From the NCBI GenBank assembly GCA_003222895.1, contig QHXI01000061.1, forward strand, positions 1 to 50,517: 50,517 bases of DNA, written 5' to 3'. The position numbers and the translations under genes were made by a program. The notes under the pieces are model-generated. The model was given only the letters and a program-made list of their open reading frames with translations, was not told where the DNA came from and did not search any database. This DNA comes from Acidobacteriota bacterium (GTDB taxonomy: Bacteria > Acidobacteriota > Blastocatellia > Pyrinomonadales > Pyrinomonadaceae). Positions 1 through 50,517 of this stretch are shown piece after piece; the stretch's first letter is position 1; every line of letters starts with the position of its first letter.

Positions 1-301
1 AGGAGCCGCCTTTGAATCCCAGGTCCGAAGGCGTACTGGGAGTACTTCCTATAGCGACGACGCTAAGGAACGAGGGATCTATTGTGCCGGTGGACGCGAC
101 GGCCGTCCATGGTTGAAGTGGCTGCGTTGGTGAGCTGGTCCGTGGTTCGTCAGCGCTAGCCGACGACGTGTTCACGTTGTTCGCCAACGCCTTATGCGAG
201 CGGCTGCCCAGTACGAACAACATTACGAACAGCAGGCCGATAGTGGCCGGAATGAGCAGAGCTTTTCCTGCTCGCTTGATCATGTGATTTCGTTTCGTCA
301 T
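1..301 (-). CDS. Secreted protein, N-terminal part only (cut by window edge)
   Basis: An open frame starts with ATG at 301-299 on the minus strand and runs without a stop to base 1, giving about 100 residues. It begins MTKRNHMIKR, followed by a hydrophobic stretch (LLIPATIGLLFVMLFVL, about residues 15-31), which is a signal peptide or single membrane anchor. After that comes a Ser/Thr/Pro-rich segment. This composition fits an exported protein of unknown function. The gene lies downstream of, and in the same direction as, the trypsin-like protease gene, about 100 bases away. The rest of the gene is beyond the window, so the family cannot be named. A reading frame on the opposite strand (194-382) is probably a shadow. 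Confidence 0.6.
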   Translation of the reverse strand, partial: MTKRNHMIKRAGKALLIPATIGLLFVMLFVLGSRSHKALANNVNTSSASADEPRTSSPTQPLQPWTAVASTGTIDPSFLSVVAIGSTPSTPSDLGFKGGS

Positions 302-400
302 AGCTATCGCCTCTTTCTCAGCACTGTGGAAGGATTAAATACCGATCTTAATATCAGAACAAAGCTAAAACTATCGACTTAAGTCTCGAACATTGCCTGT

Positions 401-1885
401 TCAGCATGGAGGACTCGCCGAAGCGTCGCAATATCTGAAGGGTGGGAGATCGGTTTTTACACCTGTGGGCTGGAACGGCACGCCCCCAATTGGACTGAAG
501 ATGAATTGTTTATAAGTACCCGCGAAACGAGCCCAAACGATTCCATAAAGCTCGGCCCGGCGTAAAGCCAGACCCTTTAGGCTCCGAAAGACGGGTGAGC
601 CGCTGTCACCCGAATGAACAACATCATTAGTCGGGTCGCCGACTACATACTGCGACAGCAGCGTCGCACCCGCTGGCGGCATTGTCGGATCCGCAAGGCC
701 GCCAGGACAACCAACCTGGATGTATGCCGACGGGATTTGAGAGAAGTTTGCATTCGTCATCTGGATCTTGCCTTGGGTCCAGCCAGTGTAATGCCCCACT
801 TTGTTTAGAGTGAGGCCTGTCAGGTATGGCACTGACGGAGCAGCGACGATCAAGAATTCTCCAGAGGGAGAACCACCATGGTCAATTGTGAGTATCGGGC
901 TGGTAACCGAAGTGGTTATTCCGGTGGTTCGTGCAATGTGGCCAACACCAAATTTGACGTTGGAATTGTAGCGGACAAAAGCGCTGTCACTATAGCGACA
1001 AATCAATCCGGTGGGACACGCACCCCCCGTGAAACCATGGGGGTCAACAGTTTCCCTTCCAACAAGGTGAGGTGGATAATATCCCGAGGCTTGATAAAAA
1101 TCGGCCGGCGGAAAGCCAGCAATGGTATCAAGTTTCCACCATGCTGCCGTAGCGTGTGACGCGGTGACAAAGCCTGCACCCAACGAAGGTCCGATAATAT
1201 TGAAGCCCAGAGTAGCCTGTGAGATACCGACGCCGGTTTGGTTGCAGAGCAGACGTGTCAGTATATAGCCGCCCGCTCGCAAATAGGGCCATGGGCTCAT
1301 CGAGTTAGGCATTCGAACCGTGTGGGTGAGCGTCTCAATTGGCCCGGATACCTCGATAACTACGGATTCGCGTGGGATAGCCAGCTTCTGTAACTGCTCA
1401 ATCACCCGCGACTCGACCTCAGGCTTGCCGATGCCAATCGCCAGATGATTTCTCCCCTCGGCAATATCAGTGAAAGTCACACCGCTGACTCTCAATATCG
1501 GGCCAGTCATCCGATCGTACCAATCCTTGAGCTGCAGGAATCCATACTGACCTTGAAGCGCTTTCACTCCGCCCTTCGGGATGACACTGGTACCAAAGAC
1601 AGCCACGATCGCTTTTTGCACGGCAACCACCTTGGTTGGGCTAACAACACTCAGATACACCTGAAGCGTCTCTTCATTGTCTCCCAGGAACATCCCGCCG
1701 AATTCAGGAACTTGTCGAGCCACAGCAGCGAAAAGATCGTCGAGCGTCTGCTGTGGGGCTTGTGACTTCATGGCTTGCGCGAAGGCGGATCGCGATTTTG
1801 CTATTCCGTAAACTGGCTTGCCAACCATCATCATGAACGTGATCGCCAGTGACATGGCGAACACTACAGTGTTTCGTTTGGACAT
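401..1885 (-). CDS. Secreted trypsin-like (S1 family) serine protease with N-terminal pro-region
   Basis: Predicted exported serine endopeptidase of about 494 residues. The ATG at 1885 was chosen because AGGAGA lies about 7 bases before it and a good signal peptide follows (MSKRNTVVFAMSLAITF, then MMMVGKPVYG). A longer frame reaches 1993 but adds an implausible leader. Residues 30-200 look like a pro-region. The catalytic triad is readable: His244 in VTASHAT, Asp300 in YSDSAFV and Ser428 in HSGDSGSPVF. The GDSGSPVF block and the small Asp-containing motif recall alpha-lytic/streptogrisin-like S1 enzymes, whose long pro-regions act as folding chaperones. That role is inferred here. The substrate is unknown. 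The gene is divergent from the metallopeptidase gene at 2097. Confidence 0.75.
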   Translation of the reverse strand: MSKRNTVVFAMSLAITFMMMVGKPVYGIAKSRSAFAQAMKSQAPQQTLDDLFAAVARQVPEFGGMFLGDNEETLQVYLSVVSPTKVVAVQKAIVAVFGTSVIPKGGVKALQGQYGFLQLKDWYDRMTGPILRVSGVTFTDIAEGRNHLAIGIGKPEVESRVIEQLQKLAIPRESVVIEVSGPIETLTHTVRMPNSMSPWPYLRAGGYILTRLLCNQTGVGISQATLGFNIIGPSLGAGFVTASHATAAWWKLDTIAGFPPADFYQASGYYPPHLVGRETVDPHGFTGGACPTGLICRYSDSAFVRYNSNVKFGVGHIARTTGITTSVTSPILTIDHGGSPSGEFLIVAAPSVPYLTGLTLNKVGHYTGWTQGKIQMTNANFSQIPSAYIQVGCPGGLADPTMPPAGATLLSQYVVGDPTNDVVHSGDSGSPVFRSLKGLALRRAELYGIVWARFAGTYKQFIFSPIGGVPFQPTGVKTDLPPFRYCDASASPPC

Positions 1886-2096
1886 GAGGGTTCTCCTAAT
1901 GTTATTCGAGCGGTTGAGTAATGTGCCCGTGGGATTTGCGATCACCAACATGATCCAACTCAGGTCAGCGGGATTGTGGGCAGACCGTATCACGAACGAT
2001 TGTGAATAGCCATCAAAAGCCTACGAGCCTGGCAAATCCAGGTTGAGACGATGAATCTCTAGCGCCTTACACTCAACCCAGTTACAATCCCATCCC

Positions 2097-3116
2097 GTGC
2101 CGGCGAGATTCAAATGGAGTCTCATCTCTGATGAGCGTCTACTCGACACGCGAATTTGCGATCTGCCGATTCGCATCAAGGGTTCGTTCATCGAACCTCA
2201 TATCAAACGCCTCTACAGCGAGCTGAACGATCGCGGCATTCGCTTCAAGCCGCACGTGTGGCTGTCGGCTGAATGGTTCACGCCGGATGGCGTGCCGGGA
2301 TTTGCGATTCCCTTTTATCTGGCGCATCCGCGACTGGCGAAACTCGAGCGCAAGTTCATGCGCGAAATCGAAGGCGGCACCGATGTTGAATGCCTGCGCA
2401 TCCTTCGTCACGAAGCGGGCCACGCGATCGACAATGCTTTCCGTTTGCACTTCAAGCGGCGCTGGATCCGCATGTTCGGATCGTTCACGCAGAAATATCC
2501 GCCTTCATACAAACCGAAACCGAACAGCCGCCGTTACGTGCTCAACCTCGACGCGTGGTATGCGCAGGCGCACCCGGCGGAAGACTTTGCCGAGACATTC
2601 GCAGTCTGGTTACAGCCGCGTTCGAACTGGCGCCGTCGTTATCGCGGCTGGCCCGCGCTGCGAAAGTTGGAATACGTCGAGGAGTTATTGAACGAGATTG
2701 CCGGCACGCGTCCGCGAAATCGCGTCCGCCGAAAGATCGAAACGCTCTCTGAGATTCGCATCACGCTGCGCGAACACTATGACCGCAAGCGCGAGAAGTA
2801 TGCGTTCGAGTGGCCGGCCTATCTCGATAACGATCTGCGGCGAATTTTTTCCAGCGAGCAGCGTCATCGATCGCGCGAGACGGCCGCGGGCTTTCTGCGC
2901 CGAGTGGGGCCCGAAATTCAGCAGCTCGTTTCTGAAGGTACCGGCGTGCACGGCTATGCGATCGATCACGTGATGGAATTGATGATCGAGCGGGCGGCGC
3001 AACTGAAGCTGCGCGCGATTGGCCGCGAGGAACAACTGAAGCGACATTTGATGGTCATGCTGACTGTGCAGACGATGAACGTGGTCCATTCGGGCTACTA
3101 CAGGATTGCCTTGTGA
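2097..3116 (+). CDS. Putative zinc-binding metallopeptidase (Peptidase_Mx-like)
   Basis: A 339-residue protein with no signal peptide, so probably cytoplasmic. A gluzincin-type motif HEAGH lies at residues 105-109 and is followed about 50 residues later by HPAEDFAETFAVW, which can supply the third metal ligand. This arrangement matches the 'putative zinc-binding metallo-peptidase' family as I recall it (PF15887). The C-terminal third is Arg-rich and helical. The start is a GTG at 2097 with no clear Shine-Dalgarno, so the N-terminus is uncertain. The stop overlaps the start of the next gene (ATP-grasp ligase) by four bases in the pattern GTGA, so the two are translationally coupled and probably work together. 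The substrate is unknown. Confidence 0.7.
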   Translation: MPARFKWSLISDERLLDTRICDLPIRIKGSFIEPHIKRLYSELNDRGIRFKPHVWLSAEWFTPDGVPGFAIPFYLAHPRLAKLERKFMREIEGGTDVECLRILRHEAGHAIDNAFRLHFKRRWIRMFGSFTQKYPPSYKPKPNSRRYVLNLDAWYAQAHPAEDFAETFAVWLQPRSNWRRRYRGWPALRKLEYVEELLNEIAGTRPRNRVRRKIETLSEIRITLREHYDRKREKYAFEWPAYLDNDLRRIFSSEQRHRSRETAAGFLRRVGPEIQQLVSEGTGVHGYAIDHVMELMIERAAQLKLRAIGREEQLKRHLMVMLTVQTMNVVHSGYYRIAL

Positions 3117-4216
3117 GCAGCGAACCGAATCAGAAGCCCGAACGTAAGCGAGGGCGCAAACGAAGCTCGCCGTCAGGAGCAGGAAAAAACGGCGAGGCCT
3201 TCAAGAAGCTGCGCGTGATTGTTCTTTGTCACGAAGATCTCGTGCCTCCTGAAACGATCGACGATCTTACGACGAAAGAGATCGCGCCGTTCAAAACTGA
3301 ATGGGACGTCATCTCGACACTGAAAAAGATCGGCCACGAAGTTCATCCCGTCGGCGTCTATAATAACCTCGGCATCATCGGCAACGCGCTGCTCGAACAC
3401 AAGCCGCACGTTGCGTTCAACCTGCTGGAAGAATTTCACGGTTATCCGCTTTACGATCAGCACGTCGTCAGTTATCTGGAACTGATGAAGCAGCCGTATA
3501 CCGGTTGCAACCCGCGCGGCCTGACCATCTGCCGCGACAAAGCGCTGTCAAAGATGGTGCTCGCGTATCACCGCATTCATGTGCCGGCGTTCGCGGTCTT
3601 TCACATGAATCGTGTGGTCAAGCGATCGAAGCGTTTGAAATTTCCGCTGCTGGTCAAATCGATCAGCGAAGAAGGATCAGTTGGAATCGCGCGCGCTTCG
3701 ATCGTCAACGACGATGCGAAATTGGCGGAGCGTGTCGACTTTATTCATCGCCAAACAAAGACGCATGCCATCGCTGAGCAATACATCGCGGGTCGCGAGA
3801 TTTATGTGAGCGTGATCGGGAATCAGCGGCTTCAGTGCTACACGCCGTGGGAATTGGTGATCGAAAAACTGCCCGAAGGCGCGCCGAACATCGCGACCTC
3901 GAAACTGAAATGGGATCCCGCGTATCAGGAAAAGGTTGGCGTGGTGACAAAGGCAGCCGAGATTGACAAGAAGATGCGCGAGAAACTCGAGCGCTTATCG
4001 AAGAAGATTTATCGCACGCTTTTCTTGAGCGGTTACGCGCGTCTGGATTATCGGATGACTGATGACGGGCAGATTTTCTTGCTCGAAGCGAACCCAAATC
4101 CGCAGATCGCGAACAATGAAGATTTTGCTGACTCAGCGAAACACTGCGGCGTTGATTATGACGTTCTGTTGCAAAAAATCATCGGCATCGGGTTGCGCTA
4201 TCGCACGGGCGCTTGA
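3113..4216 (+). CDS. ATP-grasp ligase, D-alanine--D-alanine ligase-like
   Basis: A 367-residue protein. It has a basic low-complexity N-terminus (KPERKRGRKRSS), then a pre-ATP-grasp region with HEVHPVGVYNNLG and HVAFNLLEEFHG, which resembles the Ddl N-domain. The ATP-grasp core follows: LVKSISEEGSVGIA as the small-domain lysine and glycine loop, then AEQYIAGREIYVSVIG, and finally FLLEANPNPQIA with the Mg-binding Glu/Asn. ATP-grasp enzymes join a carboxylate to an amine through an acyl phosphate. The family hit to Ddl does not prove D-Ala as substrate, and the housekeeping ddl is normally near murein genes, which are absent here. The four-base overlap with the metallopeptidase suggests a peptide-making/peptide-cutting pair. 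Confidence 0.72.
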   Translation: MSSEPNQKPERKRGRKRSSPSGAGKNGEAFKKLRVIVLCHEDLVPPETIDDLTTKEIAPFKTEWDVISTLKKIGHEVHPVGVYNNLGIIGNALLEHKPHVAFNLLEEFHGYPLYDQHVVSYLELMKQPYTGCNPRGLTICRDKALSKMVLAYHRIHVPAFAVFHMNRVVKRSKRLKFPLLVKSISEEGSVGIARASIVNDDAKLAERVDFIHRQTKTHAIAEQYIAGREIYVSVIGNQRLQCYTPWELVIEKLPEGAPNIATSKLKWDPAYQEKVGVVTKAAEIDKKMREKLERLSKKIYRTLFLSGYARLDYRMTDDGQIFLLEANPNPQIANNEDFADSAKHCGVDYDVLLQKIIGIGLRYRTGA

Positions 4217-4314
4217 GTCGCCCAGGCTTCGTCTGTATGCATCGAGCAAACAAACACCCAAAAGCTCAGGCTGAGTCTAGGGCTGTTTGTGTAATCCCAG
4301 ATACGGTCAAACCT

Positions 4315-5217
4315 TCAGTGTGCGATGACTGGGACCACGTCCCAGGCCCAGCGGCCCACCTGTGCATCGCGCGAGTTCTTGACCTTGGCGCGATACTTGA
4401 ACTGATTGCCGTAAGCATCAGTCCGCTTCGATTCTCTGTAATCCAATTCGAGCTTCCAAATGTCCAGCGCGGCTAGCGTATGCAACTCGCCCGGTTCTGA
4501 AACACCGTTGTGATTACTGTCGACCCACAATCGCAACGAAGAAAAAATCCTGTCATGGCGATCGATTATTCCGTCTCCGTTGCCGCCATTCTCTGGCTTA
4601 TCGTATTCGGCCAGCGCCAGAAAACCATTTCTCTGAACACCCGCCGGCGGGTTCGGCTGCGGCGTGAAATTTCCAAACAACTCAGTGCCGTTGTCGATAA
4701 CGCCATTGCCGTTCCGATCGAGAGCAAGCCAACCGTCATCAGAGTCGGCAGCAGTCCATGCCAGATGCACCGGCCGGCCATCGCCGATGATATCGAATAC
4801 GACTCCGTCGGCGGCATCGGTAAGATTGAAGCCGTCGCCGTTTACGTCAATCAGAACAGGAGTGCCGTTGGTGCAGCAGGTGCTGCCTCTTTCCGGTCGG
4901 CCCCAACCAAAAGGACATCCGCTGACGCCGTACCAACAGTTGTCGGTCCCCATGAAACCAGTTCCCGTTTGATCGCAATAGTCGGGACATCCTGGATCTG
5001 CATTGCAGGTGCTGTTCGTGAAGTTCCAGTACCAACCGGTTTCATAACACGATGTTTCGTCCGCGATCGGATTACATTCAACCGAGTAGTAAACCTCCGC
5101 CACCTGCACCGACGCTGAACAAGTACAGTTCCTGTGGCAGGACTCCCATACTAAACGGGCTTTACCGCCCTGGCCCGACACGAAAGAGTCAGTCTCAACA
5201 TGACATTGATTATACAA
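4315..5217 (-). CDS. Cys-rich secreted protein with DxDxDG-type calcium-binding repeats (probable C-terminal part of a frameshifted gene)
   Basis: About 300 residues from the only usable in-frame start, a TTG at 5217. The first 110 residues are rich in Cys (about 20) and aromatics. The rest carries EF-hand/dockerin-like loops: DVNGDGFNL, DRNGNGVIDNG, GNGDGIIDRHD and DSNHNGVSEPGE. It ends with a conserved-looking block, YGNQFKYRAKV...GRWAWDV. I recall this C-terminal domain from large secreted acidobacterial proteins. Codons upstream of the TTG remain open to a TGA at 5319-5317 and still read like protein (NNADDPVGCVRYIATTEPTC), yet contain no ATG or GTG. The neighbouring gene ends at 5297. 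One missing or extra base in 5300-5316 would join the two into a protein of about 575 residues. Confidence 0.6.
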   Translation of the reverse strand: MYNQCHVETDSFVSGQGGKARLVWESCHRNCTCSASVQVAEVYYSVECNPIADETSCYETGWYWNFTNSTCNADPGCPDYCDQTGTGFMGTDNCWYGVSGCPFGWGRPERGSTCCTNGTPVLIDVNGDGFNLTDAADGVVFDIIGDGRPVHLAWTAADSDDGWLALDRNGNGVIDNGTELFGNFTPQPNPPAGVQRNGFLALAEYDKPENGGNGDGIIDRHDRIFSSLRLWVDSNHNGVSEPGELHTLAALDIWKLELDYRESKRTDAYGNQFKYRAKVKNSRDAQVGRWAWDVVPVIAH

Positions 5218-5296
5218 ACTACAGTAATCGTATACGCCGGTACATGTGGGTTCGGTAGTGGCGATATAACGTACACAACCGACCGGATCATCCGCG

Positions 5297-6022
5297 TTAT
5301 TGGCGCGGCCCGTGGTTCAACTTATGCGATGCCAATTCAGTAGCTTTCGATGATGTTGACCGAACAGATGCGGCCTTGCGTCCGTAATACCCGCGGCGCA
5401 AAGCCAAATTAGGGTTTGGCTCATCCACTGGAACCCACCTTTCTGGATCATTTGGATCGCGACGCAGCGAATACCCATTTTTCCATGCCGTACCGTCATC
5501 AAAAACAATCATTCCAACTCGGATCTCCAGGTGGTTAAAGTTTACGTTGCCCCTTTTTTCCCTCACGATATTCTTACCTAGCTCGTAATCGTCGTCTGAA
5601 AGCGTTACTGTCACGCTACGACCGTGCGCTATCGGCTGTGAGGGGTTCAACCCAAAGTTATCCGACCCAGGCCTGGGCATTACGCCGTACCTCAAGGAAA
5701 ATGCGACGGGCTTATCTTCGGTTTCCGAGGTCGGAACATACACCCGAATTTCTGCATAGACGATCGATTTATCAGACGTATTCTTCAACCTCAGAGTCAG
5801 CCCTTTTAACCAATCTTCGTTACCATGAAACTTCGAACCAGGCTTAACCGATTTGAGTCCTTGATCATCTCGAACCTGAATATCTTCCATGTCCACAGGC
5901 TCTTTGTGCTGTATTGGCTTCTCAATAGATCGTTCGGCTGGGTTCTGCGAATACGAATGGTTAGCGGGAGCTAACATCAGCCACAGAATCGGTGCCAGCA
6001 TGAGAAAAAGCAAAGCTCGCAT
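5297..6022 (-). CDS. Exported protein with immunoglobulin-like/DUF-type N-terminal domain (probable first half of a frameshifted gene)
   Basis: A 241-residue reading frame starting at ATG 6022, chosen because AAGGGG lies 7-8 bases upstream. A signal peptide follows (MRALLFLMLAPILWLMLAPA). Residues 45-190 contain beta-strand-like text with LTLRLKNTSDKSIVYAEIRV and HGRSVTVTLSDDDY, as expected for a beta-sandwich domain that handles protein-protein or envelope interactions. The last 25 residues (SVRSTSSKATELASHK) look like a linker, not a fold end. The stop TAA at 5299-5297 lies within the open window of the next frame. I infer that this frame and the one ending at 4315 were one gene. Function is not known. 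Confidence 0.6.
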   Translation of the reverse strand: MRALLFLMLAPILWLMLAPANHSYSQNPAERSIEKPIQHKEPVDMEDIQVRDDQGLKSVKPGSKFHGNEDWLKGLTLRLKNTSDKSIVYAEIRVYVPTSETEDKPVAFSLRYGVMPRPGSDNFGLNPSQPIAHGRSVTVTLSDDDYELGKNIVREKRGNVNFNHLEIRVGMIVFDDGTAWKNGYSLRRDPNDPERWVPVDEPNPNLALRRGYYGRKAASVRSTSSKATELASHKLNHGPRQ

Positions 6023-6239
6023 AGCGATCCCCTTCTTGTGCACTCAGAAAACCGTAGCCGACTGTCGGAGACATCCGATGATGTGGGCGGCAGGGAGCCG
6101 GTTTATGGCCGCAACTATACTCTCTGACTTTGCTAAGTCAACTGTTTCTTGCGCATCGATGTGGTCGAAAAAACGTGCGCGGTGTGGGCTTGAATGCATA
6201 CCGAATCCGACAAGGATTAGGTCATGCTACAAAAAACTG

Positions 6240-6269
6240 AAAGGCGCCGCGGATTGCCGCAGCGCCTTT
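6240..6269 (-). terminator. Hairpin terminator downstream of the small exported protein gene
   Basis: The arms AAAGGCGC and GCGCCTTT enclose an inner stem GCGG/CCGC with loop ATTG. Read on the minus strand, the hairpin is followed by a T-rich stretch (6231-6236). T residues also follow on the plus strand, so it can act in both directions. It lies 33 bases past the stop at 6302. Confidence 0.7.
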
Positions 6270-6301
6270 TTTCGATCAGAACCAAAACGTTAAGAGCGGC
6301 T

Positions 6302-6688
6302 TCACTGTTGCATGCCGCTCGTCGCTCCACTACTTCCCACCATAACGTCCTGGGTTGATCCGCCAAAGGTTACGCCGATCAATTCAGTAGCGCCGCCTTG
6401 CTCGCGAGTTCGCAGCGAGGTGTTCTTGGCTTTATCGCTGCGCGCTTCGACGTGCGCCGCGGTCTTTGCCTTGACCTTGCCATTCCTCATGATGCGCAGC
6501 TCACCGGTTGTCGCATCGAACGCGACCTCATAGTCGCCCGCCTTCAACAAGGTTCCGTTTACCGTTACGTCCTCTGGGAACGTAATAGTTTTCTTCTCGG
6601 CTTTGCCCTTATCGCCGGCAAACGCGCTGATCGACGCGAGCGCGCCAATGATCAGCGCCAGGAAAAATGCTTTCATGAAACGTTTCAT
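6302..6688 (-). CDS. Small exported protein of unknown function
   Basis: A 128-residue protein. AGGAGG stands 9 bases before the ATG at 6688, a textbook start. The signal peptide (MKRFMKAFFLALIIGALA, cut near SAFAGDK) is followed by a single small beta-rich domain: ITFPEDVTVNGTLLKAGDYE, then TGELRIMRNGKVKAKTAAHV. The tail is Ser/Gly-rich (GGSTQDVMVGSSG). I recall abundant acidobacterial paralogues of this kind, with a 'VNGTLLKAGDYEV' core, but no function is established. It is a single-gene unit with its own terminator at 6240-6269 and about 190 bases of upstream sequence. Periplasmic or extracellular location is inferred. Confidence 0.7.
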   Translation of the reverse strand: MKRFMKAFFLALIIGALASISAFAGDKGKAEKKTITFPEDVTVNGTLLKAGDYEVAFDATTGELRIMRNGKVKAKTAAHVEARSDKAKNTSLRTREQGGATELIGVTFGGSTQDVMVGSSGATSGMQQ

Positions 6689-6875
6689 TCTTAGTAGCCT
6701 CCTAAATTCAAAATGATCTGCCCGTCGCTGTCAGCGCCGGCATTTCCGTACTTCGTTCGTATTTAGTTAGTGCCTACACATGACGGAAAGTTGCGTGGCA
6801 AAACTGTCACGTTGTGAAGTTGTGTTAAGTTTTGATTAGGAAGCTGTGAAGACGTACGAAAGTTTGGACGTTCGC

Positions 6876-7775
6876 TTACCATTTGGCGATGTTTTCAGGA
6901 TCGAGCCAGTGCCGAGTCATGTCACACCACAGCGCAAGTCCCCGCCATGAATTGAATCGAGAATAGAAGCGAAGGATTTTTTTGTCGCTCGGCGCGCGCC
7001 CGTTGTTGCGGGCCCGAGCGAATTGCGCGCGCGTCCACGAATCCAACGCGAGTCCATCGTAGCGGCCAATCAGCTTCAGCAGATTTTCCGCAGCGTAATT
7101 GCCGACGCCCTTGACGCTTTTCATTTCCTTCATCAAATCATCGAGCCCGGCATCGCTTGTGAGCCAACTCTCGACATCAAGCTCACTCGAAGCTACACGT
7201 TCGGCCAACTCTTTTAAGTACGGCGCGCGATAACCGGCGCGGACCCGATCGCGATAAAAATCCGCTGGCTGGGCCGCCATTACTTCGGGCGCCGGAAACG
7301 ACTTGCGGCCGTCGTCAGAGCGTTGGCCCAACTCCTTCACCAGCGCGGTGACCATTTTTTCAGTCAGAGTCCACGAGCAATTGGTCGTGCAGATCATCTT
7401 TACCAGATCCTCAAAGACAGTCGGCGAACGTAACAAACGACCGGCGCCCTCTTTCGTAATCCATTCAAAGTCAGAATCAACGGACATCGCGTGATAGAAG
7501 TCGCTCAGATCGTCATCGAGCCGAAACATGTGCCGCACGTCGCGAACGACGTTTTCGGCTGCGCGTTTTCCGACAGCGCGCGCGGTGTTGACGGAGAGCC
7601 CGGCTTTGACCGCCGAGATTTCGACTGTGACAGGTTTCGTCTGTCCGCGATCAAGCACGCGAACCAGTCTCCATTTCTTTCGATCCAGCTCAAATGGGAG
7701 CAAAGCGCACCAGCCGTGACTCAAAACAGTGCGATGGAAATTGAAATCTCCCGGCGTCTTAATCGTTAGTTTCAT
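6876..7775 (-). CDS. HhH-GPD family DNA glycosylase (base excision repair)
   Basis: A 299-residue protein from ATG 7775 (MKLTIKTPGDFNF). A longer frame to 7868 adds an unlikely leader. The N-terminal ~110 residues resemble the AlkA/OGG1 N-domain (FHRTVLSHGWCALLPFELD). The helical core carries CTTNCSWTLTEKMVTALV, and the helix-hairpin-helix reads VKGVGNYAAENLL, followed by LALDSW with the conserved Asp near residue 245. In OGG1-type bifunctional enzymes a Lys follows the GVG loop. Here the position is Tyr, as expected for a monofunctional glycosylase such as AlkA. It should remove a damaged base (alkylated or oxidised) from DNA. The exact lesion cannot be told from sequence. It is divergent from the transporter at 7935. 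Confidence 0.72.
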   Translation of the reverse strand: MKLTIKTPGDFNFHRTVLSHGWCALLPFELDRKKWRLVRVLDRGQTKPVTVEISAVKAGLSVNTARAVGKRAAENVVRDVRHMFRLDDDLSDFYHAMSVDSDFEWITKEGAGRLLRSPTVFEDLVKMICTTNCSWTLTEKMVTALVKELGQRSDDGRKSFPAPEVMAAQPADFYRDRVRAGYRAPYLKELAERVASSELDVESWLTSDAGLDDLMKEMKSVKGVGNYAAENLLKLIGRYDGLALDSWTRAQFARARNNGRAPSDKKILRFYSRFNSWRGLALWCDMTRHWLDPENIAKW

Positions 7776-7934
7776 TGTGAAAGGCCTGAACTTAACAGAT
7801 GCGCCAAGCCAATGTCGATTTGCACGGCGCTTGCTCGAAACGATTGCTTCGTATACTCTGCAAACCAACCCCCTTATCGAAATAGCTAATCGAATTGCGA
7901 CGCCGTCCGCCTATCGCGCGACTGATTGCGCCCA

Positions 7935-9752
7935 ATGGAGTATTTTGTGTTCGGACTAAGTCCTCAACAAATATTTTTTCTCTTAATCCTGATCGCGGCG
8001 ATTGTGTTGTTCATTACCGAATGGATTCGCACGGACATCGTCGCCGTGATGATTGTGATCGCCTTGTATGCGACGCGGGTCCTGTCGGCGGAAGACGCGC
8101 TGTCAGGTTTTAGCAGCGAGCCGGCGATTGTTGTCGCTGGAATTTTTGTTTTGAGCGGTTCGCTGCACACGACCGGCTTCTCAGACACGATCGGACAATG
8201 GATCGGAAGACTCGCGGGCAGCAGCTTTAGCCGCGCGATCGCCGTCATCATGCCGTCAGTAGCGCTGCTGTCGGCGTTTACTCATCACGTTACCACCACA
8301 GCCGTCATGTTGCCGATCACGCTTGATCTTTCGCGCGAGAGGAATATTCCGGCGTCAAAACTCCTGATGCCGATGTCATTTGCGGCCTCGCTGGGAACCA
8401 CAATTACAATCATCGGCGCGCCGGCTTTTCTTATCGCGAGCACCACGTTACAGAAGTCAGCTCGCGCGGGGCTGGGAATCTTCTCGATTGCCCCGATCGG
8501 GCTGACGCTATCGTTGGCCGGAACACTTTTCATCCTTATGGTGGGAAGATTTTTGCTCCCGAATCGCACCGCTGCTGACGATCGAACCAGCCATTTTCGT
8601 TTGGAAGATTACTTGACGGAAATTGTGGTGACAAAGGATTCGGCCTTTATCGAAAAAACGATTTCTGAAATCGAAGAAGACAAAGACAAATTCAGGGTTC
8701 TGGGGTTGATTCGAAATCACCGCCGAATGCGCGCGCCGTATAAAGAAGAGCCGTTGAAGGTCGGCGATGTCCTGTTGGTGCGCATCACGCCCGAAGAGAT
8801 GGTTTCGATTCGCGAAGAACCGAATATTGAATTGCATCCGGTGAAACTCTATGGCGAAGGCAAGAAGAAGAAGACTGAAACAAACGGCGATGAAGAAACC
8901 GTCGAATTCGTTCAGGCGGTCGTCGCACCACGATCTGATTTGATCGGACGCACGTTGCGTCAGATGAACTTTCAGCGACGATACGGCGCGGTCGTGGTTG
9001 GCCTATGGCGCAAAGACGAGTGGTTGACTCAGGAGCTTGCGAAGACGAAATTGAAAGCGAACGACGTGTTGGTCCTGGAAGGCGACGCAGAATCGCTTAG
9101 CAACGCTGCGGAAGATCCGGCATTCCTGATGTTGGTTCCTTTTCACGGCGAAGCAAAGCCTCGCCGCAAGGCTTGGCTGGCTGGCCTCATCATGCTCGGT
9201 ACGATCCTGCTCGCGGCATTCAATGTGATGTCGATCGAGATGGCGGCCATCACTGGAGCAGTGGCGGTCGTGCTCACGGGCTGCATCGGTATCCGGCGGG
9301 CTTATGAATCGATCGATTCGCGCATCTTCGTCTTCATTGCCGGCGCGATTCCGCTCGGCGTCGCCATTCAGAAAACCGGAACCGCAACTTTGCTCGCTGG
9401 CTGGTTGCAAAAGGCGATCGGTGACTGGCCTCAGTTATCAATCTTGTTGGTTCTGTTTACGGTAGTCGCGGTGATCACTCAGTTCATGTCCGACGCCGCG
9501 ACGACTGCACTTTTTGCGCCAATCGCGGTGGCTTTGGCGCAAGCTTTGGGCCGCGCTCCAGAACCATTTGTGGTGACGGTGGCGATGGCCTCGGTCATCG
9601 CGTTTTTGACGCCGATCGGCCATCACGGAAACCTTTTGGTTTACGGCCCAGGACGCTATAAATTTTGGGATTTTGTGAAAGTCGGGACGCCTTTGACCGT
9701 CATTTGTGCACTGATTGTGGTGCTGCTCGCACCGCTGATCTGGCGCGGTTGA
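7935..9752 (+). CDS. SLC13/DASS-type sodium-anion transporter with TrkA-C (RCK_C) domains
   Basis: An integral inner-membrane protein of about 605 residues. The ATG at 7935 gives MEYFVFGLSP; a TTG nine bases upstream is the alternative, and neither has a strong Shine-Dalgarno. About five hydrophobic helices come first (residues 8-200), including a conserved HHVTTTAVMLPITLDL. Two soluble RCK_C-like modules follow (about 210-300 and 320-390; 'VGDVLLVRITPEEM' and 'KANDVLVLEGD'). A second membrane half then contains QFMSDAATTALFAPIAVALA and PIGHHGNLLVYGPG. Family members move dicarboxylates, sulfate or citrate, and RCK_C domains in them are thought to sense ligands. The true substrate is unknown. 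The gene converges with terC across a shared hairpin. Confidence 0.8.
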   Translation: MEYFVFGLSPQQIFFLLILIAAIVLFITEWIRTDIVAVMIVIALYATRVLSAEDALSGFSSEPAIVVAGIFVLSGSLHTTGFSDTIGQWIGRLAGSSFSRAIAVIMPSVALLSAFTHHVTTTAVMLPITLDLSRERNIPASKLLMPMSFAASLGTTITIIGAPAFLIASTTLQKSARAGLGIFSIAPIGLTLSLAGTLFILMVGRFLLPNRTAADDRTSHFRLEDYLTEIVVTKDSAFIEKTISEIEEDKDKFRVLGLIRNHRRMRAPYKEEPLKVGDVLLVRITPEEMVSIREEPNIELHPVKLYGEGKKKKTETNGDEETVEFVQAVVAPRSDLIGRTLRQMNFQRRYGAVVVGLWRKDEWLTQELAKTKLKANDVLVLEGDAESLSNAAEDPAFLMLVPFHGEAKPRRKAWLAGLIMLGTILLAAFNVMSIEMAAITGAVAVVLTGCIGIRRAYESIDSRIFVFIAGAIPLGVAIQKTGTATLLAGWLQKAIGDWPQLSILLVLFTVVAVITQFMSDAATTALFAPIAVALAQALGRAPEPFVVTVAMASVIAFLTPIGHHGNLLVYGPGRYKFWDFVKVGTPLTVICALIVVLLAPLIWRG

Positions 9753-9975
9753 AGTCCGATGTACTACTGAAGTGCAGTCAACATGATGCTTGACGATTTC
9801 GCGACCTGAGCGTTAGACTTTGGTCACTTACCAAGTAAATGGAACGCTGTACCCGCTGGCTCCTAATCACTTGGTTCTTGGCGGGCGAAGAATCAACACC
9901 GAGGTTCTCTACAGTTGAGGTAACTTAAGTACCGTTTCCAAAAAATGCTGCCGGAGCTTTCCGGCGCGCGCTCCG

Positions 9976-10016
9976 TCGCCCCGTAGGCAAAAGCCCTCGG
10001 GGCGATGTCGTTTTTA
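9976..10016. terminator. Bidirectional hairpin between convergent transporter and terC genes
   Basis: The arms TCGCCCCG (9976-9983) and CGGGGCGA (9998-10005) surround a smaller GGC-AAAA-GCC stem. On the plus strand TTTTTATTCTT follows at 10011. A second small hairpin (CCGGA-AAGC-TCCGG on the minus strand, 9951-9964), followed by TTTTTT, may serve terC. Confidence 0.6.
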
Positions 10017-11048
10017 TTCTTCCTCTTTTTTCCGGGCCTTCCGCGGCCAAACCAACGACGCCCAAACTGAGGTCAGGAGTACCACGAAAACGATCCCGAG
10101 CGCGATGCTCGTTGGAATGTGGTCCGCACCGCGAACTGCAGAGGCGACTGATTCGAATCCAACCGCATCAAACCCCGCCGCCAGCAGCTTCGTCAGCAGC
10201 GGCAACAACATTTTCACGCCGATGAATCCGAGCACGATGCCTAGTCCAGTTTTTAGATAATGGAATTTTTCGACGACGCCGGCGAGGAGAAAATAAAAAG
10301 TGCGGAGGCCCAGGATCGCGAAAACATTTGAAGTGTAAACAATGAATCGATCGGTCGTTACGCCGAAGATCGCCGGAATCGAATCGACCGCGAAAACGAG
10401 ATCCGTCACTTCCACGACGATCAGCACCAACAGCAACAATGTTCCGACCCGTTTCCCATCGACAACCGTAAAGAATTTTCTGCGCTCGTAATGCCGAACG
10501 ATCGGAACATGCCGCGTGACGAATCGCACGATCGGAGTGTTTTCCGGATCGACATCCGTATCGCCGCCGCTCAGCATCTTGATGCCGGTGTAAACCAAAA
10601 ATACGCCAAAGATGTAAATGATCCAGTGAAAGTGGTTGATTAGCGTCGTGCCCGCGAGAATCATCGTCACGCGCATCACCAGCGCGCCGAGCACCCCCCA
10701 ATAGAGCACGCGATGCTGGTACTTAGGCGGAACTTTGAAGTACGAAAACAGCAGCAGGAAGACAAAGAGGTTGTCGATCGACAGCGAAAGTTCGATCAGG
10801 TATCCGGTAAGAAACTCGAGTGCTTTCTGTGACCGCGCGGCTCCGAATAATTCATAGCCGAGGGGACCGAACAGCAGGCCCGCGAAAATAAGCGCAAGCG
10901 CGACCCATACCACGCTCCAGATGGCCGCGTTTTTGTAGCTGATTTCGTGAGGTTTGCGATTGAAAACACCCAGATCAATCGCCAGCATTATCAGAATGAA
11001 AAGACAGAAACCACCCCACGCTAGTGTCGAAGTCGCCAGCGAATGCAT
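10014..11048 (-). CDS. TerC/Alx family integral membrane protein
   Basis: A 344-residue polytopic protein with about nine hydrophobic helices. TerC signatures are present: LIELSLSIDNLFVFLLLFSY, then VFLVYTGIKMLSGGD, and VEVTDLVFAVDSIPAIFGV with paired acidic residues in the membrane. TerC/Alx/MeeY/YkoY proteins export Mn2+ or help load metal onto secreted proteins; that role is known for relatives and inferred here. I looked upstream for the yybP-ykoY manganese riboswitch that often precedes alx and did not recognise one. The upstream region instead holds a palindromic repeat (11079-11180). It is a single-gene unit facing away from the ppiD-like gene. Confidence 0.88.
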   Translation of the reverse strand: MHSLATSTLAWGGFCLFILIMLAIDLGVFNRKPHEISYKNAAIWSVVWVALALIFAGLLFGPLGYELFGAARSQKALEFLTGYLIELSLSIDNLFVFLLLFSYFKVPPKYQHRVLYWGVLGALVMRVTMILAGTTLINHFHWIIYIFGVFLVYTGIKMLSGGDTDVDPENTPIVRFVTRHVPIVRHYERRKFFTVVDGKRVGTLLLLVLIVVEVTDLVFAVDSIPAIFGVTTDRFIVYTSNVFAILGLRTFYFLLAGVVEKFHYLKTGLGIVLGFIGVKMLLPLLTKLLAAGFDAVGFESVASAVRGADHIPTSIALGIVFVVLLTSVWASLVWPRKARKKEEE

Positions 11049-11078
11049 CTGCTCTCTAAAATATCATTCCCTACGCCA

Positions 11079-11180
11079 GTGTCAGAAGCCCGACCGTGAG
11101 GAAGGGCGGCTTGATCAAGTTCTTCATCCAAGGTTTGTGACAGCTCTAGTTGCCCTTGCTCTCGCGCGGGCTTCTGATAC
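11079..11180. repeat. Palindromic intergenic element, GTGTCAGAAGCCCG type
   Basis: Left arm GTGTCAGAAGCCCG (from 11079) and right arm CGGGCTTCTGATAC (to 11180) are inverted and extend imperfectly inward (GTGAGGAAGGGC against GCCCTTGCTCTC), with about 45 bases between. The GTGTCAG end is shared with the three elements at 14333, 23893 and 36079. It sits in the divergent spacer between terC and the ppiD-like gene. Confidence 0.75.
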
Positions 11181-11257
11181 TTCGCCCGCGGTTGCAGGCC
11201 TCGCCGTGCTCATTTAGAATTTGTCGTTTCAGACCAATGCAGTAAAGGTATCTATAC

Positions 11258-13285
11258 ATGCTCAAACAACTCAGCCGGTTCGAACGCACCAGCAAAGTCC
11301 TGATTCTCGGGTTCGTGGCGCTAATGGCCGTTAGTCTTGTCCTTTTCTTCAGACCTAACAGCGGCCAGTCTGGGATCGAGCCTACCAAGAGCGCCGAAGT
11401 GCTTGCTACAGTCGGCGGCGAGGACATTACCGCCGGAGAATTCGCGACGCAAAAGCAGAACATCCAGATGCAGTTAGCTCGCTTTGGCGGTCAAATCAGC
11501 CTGGCCCAAATGGGCTATACAGACGACAAGATTCTCGACGGACTGATTCAGCGAAAAGTTGCCTTGCTGGAAGCGAGACGCCTCGGTTTTGACGCGTCGC
11601 TGGCGGAAGTCAACGAACGGATTCGCAAAAACTTCAGCGACGCGGCAGGTAAGCTGACGCTGCTTGATGCGTCGGGAAAGCTCGATATGGCCAAGTATGA
11701 GCAGCGCGTCGGCGATGTCGCGGCATTCGAGCGCGGCGTCGCTGAAGACATCGCGCGCGAGAAACTGGAAGCGTTCGTAGCGGCCAGCGTGCGCGTCTCG
11801 GAAGAAGATGTTCAAAGTGAGTTCAAACGAAAGAACACGACGTTCGATCTCAGTTACGTCATTGTTTCGCCGACCAAAGTCGCCGAGAAAATTCAACCTA
11901 CCGACGATGAGTTGAAGGCTTACTACGACAAGCACAAAATTGACTACAACATCCTGATGCCGCAGAAAAAGATCAAATACGTCTTCATCGATCAGGACAA
12001 GTCCGGCGCCAAGCTGCAAATTACCGATAAAGAACTTCACGATGAGTACGACAACCTTCAGCCGCAATACAAACAAGCGGGCGTGAAAGTTCAGCAGATT
12101 GTTCTGAAGATCGCGCGCGAAGATCTGGATGCGACCGTTAAGGCTAAGGCCGACGGACTGGTGACGAAAGCGCGCGGTACCTCGGGTAACGCGACCGAAC
12201 AGGCCTTTTCAGATTTAGCCAAAGGTAATTCCGAGGATCCTGCCACCGCGAAAAACGGTGGCTTGGTAAACGGCATAGTTAAGAAGAATCCCAACAAGAC
12301 GGACGATCCTTATCAGCAGGTGCTCGACCTGCAGCCGGGTGAAATTACCGACCCAATCAAATACAAGAACGCTTATTACATTCTGCGTCGCGGCGATTCA
12401 GTGCCAAAAACTTTCGAAGATGCAAAGCCGGAGCTGCTCGTGTCGCTGCGCAATCGCCGTGGCTACACCGTCGCTCAAAAACTCGCGCAGAAGGCCGAAG
12501 GTCGTTTGAAGGAAACGAAAGACCCGCAGAAGGTCGCCCAGGAGCTCGCCGCTGAAGCGAATATGACCGCGGCCGACATGGTGCGCGAAACACCCTACGT
12601 CAAACCGGGTGACGAGATCCCGAACATCGGCAGCTCTCAGCAATTCGAGGAGGCGATTGCGCCGCTGAGTAAAGCCAACGACATTGGCGAACGCGTCGGA
12701 ATCAAAAATGGTTTTGCGGTACCCATGCTGGTCGATCAGAAACCGCCGCGCATTCCCGATTTTGACGAAGTCAAAGACAAAGTTGTCAAAGCGGTGAAGG
12801 ACGAAAAAGCAAACAACCAGCTCGAGCAGAAAGCAAAAGATCTGATCGCCGCCGCGAAAACTCCCGGTGAATTGAAGGCTGCTGCCGAGCGAATGGGTTT
12901 AGAAGCGAAGGCCGAAGCGAATTACAAATTGAGCACGCCGCTCGGCGAAGCCGGATCCAGCGTGCTCATCGACGATCCTTTGTACGCAGCGAAAACCGGA
13001 GACGTCCTGCAAACGCCGATCTTTCTGAATCAGAACTATCTGGTTATCGGTGTCAACAAAAAGACCGACGCAGACTTGACTGAGTTCGCGAAGCAGCGCG
13101 AGTCGCTCATGCAACAGGCGCTGACCGAGCGCAAGAACCAGGTCTTCGAAGATTATTTGACGGCCGTGAAGACGCGGATGGAGCAAGCTGGGAACATCAA
13201 GATTTACAAGGACGTGTTCGACACGATTCAGGAAGACGAGCCGCAAGCACTGCCACCGCGCCGGCCGCTGCCGATCACAAAGTGA
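11258..13285 (+). CDS. PpiD/SurA-like membrane-anchored peptidyl-prolyl isomerase and chaperone
   Basis: A 675-residue protein. A short cytoplasmic tail (MLKQLSRFERTSK) and one transmembrane helix (VLILGFVALMAVSLVLFF, residues 14-31) anchor a large periplasmic part, as in PpiD. A SurA_N-like helical chaperone region follows (VATQKQ-type helices, then VNERIRKNFSDAAG). A parvulin domain lies at about residues 270-380: VKVQQIVLKIA, then AFSDLAKGNSEDPATAKNGG and LQPGEITDPIKYKNAYYILR. A second helical region ends in a Pro-rich tail (ALPPRRPLPITK). The likely job is folding outer-membrane and secreted proteins as they leave the Sec channel. AAAGG about 10 bases before the ATG supports the start. 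It converges, four bases apart, with the radical SAM gene. Confidence 0.85.
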   Translation: MLKQLSRFERTSKVLILGFVALMAVSLVLFFRPNSGQSGIEPTKSAEVLATVGGEDITAGEFATQKQNIQMQLARFGGQISLAQMGYTDDKILDGLIQRKVALLEARRLGFDASLAEVNERIRKNFSDAAGKLTLLDASGKLDMAKYEQRVGDVAAFERGVAEDIAREKLEAFVAASVRVSEEDVQSEFKRKNTTFDLSYVIVSPTKVAEKIQPTDDELKAYYDKHKIDYNILMPQKKIKYVFIDQDKSGAKLQITDKELHDEYDNLQPQYKQAGVKVQQIVLKIAREDLDATVKAKADGLVTKARGTSGNATEQAFSDLAKGNSEDPATAKNGGLVNGIVKKNPNKTDDPYQQVLDLQPGEITDPIKYKNAYYILRRGDSVPKTFEDAKPELLVSLRNRRGYTVAQKLAQKAEGRLKETKDPQKVAQELAAEANMTAADMVRETPYVKPGDEIPNIGSSQQFEEAIAPLSKANDIGERVGIKNGFAVPMLVDQKPPRIPDFDEVKDKVVKAVKDEKANNQLEQKAKDLIAAAKTPGELKAAAERMGLEAKAEANYKLSTPLGEAGSSVLIDDPLYAAKTGDVLQTPIFLNQNYLVIGVNKKTDADLTEFAKQRESLMQQALTERKNQVFEDYLTAVKTRMEQAGNIKIYKDVFDTIQEDEPQALPPRRPLPITK

Positions 13286-13288
13286 GGA

Positions 13289-14320
13289 TTACTGAAAATC
13301 TCGCACGTCGCGAAAGGGCGTCTCGGAATCGTTGAAATCGGGACGATAGTAAAACGCGGCGCCGTCATATTCCTGCATCCAGCCGTTTTCGATTCCGAAC
13401 TCTTCAAGCGCGGAAGCTGCGCGCATCCATTCTGATTCGCTGATGCGACGCGACAGCAAAGCGAACCGCGCGTTCGTGCCGGCTACGTTCGTTGGATAGT
13501 ATTGGGCCATCAGCGAGACAGCGACACGCGGGCTCAGATCGTCGCGGATCCACTTAAGAGACTCACGCAAGCCGCCGATATCATTCGGCAGGACGAGCAG
13601 GCGAATCACCAGCCCGCGTTTCAATAATCCCGCTTGGTCGTAAACCAGCTCATCGCTCATCTGACGATACATCTCGGCGAGCGCCGCGCGCGAAACCGAC
13701 GCGTAGCTGCGAACCTTTGAATACAGAAATCCCGCTTCGTCTTCGGCGTATTTCAAATCAGGCAAGTAAACGTCGACGATGCCGTCAAGCAGCCTCAGCA
13801 CCTCAAGGGAATCGTACGCGTTCGTGTTGTAAACGATCGGCAAGTGCAACCCTTTTTCGGCGGCGATCAAGATTGCCCGGGCCATCTGCGGCGCAAAGTG
13901 CGTGGGCGAAACAAAATTGATGTTGTGACAACCGCGCGCTTGCAGCTCGAGCATCATCTCGGCCAGGCGCTCATGCGTTACCTGATTTTTGATTTGCTCC
14001 TTGTGCGCCTGGGAAATTTGATAGTTCTGGCAGTAGACGCACCGCAGGTTGCAGTTACCGAAGAAGACGTTTCCCGCGCCGCGCGCGCCGGCGAGCGGGG
14101 GCTCTTCGCCAAAATGCGCCGTGTAAGAAGACACGATTGGCAGCCGCCCCGAATAGCAGGCGGCAATCTCATCTTTCAATCTGTTGTTGAGACAATCGCG
14201 AGGACAGACCGTGCATCGTTCGAGGAGGCCTTCGAGTGATTCGACGCGCCGCTTCAATTCGCCTGATGCCAGCAGACGAACGTATGAAGCTTCATGATGT
14301 ATTAACTCATCGCTCATCAC
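13289..14320 (-). CDS. PflX-like radical SAM protein (pyruvate formate-lyase activase homologue)
   Basis: A 343-residue protein. Two cysteine groups are visible: CTVCPRDCLNN with a further Cys near residue 55 (AACYSG), and the radical SAM signature CNLRCVYC (CX3CX2C) at about residues 93-100, which binds the 4Fe-4S cluster that cleaves S-adenosylmethionine. NFVSPTHFAPQ and IVDVYLPDLKYAE match the COG1313 'PflX' group. These proteins are not proven activases and their substrate is unknown. No glycyl-radical enzyme is nearby. The start is a GTG at 14320 directly followed by an in-frame ATG (14317). Transcription starts from the side where a palindromic repeat separates it from the DUF2721 gene. 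Confidence 0.78.
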   Translation of the reverse strand: MMSDELIHHEASYVRLLASGELKRRVESLEGLLERCTVCPRDCLNNRLKDEIAACYSGRLPIVSSYTAHFGEEPPLAGARGAGNVFFGNCNLRCVYCQNYQISQAHKEQIKNQVTHERLAEMMLELQARGCHNINFVSPTHFAPQMARAILIAAEKGLHLPIVYNTNAYDSLEVLRLLDGIVDVYLPDLKYAEDEAGFLYSKVRSYASVSRAALAEMYRQMSDELVYDQAGLLKRGLVIRLLVLPNDIGGLRESLKWIRDDLSPRVAVSLMAQYYPTNVAGTNARFALLSRRISESEWMRAASALEEFGIENGWMQEYDGAAFYYRPDFNDSETPFRDVRDFQ

Positions 14321-14332
14321 TCGTTCACTTTC

Positions 14333-14415
14333 GTGTCAGTACCGCGAGCGGTAGCGACCGGATCAAAAACGCGTCCGCGCATGATCCACCTCGCTACCGC
14401 TCGGAGTTCTGACAC
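14333..14415. repeat. Palindromic element, GTGTCAG/GAGCGGTAGCGACCGGATC family, copy 1
   Basis: It starts GTGTCAGTACCGCGAGCGG at 14333 and ends CGGAGTTCTGACAC at 14415. The inner arms GAGCGGTAGCGACCGGATCA and TGATCCACCTCGCTACCGCTC are imperfect inverted repeats around a spacer of about 20 bases. It lies between the PflX-like and DUF2721 genes and closely matches copies at 23893 and 36079. Confidence 0.9.
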
Positions 14416-14418
14416 GGT

Positions 14419-14991
14419 TTACTCATCGCTCTTCTTCCTGAAATGCACGTAATGCGTTTTGTGCTGTTCGACCAATTCTTTAGGAACCGCGCGCTTCGTG
14501 GTCCGCCAGATGAAATCCATTTCCGAATGTGTTGTGCTCAACGCCAGGCGCGCTTCAAAAACCAAGAGCATGCTGCCGTAAAACAAAAACAGCGCGCCCA
14601 AAAGTCCCATAACCACGGGAACCCATGCGCCGCGTGCGCCCGTCGATAAACCACGAGCATAAAAGAAAGCCACACCGCCAATTGCCACACTGGTCGCTAC
14701 GAAAATTCCGACCGCCAGATAAAAAGTTGTGAGGGCACGCTGCAAGAGCCGCGAACGGCTGGTGAGCTTATCGAGCTGATCGTAGAACATCGCGCTCTCT
14801 TCTTCGAAAAACTCTGCCGGTTTTTCTTCGCTGGTCAGACTCCGCAAACGATCTGAAAGCGCGCGCACGCGATCGACTACGCGGCCGAGTCGCGTCGATG
14901 TCGAAAGGATCATCGTGCCGCTGGCTGAGATCAGGACCGCCGGCGTGATCATCGCGGTCAACACCGCGAGCGATGAAGTCAAACCGTCCAT
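14419..14991 (-). CDS. DUF2721 family membrane protein
   Basis: A 190-residue protein with three hydrophobic helices: near the N-terminus (LTAMITPAVLISASGTMIL), mid-protein (FYLAVGIFVATSVAIGGVAF) and C-terminal (PVVMGLLGALFLFYGSMLLV). Between the first two is a charged segment with the order RLGRVVDRVRALSDRLR, the conserved region of DUF2721 as I recall it. The helical topology suggests an inner-membrane protein; no function is known for the family. The stop lies only a few bases from the repeat element at 14333-14415, so the repeat forms its 3' trailer. The gene is downstream of topA on the same strand with a 65-base spacer. Confidence 0.72.
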   Translation of the reverse strand: MDGLTSSLAVLTAMITPAVLISASGTMILSTSTRLGRVVDRVRALSDRLRSLTSEEKPAEFFEEESAMFYDQLDKLTSRSRLLQRALTTFYLAVGIFVATSVAIGGVAFFYARGLSTGARGAWVPVVMGLLGALFLFYGSMLLVFEARLALSTTHSEMDFIWRTTKRAVPKELVEQHKTHYVHFRKKSDE

Positions 14992-15056
14992 GTTTGAAGG
15001 GTTATTCTAGCTATTGGCGGCGAGGACGGCCAATGGCTGAAGGTCGTCGCGAGATT

Positions 15057-17561
15057 TTAGGCCGCTCGCTTCTCTGGTGCGGGTTGCTCGGGTTTCGGTG
15101 GCGGCATCAGGTCGCTCTTGTATCCGCATTCTTCATCTGCACAGCGCCGTGTGGTGCCTTTCTTGGTAGTCTTTTCTAACAAAAAAGGCTTGTCGCACTG
15201 CGGACACTTTTCTGCCACCGGCTTATCCCAGAAAACGGTTTCGCATTTCGGATAATTCGCACAGCCGTAGAAAACTTTTCCGCGACGCGATTTCTTCACC
15301 ACGATTTCACCGCCACAGCCGGGACGCGGACACTTCACGCCAATAGTTTCCTGCTTGATGTATTTGCACTTGGGATAATTCGAGCAGGAAATGAATTCGC
15401 CGAATCGACCCTGCCGCCTTACGAGTTGAGCGTCGTCAACCGGACATTTTTCATCGAGTGGTACAGGCGGCGCTTTGATCTTACCGCTTTTTGAAATCTT
15501 TCGAATGTTGCGACACTCGGGATAGCCCGAGCACCCGTAGAATGGCCCGAATCGGCCGCGCTTCAACTGCATCTGCTTGCCGCAGAGTTCACAGGCTTCG
15601 ATCTCTTCCTCGCCATCCGATCCCGCGGAGTTCGCTTCCTGGGTCGCGACCGGCTCGGCATCGCGGGTCGCGCCGCAGTTGTTGCACTTCAGATATTTTC
15701 CAAAGCGCCCGAGCTTCTGCACCATGCCCGGCGTATTGCACTTGAGACAAACCTCGTCGGTCGGAGTTTCCTTCTCTTTAATATCCTTCGCGTACTTTTG
15801 AAACTTGCTCAGGTCATCCTTGAACTTGTTGTAGAATTCGTGCAGCGCATCGGTCCACTTGAGCTTGCCCTCTTCTATTTCATCCAGTTCTTCTTCCATC
15901 CGCGCGGTGTAAGTTTCGTTAAAGAGATCGTCAAAACCGCCCTCGATCAAAACATCATTGACGGTCTTTCCAAGCGCGGTCGGATGAAAACGCCCGTCTT
16001 TCTTCTCGACGTATTCGCGATCCTGAATCGTCGTCATGATGGCCGCATAAGTTGACGGCCGGCCGATACCTTTCTCTTCGAGAGCTTTCACCAAAGTCGC
16101 TTCGGTATAACGCGGTGGCGGTTCAGTAAAATGCTGTTCGGGATCGATCTTGTTCAGCGCGAGCGTCTCGCCTTTCGTCACCAGTGGCAACGTGCGCTCA
16201 TCTTCGTCGTCTTCGGCTGGCTTCTCGTCACGGCCTTCCTGATAAATTTTCAGGAAACCATCGAACTTCTGCACCGATCCGGTCGCACGAAAGGCGAAGC
16301 GGCCGGCCTTAATATCGATCGTCGTCTGATCGAAGAGCGCAGGCATCATTTGCGATGCGACGAAGCGCTGCCAGATCAAGCGATAGAGTTTCAATTCTTC
16401 GGGCTTTAAATATTTCGCGAGTGAATCAGGCGTGCGAGTGACGTCCGTCGGACGAATCGCTTCGTGCGCATCCTGAGCACCCTTCTTCGAGCGATAATGC
16501 ACCGCCGTCTCGGGAAGATAGTTGGCACCGTATTGCTGGTTAATAAATCCGCGGACTTCGCCCAGCGCCGCTTCGCCGACGCGAGTTGAGTCGGTGCGCA
16601 TGTAAGTGATTAAGCCAACCGAACCTTCAGCGCCAATCTCGACACCTTCATAGAGGTGCTGGGCGATCATCATCGTGCGCTTCACGGGAAAGCCGAGTTT
16701 GCGCGAAGCTTCCTGCTGCATTTTTGAAGTGATGAAAGGCGGAACCGGATTTCGCTTGCGCTCTTTGGTCGTAACTTCATCGACAATGAACGTTTGCTGC
16801 TTCGCTTCCCCGACGATTTCGTTTGCCTGCGCGTCATTGCCAATCAGAATGTCAGTCTTCTTGAGATCCTGGTCAAACCCGCTGGTCTTAACCGTGTGTT
16901 CGCCTACCTTCAGCAAACGCGCGTCGAACGCCGGCGGCTGCTTGCCGGCAACATTTGCCGCGATAGTCCAGTACTCGGTTTTCTTGAACGCTTCGATTTC
17001 GCGTTCGCGCTCGACGACCATGCGCAGCGCGACCGATTGCACGCGGCCGGCACTCAAACGACCACCGACTGTGCGACACAACAACGGCGAAACTTTATAT
17101 CCGACCAGACGATCGAGAATGCGACGAGCCTGCTGCGCGTCGACCAGATTTTCGTCGATCTGTTTCGGATGCTCGAACGCTTCCTGGACTGCGCGCTTGG
17201 TGATCTCATTGAACATCACGCGAAACGCCGGCTTGGCCGGTTTCTTCGGCACGATCTCTTCCGCGAGATGCTGGCAAATCGCTTCGCCTTCGCGATCCGG
17301 GTCAGCGGCCAGATAAATCGCGTCGGCTTCTTTCGCAGTCTTTTTCAGATCGGCAACGATTTTTTTGTTGTTCCGCTTTTTCGTATCAGGAATGACTTCG
17401 TATTCGGGCGCGAAATTATTCTGGACGTCGACGCCCAGGCCTTTCGAAGGCAGATCCTTGATATGCCCGATCGAGGCCTTCACGATAAAGTCCTTGCCGA
17501 GATATTTATTGATCGTTTTCGCCTTGGCGGGCGATTCGACGATTACGAGATTCTTTGCCAT
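15057..17561 (-). CDS. topA: DNA topoisomerase I (type IA)
   Basis: An 834-residue protein that relaxes negative supercoils by passing one strand through a transient 5'-phosphotyrosine break. The N-terminal Toprim domain reads KNLVIVESPAKAKTINKYLG, with acidic AADPDREGEAIC. The active-site Tyr is in SVGLITYMRTDSTR at about residue 310. Five C4 zinc ribbons follow in the last 230 residues (CLKC...CNNC, CELC...CSGYPEC, CPVDD...CSNYPKC, CPRPGCGG...CANYPKC, CPQC...CADEEC). The second-ribbon 'GRFGPFYGCSGYPEC' type is common in TopA. It lies in the dprA-topA neighbourhood typical of many bacteria, here interrupted by a small plus-strand gene. The ATG at 17561 begins the expected MAKNLVIVESPAKAKT. 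Confidence 0.97.
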   Translation of the reverse strand: MAKNLVIVESPAKAKTINKYLGKDFIVKASIGHIKDLPSKGLGVDVQNNFAPEYEVIPDTKKRNNKKIVADLKKTAKEADAIYLAADPDREGEAICQHLAEEIVPKKPAKPAFRVMFNEITKRAVQEAFEHPKQIDENLVDAQQARRILDRLVGYKVSPLLCRTVGGRLSAGRVQSVALRMVVEREREIEAFKKTEYWTIAANVAGKQPPAFDARLLKVGEHTVKTSGFDQDLKKTDILIGNDAQANEIVGEAKQQTFIVDEVTTKERKRNPVPPFITSKMQQEASRKLGFPVKRTMMIAQHLYEGVEIGAEGSVGLITYMRTDSTRVGEAALGEVRGFINQQYGANYLPETAVHYRSKKGAQDAHEAIRPTDVTRTPDSLAKYLKPEELKLYRLIWQRFVASQMMPALFDQTTIDIKAGRFAFRATGSVQKFDGFLKIYQEGRDEKPAEDDEDERTLPLVTKGETLALNKIDPEQHFTEPPPRYTEATLVKALEEKGIGRPSTYAAIMTTIQDREYVEKKDGRFHPTALGKTVNDVLIEGGFDDLFNETYTARMEEELDEIEEGKLKWTDALHEFYNKFKDDLSKFQKYAKDIKEKETPTDEVCLKCNTPGMVQKLGRFGKYLKCNNCGATRDAEPVATQEANSAGSDGEEEIEACELCGKQMQLKRGRFGPFYGCSGYPECRNIRKISKSGKIKAPPVPLDEKCPVDDAQLVRRQGRFGEFISCSNYPKCKYIKQETIGVKCPRPGCGGEIVVKKSRRGKVFYGCANYPKCETVFWDKPVAEKCPQCDKPFLLEKTTKKGTTRRCADEECGYKSDLMPPPKPEQPAPEKRAA

Positions 17562-17856
17562 TACTGTTATGTCCGGCCACGCACTGATGAAGTTTTGATG
17601 GTCGGAGGTTGCTTCGCGACCGATTACCTAAGGGTTTCGAGGGCGCGCATGAAAATAACACTAACCACACATCAAAAGCCAAACGGCTGCAATTCTAGGG
17701 ACGATCTGGGCGACCTTCGAAGTGTTGTATTTCCCCAAGAATCCTCCTATTCTGTGAGTTCCGCAGCCTGCGCAAGTCAAACTCTAGCCCGACATTACTC
17801 TCTCGCTGACGAGTAAATCGAATATTCAAGCTGCAAGTAAGAAGGGATCCGTTGCC

Positions 17857-18378
17857 ATGGAGCAATTTCAGTTAGTTGTAAATCTCTCACCTGACGACGT
17901 GATGAGACGGTTCGCCGCGTCCATTGACCAGCCCCGCGTTGTGGTGATCAATCCTCTGAGCGGGAAAGACTTCTTTGGCCATCTCACCGGATATCAATTC
18001 TGGATAAGAAAACGCCAGCGTTGGTCGCGAAATAGTTTTGCGCCAGCTTGCACCGGCGATGTGGTTCCCAACGGATCGGGCAGCACAATCAATTGCCGGA
18101 TCGCGGCGAAGTTCACTTTCTTGTGGATATTCGGCGGGGTCTTCCTGTTGTTGTCACTACTCTTCTCGGTCTCAATTGCCTTATTAGGCTTCGTGGCCGG
18201 GCCGCCGGACTCTAAGACTGCCATGCCATTATTGTTCGTAGCTTTTGGAATACCAGCTTTTGTGATCGTGTTCTTTATCGGGTTCTTCTTTCTTAGCAGG
18301 CAAATGGGAAAGGGAAATGAACGCGCGCTAAGCTATTTTGTGCAGAGTCTTTTTCGGGACACGATCGTCAACGCGTAA
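17857..18378 (+). CDS. Hypothetical membrane protein, two transmembrane helices
   Basis: A 173-residue protein with an ATG preceded by AAGGG. The N-terminal ~80 residues are soluble (LVVNLSPDDVMRRFAASID). Two strong helices follow: FTFLWIFGGVFLLLSLLF and LLFVAFGIPAFVIVFFIGFF. The C-terminus is short and polar. It sits as a lone plus-strand gene between the minus-strand genes dprA and topA, with about 300 bases of apparently empty sequence on its left (17562-17856, where I see nothing but the two divergent 5' regions). I do not recognise the family. The N-terminal domain could be a small alpha/beta binding domain, but nothing supports a specific job. Confidence 0.6.
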   Translation: MEQFQLVVNLSPDDVMRRFAASIDQPRVVVINPLSGKDFFGHLTGYQFWIRKRQRWSRNSFAPACTGDVVPNGSGSTINCRIAAKFTFLWIFGGVFLLLSLLFSVSIALLGFVAGPPDSKTAMPLLFVAFGIPAFVIVFFIGFFFLSRQMGKGNERALSYFVQSLFRDTIVNA

Positions 18379-18426
18379 CAATCTGCTTCCTGCCAAAACC
18401 GCCGACTACTGAACCGGTCCAATCCG

Positions 18427-19557
18427 TTACAACTTCCGCACAAAACATTTTCCCGGCAGCGCGCGAATCAACTCGCGCATTTCCAGCGTGAGCAATGCCG
18501 TGGTTAGTTGAGTGATTGAAAGCTTGGTGGTTTCAGCGAGTGAATCGATTTGTCGAGGCGTGTCGGTCGTCAGCAGTTTGAAGACCGCGCGCTCGTGTTC
18601 ATTCAAATCTGACGGGGTGAGTTGGAGTTGATCGACCAGCTCGCCTTTTTTCTTTTTGTTACTTGGCGGCGGTAGCAGTTGCGCCGCGATTTCCGCCGGC
18701 AGCTCAGCGGCGATGTCCTGCCATTGCTGGACCAGTTTTGCGCCCGCGCCTTTAATCAAATAATTCGTGCCGAATGAATTTCGCGAAGTGATGTTGCCAG
18801 GCACAGCGAACACTTCGCGGTTTTGTTCCATGGCCAAACGCGCGGTAATCAGCGAGCCGGAGTTTTCTGCCGCTTCGATCACGACTACTCCCAAACTTAA
18901 TCCGCTGATCACCCGATTGCGATAAGGAAAGTTTTCTGAAACCGGCGGCGTGCCGAGCGGAAATTGCGTCACCAGCGCGCCGTCATTTTTCAGAATTTCA
19001 TCGGCAAGCTTTTTGTGATCGCGCGGATAGACTTGATCGAGACCGGTTCCCATGACACCGACGGTTCTGCCGCCGCCTTCCAGTGCGCCGCGATGCGCGG
19101 CCGCATCGATCCCGCGCGCGAGTCCTGAAATGATTGTGACACCACGCTGGGCCAGTTCTCGCGATAACATCAATGCCGCGTTCTGGCCATAAGTCGAGCA
19201 ACGACGCGATCCGACGATCGCCACGCAGGGCCGCTCGAGACACTCCGCCCACGCGCCTTTTACATACAAAGTGACCGGCGGATCGTAGGTCTCGCGCAGC
19301 AGCGAAGGATAGACTCCGTCGTCCAACACCAGAATGTCGCCGCCGAGCTTCCTTACTTCCGCGATCTCTTTTTCGGCCCGCTCGTGCAACTCGCGATTGG
19401 CGATGCTCTCGATCGCTTCTGGCGTAAGTCTCAACAATGCAAGTTCTCGGCGCGGCGCATCGAAGATTGCTTCGGCCGATCCGAAATGCTCGAGCAGTCG
19501 CGCGGTCACCCGTGGACCAACACCGGGAGTCATGTTGAGAGCGATCCAATCTTTCAT
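18427..19557 (-). CDS. dprA: DNA processing protein DprA (natural transformation, RecA loader)
   Basis: A 376-residue protein. The N-terminal helix-hairpin-helix/SAM-like part begins with WIALNMTPGVGPRVTARLL. The Rossmann fold core contains VAIVGSRRCSTYG, then SGLARGIDAAAHRGALEGGG, and MGTGLDQVYPRDH with a downstream SGLSLGVVVIEAAENSGSLI. The C-terminal winged helix (DRA, about residues 310-376) is present. DprA binds incoming single-stranded DNA and loads RecA during natural transformation. Length matches the family. The gene stands alone, with the plus-strand gene at 17857 converging on its 3' end. Its presence suggests competence potential but other com genes are not in the window. Confidence 0.95.
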   Translation of the reverse strand: MKDWIALNMTPGVGPRVTARLLEHFGSAEAIFDAPRRELALLRLTPEAIESIANRELHERAEKEIAEVRKLGGDILVLDDGVYPSLLRETYDPPVTLYVKGAWAECLERPCVAIVGSRRCSTYGQNAALMLSRELAQRGVTIISGLARGIDAAAHRGALEGGGRTVGVMGTGLDQVYPRDHKKLADEILKNDGALVTQFPLGTPPVSENFPYRNRVISGLSLGVVVIEAAENSGSLITARLAMEQNREVFAVPGNITSRNSFGTNYLIKGAGAKLVQQWQDIAAELPAEIAAQLLPPPSNKKKKGELVDQLQLTPSDLNEHERAVFKLLTTDTPRQIDSLAETTKLSITQLTTALLTLEMRELIRALPGKCFVRKL

Positions 19558-19799
19558 CGATGAACCTGTTGCCGATTCATGATTCAGGCGCGATCTTCGC
19601 TAGCTGATCTGCGACGAGCGGCGCGAACGATTAACATCTGATGACCAGTCCGTCAAGCACCCCGCGCGTGCAAATTCTTATCAATGATCGTCAAGTGTCC
19701 TGGTTAGTGAGATCGCCTCGGAATAAATTTTCGTTGGGGGAAAGTTGCGGCAGATTAGGCAACAAAGTACCCTGTACGCCGCCAACCTGATCCAGCCAC

Positions 19800-19898
19800 G
19801 GAGGCGCATCTGTTCTGGTGAATGGCGCGGTCTTCAAAACCGTCAGTGAGACTGCGAGAGCAGGCTCAGGTAGGTTCGATTCCTACACGCCTCCGCCA
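19800..19898 (+). tRNA. selC: Selenocysteine tRNA, anticodon UCA
   Basis: The acceptor stem GGAGGCG pairs with CGCCTCC, with discriminator G and an encoded CCA. The D arm is CTGTTC-TGGT-GAATGG, a six-pair stem, which is a mark of tRNA-Sec. The anticodon loop is CTTCAAA with TCA in the middle. The variable arm is very long (TGAG/CTCA outside, CTGC-GAGA-GCAG inside). The T arm is GTAGG-TTCGATT-CCTAC. Length is 99 bases including CCA, as for E. coli selC. UCA reads UGA as selenocysteine when SelA, SelB, SelD and a SECIS element are present. None of these is in the window. It lies about 240 bases from dprA and just before the box promoter. Confidence 0.93.
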
Positions 19899-19910
19899 AT
19901 CGAAGCCAAC

Positions 19911-19940
19911 TTGACCACTTCTGCGTGCATCACTTAACAT
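19911..19940 (+). promoter_or_regulatory. Probable sigma-70-type promoter of the box cluster
   Basis: TTGACC (19911-19916) and TAACAT (19935-19940) are separated by 18 bases. It lies 13 bases past the tRNA and 54 bases before the boxC ATG. The -35 matches 5/6 and the -10 4/6 of the E. coli consensus. Confidence 0.5.
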
Positions 19941-19949
19941 TACGATTCT

Positions 19950-19967
19950 CGAACGAACGTTCGAACG
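19950..19967. promoter_or_regulatory. Palindromic operator candidate for a TetR-family regulator
   Basis: CGAACGAACGTTCGAACG consists of overlapping perfect 10-bp palindromes (CGAACGTTCG and CGTTCGAACG) placed at the predicted transcription start, just upstream of boxC. TetR-type acyl-CoA sensors usually bind such sites. The tetR gene of this cluster (23229) is the likely partner. The link is inferred. Confidence 0.5.
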
Positions 19968-19993
19968 AGTGGCGTAGAGCGAAGAGATATTGC

Positions 19994-21673
19994 ATGATCA
20001 ATTTTCAAACTTCTCCTGATCAATACAAACACTGGAAACTTTCTCTCGACGGGCCGGTGGCGAAGCTCTCGATGGACGTGCAGGAAGATGAGACGCTGGC
20101 CGACGGCTATAAGCTCAAACTGAATTCCTACGATCTTGGCGTCGATATCGAACTCGCTGACGCGATTCAGCGAATTCGTTTTGAGCATCCGGAGGTTCGC
20201 GCGGTCGTGGTCACGAGTTTGAAGCCGCGTATCTTTTGCGCCGGCGCGAATATCTACATGCTCGGCACTTCCTCGCACGCGTTCAAGGTCAACTTCTGCA
20301 AATTTACGAACGAGACGCGCTGCGCTATCGAAGACGACTCGCGACACTCGGGCCGGCGGTACCTCGCGGCCTTGAACGGAACCGCGTCGGGCGGTGGCTA
20401 CGAGCTGGCGATTGCGTGCGACAAAATCTATCTGGTTGACGACGGTAATTCCGCCGTCTCGCTTCCCGAAGTCCCGTTGCTCGGTGTGCTGCCTGGCACC
20501 GGCGGTTTGACGCGACTTGTCGATAAGCGAAAGGTGCGCCGCGATCGCGCCGACGTCTTTTCAACTCTGGCCGAGGGATTGAAAGGCAAACGGGCGAAAG
20601 AGTGGGGCTTGATCGACGATACGTTTGCCACGAGTAAGTTTCAGGAAGCGATTGATGATCGAGTGAGGCAAATTATTGATGGCGATGGGTCAGCAAAAGC
20701 GACCGGCAAGGATGCCGGTGAACCGCAGGCACAGATGCCTGCGCTCCGAGGAGCCGGCGTTAAATTGAATTCACTCGAATTTGAATCAAGCGTTGACGCG
20801 CGCGATTACAAATACGTTTCGCTGAAGGTTCATCGTGACAAGCGTTATGTTGATTTGATCGTGCGCGGTCCCGAATCGGATGCGCCGGCATCGACCGATG
20901 AAATTCAAAACTTGGGTGATGCGTACTGGCCGCTGCGCGCTTACCGTGAACTCGACGACGCGCTGCTTCACCTGCGCGTCAACGAACCCGAAATCGGATT
21001 GGTTTGCATTCGCACCGAGGGAAGCATCGATAACGTTTTGGCCGTCGACAAAGCGATCGGCGCGAATCGCGATCACTGGTTGATTCGCGAAATTATTTTG
21101 AACATGGCGCGCGTGCTGCGCCGGCTCGATCTCACTGCGAAAAGTTTTTTCGCCATGGTCGAGCCCGGCAATTGTTTCGCCGGCAACTTGTTTGAATTGC
21201 TGCTCGCCTCTGATCGCAGCTACATGCTGAACAGCCCGGATGAGACCGTTGAGATCGCTCTGAGTGAATTGAACCCGGGTGCTTTTCCAATGAGCAACGG
21301 GTTGACGCGTCTTGAGTCACGGTTCCTGGCTGAGCCGAAGAAGGCATACGAAGCGTTTGCGCACGATGGTCCGTTCGATACCGAAGCGGCGGAAGAATTT
21401 GGCCTGGTAACTTTCGCTCCCGACGATCTTGATTGGGAAGACGAAATTCGCGTGGCGATTGAAGAACGTACTTCGCTTTCGCCCGACGCGCTAACGGGGA
21501 TGGAAGCGTCTCTGCGTTTCGCTGGACCGGAAACCATGGACACGAAAATTTATGGCCGGTTGACCGCGTGGCAGAACTGGATCTTTCAACGACCGAATGC
21601 GGTTGGTCCGAACGGGGCGTTGACGAATTACGGCAAGCCGACGCAGGCGCAGTTCGACTTCAAGAGGACATAG
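19994..21673 (+). CDS. boxC: Benzoyl-CoA-dihydrodiol lyase / 2,3-epoxybenzoyl-CoA dihydrolase, BoxC
   Basis: A 559-residue protein from ATG 19994 (MINFQTSPDQYKHW); an upstream GTG (19925) lies before the operator. BoxC hydrolyses 2,3-epoxybenzoyl-CoA, opening the ring to 3,4-dehydroadipyl-CoA semialdehyde and formate. Two crotonase-like halves are visible. The first holds FCAGANIYML, TASGGGYELAIACD and LPEVPLLGVLPGTGGLTRL. The second runs from about residue 290 with FFAMVEPGNCFAGNLFELL and ELNPGAFPMSNGLTRL. BoxC is normally about 550 residues, so length fits. Residues 237-252, in the linker between the halves, are encoded by a palindromic repeat (20703-20748) of the kind found between genes. 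The gene is first in the cluster; only the repeat separates it from boxB. Confidence 0.92.
   Translation: MINFQTSPDQYKHWKLSLDGPVAKLSMDVQEDETLADGYKLKLNSYDLGVDIELADAIQRIRFEHPEVRAVVVTSLKPRIFCAGANIYMLGTSSHAFKVNFCKFTNETRCAIEDDSRHSGRRYLAALNGTASGGGYELAIACDKIYLVDDGNSAVSLPEVPLLGVLPGTGGLTRLVDKRKVRRDRADVFSTLAEGLKGKRAKEWGLIDDTFATSKFQEAIDDRVRQIIDGDGSAKATGKDAGEPQAQMPALRGAGVKLNSLEFESSVDARDYKYVSLKVHRDKRYVDLIVRGPESDAPASTDEIQNLGDAYWPLRAYRELDDALLHLRVNEPEIGLVCIRTEGSIDNVLAVDKAIGANRDHWLIREIILNMARVLRRLDLTAKSFFAMVEPGNCFAGNLFELLLASDRSYMLNSPDETVEIALSELNPGAFPMSNGLTRLESRFLAEPKKAYEAFAHDGPFDTEAAEEFGLVTFAPDDLDWEDEIRVAIEERTSLSPDALTGMEASLRFAGPETMDTKIYGRLTAWQNWIFQRPNAVGPNGALTNYGKPTQAQFDFKRT
20703..20748. repeat. Palindromic repeat inside the boxC coding sequence
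   Basis: CCGGCAAGGATGCCGG (20703-20718) is followed by CGCAGGCACAGATGCCTGCG (20723-20742), two hairpins in the style of intergenic fillers. Both are read in frame as part of the BoxC linker (KDAGEPQAQMPALRG). I recall the word CGCAGGCA...TGCCTGCG from acidobacterial spacers. Confidence 0.75.
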
Positions 21674-21675
21674 AG

Positions 21676-21738
21676 ATTGATCCAGTGAATCATTGATTCA
21701 TTGAATCAATGAACCGATGGATCAATGAATCAATACAT
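21676..21738. repeat. ATTGATTCA-type repeat between boxC and boxB
   Basis: The words TGATTCATTGA and TCAATGAATCA recur in both orientations, for example CATTGATTCATTG and CAATGAATCAATA, giving a palindromic segment. It fills the whole spacer, so the boxB start at 21739 lacks a Shine-Dalgarno. The same words occur at 23149-23240. Confidence 0.85.
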
Positions 21739-23145
21739 ATGAATCTTTACGATCGCATTCCTAACAACGTAAATCTTTCGGAAGACAAGCGTCTGCAGCG
21801 CGCGCTGGAGAAATGGCTGCCGAATTTTCTCGCGTGGTGGCACGACATGGGGCCTGAAGGTTTTCAGCAGAAGGATGTCTGGCTGCGCACGGCCGTCGAT
21901 GTGGGCAGCGCGGGCTGGGCGCATTTCGATTACGTGAAGATGCCTGAGTATCGCTGGGGCATTTTTCTCGAACCCGCGGAACCTGACGCTAAGGTTGGCT
22001 TTGGCGATAACTACGGTGCACCCGCATATCAGGAAGTGCCGGGCGAATTTCGCAATGCGTTGCGCCGTATTATCGTTACACAGGGCGACACTGAACCGGC
22101 TTCAGTTGAGCAACAACGACAACTCGGCCACACCTGTCCATCGCTCTACGATTTGCGAAATCTTTTTCAGGTAAATGTCGAAGAAGGACGTCATCTTTGG
22201 GCCATGGTTTATCTGCTGCACGGCTATTTTGGTCGCGATGGGCGCGATGAAGCCGATGCTTTGCTCGAAAGGCGCAGCGGCAATCCTGACAAGCCGCGCA
22301 TCCTCGAAGCCTTCAATCAGCCATGCGACGACTGGTTGAATTTTTTTGCGTTCACAATGTTCACCGATCGCGACGGCAAATATCAGTTGTCGGCACTCGC
22401 CGAGTCAGGTTTTGAGCCGTTGGCCCGCACCTGCCGCTTCATGCTCACCGAAGAAGCGCATCACATGTTTGTCGGCGACACGGGGTTGAGCCGCGTCGTC
22501 AAACGCACGGGGCAACTGATGAAGCAAAACCCGAACGAAGAGGTTCGCGAACTCGGTGCCATTCCGCTCGACATCATTCAGAAGTACATCAATTTCTGGT
22601 TTAGCTATTCCCTCGATCTGTTTGGCGGCGAGATCAGTTCAAATTCGGCGGACTTCTTTGCCGCAGGATTGAAAGGGCGCTTCAAAGAGCAGGAGCAATA
22701 CACGGATCACATTGCGGCGGAAGGCTCGTACACGATGATTGTCGTTCAAGACGGAAAGTTGGTTCCGCGCGAAGTGCCTTTGCGAAATGCTTTGAATGAA
22801 ATTCTGCGTGGCGAGTATGTGAAAGATTGCCAGAAAGGCTTGGCCCGCTGGAACAAAGCCTTGGCCGACGAAGGATTGAATCAACGGCTTTATCTCCCGA
22901 ACATTCGTTTCCATCGGCACGTGGGCGAGTACTCGGGTCATTACTTCGATCTTGAAGGAAATCTGATTTCGAAAGAAGAATTCGAAGCCGTGAAATCCGA
23001 ATGGTTGCCGGCGATCGAAGATCGCGAATATGTGCGCAGCTTGATGAAACCCGTGACTGAAGTTGGCAAGATCGCGAACTGGATTGCGCCGCCAACTTCC
23101 GGAATCAAGGGCAAGCCGTTCGAGTTTGAATATGTCCGACTTTAA
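21739..23145 (+). CDS. boxB: Benzoyl-CoA 2,3-epoxidase subunit B, BoxB
   Basis: A 468-residue protein from ATG 21739 (MNLYDRIPNNVNL). Ten residues of open frame upstream are repeat sequence and probably not translated. BoxB is the di-iron oxygenase component that, with the reductase BoxA, makes 2,3-epoxybenzoyl-CoA from benzoyl-CoA, O2 and NADPH. Iron-binding E-x2-H pairs are seen at E149/H152 (NVEEGRHLWAM) and about E239/H242 (MLTEEAHHMFVG). The conserved context is WFSYSLDLFGGEISSNSADF and IPLDIIQKYINFW. Length is as expected for BoxB (about 470). boxA is not in the window; a reductase elsewhere must serve. It is followed by a repeat-filled spacer of 83 bases before the TetR gene. Confidence 0.93.
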   Translation: MNLYDRIPNNVNLSEDKRLQRALEKWLPNFLAWWHDMGPEGFQQKDVWLRTAVDVGSAGWAHFDYVKMPEYRWGIFLEPAEPDAKVGFGDNYGAPAYQEVPGEFRNALRRIIVTQGDTEPASVEQQRQLGHTCPSLYDLRNLFQVNVEEGRHLWAMVYLLHGYFGRDGRDEADALLERRSGNPDKPRILEAFNQPCDDWLNFFAFTMFTDRDGKYQLSALAESGFEPLARTCRFMLTEEAHHMFVGDTGLSRVVKRTGQLMKQNPNEEVRELGAIPLDIIQKYINFWFSYSLDLFGGEISSNSADFFAAGLKGRFKEQEQYTDHIAAEGSYTMIVVQDGKLVPREVPLRNALNEILRGEYVKDCQKGLARWNKALADEGLNQRLYLPNIRFHRHVGEYSGHYFDLEGNLISKEEFEAVKSEWLPAIEDREYVRSLMKPVTEVGKIANWIAPPTSGIKGKPFEFEYVRL

Positions 23146-23148
23146 GAA

Positions 23149-23240
23149 TTTATTCATTGATTCATTGGCCCATTGATTCACTGAAGAATCTTTGCGCATC
23201 GATAATGAAGCAATGAATCAATGAACCAATGAATCAATTT
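23149..23240. repeat. ATTGATTCA-type repeat between boxB and tetR
   Basis: TTCATTGATTCATTGGCC... on the left and CAATGAATCAATGAACC... on the right are inverted, with about 35 bases between. The right arm runs into the first codons of the TetR gene (ATGAATCAATTT). Second copy of the family at 21676. Confidence 0.85.
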
Positions 23241-23885
23241 TCTCGCCACGATCAGAAACTCGAACTCATTCTGCGCACGTCCGCGCGCATCTTTGCTGAG
23301 AAGAGCTATCACTCGACGTCGATGCGCGATATCTCGCGCGCGACGGGCGTGAGCCTGGCGGGGCTTTATCATTACTGCAAATCAAAAGAAGAGCTGCTGT
23401 TTCTAATTCAGGATCATTGCTTTGGACGGGTGCTCGAACGATTCCAGGAACGAATCAAATCCGTCGACGATCCATTTCAGAAGCTGCGTATTTTTATCGA
23501 GAACCATCTTTCATTCTTTGCGGCGAACATGGCCGAGATGAAAGTTCTTTCGCATGAAGCTGAATCGCTCGAGGGCGACCTGCACAAGCACGTCTCGACG
23601 AAGAAAGAGCGATACGCAAAGATGGCGAGAAAGATTCTGCGCGAGATTCAGGAACAAAATGGCAACGGTGGGGCGGTTGATTTGACGGTGGCGACGTATG
23701 CGCTGTTCGGCATGATGAACTGGATTTACAACTGGTACGACCCCTCGGGCAAGTTGTCGGTGAACCATCTCGTCGATAATATTACGCGATTGTTTCTGAA
23801 CGGATTTCTTTCGTCGTCAAATGCATCGTTCTCGATCCCACCGTCGCGCGCAAAGGAAAAGATGAGCGTTTGGCGGACGGCATAG
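23229..23885 (+). CDS. TetR/AcrR family transcriptional regulator
   Basis: A 218-residue protein. The N-terminal helix-turn-helix reads ILRTSARIFAEKSYHSTSMR, then DISRATGVSLAGLYHYCKSK and EELLFLI. This Y-H-Y...SKEELL pattern is typical of TetR regulators of acyl-CoA and fatty-acid pathways (FadR/PaaR-like). The C-terminal part should bind a ligand, probably an acyl-CoA of this pathway; this is inferred. It is placed between boxB and the crotonases on the same strand, so it may control its own cluster through the palindrome at 19950. The ATG lies inside a repeat arm and lacks a Shine-Dalgarno, so its translation may depend on upstream ribosomes. The N-terminal four residues are repeat-encoded. 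Confidence 0.87.
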   Translation: MNQFSRHDQKLELILRTSARIFAEKSYHSTSMRDISRATGVSLAGLYHYCKSKEELLFLIQDHCFGRVLERFQERIKSVDDPFQKLRIFIENHLSFFAANMAEMKVLSHEAESLEGDLHKHVSTKKERYAKMARKILREIQEQNGNGGAVDLTVATYALFGMMNWIYNWYDPSGKLSVNHLVDNITRLFLNGFLSSSNASFSIPPSRAKEKMSVWRTA

Positions 23886-23892
23886 CGCGAAG

Positions 23893-23977
23893 GGTCAGTA
23901 CCGGGAGCGGTAGCGACCGGGATGAGAACATCCTGCGATTCACTTGATCCCGTCGCTATCGCTCCGGGTACTGACAC
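23893..23977. repeat. Palindromic element, GTCAG/GAGCGGTAGCGACCGG family, copy 2
   Basis: GGTCAGTACCGGGAGCGG at 23893 matches ATCGCTCCGGGTACTGACAC at the right end (to 23977) as an inverted repeat. The inner arms (GGTAGCGACCGGGATGA, TGATCCCGTCGCTAT) pair too. It occupies the whole spacer between tetR and the first crotonase; the crotonase ATG follows four bases later. Confidence 0.9.
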
Positions 23978-23980
23978 AAG

Positions 23981-24814
23981 ATGAGCACTGCAGAAAACGA
24001 ATTCACGATCACAGAAATGTCAGCCAGTCTAATTAATTATGAACCGCGCGAAGCGATCGGACTGATCACGCTCAACGATCCGCCCGCCAATACCTACTCG
24101 TACGAGATGATGCAGCAGCTTGACGCAGCCATCCTGGAAGCGCGTATTGACGAAAGCGTGCAGGTGATTGTGCTCACCGGCAGCGGCGAAAAGTTTTTCT
24201 GCGCGGGCGCGAATATTCAAATGCTTTCTGACGTTACACCCGAGTTCAAATATTATTTTTGTTTGCACGCGAACGAAACACTTGGCCGCCTCGAACAAAC
24301 GCCGAAGCTGGTGATCGCAGCGGTGAATGGTCACTGCGTCGGTGGTGGTCTGGAAGTCGCCATGGCGGCAGACATGCGCGTCGCGCGTCGCGGCGCGGGC
24401 AAGATGGGTCTGCCGGAAGTTACCCTCGGCGTATTGCCGGGGACGGGTGGAACCCAACGATTGACGCGCATCGTCGGAAAATCAAAAGCGATCGAATTGA
24501 TGGCTACGGGCGAGTTGTTTGATTTCGAAAAGGGAGAGACGCTTGGTTTGGTAAATCGAATTGTTGACGCGACAGACGGCGCGGATTTCATGAAGCAAGT
24601 TATGGATTACGCGCGGCAGTTCACCACGCCGAACAAAGCTTCACGGGCGGTGGGTCGCATCAAACGCGCGGTGCAAACCGGCGCCGAGATTCCTTTCGAA
24701 TCAGCGCTCGCGCTCGAACGTGAGTTGCAGCAGCAGCTTTTCCAATCTGAAGACGCAAAAGCAGGATTGGACGCGTACGTGAATAAACGTAAGGCGGAAT
24801 TTAAGGGACGTTAA
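23981..24814 (+). CDS. Enoyl-CoA hydratase/isomerase (crotonase family)
   Basis: A 277-residue protein. The oxyanion hole is FFCAGANIQML. The two catalytic Glu of enoyl-CoA hydratase are present: one in GHCVGGGLEVAMAAD, one in GLPEVTLGVLPGTGG. An internal start (Met13, 24017) is possible. It should add water across an acyl-CoA double bond. In this cluster the natural substrate would be 2,3-dehydroadipyl-CoA or the 3,4-isomer made after BoxC, on the way to beta-ketoadipyl-CoA. That pathway position is inferred from context. The gene starts straight after a repeat element and is followed by another filler before the second crotonase. Confidence 0.88.
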   Translation: MSTAENEFTITEMSASLINYEPREAIGLITLNDPPANTYSYEMMQQLDAAILEARIDESVQVIVLTGSGEKFFCAGANIQMLSDVTPEFKYYFCLHANETLGRLEQTPKLVIAAVNGHCVGGGLEVAMAADMRVARRGAGKMGLPEVTLGVLPGTGGTQRLTRIVGKSKAIELMATGELFDFEKGETLGLVNRIVDATDGADFMKQVMDYARQFTTPNKASRAVGRIKRAVQTGAEIPFESALALERELQQQLFQSEDAKAGLDAYVNKRKAEFKGR

Positions 24815-24886
24815 GCTGTCAGCGTTCAGCCATCAGCTTTCAGCCGGATCGATGCTTGCTGAGAGCTGATAGCTTACTGCTGACGA
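24815..24886. repeat. CAGCTTTCAGC-type palindromic filler
   Basis: GCTGTCAGCGTTCAGCCATC and AGCTTTCAGCC on the left face GCTGAGAGCTGATAGC and CTGCTGACGAGC on the right, around a short centre. It fills the whole spacer between the two crotonase genes. Confidence 0.8.
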
Positions 24887-24889
24887 GCT

Positions 24890-25681
24890 ATGAACGACGA
24901 ACTAATCAAAGTCGCGGAAAGCGATCGCATCGTCACGATCACTTTGAATCGGCCAGGGAAACTCAACGCTCTGTTTGGTCACATGCGTCGCGATCTGGCT
25001 GAAGCTTTGGAAGAAGCTGGCAGCGATCCGGACGTGCGCGTGGTTGTGATCACCGGCGAAGGCCGCGCGTTTTGTGCGGGCGGCGACGTCAATTTTATGG
25101 CGGAGTTGGTTGACCGCGGCGATTCGGAAGAGTTTGCGCGATTGTTGGGTGCAGCGCGTCGAGTCATTCTCGCAATTCGTCACATGACAAAACCGGTAGT
25201 CGCTTCAATCAACGGCCCAGCCTCGGGCGCCGGATTCAATCTTGCGCTTGCTTGCGATTTGCGGATCGCTTCAGCAAGCGCGACGTTCAGTCAATCGTTC
25301 GTCAAGCTGGGCTTTCATCCTGATTGGGGCGGCAGTTACTTCCTGCCGCGCATGGTGCCGTCAAACATCGCCTGCGAGATGTTTTTTCTCGGCGACTCGA
25401 TTGACGCGCAGAAAGCTCTTCAATTTGGATTGGTAAATCGCGTGGTCGCGCCGGAAGAATTGGAAAGCGAAACTCGAAAGCTCGCCGAACGCCTGCGCGG
25501 TTCTCCCGCAGTTTCGATTGCCGCGGCGAAGCATGCTGTCTACGCGAGCGAGCACGACACGCTCGAGCAGATGCTGCAATACGAAGTGGACGCGCAACTG
25601 CGTTGCTTCGAATCTGAAGACGGCCGCGAAGGAGTGCGCGCATTTTTAGAGAAGCGCGCGCCGCGATTTACGGGGAGATAG
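24890..25681 (+). CDS. Crotonase-family protein, PaaG-like isomerase
   Basis: A 263-residue protein. The oxyanion-hole region is AFCAGGDVNFM and the second motif is INGPASGAGFNLALACD. The first catalytic Glu of true hydratases is Asn here, and the second region reads FVKLGFHPDWGGSYFLPR with an Asp. This pattern recalls PaaG-type isomerases, which shift double bonds or open rings, more than hydratases. It could move the 3,4-double bond of dehydroadipyl-CoA to 2,3. This is an inference from motif and position. Together with the first crotonase and the SDR it would complete the lower pathway. No Shine-Dalgarno is visible; the start follows the filler directly. Confidence 0.82.
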   Translation: MNDELIKVAESDRIVTITLNRPGKLNALFGHMRRDLAEALEEAGSDPDVRVVVITGEGRAFCAGGDVNFMAELVDRGDSEEFARLLGAARRVILAIRHMTKPVVASINGPASGAGFNLALACDLRIASASATFSQSFVKLGFHPDWGGSYFLPRMVPSNIACEMFFLGDSIDAQKALQFGLVNRVVAPEELESETRKLAERLRGSPAVSIAAAKHAVYASEHDTLEQMLQYEVDAQLRCFESEDGREGVRAFLEKRAPRFTGR

Positions 25682-25683
25682 AA

Positions 25684-25769
25684 TCGAGTTTCAGGTTTCA
25701 AGTCTCAGGTTTCAAGTTTAGTGCGGTTGCATTTGAACTTGAAACCTGAAACCTTAAATTTGAAACTCG
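25684..25769. repeat. GTTTCAGGTTTCAAGT-type palindromic filler
   Basis: TCGAGTTTCAGGTTTCAAGT on the left and AACTTGAAACCTGAAACC plus TTTGAAACTCGA on the right are inverted, with a short centre. It spans the spacer and touches the ATG of the SDR gene. Confidence 0.88.
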
Positions 25770-26552
25770 ATGCTTTTAGAGAACAGGCTCGCATTCATTA
25801 CCGGCGGCGGACGCGGGATTGGCCGTGCGATCGCACTTGCGTTTGCCGCCGAAGGCGCGAGTATTGTTGTAGCTGCGCGCACGCGAGCTGAAATCGATAA
25901 AGTCGCGAGCGAGGTAGTGAATCAATTCGGTGTCGAATCACTCGCGGTCGAATGCGATGTTGCGAACGCGGAAAGCGTCCTAAGCGCCTTTAGTGATCTT
26001 AAAGAGAAATTTGGCCGCGGGCCCGACATCGTAGTCAACAACGCCGGCATCGCTGAGACGGCGCTGTTCGTTAATACTGATGAGGCGCTGTGGGAATGTC
26101 ACTTGAACATTAATCTCGGCGGAACGTTTCGTTGCACGCATGCGGGGCTGCCGGAAATGATCGAACGCGGCTGGGGCCGCATCATCAACATCGCGTCGAT
26201 TGCGGGAAAGACTGGAGCGCCTTACGTGTCGGCGTACGCTGCATCGAAGCATGGCGTCCTCGGACTAACGCGATCACTGGCGCTTGAGGTCGCCGCGCAG
26301 GGGATCACGGTCAACGCCATTTGTCCTGGTTACGTCGAGACTGAGATGACGTCGCGCGGCATCGAAAACATTGTCGAGAAGACCGGCAAGTCAGCAGACG
26401 AAGCGTTGAAGATGCTCGAGAGGATGAGTCCGCAGAATCGGCTGGTCACACCAGAAGAAGTTGCGGCATTGGCCGTGTTGCTGGCGTCGGAAGACGGTCG
26501 CGGAATCAACGGCCAGGCGATTAATGTTGATGGGGGAACGGTGCTGTTTTGA
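25770..26552 (+). CDS. Short-chain dehydrogenase/reductase, probable 3-hydroxyacyl-CoA or 3-oxoacyl reductase type
   Basis: A 260-residue classical SDR. The NAD(P) loop is ITGGGRGIGRAIALAF. NNAG is in VVNNAGIAET. The catalytic Ser is in IINIASIAGKTG, and Tyr/Lys are in YAASKHGVLG. The C-terminus ends AINVDGGTVLF, as in FabG-like enzymes. In this operon the fitting reaction is oxidation of 3-hydroxyadipyl-CoA to beta-ketoadipyl-CoA; FabG-like fatty-acid synthesis is the alternative. The cofactor preference cannot be told with confidence. Both flanks are palindromic repeats. Last catabolic gene of the cluster before aspS. Confidence 0.86.
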   Translation: MLLENRLAFITGGGRGIGRAIALAFAAEGASIVVAARTRAEIDKVASEVVNQFGVESLAVECDVANAESVLSAFSDLKEKFGRGPDIVVNNAGIAETALFVNTDEALWECHLNINLGGTFRCTHAGLPEMIERGWGRIINIASIAGKTGAPYVSAYAASKHGVLGLTRSLALEVAAQGITVNAICPGYVETEMTSRGIENIVEKTGKSADEALKMLERMSPQNRLVTPEEVAALAVLLASEDGRGINGQAINVDGGTVLF

Positions 26553-26610
26553 AGTTTCAAGTTCGATTGCCGGCTCAACTTGAAACCTGAAACTTGAGAC
26601 TTGAAACCGA
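26551..26610. repeat. TTTCAAGTT-type palindromic filler between the SDR gene and aspS
   Basis: GAAGTTTCAAGTT on the left is inverted to AACTTGAAACCTGAAACTTG on the right, around a centre of about 14 bases. It uses the same words as the element at 25684. It overlaps the last base or two of the SDR stop codon and ends at the aspS ATG. Confidence 0.85.
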
Positions 26611-28416
26611 ATGATCGACAACCTCAACAATCTGCAACGCACGCATTCATGTGGCGCGCTGCGCAAAGAAAACGTCGGCGAGCGGGTGACGTTGATGGGT
26701 TGGTGCGCGCGGCGACGCGACTTTGGTCCGCTTACATTTATCGATTTGCGTGATCGTGATGGGATTACCCAGATCGTTGTCAACCAGGAGAGAGCGTCGC
26801 AGGCGCACGCGAAAGCCAAAGAGGTTCGCGGTGAATACGTGATCGCGGCGATTGGTGAAGTTGTTCTGCGAGATCAGAACTCGATCAATCCGAAATTGGC
26901 CACCGGCGAAATCGAAGTCCAGGCTGCCGAGATCGTTATTCTCAACGATGCGCGTCCGCTGCCGTTTCAACTCGACGCTTCGGACAACACGCTCGCCAGC
27001 GAAGATTTGCGTTTGAAGTATCGCTATCTCGATCTGCGCCGGCCGCAGTTGCAGGCGAACCTGCGCCTGCGTCATCGGATGATTTTGGAAATCAACCGTT
27101 ACATGGACGAGCAGGGCTTCACGCATATCGAAACACCGAACTTGATCAAATCAACGCCGGAAGGCGCGCGTGACTACATCGTGCCTTCGCGAGTTCAGCC
27201 CGGAAAGTTTTTCGCTTTGCCACAATCTCCGCAGATCTTCAAACAGATTTGCATGATCGCCGGACTGGACAAGTACTACCAAATCGCGCGCTGTTTCCGC
27301 GATGAAGATCTACGGGCCGATCGGCAGCCTGAGTTTTCGCAACTCGATGTCGAAATGAGCTTCGCCACGACCGAGCAAATCTACGCGCTCGTCGAAGGGT
27401 TGTTCGCGCGGATCTTTCGCTTGATCGACGTTGATTTGCAGACGCCTTTTCCGCGTTTCACGTTTGCGGAAGTGACGCGACGTTTCGGCTCGGACAAACC
27501 CGATCTCCGGATCCCGGCGATGGAGTTGCAGGACTTTTCAACGGCGCTCGCGGAAACAACGTTCGCGCCGTACGCGTCTGTGCTGTCGTCGAAGGGCGAG
27601 ATCAAAGGAATCGTCGTCAGCGGCGGCGCCACGATGTCGCGCAAGACGCTCGACGAACTACAGGAGTTTGTGAAGCGATACGGTGCGTCGGCGCTGGCCT
27701 GGATCAAGTTGGGCGATGAAGTCTCGTCTTCGCTTTTGAAAGCGCTCGGCAGCGACCAGGTAATCGATCTGGGGGGAATCGCCGGCGCGCAAAAGGGCGA
27801 CGCCGTGCTGATCGTGGCCGGCAAATCGGATGTCGTCACGGCAAGTCTGGGCGCCCTGCGCAACGAAATCGCGAAACGCGAAAAACTGATCCCCGAAGGC
27901 GTGTACGCGCCGCTGTGGGTAACTGAATTTCCGATGTTCGAGTTTCACGAAGACGACGGCCGCTACTACTCCATGCATCATCCCTTCACGTCGCCGATGG
28001 ACGATGACGTCCCGGTGTTTGAGCGCGCGGTCAATGGCGAGATTGAACTGTTCGGACAGATTCGCGCGAAAGCGTACGACGCAGTCATCAATGGAGTTGA
28101 AGTGGCGGGAGGCTCAATCCGGATTCACCGGCGCGACGTGCAGGCGCTCGTTTTCAAAGCGCTCGGCATGACGGAAGAAATAGCGCGCGCGCGCTTCGGA
28201 TTCTTCCTTGACGCTCTGGCGTATGGAACTCCGCCGCACGGCGGCATCGCATCGGGAATCGAGCGCACGCTGATGGTGCTGGTGCCGACGGAAAACATTC
28301 GCGACGTGATGGCGTTCCCGAAAACTGCATCGGCGCAAGACTTAATGATCGACGCGCCCGGCGAAGTCGACGAGCGGCAGTTGGCAGAGTTGCGGTTGAA
28401 GATTGTGAAGGAGTGA
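26611..28416 (+). CDS. aspS: Aspartyl-tRNA synthetase (AspRS, bacterial type)
   Basis: A 601-residue class II synthetase that charges tRNA-Asp with aspartate. The N-terminal OB-fold anticodon domain reads GERVTLMGWCARRRDFGPL. Motif 1 region: FTHIETPNLIKSTPEGARDY. Motif 2: YYQIARCFRDEDLRADRQPE with FSQLDVEMSF. The bacterial insertion (GAD) domain spans about residues 285-420. Motif 3: PPHGGIASGIERTLMVLV. Length and the GAD domain mark the bacterial form. It may also charge Asn if the genome lacks AsnRS; this cannot be judged here. The ATG is preceded directly by a repeat and has no Shine-Dalgarno. It lies at the end of the box cluster but is a housekeeping gene. Confidence 0.96.
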   Translation: MIDNLNNLQRTHSCGALRKENVGERVTLMGWCARRRDFGPLTFIDLRDRDGITQIVVNQERASQAHAKAKEVRGEYVIAAIGEVVLRDQNSINPKLATGEIEVQAAEIVILNDARPLPFQLDASDNTLASEDLRLKYRYLDLRRPQLQANLRLRHRMILEINRYMDEQGFTHIETPNLIKSTPEGARDYIVPSRVQPGKFFALPQSPQIFKQICMIAGLDKYYQIARCFRDEDLRADRQPEFSQLDVEMSFATTEQIYALVEGLFARIFRLIDVDLQTPFPRFTFAEVTRRFGSDKPDLRIPAMELQDFSTALAETTFAPYASVLSSKGEIKGIVVSGGATMSRKTLDELQEFVKRYGASALAWIKLGDEVSSSLLKALGSDQVIDLGGIAGAQKGDAVLIVAGKSDVVTASLGALRNEIAKREKLIPEGVYAPLWVTEFPMFEFHEDDGRYYSMHHPFTSPMDDDVPVFERAVNGEIELFGQIRAKAYDAVINGVEVAGGSIRIHRRDVQALVFKALGMTEEIARARFGFFLDALAYGTPPHGGIASGIERTLMVLVPTENIRDVMAFPKTASAQDLMIDAPGEVDERQLAELRLKIVKE

Positions 28417-28460
28417 GATCGATTCGGGTTGAGTGATCCCTGCGCGGGGCCGCGGGTTTT

Positions 28461-28565
28461 CGTCCCGGTTAAGGACGAAATATTTATAGAACTGAATTCC
28501 TCGAATGACCTCATTGATCTTTCTTGGCGGGGTTCTATAAATATCTCGCTCCTGGTGGAGCGAAG
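28461..28565. repeat. GGACGAAATATTTATAG palindromic element, copy 1
   Basis: GGACGAAATATTTATAGAA on the left faces GGTTCTATAAATATCTCGCTCC on the right, with about 38 bases between. A small GCTCC-TGGT-GGAGC hairpin closes the right end. It follows aspS and has a longer relative at 38924-39066. Confidence 0.88.
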
Positions 28566-28612
28566 ACAAAGCCTTCCGCTCATCAAACGGCGCCGTTACA
28601 TTCGAATAACTG

Positions 28613-29035
28613 ATGATTTCCGTAACACTGGAACAAGTCAGCGAAATAATCGCCCACGCTCGCGAAGCCGCGCCTCATGAATGTTGTGGCTTGATCGGCG
28701 GCACTACCGACGGCGTGGCGCGATCTATTTATCGAGCTCGAAACATCGCGGCTAATCCGCTGGTCACTTACGAAGCCGCGCCCGAAGATTTATTCTCAGC
28801 GCAACGAAAGATGCGCGAGCGCGAAGAAGAATTGATCGCCATCTATCATTCGCATCCACACGCATCCGATCCGCAACCTTCCGCCACAGACGTACGCCTT
28901 GCCTACTACCCATCGGCGGTTTACTTTATTGTTGGATTAACAAACGATGAACCTTGCCTGCGGGCCTTTCGCATTTCTGAAAGCGAGGGACGTTGGGAGG
29001 GTGTCGAATTCGAAATTGTCGACCAGGCGAACTGA
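28613..29035 (+). CDS. JAMM/MPN domain metalloprotease (Mov34 family)
   Basis: A 140-residue protein. The JAMM motif is complete: Glu23 in PHECCGL, His79-x-His81 in IYHSHPHASD, and S-x2-D at 90-93 (PSATD). It binds one zinc. Bacterial single-domain JAMM proteins cut isopeptide-like bonds; known relatives (Mec-type) remove cysteine or small ubiquitin-like carriers in sulfur transfer. No ThiS/MoaD-like partner or E1 gene is nearby, so the partner is unknown. The start at 28613 comes 47 bases after the repeat. It is followed by a membrane protein gene 33 bases later in the same direction, probably co-transcribed. Confidence 0.85.
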   Translation: MISVTLEQVSEIIAHAREAAPHECCGLIGGTTDGVARSIYRARNIAANPLVTYEAAPEDLFSAQRKMREREEELIAIYHSHPHASDPQPSATDVRLAYYPSAVYFIVGLTNDEPCLRAFRISESEGRWEGVEFEIVDQAN

Positions 29036-29068
29036 ACCGTAACAGCAAGGCGTTCGTAGAGAATTCTA

Positions 29069-29806
29069 ATGGAGCCCAAGCGCAGCAAGTACGATACGAA
29101 TCCGCTTGATGAAGGGGTCGCTAGCCGCGCGGACGAATCATTTGACCAGGCGAAAGTGGGGCGGCCGGGCCCGCCGACTGAAGAAGTGCTCGGCGGTCCA
29201 ACGCGCGACATCGGTCGCACGGAAAATAAAGCTGCGCGATTGAATCCCGAAGCCGAAGCGCCGACGCGGCGCATTGATGATGAAGTGACTTCGTACCCAT
29301 CGATCTTCGTGCCGCCGAAAGCTCCCGAGCCTCAATACTACGAGCCGCCAAAAATCAATCGGAACATTTATCAGCCGCCACCGGTTCCGCCGCCCAGCGT
29401 GTATCAACCGCCGCCTGTTCCAATCGCGTTCAAGCCCGGCTCGAACACGGTTGCAGGTCTCAACATTCCGGAACGATGGGCCAAGCTGCTGCCTTATATT
29501 CCGGGGTACATCGGCGCTATTGCGGCGGTAGTTGAATTGCTGCTCGTTCCGCGCGGAGAAACGAACACGCGCTTTCATGCGGCGCAAGGCTTGGCGTTGC
29601 AAATCACGATTCTGGTTGTCTCTGGCGCGTTTACGTTCCTGACTTTGATTTCGGGCAGCAATTTTGGCGCGGGAGTTTTTCGTTTCGCTGCGTTCATTTT
29701 TCTCATTGTCTCGATGATTCGCGCTTTCAAAGGCAAGCCGCATCACATTGCGCCGTTGGACGCTCCGAGAAAGTGGCTCGAAGAAAAGATCAAGCCGAAG
29801 AACTAA
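29069..29806 (+). CDS. Pro-rich membrane protein with DUF4870-like C-terminal domain
   Basis: A 245-residue protein. The first 125 residues are cytoplasmic-looking, charged and then Pro/Tyr-rich, with repeated QPPPVPPPSVYQPPPVPI-like text, a likely disordered linker or protein-binding tail. The C-terminal 110 residues hold about three membrane helices: LLPYIPGYIGAIAAVVELLL, then LALQITILVVSGAFTFLTLI, and FAAFIFLIVSMIRAF. The FHAAQGL word before helix 2 matches the FHARQ-like motif I recall from DUF4870/TM2-related proteins. Function is unknown. Confidence 0.65.
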   Translation: MEPKRSKYDTNPLDEGVASRADESFDQAKVGRPGPPTEEVLGGPTRDIGRTENKAARLNPEAEAPTRRIDDEVTSYPSIFVPPKAPEPQYYEPPKINRNIYQPPPVPPPSVYQPPPVPIAFKPGSNTVAGLNIPERWAKLLPYIPGYIGAIAAVVELLLVPRGETNTRFHAAQGLALQITILVVSGAFTFLTLISGSNFGAGVFRFAAFIFLIVSMIRAFKGKPHHIAPLDAPRKWLEEKIKPKN

Positions 29807-30043
29807 GGGATGGAAGCCCCGGCTGAGCTAAACCAAATCGGGCTGAGCGTGGAACGATTTCGGGCACTGAAATCTAAATCAACAAGTGATTTGCACCGTA
29901 CGAGGTCACAGTTCGCTGGAGATACTGCAATTTCGTCGCAATGGCTTTCGTGGCACTGTGATTGATTCGCGAATTGGGCAAACGGCTTCAGCCAGAAAGC
30001 ATCCAAGCCGAGGGATATTCGAGAGACAATCAAGGAGTTCGGA

Positions 30044-31486
30044 ATGAAGAAATATTTTCAGAGGTCAAATGCATGGCTCGCTGCGCTCATCGCGCTGGCG
30101 ATGTTTGCTATGCCCATCGCCACGCTGGGCCAGACGCAAATCAAACTACACAGCAACAAGTTCAGCCCCGCAGATGATGTCCGGTTGGGACGCCAGGCCG
30201 GCGCTGAGGCAGAGCAGCAGTTTCCTCTGTTGCGTGACGCTCAGGTCAGCGCGTACGTCGAACGAGTGGGCCAGCGACTGGTGGCGGCGATTCCACCCGA
30301 GTTCCAGCATCCCGAATTTCGTTACTACTTCAAAGTCGTAAACGCGAGCGACATCAATGCGTTTGCTTTGCCGGGTGGGCCGATGTACGTGAATCGCGGA
30401 ATGATCGAAGCCGCGCGAACTGAAGGCGAGATGGCCGGCGTCATGGCCCACGAGTTAAGTCACGTAGCGTTGCGTCACGGCACTGCACAGGCGACCAAAG
30501 CTCAAAAGTATGCGGTTGGCGCGGGCGTCGCGGGAATTCTCGGAACGATCCTGACGGGCAGCACAGCCGCCGGGCAACTGGCGCAGCTTCCCGTCGGCGC
30601 TTACTTTTTACATTTCAGTCGTGATTATGAAACGGAGGCTGATTTGCTCGGCGCGCGCATCATGGCAAACGCGGGCTATGATCCGCATGACCTTGCCAAC
30701 GTGTTTCAGACGCTTGAAAGACAAGGTGGCGGTGGCGGCGGCTTCTTGAGCGATCACCCGAGTCCGAAAAATCGCTACGCGCGTATCAACCAGGAAGCGC
30801 AATCCTTGCGCGTCAACACCGCCATGCGAACCGACAGCCGCGAGTTTTTCGGAATTCAAGAACGACTGCGAGGTTATCCGCGAGCGCAGACGATGGCGGA
30901 GATTCAGCGCAGCGGTCGTCGTTATCCAAATCAGGGCTATCCGAATCAGGGCGATCAATATCCGACCGGCGATCGCACGAACTATCCCGCCCCGAACGGC
31001 CGCGTCGACTATCCTTCGTCGCGTTACCGCGCCTATAACGAAGGAACATTCACCGTCAGTATTCCCGACAATTGGCGCGAGCTGAATCAGCAGCAGGGTT
31101 TGTGGTTCGCGCCGAACGGAGGCTATGGCTCGTCAGGCGGCCAGACTGTTTTCACTCATGCGGTGAATTTCGGAACGACGCAATCGCGATATCGCAATCT
31201 GCAACAGGCGACGAACGATTTCATCAACAGCCTGCAGCAGGGCAATGGCAACCTGCGCGCGCGCGGTAATTATCAGCGCATGGATGTCGATGGCCGTAAC
31301 GGCGTGTTGCTGACGCTCGATAACGTGAACGAAGCGACTGGCCGCCCGGAGGTCGTGAACGTGGTGACGACGCAACTTCGCAACGGCGAGCTGTTTTATA
31401 TGATCGCGGTCAGCCCGAGCGACGAATACAGCAGCTATCAGAATACGTTTCTGGCGATACTGCGATCGTTGCGGCTCAACGACTGA
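30044..31486 (+). CDS. Exported M48-family zinc metalloprotease
   Basis: A 480-residue protein. AAGGAG precedes the ATG by 7 bases. The signal peptide is in the first 30 residues (LAALIALAMFAMPIATLGQ). HELSH at 136-140 is the zinc motif; the third ligand is in DYETEADLLGARIM. This is the BepA/LoiP-like M48 arrangement, with quality-control roles at the outer membrane known for relatives. A Gly-rich loop and a SDHPSPKNRYARI block follow. The C-terminal 180 residues contain a Tyr/Gly-rich linker (YPNQGYPNQGDQYP) and a second domain of unknown role with VSIPDNWRELNQQQGLWF. Substrates are not known. Confidence 0.85.
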   Translation: MKKYFQRSNAWLAALIALAMFAMPIATLGQTQIKLHSNKFSPADDVRLGRQAGAEAEQQFPLLRDAQVSAYVERVGQRLVAAIPPEFQHPEFRYYFKVVNASDINAFALPGGPMYVNRGMIEAARTEGEMAGVMAHELSHVALRHGTAQATKAQKYAVGAGVAGILGTILTGSTAAGQLAQLPVGAYFLHFSRDYETEADLLGARIMANAGYDPHDLANVFQTLERQGGGGGGFLSDHPSPKNRYARINQEAQSLRVNTAMRTDSREFFGIQERLRGYPRAQTMAEIQRSGRRYPNQGYPNQGDQYPTGDRTNYPAPNGRVDYPSSRYRAYNEGTFTVSIPDNWRELNQQQGLWFAPNGGYGSSGGQTVFTHAVNFGTTQSRYRNLQQATNDFINSLQQGNGNLRARGNYQRMDVDGRNGVLLTLDNVNEATGRPEVVNVVTTQLRNGELFYMIAVSPSDEYSSYQNTFLAILRSLRLND

Positions 31487-31533
31487 CCAGGCGCATGCTG
31501 ACAATTGCGCGCACACGCTCTGGTGCGCCGCGC

Positions 31534-31562
31534 TTGACACTGAACTAGGCGCTATCTATAGT
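31534..31562 (+). promoter_or_regulatory. Strong sigma-70-type promoter of rpsT
   Basis: TTGACA (31534-31539) and TATAGT (31557-31562) are 17 bases apart, the optimum. The transcript should begin near 31569. Confidence 0.75.
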
Positions 31563-31571
31563 TTCACTTTC

Positions 31572-31600
31572 GCGCTCGCAGCAATGCGGGCGCTTTTATT
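31572..31600 (+). promoter_or_regulatory. Structured leader of rpsT (hairpin with GCAA tetraloop)
   Basis: GCGCTCGCA pairs with TGCGGGCGC (nine pairs, one G-U) around a GCAA GNRA loop, then TTTTATT. It starts within a few bases of the predicted transcript start and lies 25 bases before the rpsT ATG. It could be an attenuator or a binding site for S20, which is known to regulate its own synthesis in E. coli. Confidence 0.5.
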
Positions 31601-31624
31601 GAGAATTAACGGAGATTTTTCGCA

Positions 31625-31894
31625 ATGCCTAATCACAAATCAGCAGAGAAACGCGTTCGTCAAACCGAGCGCCGGCGCGTCATCAATCGACACAATCGCA
31701 CCAAGCTGCGGACTTCAGTAAAGAACCTGCGCAGCGCTTTGGGCGGCAAAGACAACACGGAAATTGGCGCGTTGTTGCCGAAGACGATCTCAGAGATCGA
31801 CAAGGCTGTGCAGAAAGGCGTGCTGCATCGCAATGCGGCCGCGCGTCACAAATCGCGTTTGACCGCGCGAGTCAATCAGGCAGCAGCGAAGTAG
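31625..31894 (+). CDS. rpsT: 30S ribosomal protein S20
   Basis: An 89-residue basic helical protein. It starts MPNHKSAEKRVRQTERR and has the typical NRTKLRTSVKNLR and HRNAAARHKSRLT blocks. S20 binds 16S rRNA near helix 44 and helps early 30S assembly. GGAG lies 10 bases before the ATG at 31625. It forms a single-gene transcription unit with promoter, leader hairpin and terminator all visible. Confidence 0.97.
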   Translation: MPNHKSAEKRVRQTERRRVINRHNRTKLRTSVKNLRSALGGKDNTEIGALLPKTISEIDKAVQKGVLHRNAAARHKSRLTARVNQAAAK

Positions 31895-31945
31895 CTTACG
31901 GACCGCTTGCCGTGGCAGGCGGGTCAAAACATTTCGGTTTTGAAG

Positions 31946-31983
31946 GGCGGATCGATTTATTCGGTCCGCCTCTTTTCTTTTTG
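31946..31983 (+). terminator. Rho-independent terminator of rpsT
   Basis: GGCGGA...TCCGCC arms (31946-31970) around a T-rich loop are followed by TCTTTTCTTTTTG. It also lies just upstream of the gene at 32000, whose Shine-Dalgarno follows at once. Confidence 0.8.
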
Positions 31984-31999
31984 TTTGGAGGAAAAGACG

Positions 32000-32476
32000 A
32001 TGAACTATTTCAAAGACGAAGCAGAACTCGGCGCGTTGGTGCGCGGGTTCGAAATGTGCACGATTCATCCTGCGGAGTTCAAACACTATCAGCATCTTGC
32101 CGTTGCGCTCTGGTACGTCGCGCACTTTCCCGATCGCGAGGCAAGCGACAAGATGCGAAACGGAATTCAGAGACTCGCCGCCGCGCACGGCAAAATGGGT
32201 TACCACGAAACGATCACGATGTTCTGGTTAGAGATTGTGCGAAGGTTCTTCGCTGAGGCCTCGCCTCGCAAATCGATATTGAACCTCGCGAACCGGCTGG
32301 CGGCAAAGTTCGCCGATAAGAATGTAATCTACGAGTACTATTCGGCGGAAGTGTTGGATTCGGCAAACGCGAAAGCGGACTGGGTCGAACCGGATCTCAA
32401 GCCGTTTGAAGAAATCCCCGAAGAATTCAAATCAATAACTCGCACACCAGCATCTCAACCTGCATGCGTGGAGTAG
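32000..32476 (+). CDS. Conserved protein of unknown function with H-x2-H-L and YHET motifs
   Basis: A 158-residue protein from ATG 32000; GGAGGAAAAG just upstream fixes this start. Residues 10-70 contain FKHYQHLAVALWYVAHFP with two His, and a later GYHETITMFWLEIV. I recall a widespread small family with F-x-H-x2-HL...YHET patterns that is annotated only as hypothetical; conserved His suggest metal or small-molecule binding. The last 50 bases overlap the 3' end of holA on the other strand, an unusually deep convergent overlap. It lies directly behind the rpsT terminator. Confidence 0.6.
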   Translation: MNYFKDEAELGALVRGFEMCTIHPAEFKHYQHLAVALWYVAHFPDREASDKMRNGIQRLAAAHGKMGYHETITMFWLEIVRRFFAEASPRKSILNLANRLAAKFADKNVIYEYYSAEVLDSANAKADWVEPDLKPFEEIPEEFKSITRTPASQPACVE

Positions 32477-33425
32477 CCTTCGAAGTCTTGATCGCGAGAT
32501 CGGTTTCCGCGATCCGTTGCAGCGCATGTCTTAGCTTTGTCGCATCGGTCCGCCTCAACATAGAAAGATAATCGCCCTGTTTGAACGGAGGCACGCGCAC
32601 TTCGCTGAAGATTTCTCGCGGCTGCGCCCCGCGATCGAATAACTCTTTGGCCATCGCCAGTCGACGAAAAGTTCCCGCGATGATGCCCGTCAGCAGCACC
32701 GGCTCAACGCCGTCGTCGAGAAAATCGCGCAGCACTTTCATTGCGACGCGCCCGTTGCGCGAGACAATTCCATCGGTCAAATCCCAGTTCATGTGCTCGC
32801 GCGAACGACTGACCAGTTGATCGACGAGTTCCAGCGTGATCCGGCCCGAAGGTAACGCGGCGATGGCGAGCTTGTTCAGTTCGTTCGTCAAGGTCAACAG
32901 ATCGCTGGCGACGACTTCGATCAAGCGACGACCGGCCTCTGGTTCGATGTCGGCATTGAGAGTTTTCAGGTGCGCTTTGATCCAGGCGGGCAGCTCTTTC
33001 GATGGCAGCGGGGCAAACTCGTAAGCGGTGCCGGCCATCAGCTTCTTACCAAACTTTTTTCGCTTGTCGATGTCGTCGCCGACAAAGATCATCACGGTCG
33101 TTTCAACCGGACGCTCGAGATAAGCGAGCAAAAACTCTTCGTCTGCTTCGCGCAGCCGGCTGAAGTTTCGCAGACGCACCACGCGCCGCTCAGACATCAT
33201 CGGCAGTTGCTCAGCCGCGGCGATCGCGTCGCGCACGTCATTGCTGAAAAGATTGAATGATGAATCGTTGAATTCGCGCAGCAGCGTCCCTTGCAGAGCT
33301 GCGTCGGCGATCGCGCGCGCCGCCTGATCGCGCAGAAAAGTTTCGGCGCCGTAGAGATAATAGAAGGGGTCGATCTGGCCCTGCTTCAGCGACTGTTCCA
33401 GATCTTTGCGAGCGCGGGCGGGCAC
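32427..33425 (-). CDS. holA: DNA polymerase III subunit delta (clamp loader)
   Basis: A 332-residue protein that opens the beta clamp during loading. Recognisable parts are the N-terminal FYYLYGAETFLRDQAARAIA, the mid-region RRVVRLRNFSRL, and the C-terminal collar helices with DLLTLTNELNKLA and EPVLLTGIIAGTFRRL. The Walker A lysine is absent, as in all delta subunits. The GTG start at 33425 follows the lptE stop (TAA) with no gap, so translation is coupled. The lptE-holA order is the same as in E. coli. The 3' end overlaps the plus-strand gene at 32000-32476 by 50 bases. Confidence 0.9.
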   Translation of the reverse strand: MPARARKDLEQSLKQGQIDPFYYLYGAETFLRDQAARAIADAALQGTLLREFNDSSFNLFSNDVRDAIAAAEQLPMMSERRVVRLRNFSRLREADEEFLLAYLERPVETTVMIFVGDDIDKRKKFGKKLMAGTAYEFAPLPSKELPAWIKAHLKTLNADIEPEAGRRLIEVVASDLLTLTNELNKLAIAALPSGRITLELVDQLVSRSREHMNWDLTDGIVSRNGRVAMKVLRDFLDDGVEPVLLTGIIAGTFRRLAMAKELFDRGAQPREIFSEVRVPPFKQGDYLSMLRRTDATKLRHALQRIAETDLAIKTSKATPRMQVEMLVCELLI

Positions 33426-33968
33426 TTATTCCTTCACTCCAAATCCGTTCACCAGCGTTGAGACGATCGATTCGGCAAAGCTGCGCGCGATACGCATGAC
33501 CGCCGGGTCTTCTTCGTTGAAGAAATTGCGCGGGTCGTTAGCGAATTCAAACTCGCCGCGAAAAACAAAATTCTGATTGTCGTAAAGCACGCGATTGTCA
33601 TGCTGATCGCGAACGGTTACCGCGGCGGTAACTGTCACTTCAAAAATTCGCGCGCGGCCTTTATCGTCCAGCAAAACGCCGGAAAATCCAAAGCTCTTCA
33701 CGACGCCGTCGATGACCGCGTCGGCGCCTTCGCGCTCGCTCTGCACTTTCAATCCATGACCGCGGCGAATCAACTCGTTCACCACGGCTTCCGTGAAGCG
33801 ATGCTCGATCTTGTAGCGCAGCGCGTTGTTTTGAAATGCAGGAACCGCGACCGTTTTGATATGCGACGGCAGTTGGCTTTTAGTTACCGGTTTGTAGCAT
33901 TCGCCGAAGCCGGAAACGCAGACAAGCATTGTAAGAAGTGCGGTGACGCGTGCGAATTGAACCGCCAA
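33426..33968 (-). CDS. lptE: LPS-assembly protein LptE-like (RlpB family)
   Basis: A 180-residue protein if translated from the TTG at 33968, which is preceded by GGAGGAGGAAC; ATG starts further upstream (to 34028) have no such site. The N-terminus becomes a signal sequence (AVQFARVTALLTMLVCVSGF). LptE motifs follow: LPSHIKTVAVPAFQNNALRY, then EHRFTEAVVNELIRRG, and GADAVIDGVVKSF. LptE is a lipoprotein plug of the LptD channel. Here the Cys context is SGFGECYKP; Glu before Cys is poor for lipidation, so membrane anchoring is doubtful. Pairing with holA supports the assignment and suggests an LPS-type outer membrane. Confidence 0.78.
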   Translation of the reverse strand: MAVQFARVTALLTMLVCVSGFGECYKPVTKSQLPSHIKTVAVPAFQNNALRYKIEHRFTEAVVNELIRRGHGLKVQSEREGADAVIDGVVKSFGFSGVLLDDKGRARIFEVTVTAAVTVRDQHDNRVLYDNQNFVFRGEFEFANDPRNFFNEEDPAVMRIARSFAESIVSTLVNGFGVKE

Positions 33969-34151
33969 GTTCCTCCTCCGTGTTGCAATTAGCCGCATGA
34001 GATGCGGCATTGTCGCCCAAACCGCCACAAATGGGCAACTTTAGTTGCTCCGCCAGTAGCCAAGAATTCTGTCCTTGCCAACCACAGAAACGAGTATGAT
34101 GCCGCATCTGTGGCTTACGGCAGACGGTAACCAATCTGGAGGTTTGCGGCT

Positions 34152-34997
34152 ATGGCCGAGCAGAACCAGCCTGATGGCTCTGATAATCCAACCACTGCTG
34201 AACTTGAACGTCAGAAGCTAACTCTCGAAATAGAGAAACTAAGACAGCAAAACCGTCTGATTGAAAGAATCGGCACGTTTGGCCCAGCGCTGACCACACT
34301 GGTTGCTGTTGCCGGGTTGTTCCTCAGTTTTCTGAGTTTGCAAAGCGCACGACAAAGTGAAAACGAAACCCGGGCGCTCGACCGCGCAAACCGGATCCAA
34401 AATCAAATCAAGGCTGACAAAGAAGCCATATTGAAGTTTCCAGTGAATGAGGAAATCTCTCCAAGCGGAATCGGATTCCTTATCGACGACCTCAAGACAT
34501 TAATCGCGCAGCTGGGCAAGGACCCGATGAATAGCGCGGACCGGAAGCAAGCGGAAGCTGATACAACCAATTTGCTAATAGATATGGCGTGGAGTTTTCA
34601 GTACGATCAAGCCAAGCACTTCAGCTTTGACTATTATGCGGTCAGCCGCTGGAGTGCCTATCGCGAATGGTGGAAAACTCATCCGGGCGAGCATCTGTAT
34701 TTTCTTGAGAACAAGTACCATTCCGAGATTACCCGGCTTCGCAACGAGAAGCCGCCGTGCATTGAAAAAATGAACTACAAAACGGGCACAACGATTCTCG
34801 CCTTCGACAAGGCAGATCAATGTAACGAGGAGTTGATCGGCGCTTTGGTATACTCGCACGGCCAACATTTAATAGTCCTGCTCGAAGCGCACCAGTCAGA
34901 TTCGTTTGAAAAAGAATTGCAAGCATTGGCGCGCCTTACCAATTCAGACTTCGCAACAACTTTCGCAAAGACGCTCCAGAAAAAAGGAGAGCCATGA
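34152..34997 (+). CDS. Hypothetical membrane-anchored coiled-coil protein
   Basis: A 281-residue protein; GGAGG stands nine bases before the ATG. The N-terminus is polar, then a coiled coil (AELERQKLTLEIEKLRQQNR), one transmembrane helix (FGPALTTLVAVAGLFLSFL, residues 39-57), a second coiled-coil stretch (QSENETRALDRANRIQNQ) and a soluble domain of about 180 residues with aromatic-rich WSAYREWWKTHPGEHLYFLE. I do not recognise the soluble domain. The stop overlaps the ATG of the VOC gene (ATGA), so they are co-translated. Confidence 0.6.
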   Translation: MAEQNQPDGSDNPTTAELERQKLTLEIEKLRQQNRLIERIGTFGPALTTLVAVAGLFLSFLSLQSARQSENETRALDRANRIQNQIKADKEAILKFPVNEEISPSGIGFLIDDLKTLIAQLGKDPMNSADRKQAEADTTNLLIDMAWSFQYDQAKHFSFDYYAVSRWSAYREWWKTHPGEHLYFLENKYHSEITRLRNEKPPCIEKMNYKTGTTILAFDKADQCNEELIGALVYSHGQHLIVLLEAHQSDSFEKELQALARLTNSDFATTFAKTLQKKGEP

Positions 34998-35398
34998 ACG
35001 CGCCCATTCCGATCGGCCCAACCTTGTCCCGCATCGGCCAAATCTTTGTGAACGTGAAAGACCTCGAGCGCGCGATCGCATTTTATCGCGAGACTCTGGG
35101 GATTACTTTTTTGTTTCAAGCGCCGCCAAACATGGCCTTCTTTGATTGCGGCGGGATTCGGCTCATGCTGGGAATTGCCGATCGACCTGATCTCGATCAT
35201 CCGGCCTCGATCATCTACTACAAAGTCGACGACATCGAAAAAGTCTACGAGGTCCTTAATGCCCGCGGCGTCGAATTCATCGTCAAGCCTCACCTGGTCG
35301 CGTCAATGCCTACCTATGATCTGTGGTTGGCTGACTTCAAAGATTCAGAGGGGAATTTCCTGGCGCTGATGAGCGAAGTGCCGAAGGAAGTTGCGTAA
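34994..35398 (+). CDS. VOC superfamily protein (glyoxalase/dioxygenase fold)
   Basis: A 134-residue protein. AAAGGAGAG lies just before the ATG. Two beta-alpha-beta-beta-beta modules are seen: IGQIFVNVKDLERAIAFYR...GITFLF, and ASIIYYKVDDIEKVYEVLNA...WLADFKDSEGNFLALMSE. One metal-ligand Glu can be proposed in GNFLAL-type position (DPEGN equivalent 'DSEGN'), but the full set of ligands is not certain. Family members include glyoxalases and resistance proteins; this one cannot be assigned a substrate. It sits between the coiled-coil gene and the EndoIII-like gene, both on the same strand. Confidence 0.78.
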   Translation: MNAPIPIGPTLSRIGQIFVNVKDLERAIAFYRETLGITFLFQAPPNMAFFDCGGIRLMLGIADRPDLDHPASIIYYKVDDIEKVYEVLNARGVEFIVKPHLVASMPTYDLWLADFKDSEGNFLALMSEVPKEVA

Positions 35399-35405
35399 TT
35401 TAACC

Positions 35406-36146
35406 ATGCCGGCCAGCGAAAATCTGCCAGTCGTCGTGGCGCGGCTGGCTAAATTTTACGGCACGCCAAAGCCTCCAAGCACAACCGATCCCTTTGAACT
35501 AATCCTGTTCGAGAACGTCGCGTATCTCGTCACTGACGAACGCCGCGAAGAAGCTTTCAATCTGCTGCGCAAAACCGCCGGGACAAAGCCACATCAAATC
35601 CTGGCTGCTGCGAACAACATTCTCTTGAAAGTTGTGGATCTCGGCGGCATGCAACCGGAAAAACGTGCCGCGCGTTTGCGCGAGATCGCATTGATTGCGA
35701 TGAATGAGTTCGGCGGTGACTTGAGCGAAGCTTTGAAACTGCCGCTGCCGAAAGCGAAGAAAGCGCTGCAAAAGTTTCCCAGCATCGGCGAGCCCAGCGC
35801 CGAGAAGATCCTGTTATTCACGCGTTCGTATCCCGTGCTTGGCCTGGATTCGAATGCGTTGCGCGTACTTCTTCGTTTGGGATTCGGCGAGGAAAAAAAG
35901 AATTACAGCGCGAGCTATCGCTCGGTCCAGGAAGCAATTAAAGATCAACTAGGCGACGATTATGAGTGGTTGATTAATGCGCACCTTCTACTACGTCACC
36001 ATGGAAAAGAATTGTGTAAGACGACTCGGCCACGGTGCGAAAAGTGTCCGGTGAGGAAAAGTTGCGCTTACTATGCTCGTGTCAGAACCGCGAGCGGTAG
36101 CGACCGGATCAGGCGAGAGCGTGGCAAGTCTAAGGCGACTCTTTGA
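35406..36146 (+). CDS. Endonuclease III-like HhH-GPD DNA glycosylase with 4Fe-4S cluster
   Basis: A protein of about 246 residues from ATG 35406; a TTG 15 bases earlier is possible. It has an HhH-GPD core (FPSIGEPSAEKILLFTRSY) followed by LGLDSNALRVLLRLG with the catalytic Asp. The C-terminal cluster is C-x6-C-x2-C-x5-C (CKTTRPRCEKCPVRKSC), the 4Fe-4S loop of EndoIII/MutY. It has Glu where the Nth catalytic Lys would be near GEPSAE, so strand-cleavage activity is doubtful. The final 20 or so residues (VRTASGSDRIRRERGKSK) are coded by the palindromic repeat at 36079, so the natural stop was probably lost. It overlaps the convergent ligase gene by 156 bases. Confidence 0.78.
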   Translation: MPASENLPVVVARLAKFYGTPKPPSTTDPFELILFENVAYLVTDERREEAFNLLRKTAGTKPHQILAAANNILLKVVDLGGMQPEKRAARLREIALIAMNEFGGDLSEALKLPLPKAKKALQKFPSIGEPSAEKILLFTRSYPVLGLDSNALRVLLRLGFGEEKKNYSASYRSVQEAIKDQLGDDYEWLINAHLLLRHHGKELCKTTRPRCEKCPVRKSCAYYARVRTASGSDRIRRERGKSKATL

Positions 36147-37660
36147 TCCGGTCGCTACCGCTCCTCCCGGTTCTGACCCCTGTCTCTCGACCACCAAACT
36201 CAATCCCATAATCAGATAAAAAATCATTACGACCTCGGAATCGCCCCAGTTGTAATGCACCATTCCGCTCGTCATAAATCCGAGCAGTCCGCCTAAGGCG
36301 CCCAGCACGATTCCTTTCTCGATCCAATTTTCCGGCAGGATGCGGCGACGAGTTCGCCAAAGCGTTGCGGCGTAAGTTCCCAACAGGATCAACCAAACAA
36401 TCAGCGTCGGCACGCCGCGTTCGAGCGCGATCTGCAAATAGTCGGAATGCATGTGGCCCATCGGGAGCTTGCCGCCCTCGAACAGATCCCATTCGCGCCA
36501 ATGCGCTTTGATTGAATCCATGCCCACGCCAATGGCGAGATGGCGAGGATTGCTCGTGAGCAGATGAAAACCTTCGCGCCAGATTTTTTGTCGCCACACG
36601 ATCGAATCGTCTTTTTGATCGACGAAACCGACGTTGCGTTTTTGATGAAGCACAAACAAACCGGCGAGCACAACGGGAATTGCGCACAAGCCAACCAGGA
36701 TCAGCGCGCGCCGACTCAAGCTTAACGTGGCAATCAAGATCGCCGACAATAAGAACGAAAGCCATGATGCACGCGTGACCGACAGCAGCAGCGCGCCGCA
36801 AATGGTGGCGATTGCCGCGCCCACCAGCAAACCATTGCGACTTTTCTTTATCGGCAACGCCACGAACAATCCGAGCGCCAGCGAGCCGATTAGTTGCAGA
36901 CTCTCGGCATAGGTCGTCCAATGATTGTAGAAACCAGTCGCGCGACGATCGCGACCGCTCGACCAGCGCTGAATCCCGAGGCGTTCTTCGGCCGTCGCCC
37001 CTGGCAATAAATGTCCTCGCGGCATTTCAAGTTCCGCAATCCATTCCACTCGATAGATGCGAACCTTTACTGGTGTCGTGCCAGACGATTGATCGAGGGC
37101 GTTTACTAATTGATCGAGATTTCGCAGCGTTTGTCCGTCGATTTCTTCCAACGTGTCGCCGCTCATGATCGGTATGCTTTTGTTCTGCGTGCGGGATACG
37201 AGCCGTGATTCGGTGAGCGGACTGTTAGTACGCGCAGAATCTTTGGCGAGCGAATATTTTCCGCGAACAGGTAGACGATCGTGAAAAGCGATGCTGCGCG
37301 CAGCTTTCCGATCGAAACCGACGGTTCGTAAGAAAGAAACGACGACAGTCCGGTGAGCAGAAAGAATCCAAACATCGGATAGTCGATCGGCGTGCGATAG
37401 AGCTTGGGCCGCGGCCAAACCAAAAAGCGCAGCAGCCAGAAAAGCATTCCCAGCATCCACGCGGTCTGCGTCGCCGCGATTGAATTTGGCGCCGCGATGA
37501 CGAATAGAAACATCGCTGCGACAATCGTGCGTTCCAGCCAGAGGCCGAGTGGTCCTGGGGCGATTTCGCGTTCTGGTCGAATGATTTCCCTGTGTCCTCT
37601 GCGGTTGATTTCGTTTAGAATCCGGTCGCTCGGATTATATTCGACCTTGACGGAAACCAC
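35991..37660 (-). pseudogene. O-antigen ligase/polymerase-like membrane protein, frame broken near 37225
   Basis: Two reading frames make up one gene. The first (37660 to about 37225) encodes several membrane segments (WLERTIVAAMFLFVIAAPNS; MLGMLFWLLRFL; GFFLLTGLSSFLS). The second (about 37235 to 35991) carries a PDZ-like SGDTLEEIDGQTLRNLDQL, then GFYNHWTTYAESLQLIGSLA, further helices and YNWGDSEVVMIFYLIMGLSL typical of Wzy/WaaL-type proteins. By memory of relatives, about 30 residues (one helix and a loop) between KILRVL and NSPLTESRL are missing, so an out-of-frame deletion is likely. The C-terminus is extended by the repeat at 36079. It lies beside the metallopeptidase gene at 37661 and shares a divergent 5' region. 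It would make or polymerise a surface polysaccharide. Confidence 0.65.
36079..36178. repeat. Palindromic element, GTGTCAG/GAGCGGTAGCGACCGGATC family, copy 3
   Basis: GTGTCAGAACCGCGAGCGG at 36079 and CGGTTCTGACCCC at the right end form an inverted pair; inner arms GGTAGCGACCGGATCA and TGATCCGGTCGCTACCGC are perfect, around about 35 bases. It lies inside the overlapping tails of two convergent genes. Confidence 0.92.
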
Positions 37661-38905
37661 ATGCCACGACTGATTGCCGGACTTGCTCTAATCGTAATCG
37701 CCACCAGTGCGAACTACTCACAAGTCAAAACCGTTGCCGAATACATGCAACAGGTTCAGGCTCTAACGGAGCGCGCTGATCTCAAAGCTGCAAACGATTA
37801 CATCGATCGACATCATGCTGAGATTTTGCGCGAATGGATCGCTATCACGGAAATCAATGCGCCTTCCGGTCACGAGCAGCAACGGGCGAAATACATCGAG
37901 AGCCTGCTACGCAAGTACAAGCTAGACGATCTTCATTACGATTCAGCCGGCAATTTGATCGCCGTGCGTAAAGGCACGGGCGGCGGACCAGTCATTGTTT
38001 TCGATGCGCACATGGACACCGTCTTTCAGTTGGGACTGGCAATCAAAGCGACGATTCGCGAAGGCAAAATCTACGCGCCCGGAATCGGCGACGACACGCG
38101 CAACGTCGAAGCGCTGCTGGCGACGATCCGAGCACTGAACGAAGCAAAGGTTAAAACGAAAGGCGACCTGGTGTTCGTCTTCACGGTCGAAGAAGAAACC
38201 ACTTTCAAAGGCGTGAAGGCCTACGTCGAGGCGAACAAAAGCAAGATCGATCAATACATCGCGCTCGACGGCGGCTACGAAGGATTCACCTACGCCGGCA
38301 TCGGCATCAATTGGTATCGCCACCATTTTATCGGGCCGGGTGGGCACACTCGCTCGCGCACGCCACCTTACTCAGCCACGCTGCCGGTTGCCCGCGCAAT
38401 CGAGCGAATTTATCAGTTAGCCGTGCCCACTAATCCGTCGTCGAATCTGAACATCGGCATGTTGGGCGGATCGGACGTTGTGAATGCGAAAGCTTCTGAC
38501 GCGTGGTTTACGGTCGATCTGCGCTCGACTTCGAATGAAGTGATTGCCGATCTGGAAAAGCAGATCAAAACAATTCTCGATGAAGAAGCGGCGCGCGCTG
38601 GGATGACGATTAAGACGGATGTGATCTCGACCTCGCCGGCGGCTTCGATTCCCGGTCACCGCGATTCATATCTCGTGCGCATGGCCGAAGCCGTGCATCG
38701 CGTAGCGGGTTTCGATCCACCGATCACGAACGCGGGATCTAACAATTCGAGCGCGGCACTGCTCGCCGGGATTTCTTCCATCTCAACCGGCGCCGGTCCC
38801 TGCGACGGCTCGCACAGTCTGGCCGAGAACTGCGAAATCGAACCGTTTTACAAAGGGATCAAGAAAACTCTGTTGTTGGAAGTGGCATTAGCGGGAGTTG
38901 AGTAG
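37661..38905 (+). CDS. Exported M20-family peptidase
   Basis: A 414-residue protein. The signal peptide spans about residues 1-21 (LIAGLALIVIATSANYS). Metal-binding motifs are VIVFDAHMDTVFQ (His, Asp), EEETTFKG (Glu, catalytic) and the region IGPGGHTRSRTPP near the dimerisation domain. C-terminal NAGSNNSSAALLAGISSIS and CDGSHSLAENCE complete the zinc site, with His in the latter. Relatives are tripeptidases, carboxypeptidases and acetylornithine deacetylase-like enzymes; peptide degradation outside the cytoplasm is the best guess. Divergent from the ligase pseudogene with no gap (their starts abut). Confidence 0.86.
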   Translation: MPRLIAGLALIVIATSANYSQVKTVAEYMQQVQALTERADLKAANDYIDRHHAEILREWIAITEINAPSGHEQQRAKYIESLLRKYKLDDLHYDSAGNLIAVRKGTGGGPVIVFDAHMDTVFQLGLAIKATIREGKIYAPGIGDDTRNVEALLATIRALNEAKVKTKGDLVFVFTVEEETTFKGVKAYVEANKSKIDQYIALDGGYEGFTYAGIGINWYRHHFIGPGGHTRSRTPPYSATLPVARAIERIYQLAVPTNPSSNLNIGMLGGSDVVNAKASDAWFTVDLRSTSNEVIADLEKQIKTILDEEAARAGMTIKTDVISTSPAASIPGHRDSYLVRMAEAVHRVAGFDPPITNAGSNNSSAALLAGISSISTGAGPCDGSHSLAENCEIEPFYKGIKKTLLLEVALAGVE

Positions 38906-38923
38906 TGTTTCATGTCCGAGAGA

Positions 38924-39066
38924 GTCCCGTAGGGACGAAATATTTATAGACACAAGTTGGATTGATTAACCCCAGCCCATTTATGGGCATGATATTTCGC
39001 TCCTAAAGCAGCTTTGGATTTTATTTACTCCTGGGTTCCATAAATATTTCGCCGCCACGCGGCGAT
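38924..39066. repeat. GGGACGAAATATTTATAG palindromic element, copy 2
   Basis: GTCCCGTAGGGACGAAATAT then TTATAGA on the left faces GGTTCCATAAATATTTCGCC on the right. An inner hairpin (CCCATTTATGGG) and a second ATATTTCGCTCCT word lie between. It fills the region downstream of the M20 peptidase. Confidence 0.85.
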
Positions 39067-39125
39067 GAGAGCGTTCGACCTTACAGTCGGGCTATTGCGC
39101 GGTACTTCCTCGCGACGACCGAAGA

Positions 39126-39157
39126 AACAAAACGAGCCCGACCTTGCGATCGGGCTC
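39126..39157 (-). terminator. Rho-independent terminator of the duplicated-domain protein gene
   Basis: GAGCCCGA (39134-39141) and TCGGGCTC (39150-39157) form an eight-pair stem. On the minus strand GTTTTGTTTC follows. It lies about 30 bases past the stop at 39188. Confidence 0.8.
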
Positions 39158-39187
39158 ATCGAACAACTCAATCAATTAAGAGAACGA

Positions 39188-39886
39188 TCAATACCCGCGA
39201 TACCCGTCCTCGTAACCATTCTCGAAGCCTTCCCGATAGTAGCGGCGATATAACTCTTTATCGCCGAGCTTTGAGCTGTAATCCGTCGTCGCATTACGGT
39301 AGTCGCTAATGTCGTTATAGTTTCGGCGACGTCCGCGCCGCGCGTCGTCGCGGCCGTATTTGTTGCCGGCGTTATAACCGGCATTCAAGGCCGTCTGCCG
39401 CAACTGATAAGAGCCGCCGTATTGTTCATAGCGATTCCAATCACGTCCGCGGCGGTCATTATTATCACGATCTCGATTACGATCTCGATCGCGGTCGCGA
39501 TTGTCCTGGCCGGTGCGATCGTTCCGATTGTTGTAGTGGTTCGGATTCTCGGTGTCGTATCCGCGCTCGAACGCTAAACGGTAATAGCGTCGATAAAGAT
39601 CGCGATCGCCCAAGCGCGAACTATAATCATGCGTCGCGTCGTTGTACGCGCTGAAATCTGAGTAGCTGCGATAGCGATTTCGCGCGCGATCGTTGCGGCC
39701 TTCTTTCGACCCTTCGTTGTAACCGGCGTTCAGCGCCGTCTCACGAAGTTGGTAGCCGCCGCCCCAGTTTGGATAACCATCCCAGTTACGGCCGCGTCGT
39801 TGCGCGCCGGCGGAAGTTGCCGCCATTCCAATCACCAGGAGAGAGAAAATTGCCAAGTAAATCTTAAGTAGATTACGTTTCTTCAT
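39188..39886 (-). CDS. Secreted protein with two tandem ~70-residue repeats and a D/R/N-rich linker
   Basis: A 232-residue protein. AGGAGG before the ATG (39886) gives a strong start, and the signal peptide is LAIFSLLVIGMAATSAGAQ. Two copies of one unit are visible: copy 1 at about 45-115 and copy 2 at about 160-230. Both begin YQLR-x-TALNAGYN and contain GR-x-DxAR, YSDF-or-YNDIS and YSS-R/K-LGD-x-(D/E)LYRRYYR-x-(A/G)FE. Between them lies an Asp/Arg/Asn low-complexity linker (DNRDRDRDRNRDRDNNDRR). Many Tyr and charged residues suggest an exported structural or binding protein. Function is unknown. It has its own terminator. Confidence 0.75.
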   Translation of the reverse strand: MKKRNLLKIYLAIFSLLVIGMAATSAGAQRRGRNWDGYPNWGGGYQLRETALNAGYNEGSKEGRNDRARNRYRSYSDFSAYNDATHDYSSRLGDRDLYRRYYRLAFERGYDTENPNHYNNRNDRTGQDNRDRDRDRNRDRDNNDRRGRDWNRYEQYGGSYQLRQTALNAGYNAGNKYGRDDARRGRRRNYNDISDYRNATTDYSSKLGDKELYRRYYREGFENGYEDGYRGY

Positions 39887-40004
39887 GGTGCCTCCTATAT
39901 GTCCAATGGGGATGAGTCAATTGTAACGTAGGACGCGAGGTGAAGGTTAGCGGGTTGCCACGCGTCAGATGGATTCAGATTGTCGAGTTGTGCATCTTCA
40001 GAGA

Positions 40005-40496
40005 TTAATCGAATTCGCGCTTCGGCGTTTCTTGTTCAGCGCCGACGTGGCCGACTTCAATTTTAGCGCGCGAATAGTTCTCGCCCTTCATCGGCTCGCC
40101 GGCGATTCGGCGCAGCATGGCGATCTGACCGATATGAGTCAAAGCATCGGCAACCGGTCCCTGGAAGAGTCGCTCGCAGTTAGCGTCAAGCGCAGCGTCT
40201 GAAGCCAGATAGTCGTCGAAACTCTTCAGCGCGGCGTAAAAGCGCGCGACTTCAGCTCTCCATTCGAGCGGTTCCGCGTTGTTCCACGTCTCGGTTCCTT
40301 TCGCGATTGACAACGCCCAGTCGAGCAAGTCGCCAACGTGGGCGAGAATCTGTGCCGGCGTGCGCGTCGTTTCGGATGCTTTGAAGTCTGCGAATGAATC
40401 ATGCGCATCGCGCACGGCTTTCCCGCCACGATAGGCTAGGGTCGCGACCGTGTGTCGCAGCATTTCACGTTTGGGATCTGAATTCTGCGTTGCCAT
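40005..40496 (-). CDS. DinB-like four-helix protein
   Basis: A 163-residue protein. The His-bearing motifs typical of DinB/DfrB-type folds are ILAHVGDLLDW and ALTHIGQIAML RRIAGEP (the last two blocks are contiguous). These proteins bind a metal through three His; some are thiol transferases (bacillithiol/mycothiol) or damage-induced proteins. This one is not assignable further. AGGA lies before the ATG at 40496. It lies next to a MazF gene with 15 bases between. Confidence 0.75.
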   Translation of the reverse strand: MATQNSDPKREMLRHTVATLAYRGGKAVRDAHDSFADFKASETTRTPAQILAHVGDLLDWALSIAKGTETWNNAEPLEWRAEVARFYAALKSFDDYLASDAALDANCERLFQGPVADALTHIGQIAMLRRIAGEPMKGENYSRAKIEVGHVGAEQETPKREFD

Positions 40497-40510
40497 GGAG
40501 TCCTATTGAG

Positions 40511-40855
40511 CTATTTCCCGAGTACGATGTCTATTCCCGACAGTACAAGGCCAAGTTGGCTCCTCGACAGTTTTCCCGTGCGGTCACTGAGAAGATTTTT
40601 ATCCAGAGTAACAATCTGCGAGACGTTTGCCACTGAGTCCTTTGGAAGACCTGATGAACGCGAGGACAACAACACATTACCGGGCGCGTCGGTCCACTTC
40701 AGATTGCTGGTGAGGGGAACGCAAACGACAGTCGCGATGTTGCTTCGGTTAAAAGAATCGCTTTGCACCACAACAACTGGCCGGCGAAAGCCGGGACCTG
40801 ATCCGATTGGTTTCGGCAAGGCGGCCCACCAGATTTCTCCCTGAGCAACTACCAT
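40511..40855 (-). CDS. mazF: MazF/PemK-type mRNA interferase toxin
   Basis: A 114-residue protein. The beta-barrel signature begins QGEIWWAALPKPIGSGPGFR with RRPVVVVQSDSFN. The middle is ATVVCVPLTSNLKW, followed by SVANVSQIVTLDKNLLSDR. MazF cuts single-stranded RNA at short specific motifs. Its ATG overlaps the stop of the antitoxin gene by seven bases, so toxin translation depends on antitoxin translation. Probable chromosomal toxin-antitoxin pair with the gene at 40849. Confidence 0.88.
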   Translation of the reverse strand: MVVAQGEIWWAALPKPIGSGPGFRRPVVVVQSDSFNRSNIATVVCVPLTSNLKWTDAPGNVLLSSRSSGLPKDSVANVSQIVTLDKNLLSDRTGKLSRSQLGLVLSGIDIVLGK

Positions 40856-41085
40856 TCGATTCTTTCGAGCACACGCCGTGAGGCGGCGGACGTGAAGTCC
40901 TCGTGATGAAGACCAACCTCCGCGCAGACCTTGTTCATGGTTTCGGTAACGTGATCGGGAGCATGACGCGCCACATATTCGGCCAACGCATTGCTGAACA
41001 ACTCGCTGCGAGATTTTTTCATTCGCCGAGCGAGCCGTTCAGCTTTGGCGAATACTTCATCCGGAATTGATACGGCAGTTTTCAT
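40849..41085 (-). CDS. mazE: RHH antitoxin of the MazEF pair
   Basis: A 78-residue protein from ATG 41085 (MKTAVSIPDEVFAKAERLA). Longer frames reach 41127 but start inside the gene upstream. The ribbon-helix-helix part is KTAVSIPDEVF...RSELFSNALAEYVARHA. The C-terminal half (TETMNKVCAEV...RRVLERIEW) should bind and block MazF. It is likely autoregulatory together with MazF. It lies 31 bases downstream of the glycosylphosphotransferase gene. Confidence 0.85.
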   Translation of the reverse strand: MKTAVSIPDEVFAKAERLARRMKKSRSELFSNALAEYVARHAPDHVTETMNKVCAEVGLHHEDFTSAASRRVLERIEW

Positions 41086-41116
41086 ACCGCGAGTATAACC
41101 GAAGCGCGTCAGCGTC

Positions 41117-42688
41117 TCAATACGCATCCTCGCCGCGCCACATGACCGGCAGCGTCTGCAAAATGATCTTGATGTCGAGCAACACCGACCAGTTTTCTAT
41201 GTAGTACAAATCCATTCGCACCATTTCATCAAACGGCAGTCGATTGCGACCCGATACTTGCCACAGACCCGTGATGCCCGGCTTCATGTCCAGCCGCTTG
41301 CGATGCCAAAGCTGATAATTTTCAACCTCATAAGGAATCGGCGGCCGTGGGCCAACGATGCTCATGTCACCACGCAGCACGTTGAATAGCTGCGGCAGCT
41401 CGTCGAGACTCGTCTTCCGCAAAATTCTCCCGAGTCGCGTGATCCGTTCATCCGTGGGCAGCTTGAAAACCGGACGGTTGTCATCGCCTAAATTTGAATC
41501 AGGCCGCCCATTGATATACGCGCGCTGGTACTCGCGATGCGGACGATCGTCGACGCCCGGATGCATCGTGCGAAATTTGAAGAAGAGAAAGATCCGGCCA
41601 TCCATGCCGACGCGTTCCTGTTTGTAGAACACAGGGCCACGCGAATCGAACTTGATTAGCAATGCGATCAGCAACCACAACGGCGACAGCAATCCGAGCG
41701 CGAGGATCGCAATCGCGAGATCGAAAGTGCGCTTCACGATTCGGGCGGCGCCGGAGAGTGGCGAGCGAAACAGCGTGACCATTGGCAGCGATCCGACTTG
41801 GTCGATTTCGGTTTTGCTGGGCAAGCAATTCAGCAGCGTCGGCGCGATCCGAAATTCGACACCGCGCCGGCGGCCGGTTTGAATCATCACGTCGAATAAA
41901 GCTTCACCCGGAACATTCGGATCGGAAATGATCACTTCGTTAGCTTTCGATTCTCGAATGGCTTCCGGCAAAGTCTGGAGATCGCCAACGACCGGAACGC
42001 CTTCGAACGTCGCTACCGGCGAAACCGCGGGCCCGGTTTCGACGATGCCGATCACGCGATAACCGAGTTCGGGCCGCGCGCGCATCTCGTTTATGAACAG
42101 CGCGGCTTCCGGTCCGCGGCCGACTATAAGGGTTGGAATCAGATTGATCCCGCGCCGCCGCATTAGGATCTGACCGCTACGAAATAACATCCTCAGGGCG
42201 CCGATGCTCGCCACCACAAGCAAAAAATCGACGAGAAAAATTCCGCGCGAGTACGAGAAGGTGCGATACGCCACACCGCCGCGATACATGAAGGTCGCGG
42301 CCACGATCAACAACGATCCAATTGCGGCGGCTTTGAAGACGCGCGCCAGATCGTCGACGAACGAAAACTCGCCACGCACTCGATACAGGTCGTAATAGCG
42401 ATTTAGCAGCAGCCGAATTGGAATGACGAGAGGCAGCAGCACCGCATAAGGAGCAAACTCGCGGCTCCAGTTCAACCTGCCGCTGGCGGTGCGTTGAACG
42501 ATCGAGTTGTAATGGCGGACGTAGAACGCGGCCAGAAACGAAAGCGACGTCAAAGCGATGTCCGCAACCATAAGCGAACTCTTCACCAACGGCACGACCC
42601 AGCGCGGCGCGCGCGCGGCAACGCGGACGGCGCGCGGGGTGGTGATTTCCTGGACGAGCGATTCAGCCTTCATCGGAATCAGCGCCAT
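41117..42688 (-). CDS. Polyprenyl-phosphate sugar-1-phosphate transferase (WbaP/WcaJ-like)
   Basis: A 523-residue inner-membrane protein that starts a surface polysaccharide by moving a sugar phosphate to undecaprenyl phosphate. The N-terminal part has four to five membrane helices (VADIALTSLSFLAAFYV, AAIGSLLIVAATFMY), then a CoA-binding-like domain (PTLIVGRGPEAALFINEM). The C-terminal ~200 residues are the catalytic domain: RTFDLAIAILALGLLSPLW, then FYKQERVGMDGRIFLFFKFR and LRKTSLDELPQLFNVLRGDM with SIVGPRPP, ending KPGITGLWQVSGRN. The sugar cannot be told. A nearby damaged ligase gene (35991-37660) may belong to the same pathway. Confidence 0.93.
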   Translation of the reverse strand: MALIPMKAESLVQEITTPRAVRVAARAPRWVVPLVKSSLMVADIALTSLSFLAAFYVRHYNSIVQRTASGRLNWSREFAPYAVLLPLVIPIRLLLNRYYDLYRVRGEFSFVDDLARVFKAAAIGSLLIVAATFMYRGGVAYRTFSYSRGIFLVDFLLVVASIGALRMLFRSGQILMRRRGINLIPTLIVGRGPEAALFINEMRARPELGYRVIGIVETGPAVSPVATFEGVPVVGDLQTLPEAIRESKANEVIISDPNVPGEALFDVMIQTGRRRGVEFRIAPTLLNCLPSKTEIDQVGSLPMVTLFRSPLSGAARIVKRTFDLAIAILALGLLSPLWLLIALLIKFDSRGPVFYKQERVGMDGRIFLFFKFRTMHPGVDDRPHREYQRAYINGRPDSNLGDDNRPVFKLPTDERITRLGRILRKTSLDELPQLFNVLRGDMSIVGPRPPIPYEVENYQLWHRKRLDMKPGITGLWQVSGRNRLPFDEMVRMDLYYIENWSVLLDIKIILQTLPVMWRGEDAY

Positions 42689-42752
42689 GATCGGCTTGCT
42701 CGGACGAATTAATCAAGTGCCTATCATATGACATGTACTTTACCCTCGTTGT

Positions 42753-43778
42753 CTAAAAGATCTGATCGAGTATGAGTCCGGCTAACTGAACTTTTACGCG
42801 CGTAGAATGTCTCGGATCGCGTGAGGACTTCTTTTGAACCGCGATCTGCTTCACCCTGGCGTCAGAATCGATCTTTTGCAGCCGCCCTTCCTGCACCAAC
42901 TCTTCATCGATCGCGGCCCACTTGCCGGCGTAGACGCTCGCGGCGGGGACGCCCAACACAGCGGCTTCGCGATTCATCGTGCCGCCGGCGCTGATCACCA
43001 GATCGGCGGCGGCAATTAAGTTCGATCCGTCGAGAGCTTCGCGCGGCATGATCATGTTCTGCAACTTGCGCGATCCCAGTTCATCGCGCTGCGCGTCCGA
43101 GCGTGGCAACAGAATGATCTTGACGTTAGGTTGAGAGTCCAAATGCGCCAGCAACTCAGCGAACAGTTCGTTTTCGAATCGATGATAGAGCGCCTCGCGC
43201 GCGGGGGGACGAGCTACCACGAGCACCTCCTGCTCTGCAACGCCTAGTTTGAGCAACGTTGCCGGGAAGGTTGGATCGGGTTCGAAATCAGAGAGGTAAA
43301 CGTCTTCTTTTATCCCGTCGTAACGCTTCACTTTGCGCAGCGACGCGCCGTACTTGCGCAGCTCTGCGGCCGGAAACGCGCGGGGCACGATCACACGCGA
43401 CGCCAGACGAAACGCGAGATGATTCGCCGGTTGATGTTCGTAGTCCATCATCGTGACGCTCTTAATTCCGAGCACCGCCGCGGCAGCGATTTGCGCGTAC
43501 GAATTGTGACTGACGGCGAGATCGATGCCGCGCCCGCGCGCCCATTTGCGCAGCGCCGCCGCGCGCCCGACGAGATTGCCGGCTTTGCCGGTAATCGATC
43601 CGCCGCCATGCCCGCCAATGACGTGCGGCAACATGCCCGCATTGGCTGCCAGCTCAACTGTCTGCGCGAAATCGCGCGCGGTGAGTTCAACCTGATGACC
43701 GCGTGAAGTGAATTCCGGAATCAGCGCATGAAAGAAAGGAACATGCGGCGAGTTGGCGAGATCGATCCAAATACGCAT
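42753..43778 (-). CDS. DUF354 domain protein (glycosyltransferase-like fold)
   Basis: A 341-residue protein. It starts MRIWIDLANSPHVPFFHALI and has the DUF354 order: GHGGGSITGKAGN, then SHNSYAQIAAAAVLGI and MDYEHQPANHLAFRLA. The second half has AADLVISAGGTMNREAAVLG and AIDEELVQEGRL, which resemble the nucleotide-binding region of GT-B glycosyltransferases. Found beside polysaccharide genes in archaea and bacteria, function unproven. It lies on the same strand as, and upstream of, the sugar-phosphate transferase, with a 64-base gap. Confidence 0.82.
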   Translation of the reverse strand: MRIWIDLANSPHVPFFHALIPEFTSRGHQVELTARDFAQTVELAANAGMLPHVIGGHGGGSITGKAGNLVGRAAALRKWARGRGIDLAVSHNSYAQIAAAAVLGIKSVTMMDYEHQPANHLAFRLASRVIVPRAFPAAELRKYGASLRKVKRYDGIKEDVYLSDFEPDPTFPATLLKLGVAEQEVLVVARPPAREALYHRFENELFAELLAHLDSQPNVKIILLPRSDAQRDELGSRKLQNMIMPREALDGSNLIAAADLVISAGGTMNREAAVLGVPAASVYAGKWAAIDEELVQEGRLQKIDSDARVKQIAVQKKSSRDPRHSTRVKVQLAGLILDQIF

Positions 43779-43803
43779 CGATTATGAATTAGCGAGTTTG
43801 AAA

Positions 43804-43884
43804 TGAGCCACAGATGAACACGGATCTACGCAGATCAGAACTAAGCCATTTCATATCTGTGTCTATCTGTGCTCATCTGTGGCT
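43804..43884. repeat. CACAGATGAACACGGAT-type palindromic filler
   Basis: GAGCCACAGATGAACACGGA on the left faces CTGTGCTCATCTGTGGCT on the right, with an inner AGATCAGAA...TATCTGTGTCTATCTGTG. It fills the spacer between DUF354 and the FAH-family gene. Confidence 0.85.
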
Positions 43885-43888
43885 GGCT

Positions 43889-44750
43889 CTATTCCGCAGC
43901 AACAACCGGATTTCTCAGCGTGCCGAGTTTTTCGATCTTAACTTCAAACACGTCGCCGGGTTTCAGCACCACCGGGGGCTTACGAAAGATTCCCACACCA
44001 TCCGGCGTGCCGCTACAAATCACGTCACCGGGCTCGAGCGTGATGCCCTGCGATAAATACGAAACCAGATAGGCAACCTTGAAAATCATCTTCGAGGTGT
44101 TTGATGACTGCATCACTTCGCCGTTCAGCACGCCCTCGATTTTCAGCGCCTGCACATCCTGAATTTCGTCGCGCGTCGTGATGAATGGACCAAGCGGCGC
44201 AAAAGTGTCGAGCCCCTTGCCCCGAGTCCATTGACCATCGCCGAATTGCAGATCGCGCGCACTGACATCATTGATGAGCGAATATCCGAAGATATACTTG
44301 GGCGCTTCCGATTCGCCGACTCGCTTTGCAGTCCGGCCGATGATTACTGCCAGTTCAGCTTCGTAATCGATCTGCTTGCTGATAGGCGACAACACGATTG
44401 GCTTCTTATGCGCGCTCAAAGCGTTTGTCAGCTTGTTGAAGAGCAGCGGCGCCTTCGGCAGATCCGCTCCGCCTTCGGCAGCGTGCTCGGCATAGTTGCG
44501 TCCGATCGCGAGAATCTTGCTGGGATAAACCGCCGGCAAGAACTCGATCGAATTGATTGAGTAAGCGACAGTTTGAGCCGAGCCTAATTACTTCGATCAT
44601 GCTGTTCGCCCGAAGCAGCCAATCGGCCACGGCTATTCCGGCATTCTTAACGGCGCGCGCAAGTTCCGCGACGCAAACCAGACGATCGCCAATCAGCATT
44701 CCCAATCTCTGCTGATCTGAATCCTTGGTTTTGAATTGGGCCAGTTTCAT
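43889..44750 (-). pseudogene. Fumarylacetoacetate hydrolase-family gene split by a frameshift
   Basis: The N-terminal frame starts at 44750 (MKLAQFKTKDSDQQRLGMLI) and reads VADWLLRANSMIEVIRLGS before turning to nonsense. The C-terminal frame is one base out of phase and starts after a TAA at 44590-44588; it reads SINSIEFLPAVYPSKILAIG and continues with catalytic-domain motifs NYAEHAAEGGADLPK, AELAVIIGRTAKRV and GDVICSGTPDGVG, ending at 43889. Together they make about 286 residues, the normal length for this family (acylpyruvate or 2-keto-3-deoxy acid hydrolases, Mg-dependent). One extra or missing base in about 44560-44587 explains the break. It could be a real pseudogene or an assembly error. 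The internal ATG at 44539 would give a truncated protein. Confidence 0.75.
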
Positions 44751-44947
44751 CTACGCAGCTCCCGGGTTGTTTTTATATCATGACCGGCGGTTTCGATGTA
44801 TGAGGGGAAACAGATTCACTGCGCGCGTCCCGCCGCTCGAGGAAAATCGTGATGAGTTTTTTGGAAGTGACGACGGAAGTCTTACGTTAGCAACCGGACG
44901 GACGCCAAGCGATATAGCAAATGAAATTACGAAGGGCGGGCGAATCG

Positions 44948-47029
44948 CTAATTCGAATCGCCCGGAGCGTTCTGTGCTTGTTCGTTAGAAGCTTTCGGAT
45001 CGTACGGCGTGGCGATGAACTTCTTCGCGACCGACTGCGCATTGTCGTAGTTGCTGCCGGCTTGCACCGCCTTCTGATATTCGTTCACCGCTTGCGGGCG
45101 CATGCCTTTGGCGTCGAAAGCGTTGCCGCGTTTGATGCGCGCCCACGTGTCGATCCATTCAGGTTTGCTGCTGGCCGCATCCAGCGCTGCCTGGAAGTTG
45201 TCGAGCGCGAGTTGCCAGTTTTTCTGTTCCAAGTAAATCAAACCGAGGTTGTAATAGACCCACGCGTTATTTCGATCCAGCTTGAGCGCCGATTCGAGTT
45301 GCTGTTGCGCTTCGGCGTATTGGCCGTCTTTGAAAAGCTCGATGCCGCGACGCGCGACGATCGAAACTTTCAGTTCGTCTGACATCCGCAGAATCTTATC
45401 GTTTGGATCGACTTCCGCGCTGATCGGCTGGCCGTTTGATTCGAAGTCAAAGTCTTCGCTTCGGCCGTCGAGATACAGGATTTTCGTTTGCGAATCGCCT
45501 TCGGAATGCAGAGTTATTTCTATCGGCATGTGCAAGTTGTCAAAGTTTTGGCGCACCGTGCCGCGCGTGCGGAATTTACCGGCGCGCGTGCGAATGATTT
45601 GATAATCGACGCTGAATTCCGGCACCCCCGTGCCTTCGACCCACTGCGCGAAAAAGTAGCGCATGTTCTTGCCGGCGACCTGAGAAGTCAGCCGTTCGAA
45701 ATCGTCGATCGAGGCGCTCTTGTTTCGATACTGCTCGAAGAATTTTTTGAGCAACTGACCAAACTGTTGTTTGCCCATCGTCTCGCGCAGCATGCGATAG
45801 ACCATCGCGCCTTTATAGAAAACGATCGATTGGTACGCAGCTGATTGATCGTCCAGAGCCGCCGGCGCGCGCACAATCGAGGAAGTCTGCTCGAAGGTCA
45901 ACGCGCGTTCCTGTTCTTCACGCTGCGCGGCATCGAGCGGCGCGCCGTCGAGCGTCGATTCGCGTAGCGCGAACGCGCTCCACTCGGCGAGGCCCTGCGA
46001 AATCCACGAATCGTCGAACGATTTTAGTCCGACTGTTTGTCCCCACCATTGATAAGCGACTTCGCGTTGCAGGCGTTCTTCCGATGAAGCTTTCGCGGCA
46101 TCGAAAAGTTTCGAAGACAGGAACAAAATTCCCGGTCCCGAATAGGCCTCCATCGTTTCATCATCGGTCTGGCCGATGATCAGACGCGAGCCGAAGGCCG
46201 GTGCTCCATACTCGTTCGTGTAGAACTCGAGCGCGTGGCCCATCAACTCGCCGTAACTCGTGATGCGATTTTCGCTGCCCGGCTTGACGAAAAACTGCAG
46301 TTCGTACTTGCCCATGCGCAGAGACTTCACGACGTATTGGCCCGCGATGAAGTTTCCGACGAGCACTGGCGTCTTGTTAACAAAATGAAAACGGGTTGTG
46401 CCGTTCTTGGCATCGACCTGCGGCGTCACCGCCTCGTCGCTAATGCCGCCAACCTGTACTCCGGTCGGCACGATCATTGTGATATCCGCGGTCGCGCGAT
46501 CCGCTGCGTAGTCGTGAAACGGAAACCATCGCGACGCGTACATGAGGTATGAACCTTCCGGTCCAACATAGGCCAGACGCTTGTTAGCCAGCGGTCCGCC
46601 TTCAGGTGAAGTCAACGCGCCGCTCCAGCGAATACGAATGGTCGTGGGTTGATTCGGCTGGATCACCTGGCCCAGATCGATCCTTACGTTAGGGCCGAGC
46701 GAGCCGGCGCCGACTGCATCCTGCACAAATCCAGTCAGGGCCTTGCTGTCTTTCTCGACGCTGTCGACGTGCAGCGATCCGTTCAACTCGAAAACAACCG
46801 AACGCGTGGCCTCCAGCGGCACAAACGTGATGTCCGCGCCGGCACGCAACGTGTGTTCGTCCGGATTCAACTGGGCTTCAATGCGATAGTTCTGGATGTC
46901 GTAACGCGATCCGGCCGCAGGCTGTTGGGCCATCGCGCCAAAGGTGATTCCGAGAATCACCGCCAGCGCCGCCGCGCTATTGGAGAGAATTTTCGTAAAC
47001 ATATGGGCGATCGATTTCCTGTTGGACAT
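44948..47029 (-). CDS. Exported M1-peptidase-like protein lacking zinc ligands, with C-terminal TPR
   Basis: A 693-residue protein. A signal peptide is present (AAALAVILGITFGAMAQ). The aminopeptidase N fold is followed by at least two TPRs (AQQQLESALKLDRNNAWVYY, then NLGLIYLEQKNWQLALDNFQ). In active M1 enzymes the zinc motif is HExxH-x18-E. At the aligned place the text is QREVAYQWWGQTVGLKSFDD, so the two His are Arg322 and Tyr326, and the third ligand (position 345) is Gln in SWISQGLAEW. The Glu of HExxH is kept (323). The GAMEN-like exopeptidase motif is TMEAYS. So it probably binds peptides or acts as an adaptor and is not a peptidase. An internal ATG (47002) is an alternative start. Confidence 0.8.
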   Translation of the reverse strand: MSNRKSIAHMFTKILSNSAAALAVILGITFGAMAQQPAAGSRYDIQNYRIEAQLNPDEHTLRAGADITFVPLEATRSVVFELNGSLHVDSVEKDSKALTGFVQDAVGAGSLGPNVRIDLGQVIQPNQPTTIRIRWSGALTSPEGGPLANKRLAYVGPEGSYLMYASRWFPFHDYAADRATADITMIVPTGVQVGGISDEAVTPQVDAKNGTTRFHFVNKTPVLVGNFIAGQYVVKSLRMGKYELQFFVKPGSENRITSYGELMGHALEFYTNEYGAPAFGSRLIIGQTDDETMEAYSGPGILFLSSKLFDAAKASSEERLQREVAYQWWGQTVGLKSFDDSWISQGLAEWSAFALRESTLDGAPLDAAQREEQERALTFEQTSSIVRAPAALDDQSAAYQSIVFYKGAMVYRMLRETMGKQQFGQLLKKFFEQYRNKSASIDDFERLTSQVAGKNMRYFFAQWVEGTGVPEFSVDYQIIRTRAGKFRTRGTVRQNFDNLHMPIEITLHSEGDSQTKILYLDGRSEDFDFESNGQPISAEVDPNDKILRMSDELKVSIVARRGIELFKDGQYAEAQQQLESALKLDRNNAWVYYNLGLIYLEQKNWQLALDNFQAALDAASSKPEWIDTWARIKRGNAFDAKGMRPQAVNEYQKAVQAGSNYDNAQSVAKKFIATPYDPKASNEQAQNAPGDSN

Positions 47030-47232
47030 TATAGTTCGACGTAATCTTGCCAGCCAGCTTCAGAGATAATTGCAGGCGGTCGATGCCGAGAAGCTTCCGT
47101 CTTGCCGGTCGAACCAGGGACACTGAAAGCTTCTTGAACAACCCGTGGGCAACCTTGGGCACGGTCTTGGATGGCTGAGAGACAAGTGCGGTTGGCTGAT
47201 GCTTTGGCGAAAACGCAACCGCCTGCCGCCTC
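47030..47232. other. Gene-free stretch upstream of the M1-like gene
   Basis: Between the M1-like gene and the repeat at 47233 I see no convincing gene, RNA or promoter. Short frames here have no family features. The word CAACCCGTGGGCAACC resembles a repeat word I recall loosely from other bacteria, but I cannot prove that. Confidence 0.3.
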
Positions 47233-47345
47233 GTGTCTGGCTTTGCGGTTTTTCTCTGCGGCTTTGCGCCTCGGCGTGAACTCTGCTGCGCGGAAGGTCA
47301 TTCACGCAGAGACGCGAAGGCAGCCCTGACCACGCAAAGCCAAAC
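47233..47345. repeat. CACGCAGAGACGCGAAGG-type palindromic filler
   Basis: GGCTTTGCGGTTTTTCTCTG and GGCTTTGCGCCTCGGCGTGAA on the left face TTCACGCAGAGACGCGAAGG and ACGCAAAGCC on the right. It lies upstream of the first M16 gene. From 47346 to 47488 I see only the 5' region of that gene. Confidence 0.8.
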
Positions 47346-47488
47346 TGAGATACTACCGGCCTCCCGCCTTGACACCCTCGAATCATCTGAATACAGTCAC
47401 TTCGCTTCAGTCCCTGGACCGCTGAAACGGTTGTTGAAAACCGTCCCGTCGGCACACAGCCAGATTAGATTCCAAAAGGAGTTTTCTT

Positions 47489-48853
47489 ATGAAATTTCAA
47501 CTAAAGTTTGTCGGGCTCATCTTTATACTGGCGTTCGCGGCGGTCACATTCGCGCAAAGCCGTAATCCTCACGTCGATTTGAAAGAGACGCGACTCGCGA
47601 ACGGCCTGCGCGTGATCACGGTTGAGGATCACAACGCGCCGGTCATCGCCGTGAATGTCAGCTATAACGTCGGTTCGCGTAACGAAAAGCCGGGCCGCAC
47701 CGGTTTCGCGCACTTGTTCGAGCACATGATGTTTCAGGGTTCTGAGAACGTCGGCAAGTCCGAGCATTTCATCCTGGTCTACAACAATGGCGGCACCATG
47801 AACGGTACTACTAACGAAGACCGCACGAACTATTTCGAGGGGCTGCCGTCGAACCAGCTTGACCTGGCGTTGTTTCTCGAAGCCGATCGGATGCGCAGTC
47901 TCGCTGTCACGCAGGAAAATCTCGACAATCAACGCAACGCAGTTCAGGAAGAGCGCCGCATCGGCTTGGACAACGCTGCCTACGGAAAAAGCGGTGAGAT
48001 GCAACAGTCGCTGATGTACGACAACTTCGCTTACAAGCACGACACGATCGGATCGATGGATGATTTGAACGCGGCGTCAGTCGACGACGTGCGTGCCTTT
48101 TTCAAAATGTACTACGCGCCGAACAATGCGGTGTTGACGCTGGTCGGAGATTTCAAACCGGCGCTCGCGCTCGCGCTGATCAAGAAAAACTTTGAGAGTA
48201 TTCCACGCCAGCCCGACCCGCCGGCGGTTGACATGACTGAGCCGGATCAGAAGGCTGAACGCCGCGCTTCAATCGACGATCCGTGGGCGCGTGCGGCGCG
48301 CATCTCGATCGCGTACAAGACAGTTCCGGGCAACACGGCGGATTTCTATGCGCTGCAAGTGTTGGGCAACGTGCTGGGCGGCGGTGTCAGCTCGCGGCTG
48401 AATCAGAAACTAGTTCGCGAAAAAGAGATGGTGACGAACGCGAACACCTTCGTTCAGGAAATGCGCGGCGTCGGTGGCTTCTACATCATCGCGACTCCGC
48501 GCTCGAACTTCAAAAACGACGCCGTCGAGGCTGCAATTTACGATGAAGTTGCTCGTCTGCAAAAAGAGCCGATCGCCGATTGGGAGTTGCAGAAAGCGAA
48601 GAGCGGCGCGCGCCGTAACTTCGTTAATTCGCTGCAGAGCTCGCTGGGCCGGGCCAACGCGATCGGTCAAGCGGCGGTTTACTACGGCGATCCGAATCTT
48701 ATCAACACGCGCCTCGACAAAGTCATGGCCGTGACGAAGGAAGATGTGCAACGCGTCGCCAACAAGTATCTGGTGCAGACAAACCGCACAGTCGTCATCA
48801 CAATTCCGAAAGCGCCGATGGGTCGCGGAATGGGAATCGGGATGCAGCAGTAG
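47489..48853 (+). CDS. M16-family zinc peptidase, catalytic subunit
   Basis: A 454-residue protein. AAGGAG before the ATG is strong; a signal peptide is LIFILAFAAVTFAQ. The inverted zinc motif HxxEH is HLFEH at 75-79, with the distal Glu at about 154-155 (AVQEERRIG). The C-terminal half contains the non-catalytic M16 domain (VLGNVLGGGVSSRLNQKL, then ALQVLG and RGVGGFYI). It should cut short peptides in the periplasm. It is followed 35 bases later by a second M16 protein, so the pair probably forms a two-subunit peptidase. Confidence 0.92.
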   Translation: MKFQLKFVGLIFILAFAAVTFAQSRNPHVDLKETRLANGLRVITVEDHNAPVIAVNVSYNVGSRNEKPGRTGFAHLFEHMMFQGSENVGKSEHFILVYNNGGTMNGTTNEDRTNYFEGLPSNQLDLALFLEADRMRSLAVTQENLDNQRNAVQEERRIGLDNAAYGKSGEMQQSLMYDNFAYKHDTIGSMDDLNAASVDDVRAFFKMYYAPNNAVLTLVGDFKPALALALIKKNFESIPRQPDPPAVDMTEPDQKAERRASIDDPWARAARISIAYKTVPGNTADFYALQVLGNVLGGGVSSRLNQKLVREKEMVTNANTFVQEMRGVGGFYIIATPRSNFKNDAVEAAIYDEVARLQKEPIADWELQKAKSGARRNFVNSLQSSLGRANAIGQAAVYYGDPNLINTRLDKVMAVTKEDVQRVANKYLVQTNRTVVITIPKAPMGRGMGIGMQQ

Positions 48854-48888
48854 CACGAGCGCGAATGCTCGCTCGAGGGGAATGAATC

Positions 48889-50400
48889 ATGAAGAACATC
48901 AATTCAATTAAGACAAGAATCCTATTCGCAATCATCTGCGTCGTCGCCATCGCATCGGCAGCTTATGCCCAGGGCGGCATGGCCTCACAAACTCCGAGCA
49001 GCACAAAAGGCGCGGTCATCAAAGGCAAAGCGCCGGTGAACAAAAAGCTGCTGCCGGTGAAACTTCCGAAGGCCCAGGAAGCAACGCTGAAGAACGGCTT
49101 GCACGTGGTGTTGTTGGAAAGCAATCACAGCCTGCCGATTTTTTCGATGGAGATGGTCGTGATGAGCGGCGGTCTTTCTGATCCGGCGGACATGCACGGA
49201 TTGGCGAGCACGACTGCGAGCCTTCTGCGCGAAGGAACGGCCAAACACAAAAGCCGCGAACTGGCCGAGGCGTTGGACACGATCGGCGCCACGCTGAATG
49301 CTAACTCAGGCGTGGCTTCGCCGACCACGAACATTCAGATGGCCGGACTGAGTGACAATCTCGATCAAATACTCGATCTGTTCGCGGAAGTAATTCGCAC
49401 GCCGACGTATCCAACTGAAGAAGTCGAGCGCTTCAAATCGCGGATCTTAGCGCAACAACCTTTGCTGCGCAGCCAGCCGGGATTTCTCGCGCAAGAAAGA
49501 TTCAATCAGGCAATTTACGGGACGCACCCGGCTGCCTTGATCGTCGCGCCCCCTGATTCGCTCAAGAAGATCACCGCGGCGGACCTGACGCGCTTTCACG
49601 ATCAGAACTACGTGCCGAATAACGCGACGTTGTTTATTACCGGTGACGTGAAGTTGAAAGAGTTAATGCCAAGGCTCGAGCGCGTTTTCGGCGATTGGAA
49701 GCCGGGAAGCGTGACCGCGCCGATACTGCCGCCGATTCCGGCGCAAGCCGAGACAAAGATTCACCTGATCAATCGGCCGGCTTCGGTGCAAACCGTTTTC
49801 CAAATCGGCAGCCTGGGGATCGAGCGCACCGATCCTGATTACGTCGCCATGGCGGTGATGAATCGGATTCTCGGCACGGGCCCGTCGTCGCGTTTGTTCC
49901 TGAACATTCGCGAAGCCAAAGGCTATACCTACTCAGTCGGCAGCGGCTTCAGCGCCGGAAAGTATCGCGGCACTTTCAGCGCGAGTTCGCCGGTGCGTAC
50001 TGAAGTAACCGAAGGCACGATTCGCGAATTCATGAACGAGTTCAAGCGTATTCGCGACGAAAAGGTTTCGCCCATCGAACTTGAAAATGCGAAGCACGCG
50101 ATCATCGGCAGCTTTGCGCTGACGCTGGAAAATCCAAACGGATTGCTCGGCAACATCATCACGCAGAAGCTCTACAACCTGCCGGCGAATTACTGGGCCA
50201 CGTACCCGCAGAAAGTCGCAGCGATTACTGCCGATGACGTTCAGCGCGTTGCGCAAAAATACATCGACATCAACCATATGCAGATCGTCGCGGTCGGCGA
50301 TGCGGCCAAGACGCGCGAAGCGCTGGCCAAGTTCGGCAGCGTGACTGAGTACGATGCCGATGGAAAGCCGATGCGCACTGCTTCGGTCGGCGGTCAGTAA
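48889..50400 (+). CDS. M16-family protein, non-catalytic partner subunit
   Basis: A 503-residue protein with a signal peptide (ILFAIICVVAIASAAYA) and a GAGGGG site before the ATG. It has the M16 fold (ATLKNGLHVVLLESNHSLPI; GTGPSSRLFLNIREAKGYTY), but at the HxxEH place it reads GLASTTASLLREGT, with no His. The Arg/Tyr of the C-terminal domain that bind substrate (REAKGYTYSVGSGF) are kept. Such inactive partners hold the substrate for an active M16 subunit, as in mitochondrial processing peptidase. Co-transcribed with the catalytic subunit. Confidence 0.9.
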   Translation: MKNINSIKTRILFAIICVVAIASAAYAQGGMASQTPSSTKGAVIKGKAPVNKKLLPVKLPKAQEATLKNGLHVVLLESNHSLPIFSMEMVVMSGGLSDPADMHGLASTTASLLREGTAKHKSRELAEALDTIGATLNANSGVASPTTNIQMAGLSDNLDQILDLFAEVIRTPTYPTEEVERFKSRILAQQPLLRSQPGFLAQERFNQAIYGTHPAALIVAPPDSLKKITAADLTRFHDQNYVPNNATLFITGDVKLKELMPRLERVFGDWKPGSVTAPILPPIPAQAETKIHLINRPASVQTVFQIGSLGIERTDPDYVAMAVMNRILGTGPSSRLFLNIREAKGYTYSVGSGFSAGKYRGTFSASSPVRTEVTEGTIREFMNEFKRIRDEKVSPIELENAKHAIIGSFALTLENPNGLLGNIITQKLYNLPANYWATYPQKVAAITADDVQRVAQKYIDINHMQIVAVGDAAKTREALAKFGSVTEYDADGKPMRTASVGGQ

Positions 50401-50510
50401 GGAACGCGGACAACTTGTCCGCATTGAGCGCCACGAAAAGACAAATTGGAAATGAAATCGTTTAGAGGCGGGCTACTGCCCGCCTTTGCGGACAAGGATC
50501 TCCGCGCTCC
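50401..50510. repeat. GCGGACAACTTGTCCGC-type palindromic element
   Basis: GGAACGCGGACAACTTGTCC on the left faces TGCGGACAAGGATCTCCGCG on the right. An inner hairpin GGCGGGC-TACT-GCCCGCC at 50467-50484 followed by TTTG could also end transcription of the M16 pair. Confidence 0.82.
50467..50487 (+). terminator. Possible terminator after the M16 pair
   Basis: A seven-pair stem GGCGGGC/GCCCGCC with TACT loop, followed by only TTTG, so a weak poly-T. It lies inside the repeat at 50401-50510. Confidence 0.4.
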
Positions 50511-50517
50511 ATCGGGC

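Follow-up and report, generated by a model that had tools for sequence, protein, structure and literature searches.

A probable intragenic copy of a REP-type palindrome in the BoxC interdomain linker of a Pyrinomonadaceae bacterium, with differing palindromes at the same linker in related genomes

How does a palindromic repeat come to be read as protein in the middle of a two-domain enzyme? The question is raised by the boxC gene of an Acidobacteriota bacterium of the family Pyrinomonadaceae, whose genome (G000; relatives carry other G numbers) is the source of the window, the whole 50,517-nt stretch of DNA analysed here. The original prediction, made from the sequence of this window, was that two hairpin words are read in frame in the linker between the two crotonase-like halves of BoxC and encode residues 237–252. 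Both hairpins were located and the codons agree: with the start at ATG 19994, positions 20702–20749 are codons 237–252. The element had been correctly picked out, with its coordinates (20703–20748) off by one base from the 20702–20747 determined here (Table 1). The remainder of BoxC, which had been judged normal, is so by its TIGR03222 score, which lies above the cut-off. Between the anchor residues Arg223 and Gly255, the linker comprises 31 codons in G000, as compared with 15 in G005, a relative of the same genus.

Table 1. Positions in the window of boxC, its palindromic insert and the next pathway gene.
Feature	Position	Strand	Basis
boxC, 2,3-epoxybenzoyl-CoA dihydrolase, 559 aa, two crotonase-like halves	19994..21673	+	TIGR03222 803.9 bits, cut-off 712.3; best solved relative 2w3p
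Family A element, 46-nt two-hairpin REP-type repeat, in-frame peptide TGKDAGEPQAQMPAL	20702..20747	+	21 other genome places, E <= 0.06; same element in frame in G006 BoxC and in EgtB of G000 and G001
Hairpin 1, ACCGGCA-AGGA-TGCCGGT, 7-bp stem, 4-nt loop	20702..20719	.	Pattern scan, fold
Hairpin 2, CGCAGGCA-CAGA-TGCCTGCG, 8-bp stem, 4-nt loop	20724..20743	.	Pattern scan, fold
GGAG foot (+ strand CTCC), adjoins hairpin 2	20744..20747	-	Like outer ends of A-type doublets flanking the C42 RAYT gene
Inserted codons 237–252 (approximate edges), 48 nt more than the empty G005 linker	20702..20749	+	Linker comparison; pLDDT <50 at 232–247
boxB, next pathway gene (context)	21739..23145	+	TIGR03225 736 bits

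The hairpin 2 pattern GCAGGCA-N0–10-TGCCTGC matches once in the window and in none of 100 shuffles. For hairpin 1, a loose scan tolerating up to three mismatches gave four matches, a number reached in 11 of 100 shuffles, so that by itself this result is no better than chance would allow. The folding energy of the 46-mer is −25.6 kcal/mol, as compared with −13.9 kcal/mol for its shuffles (z = −4.4); as a nearby part of BoxC that lacks the element also reaches z = −2.7, fold energy is weak evidence, and repetition across the genome is the stronger. The vicinity contains further features: a selenocysteine tRNA gene (anticodon TCA) directly upstream of boxC (window 19800–19898), an 8-bp word (TTGATTCA-like) that forms arrays in both spacers flanking boxB (window 21669–21734 and 23141–23238), and a repeat, GAGCGGTAGCGACCGG, present with its flanks at window 14331–14365, 23890–23924 and 36077–36111.

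The hairpin words had been taken for a spacer repeat, with the suggestion that the same words be sought elsewhere in the genome. Our search bears this out, as the element belongs to a repeat family scattered over the genome, referred to here as family A. When the region was used as a DNA query against G000, the element was matched at 21 further places with E ≤ 0.06 (best E 1.4e-12), leaving aside one further match, on contig C134, to the BoxC flank and not to the element. The exact hairpin 2 is present in eight copies in G000, including that of BoxC, whereas the reversed control gave none. At the seven other exact copies, a CCGG-type hairpin 1 lies on the same side in four (L001, L002, L005 and L006), a differently stemmed hairpin replaces it in two (L007 and L008), and L003 has another partner. 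The GGAG foot is kept in some copies (L001, L005 and L008) and is altered in others. Family A thus has the form of a REP, a short imperfect palindrome in many dispersed copies, although its 21 other places are fewer than the more than 100 copies given as usual for REPs in the available part of PMC2817692.

BoxC was present in 42 of 119 genomes of the host family, the named relatives being mostly metagenome assemblies. G031 was left out, its assembly (L160) being without the linker and the following residues and showing a frame change, which leaves 41 readable linkers. In 31 of these, the stretch between Arg223 and Gly255 has 12–16 codons and stems of at most five pairs, while the other ten have 21–49 codons and each a perfect stem of 7–9 pairs. 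Control windows of 99 nt elsewhere in the ten carrier genes, which are longer than the empty linkers, contained a stem of at least seven pairs in 59 of 1539 cases. Outside the host family, none of 76 BoxC rows has a linker longer than 18 codons, and a stem of 7 or 8 pairs is found in six of them. A distant BoxC with the same residues and no palindrome, a case that would speak against the original prediction, was looked for in these 76 rows and is absent. The predicted insertion of about 15 residues corresponds to the 16 codons in excess over G005; its restriction to this lineage does not stand, as the BoxC of G006 has the same element and eight more genomes have other palindromes there. By the BoxC family model, the element lies wholly within the open reading frame of a real protein, and it is missing from the short linkers of 31 of 41 family rows and all 76 others, as an intragenic REP would be. 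The G006 gene (L031) also contains an in-frame TAA a few codons upstream of the linker, either an assembly error or a sign of a broken gene.

The BoxC inserts are not one lineage-specific sequence: three dispersed palindrome families and a nested fourth palindrome occupy the linker, at several positions. Family A is found in G000 and G006, and family B (CGCAARYT..TTGCG) in G001, G002, G003, G004, G034, G014, G124 and G121. Two B hairpins in inverted orientation are present in six of the eight B carriers; G034 has one and an eroded stretch, G004 has one, and the B hairpins of G034 and G014 are partly eroded. In the G004 linker, family C (CCCTCC..GGGAGAGG) stands in place of the second B hairpin, and in G121 a 39-nt palindrome is nested in frame in the loop of the first B hairpin. 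The first hairpin begins at codon offset 2, 5 or 9 for family B, with constant codon phase, and at offset 14 for family A, and the inserts of the different species have neither a common peptide nor a common length. In the G006 linker, a B-like hairpin with one mismatch adjoins the A element; it may be a relic, or the codons (VAQIV) may be the host's own. In G000, the sequence to the left of the element (GCAAATTATTGATGG) was considered as a B hairpin in decay, but comparison with G005 (DGSAKA beside ADGQPKP) favours ordinary linker, and B was therefore not counted in G000.

These palindromes recur outside BoxC. The B pattern is dispersed over 34 places in G000, at least one of them probably by chance, and over 3–143 places in 11 of 12 other genomes, with no match for the reversed controls. 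The C pattern, with one mismatch allowed, is found in seven of eight genomes, again with none for the reversed controls. The nested G121 palindrome has a single other exact copy in G121, which makes its status as a dispersed family weak. The B stems differ between species as matched pairs. Stems of the T type (ARTT) are present in all seven g1 genomes as compared with none of the six others searched, and the BoxC hairpins of this type are likewise found only in g1. In G004, the T-type pattern occurs at two places, one of which is BoxC itself, so that the resident pool does not match the BoxC hairpin there.

Family A is also read as protein in other genes. Six of its 21 other places in G000 lie inside Pfam-supported open reading frames and not before the first domain, namely in AddB/UvrD-like, Lhr-like, EgtB-like, RsmB-like, VWA and DUF1800 frames. 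The first four contain an in-frame doublet that agrees in 37–41 of 45 letters, as compared with a maximum of 28 after codon shuffling; the VWA gene has a partial forward copy together with a reverse copy (36/45), and the DUF1800 gene a single hairpin. All five coding doublets of G000 (BoxC and these four) are read on the same strand and in the same phase, giving (T)GKDAGEPQxGMPAL-like peptides, and five of the six frames of the consensus are free of stops. Repeats before the first Pfam domain (L011, L020, L186 and L193) were not counted, because they may lie upstream of the true start. For family B, seven of the 34 places in G000 overlap a frame of at least 120 aa. A Pfam scan covering six of the seven, and L189 itself, placed B between or within Pfam domains in two of the scanned frames, at a ThiS–ThiF junction (L183) and in an FAD oxidoreductase (L195). 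The open frame of L189 (604 aa), with A- and B-like repeats, has no Pfam match and was not counted, and a B-pattern match in the Band_7 frame of L203 deviates from the other members of the family and probably reflects chance. At L183:315–1799, the B doublet joins a ThiS/MoaD-like domain, which ends in GG, to a ThiF/MoeB domain; the repeat may thus have made, or may bridge, a gene fusion.

The EgtB loop is a second site at which in-frame repeats differ across species, a many-insert pattern resembling that of BoxC. EgtB was matched in 15 of 40 relatives, and the seven rows that belong to other families have a short loop. Among the loci compared (L209–L217; own copy G000:C34:175166–175211), it contains family A in G000 and G001 and an A-like hairpin in G003. 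G002 and G005 have a common, different insert, the core word of which is also found near boxC in G123; their EgtB proteins are orthologues, so this insert may be inherited. In G004 the loop is occupied by an inverted pair of a repeat related to the GAGCGGTAGCGACCGG repeat, and in G014 by a tandem repeat. The EgtB gene of G006, split over two contigs, was left out.

A candidate transposase accompanies family A. Matches to Y1_Tnp (PF01797), a model that does not tell RAYTs from other IS200-type transposases, are present in all 13 genomes, with eight in G000, seven of them above the cut-off. The gene on contig C42 of G000 has A-type doublets just before its start and just after its stop, inverted and with their GGAG feet outward. 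In a set of six loci in five genomes, selected because their Y1 match resembles that of C42, A-type hairpins are present on both sides in four (L174, L225, L226 and L229), L227 has a related palindrome and L228 another one. A RAYT gene between two inverted REPs is the defining layout of the system, according to the portion of Nunvar et al. (2010, PMC2817692) consulted, and this arrangement, with the same repeat inverted on both sides, is found for family A at those four loci. The other seven Y1_Tnp matches in G000 have no A alongside, and several have hairpins of their own. Our searches found no transposase linked to family B. In a separate case, L172 (G000:C35:76900–79700), a Y1_Tnp gene lies amid spaced identical hairpins, three of the form CCAGCCG.. 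upstream and four of the form CCAGCGC.. downstream.

From these observations, we consider the 46-nt stretch to be an intragenic copy of a REP-type mobile palindrome that arose by recurrent insertion and is kept where a disordered loop tolerates it, a reading to which we give a probability of roughly 0.84. A RAYT, as a single-strand Y1 transposase, would copy or move the hairpin pair, the movement itself being what we infer. Insertions would land widely, but within genes the only survivors would be those that preserve the reading frame, introduce no stop and sit in a disordered loop at the protein surface. As such a loop, the BoxC interdomain linker would fill, erode and refill over time, and the enzyme would need no single insert. 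The distribution of family A is not wholly in line with repeat insertion: the exact hairpin 2 is found 22 times in G006, eight times in G000, seven times in G001 and 0–5 times in the ten other genomes, and G001 is without A in BoxC yet has nearly as many copies as G000, which counts against this explanation. Inspection by eye found no target-site duplication around the BoxC and EgtB copies and recognised no fixed target word. Speculatively, the host codons GTA-GCG-CAA might resemble the REP foot and draw insertions to this place. More tentatively, and with the balance of our judgement against it, the BoxC linker and the EgtB loop might be standing landing sites, at which transposase-driven repeats are inserted, replaced and nested in frame, the loops being drawn from whichever repeat is active in each genome, and the repeats having their own preference of frame and strand.

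The hairpins might instead act in the boxC mRNA, either as a pause site between the domains that aids stepwise folding or as a stability element, which we regard as unlikely. G000 and G006 are identical at 28 of 28 stem letters, although they agree at only 13 of 18 other element letters, 25 of 53 letters of the linker flanks and 107 of 227 BoxC fourfold sites, so that silent sites are near saturation. Identical stems beside diverged flanks and fourfold sites indicate that the hairpins are younger than the species split, were overwritten from a pool, or are constrained. As both genomes hold pool copies of A, the first two are favoured over constraint, and the stem identity fits recent copying from the pool. 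The stable RNA fold and the matched variation of the B stems would likewise suit a function in the transcript; matched stem variants are also found among the genome-wide copies, however, so that copying explains them. Furthermore, 31 of the 41 family BoxC genes have no hairpin at this place, including G005 and G128, which are nested among carriers, and the erosion of the B hairpins in G034 and G014 also speaks against such a role.

A single palindrome insertion in a common ancestor, diverged by point change and compensation, is quite improbable. In a BoxC tree built without the linker, the carriers fall in two groups within one larger clade, with the empty G005 and G128 (L155) among them and at least four presence changes by parsimony, and G000 and G006 have the A element at an identical base position, as a single inherited insertion would. 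Against this, the three families have no sequence relation to one another and each is dispersed in the carrier genomes, and the first hairpin begins at four different codon offsets. Constraining the ten carriers to one clade was rejected (p-AU 7.9e-5), and a clade of G000 and G006, a pair picked after the tree was seen, was disfavoured (p-AU 0.014). Families A and B at their respective offsets (three for B), together with the third family and the nested palindrome, suggest several separate insertions.

That the peptide was domesticated, i.e., recruited as a useful linker, was part of the original prediction, and here our analysis departs from it. In the AlphaFold model of G000 BoxC (mean pLDDT 86), confidence falls below 50 only at residues 232–247 and 160–167. 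The former are preceded by a helix that ends at 229 and followed by a strand from 264, and the structure 2w3p, aligned through this part of the protein, shows a gap of 15 residues where the insert lies; the insert is thus probably located in a disordered link between the two folded halves. Insertion of a dispersed repeat in frame into the interdomain linker is in this respect supported, with 16 codons more than in G005 at the place of lowest predicted confidence. Recruitment would agree with a stop-free, in-frame insert in a disordered linker and with the uniform strand and phase of the five coding doublets. The same phase recurs in the AddB-, Lhr-, EgtB- and RsmB-like genes, however, which points to tolerance of the peptide and not to a BoxC-specific use, and the VWA gene has a reverse-oriented copy as well. 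In addition, the linker peptides of 21 to 49 codons are unrelated between species, and G005, of the same genus, has none. With inserts lacking a common peptide or length and two nested relatives (G005 and G128) lacking any insert, tolerance explains the pattern better than recruitment, which we consider very unlikely. Palindromes that arise by chance, through codon bias in a linker that is GC-rich and of low complexity, would suit the stems of 7 or 8 pairs in six of the 76 linkers outside the family, which have no insert. This reading is refuted by the homology to dispersed copies (best E 1.4e-12), and the absence of the hairpin 2 pattern from 100 shuffles also speaks against it.

An insertion of this sort belongs to a known kind, since in-frame REPs and Rickettsia palindromic elements (RPE) have already been described. 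The accessible part of Di Nocera et al. (2013, PMC3733652) reports REPs wholly inside open reading frames, often as dimers and from the GTAG and CGTC families, different REPs at about the same site in recB of two Xanthomonas species, and RPE that are read in frame in numerous functional genes of a single genome. The BoxC case resembles these intragenic REPs in having short palindromes wholly within reading frames and different repeats at one site. It differs in the GGAG foot of family A and in that, across ten genomes, a single linker is occupied by three families and a nested palindrome, while some relatives placed among the carriers have an empty linker. The likeness to RPE, drawn from their description, is that of palindromic repeats in frame in functional genes, whereas the host phylum and the RAYT-like gene linked to family A set our case apart. 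As for the REP/RAYT system in the part of PMC2817692 at hand, the flanked transposase gene, the dispersed REPs and the BIME-like pairs are shared; REPs are treated there as extragenic, while here they also occur within linkers that are translated, and family A has few copies. GTAG is the conserved foot tetranucleotide of most REPs, and according to the same source GGAGCG is also found in Pseudomonas and Xanthomonas REPs. Family A has GGAG, not in every copy, and family B has GTAR on at least one side in 19 of 34 places.

BoxC, EgtB and the host family are not mentioned in the portion of PMC3733652 consulted, and the titles and abstract openings listed by our paper searches contain nothing on repeats in BoxC or in this bacterial family. 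Compared with that portion of PMC3733652, the present case adds a linker taken by so many families at so many positions, a nested palindrome, carriers interspersed with empty relatives, and another gene, EgtB, in which the pattern is similar. One well-understood enzyme thereby offers a natural series of linkers that are empty or hold one repeat, two repeats or a nested repeat. The series lends itself to asking how small mobile DNA comes to encode protein, whether insertion picks its target or is only tolerated there, and what an insert costs. The case shows how mobile DNA can supply bacterial proteins with new loops, and variable linkers in these genomes should be read with caution, as they may be mobile DNA and not selected sequence. 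If the linker and the loop were standing landing sites, these repeats would be a continuing source of new protein loops, and orthologous enzymes of related species would differ in the origin of their loops.
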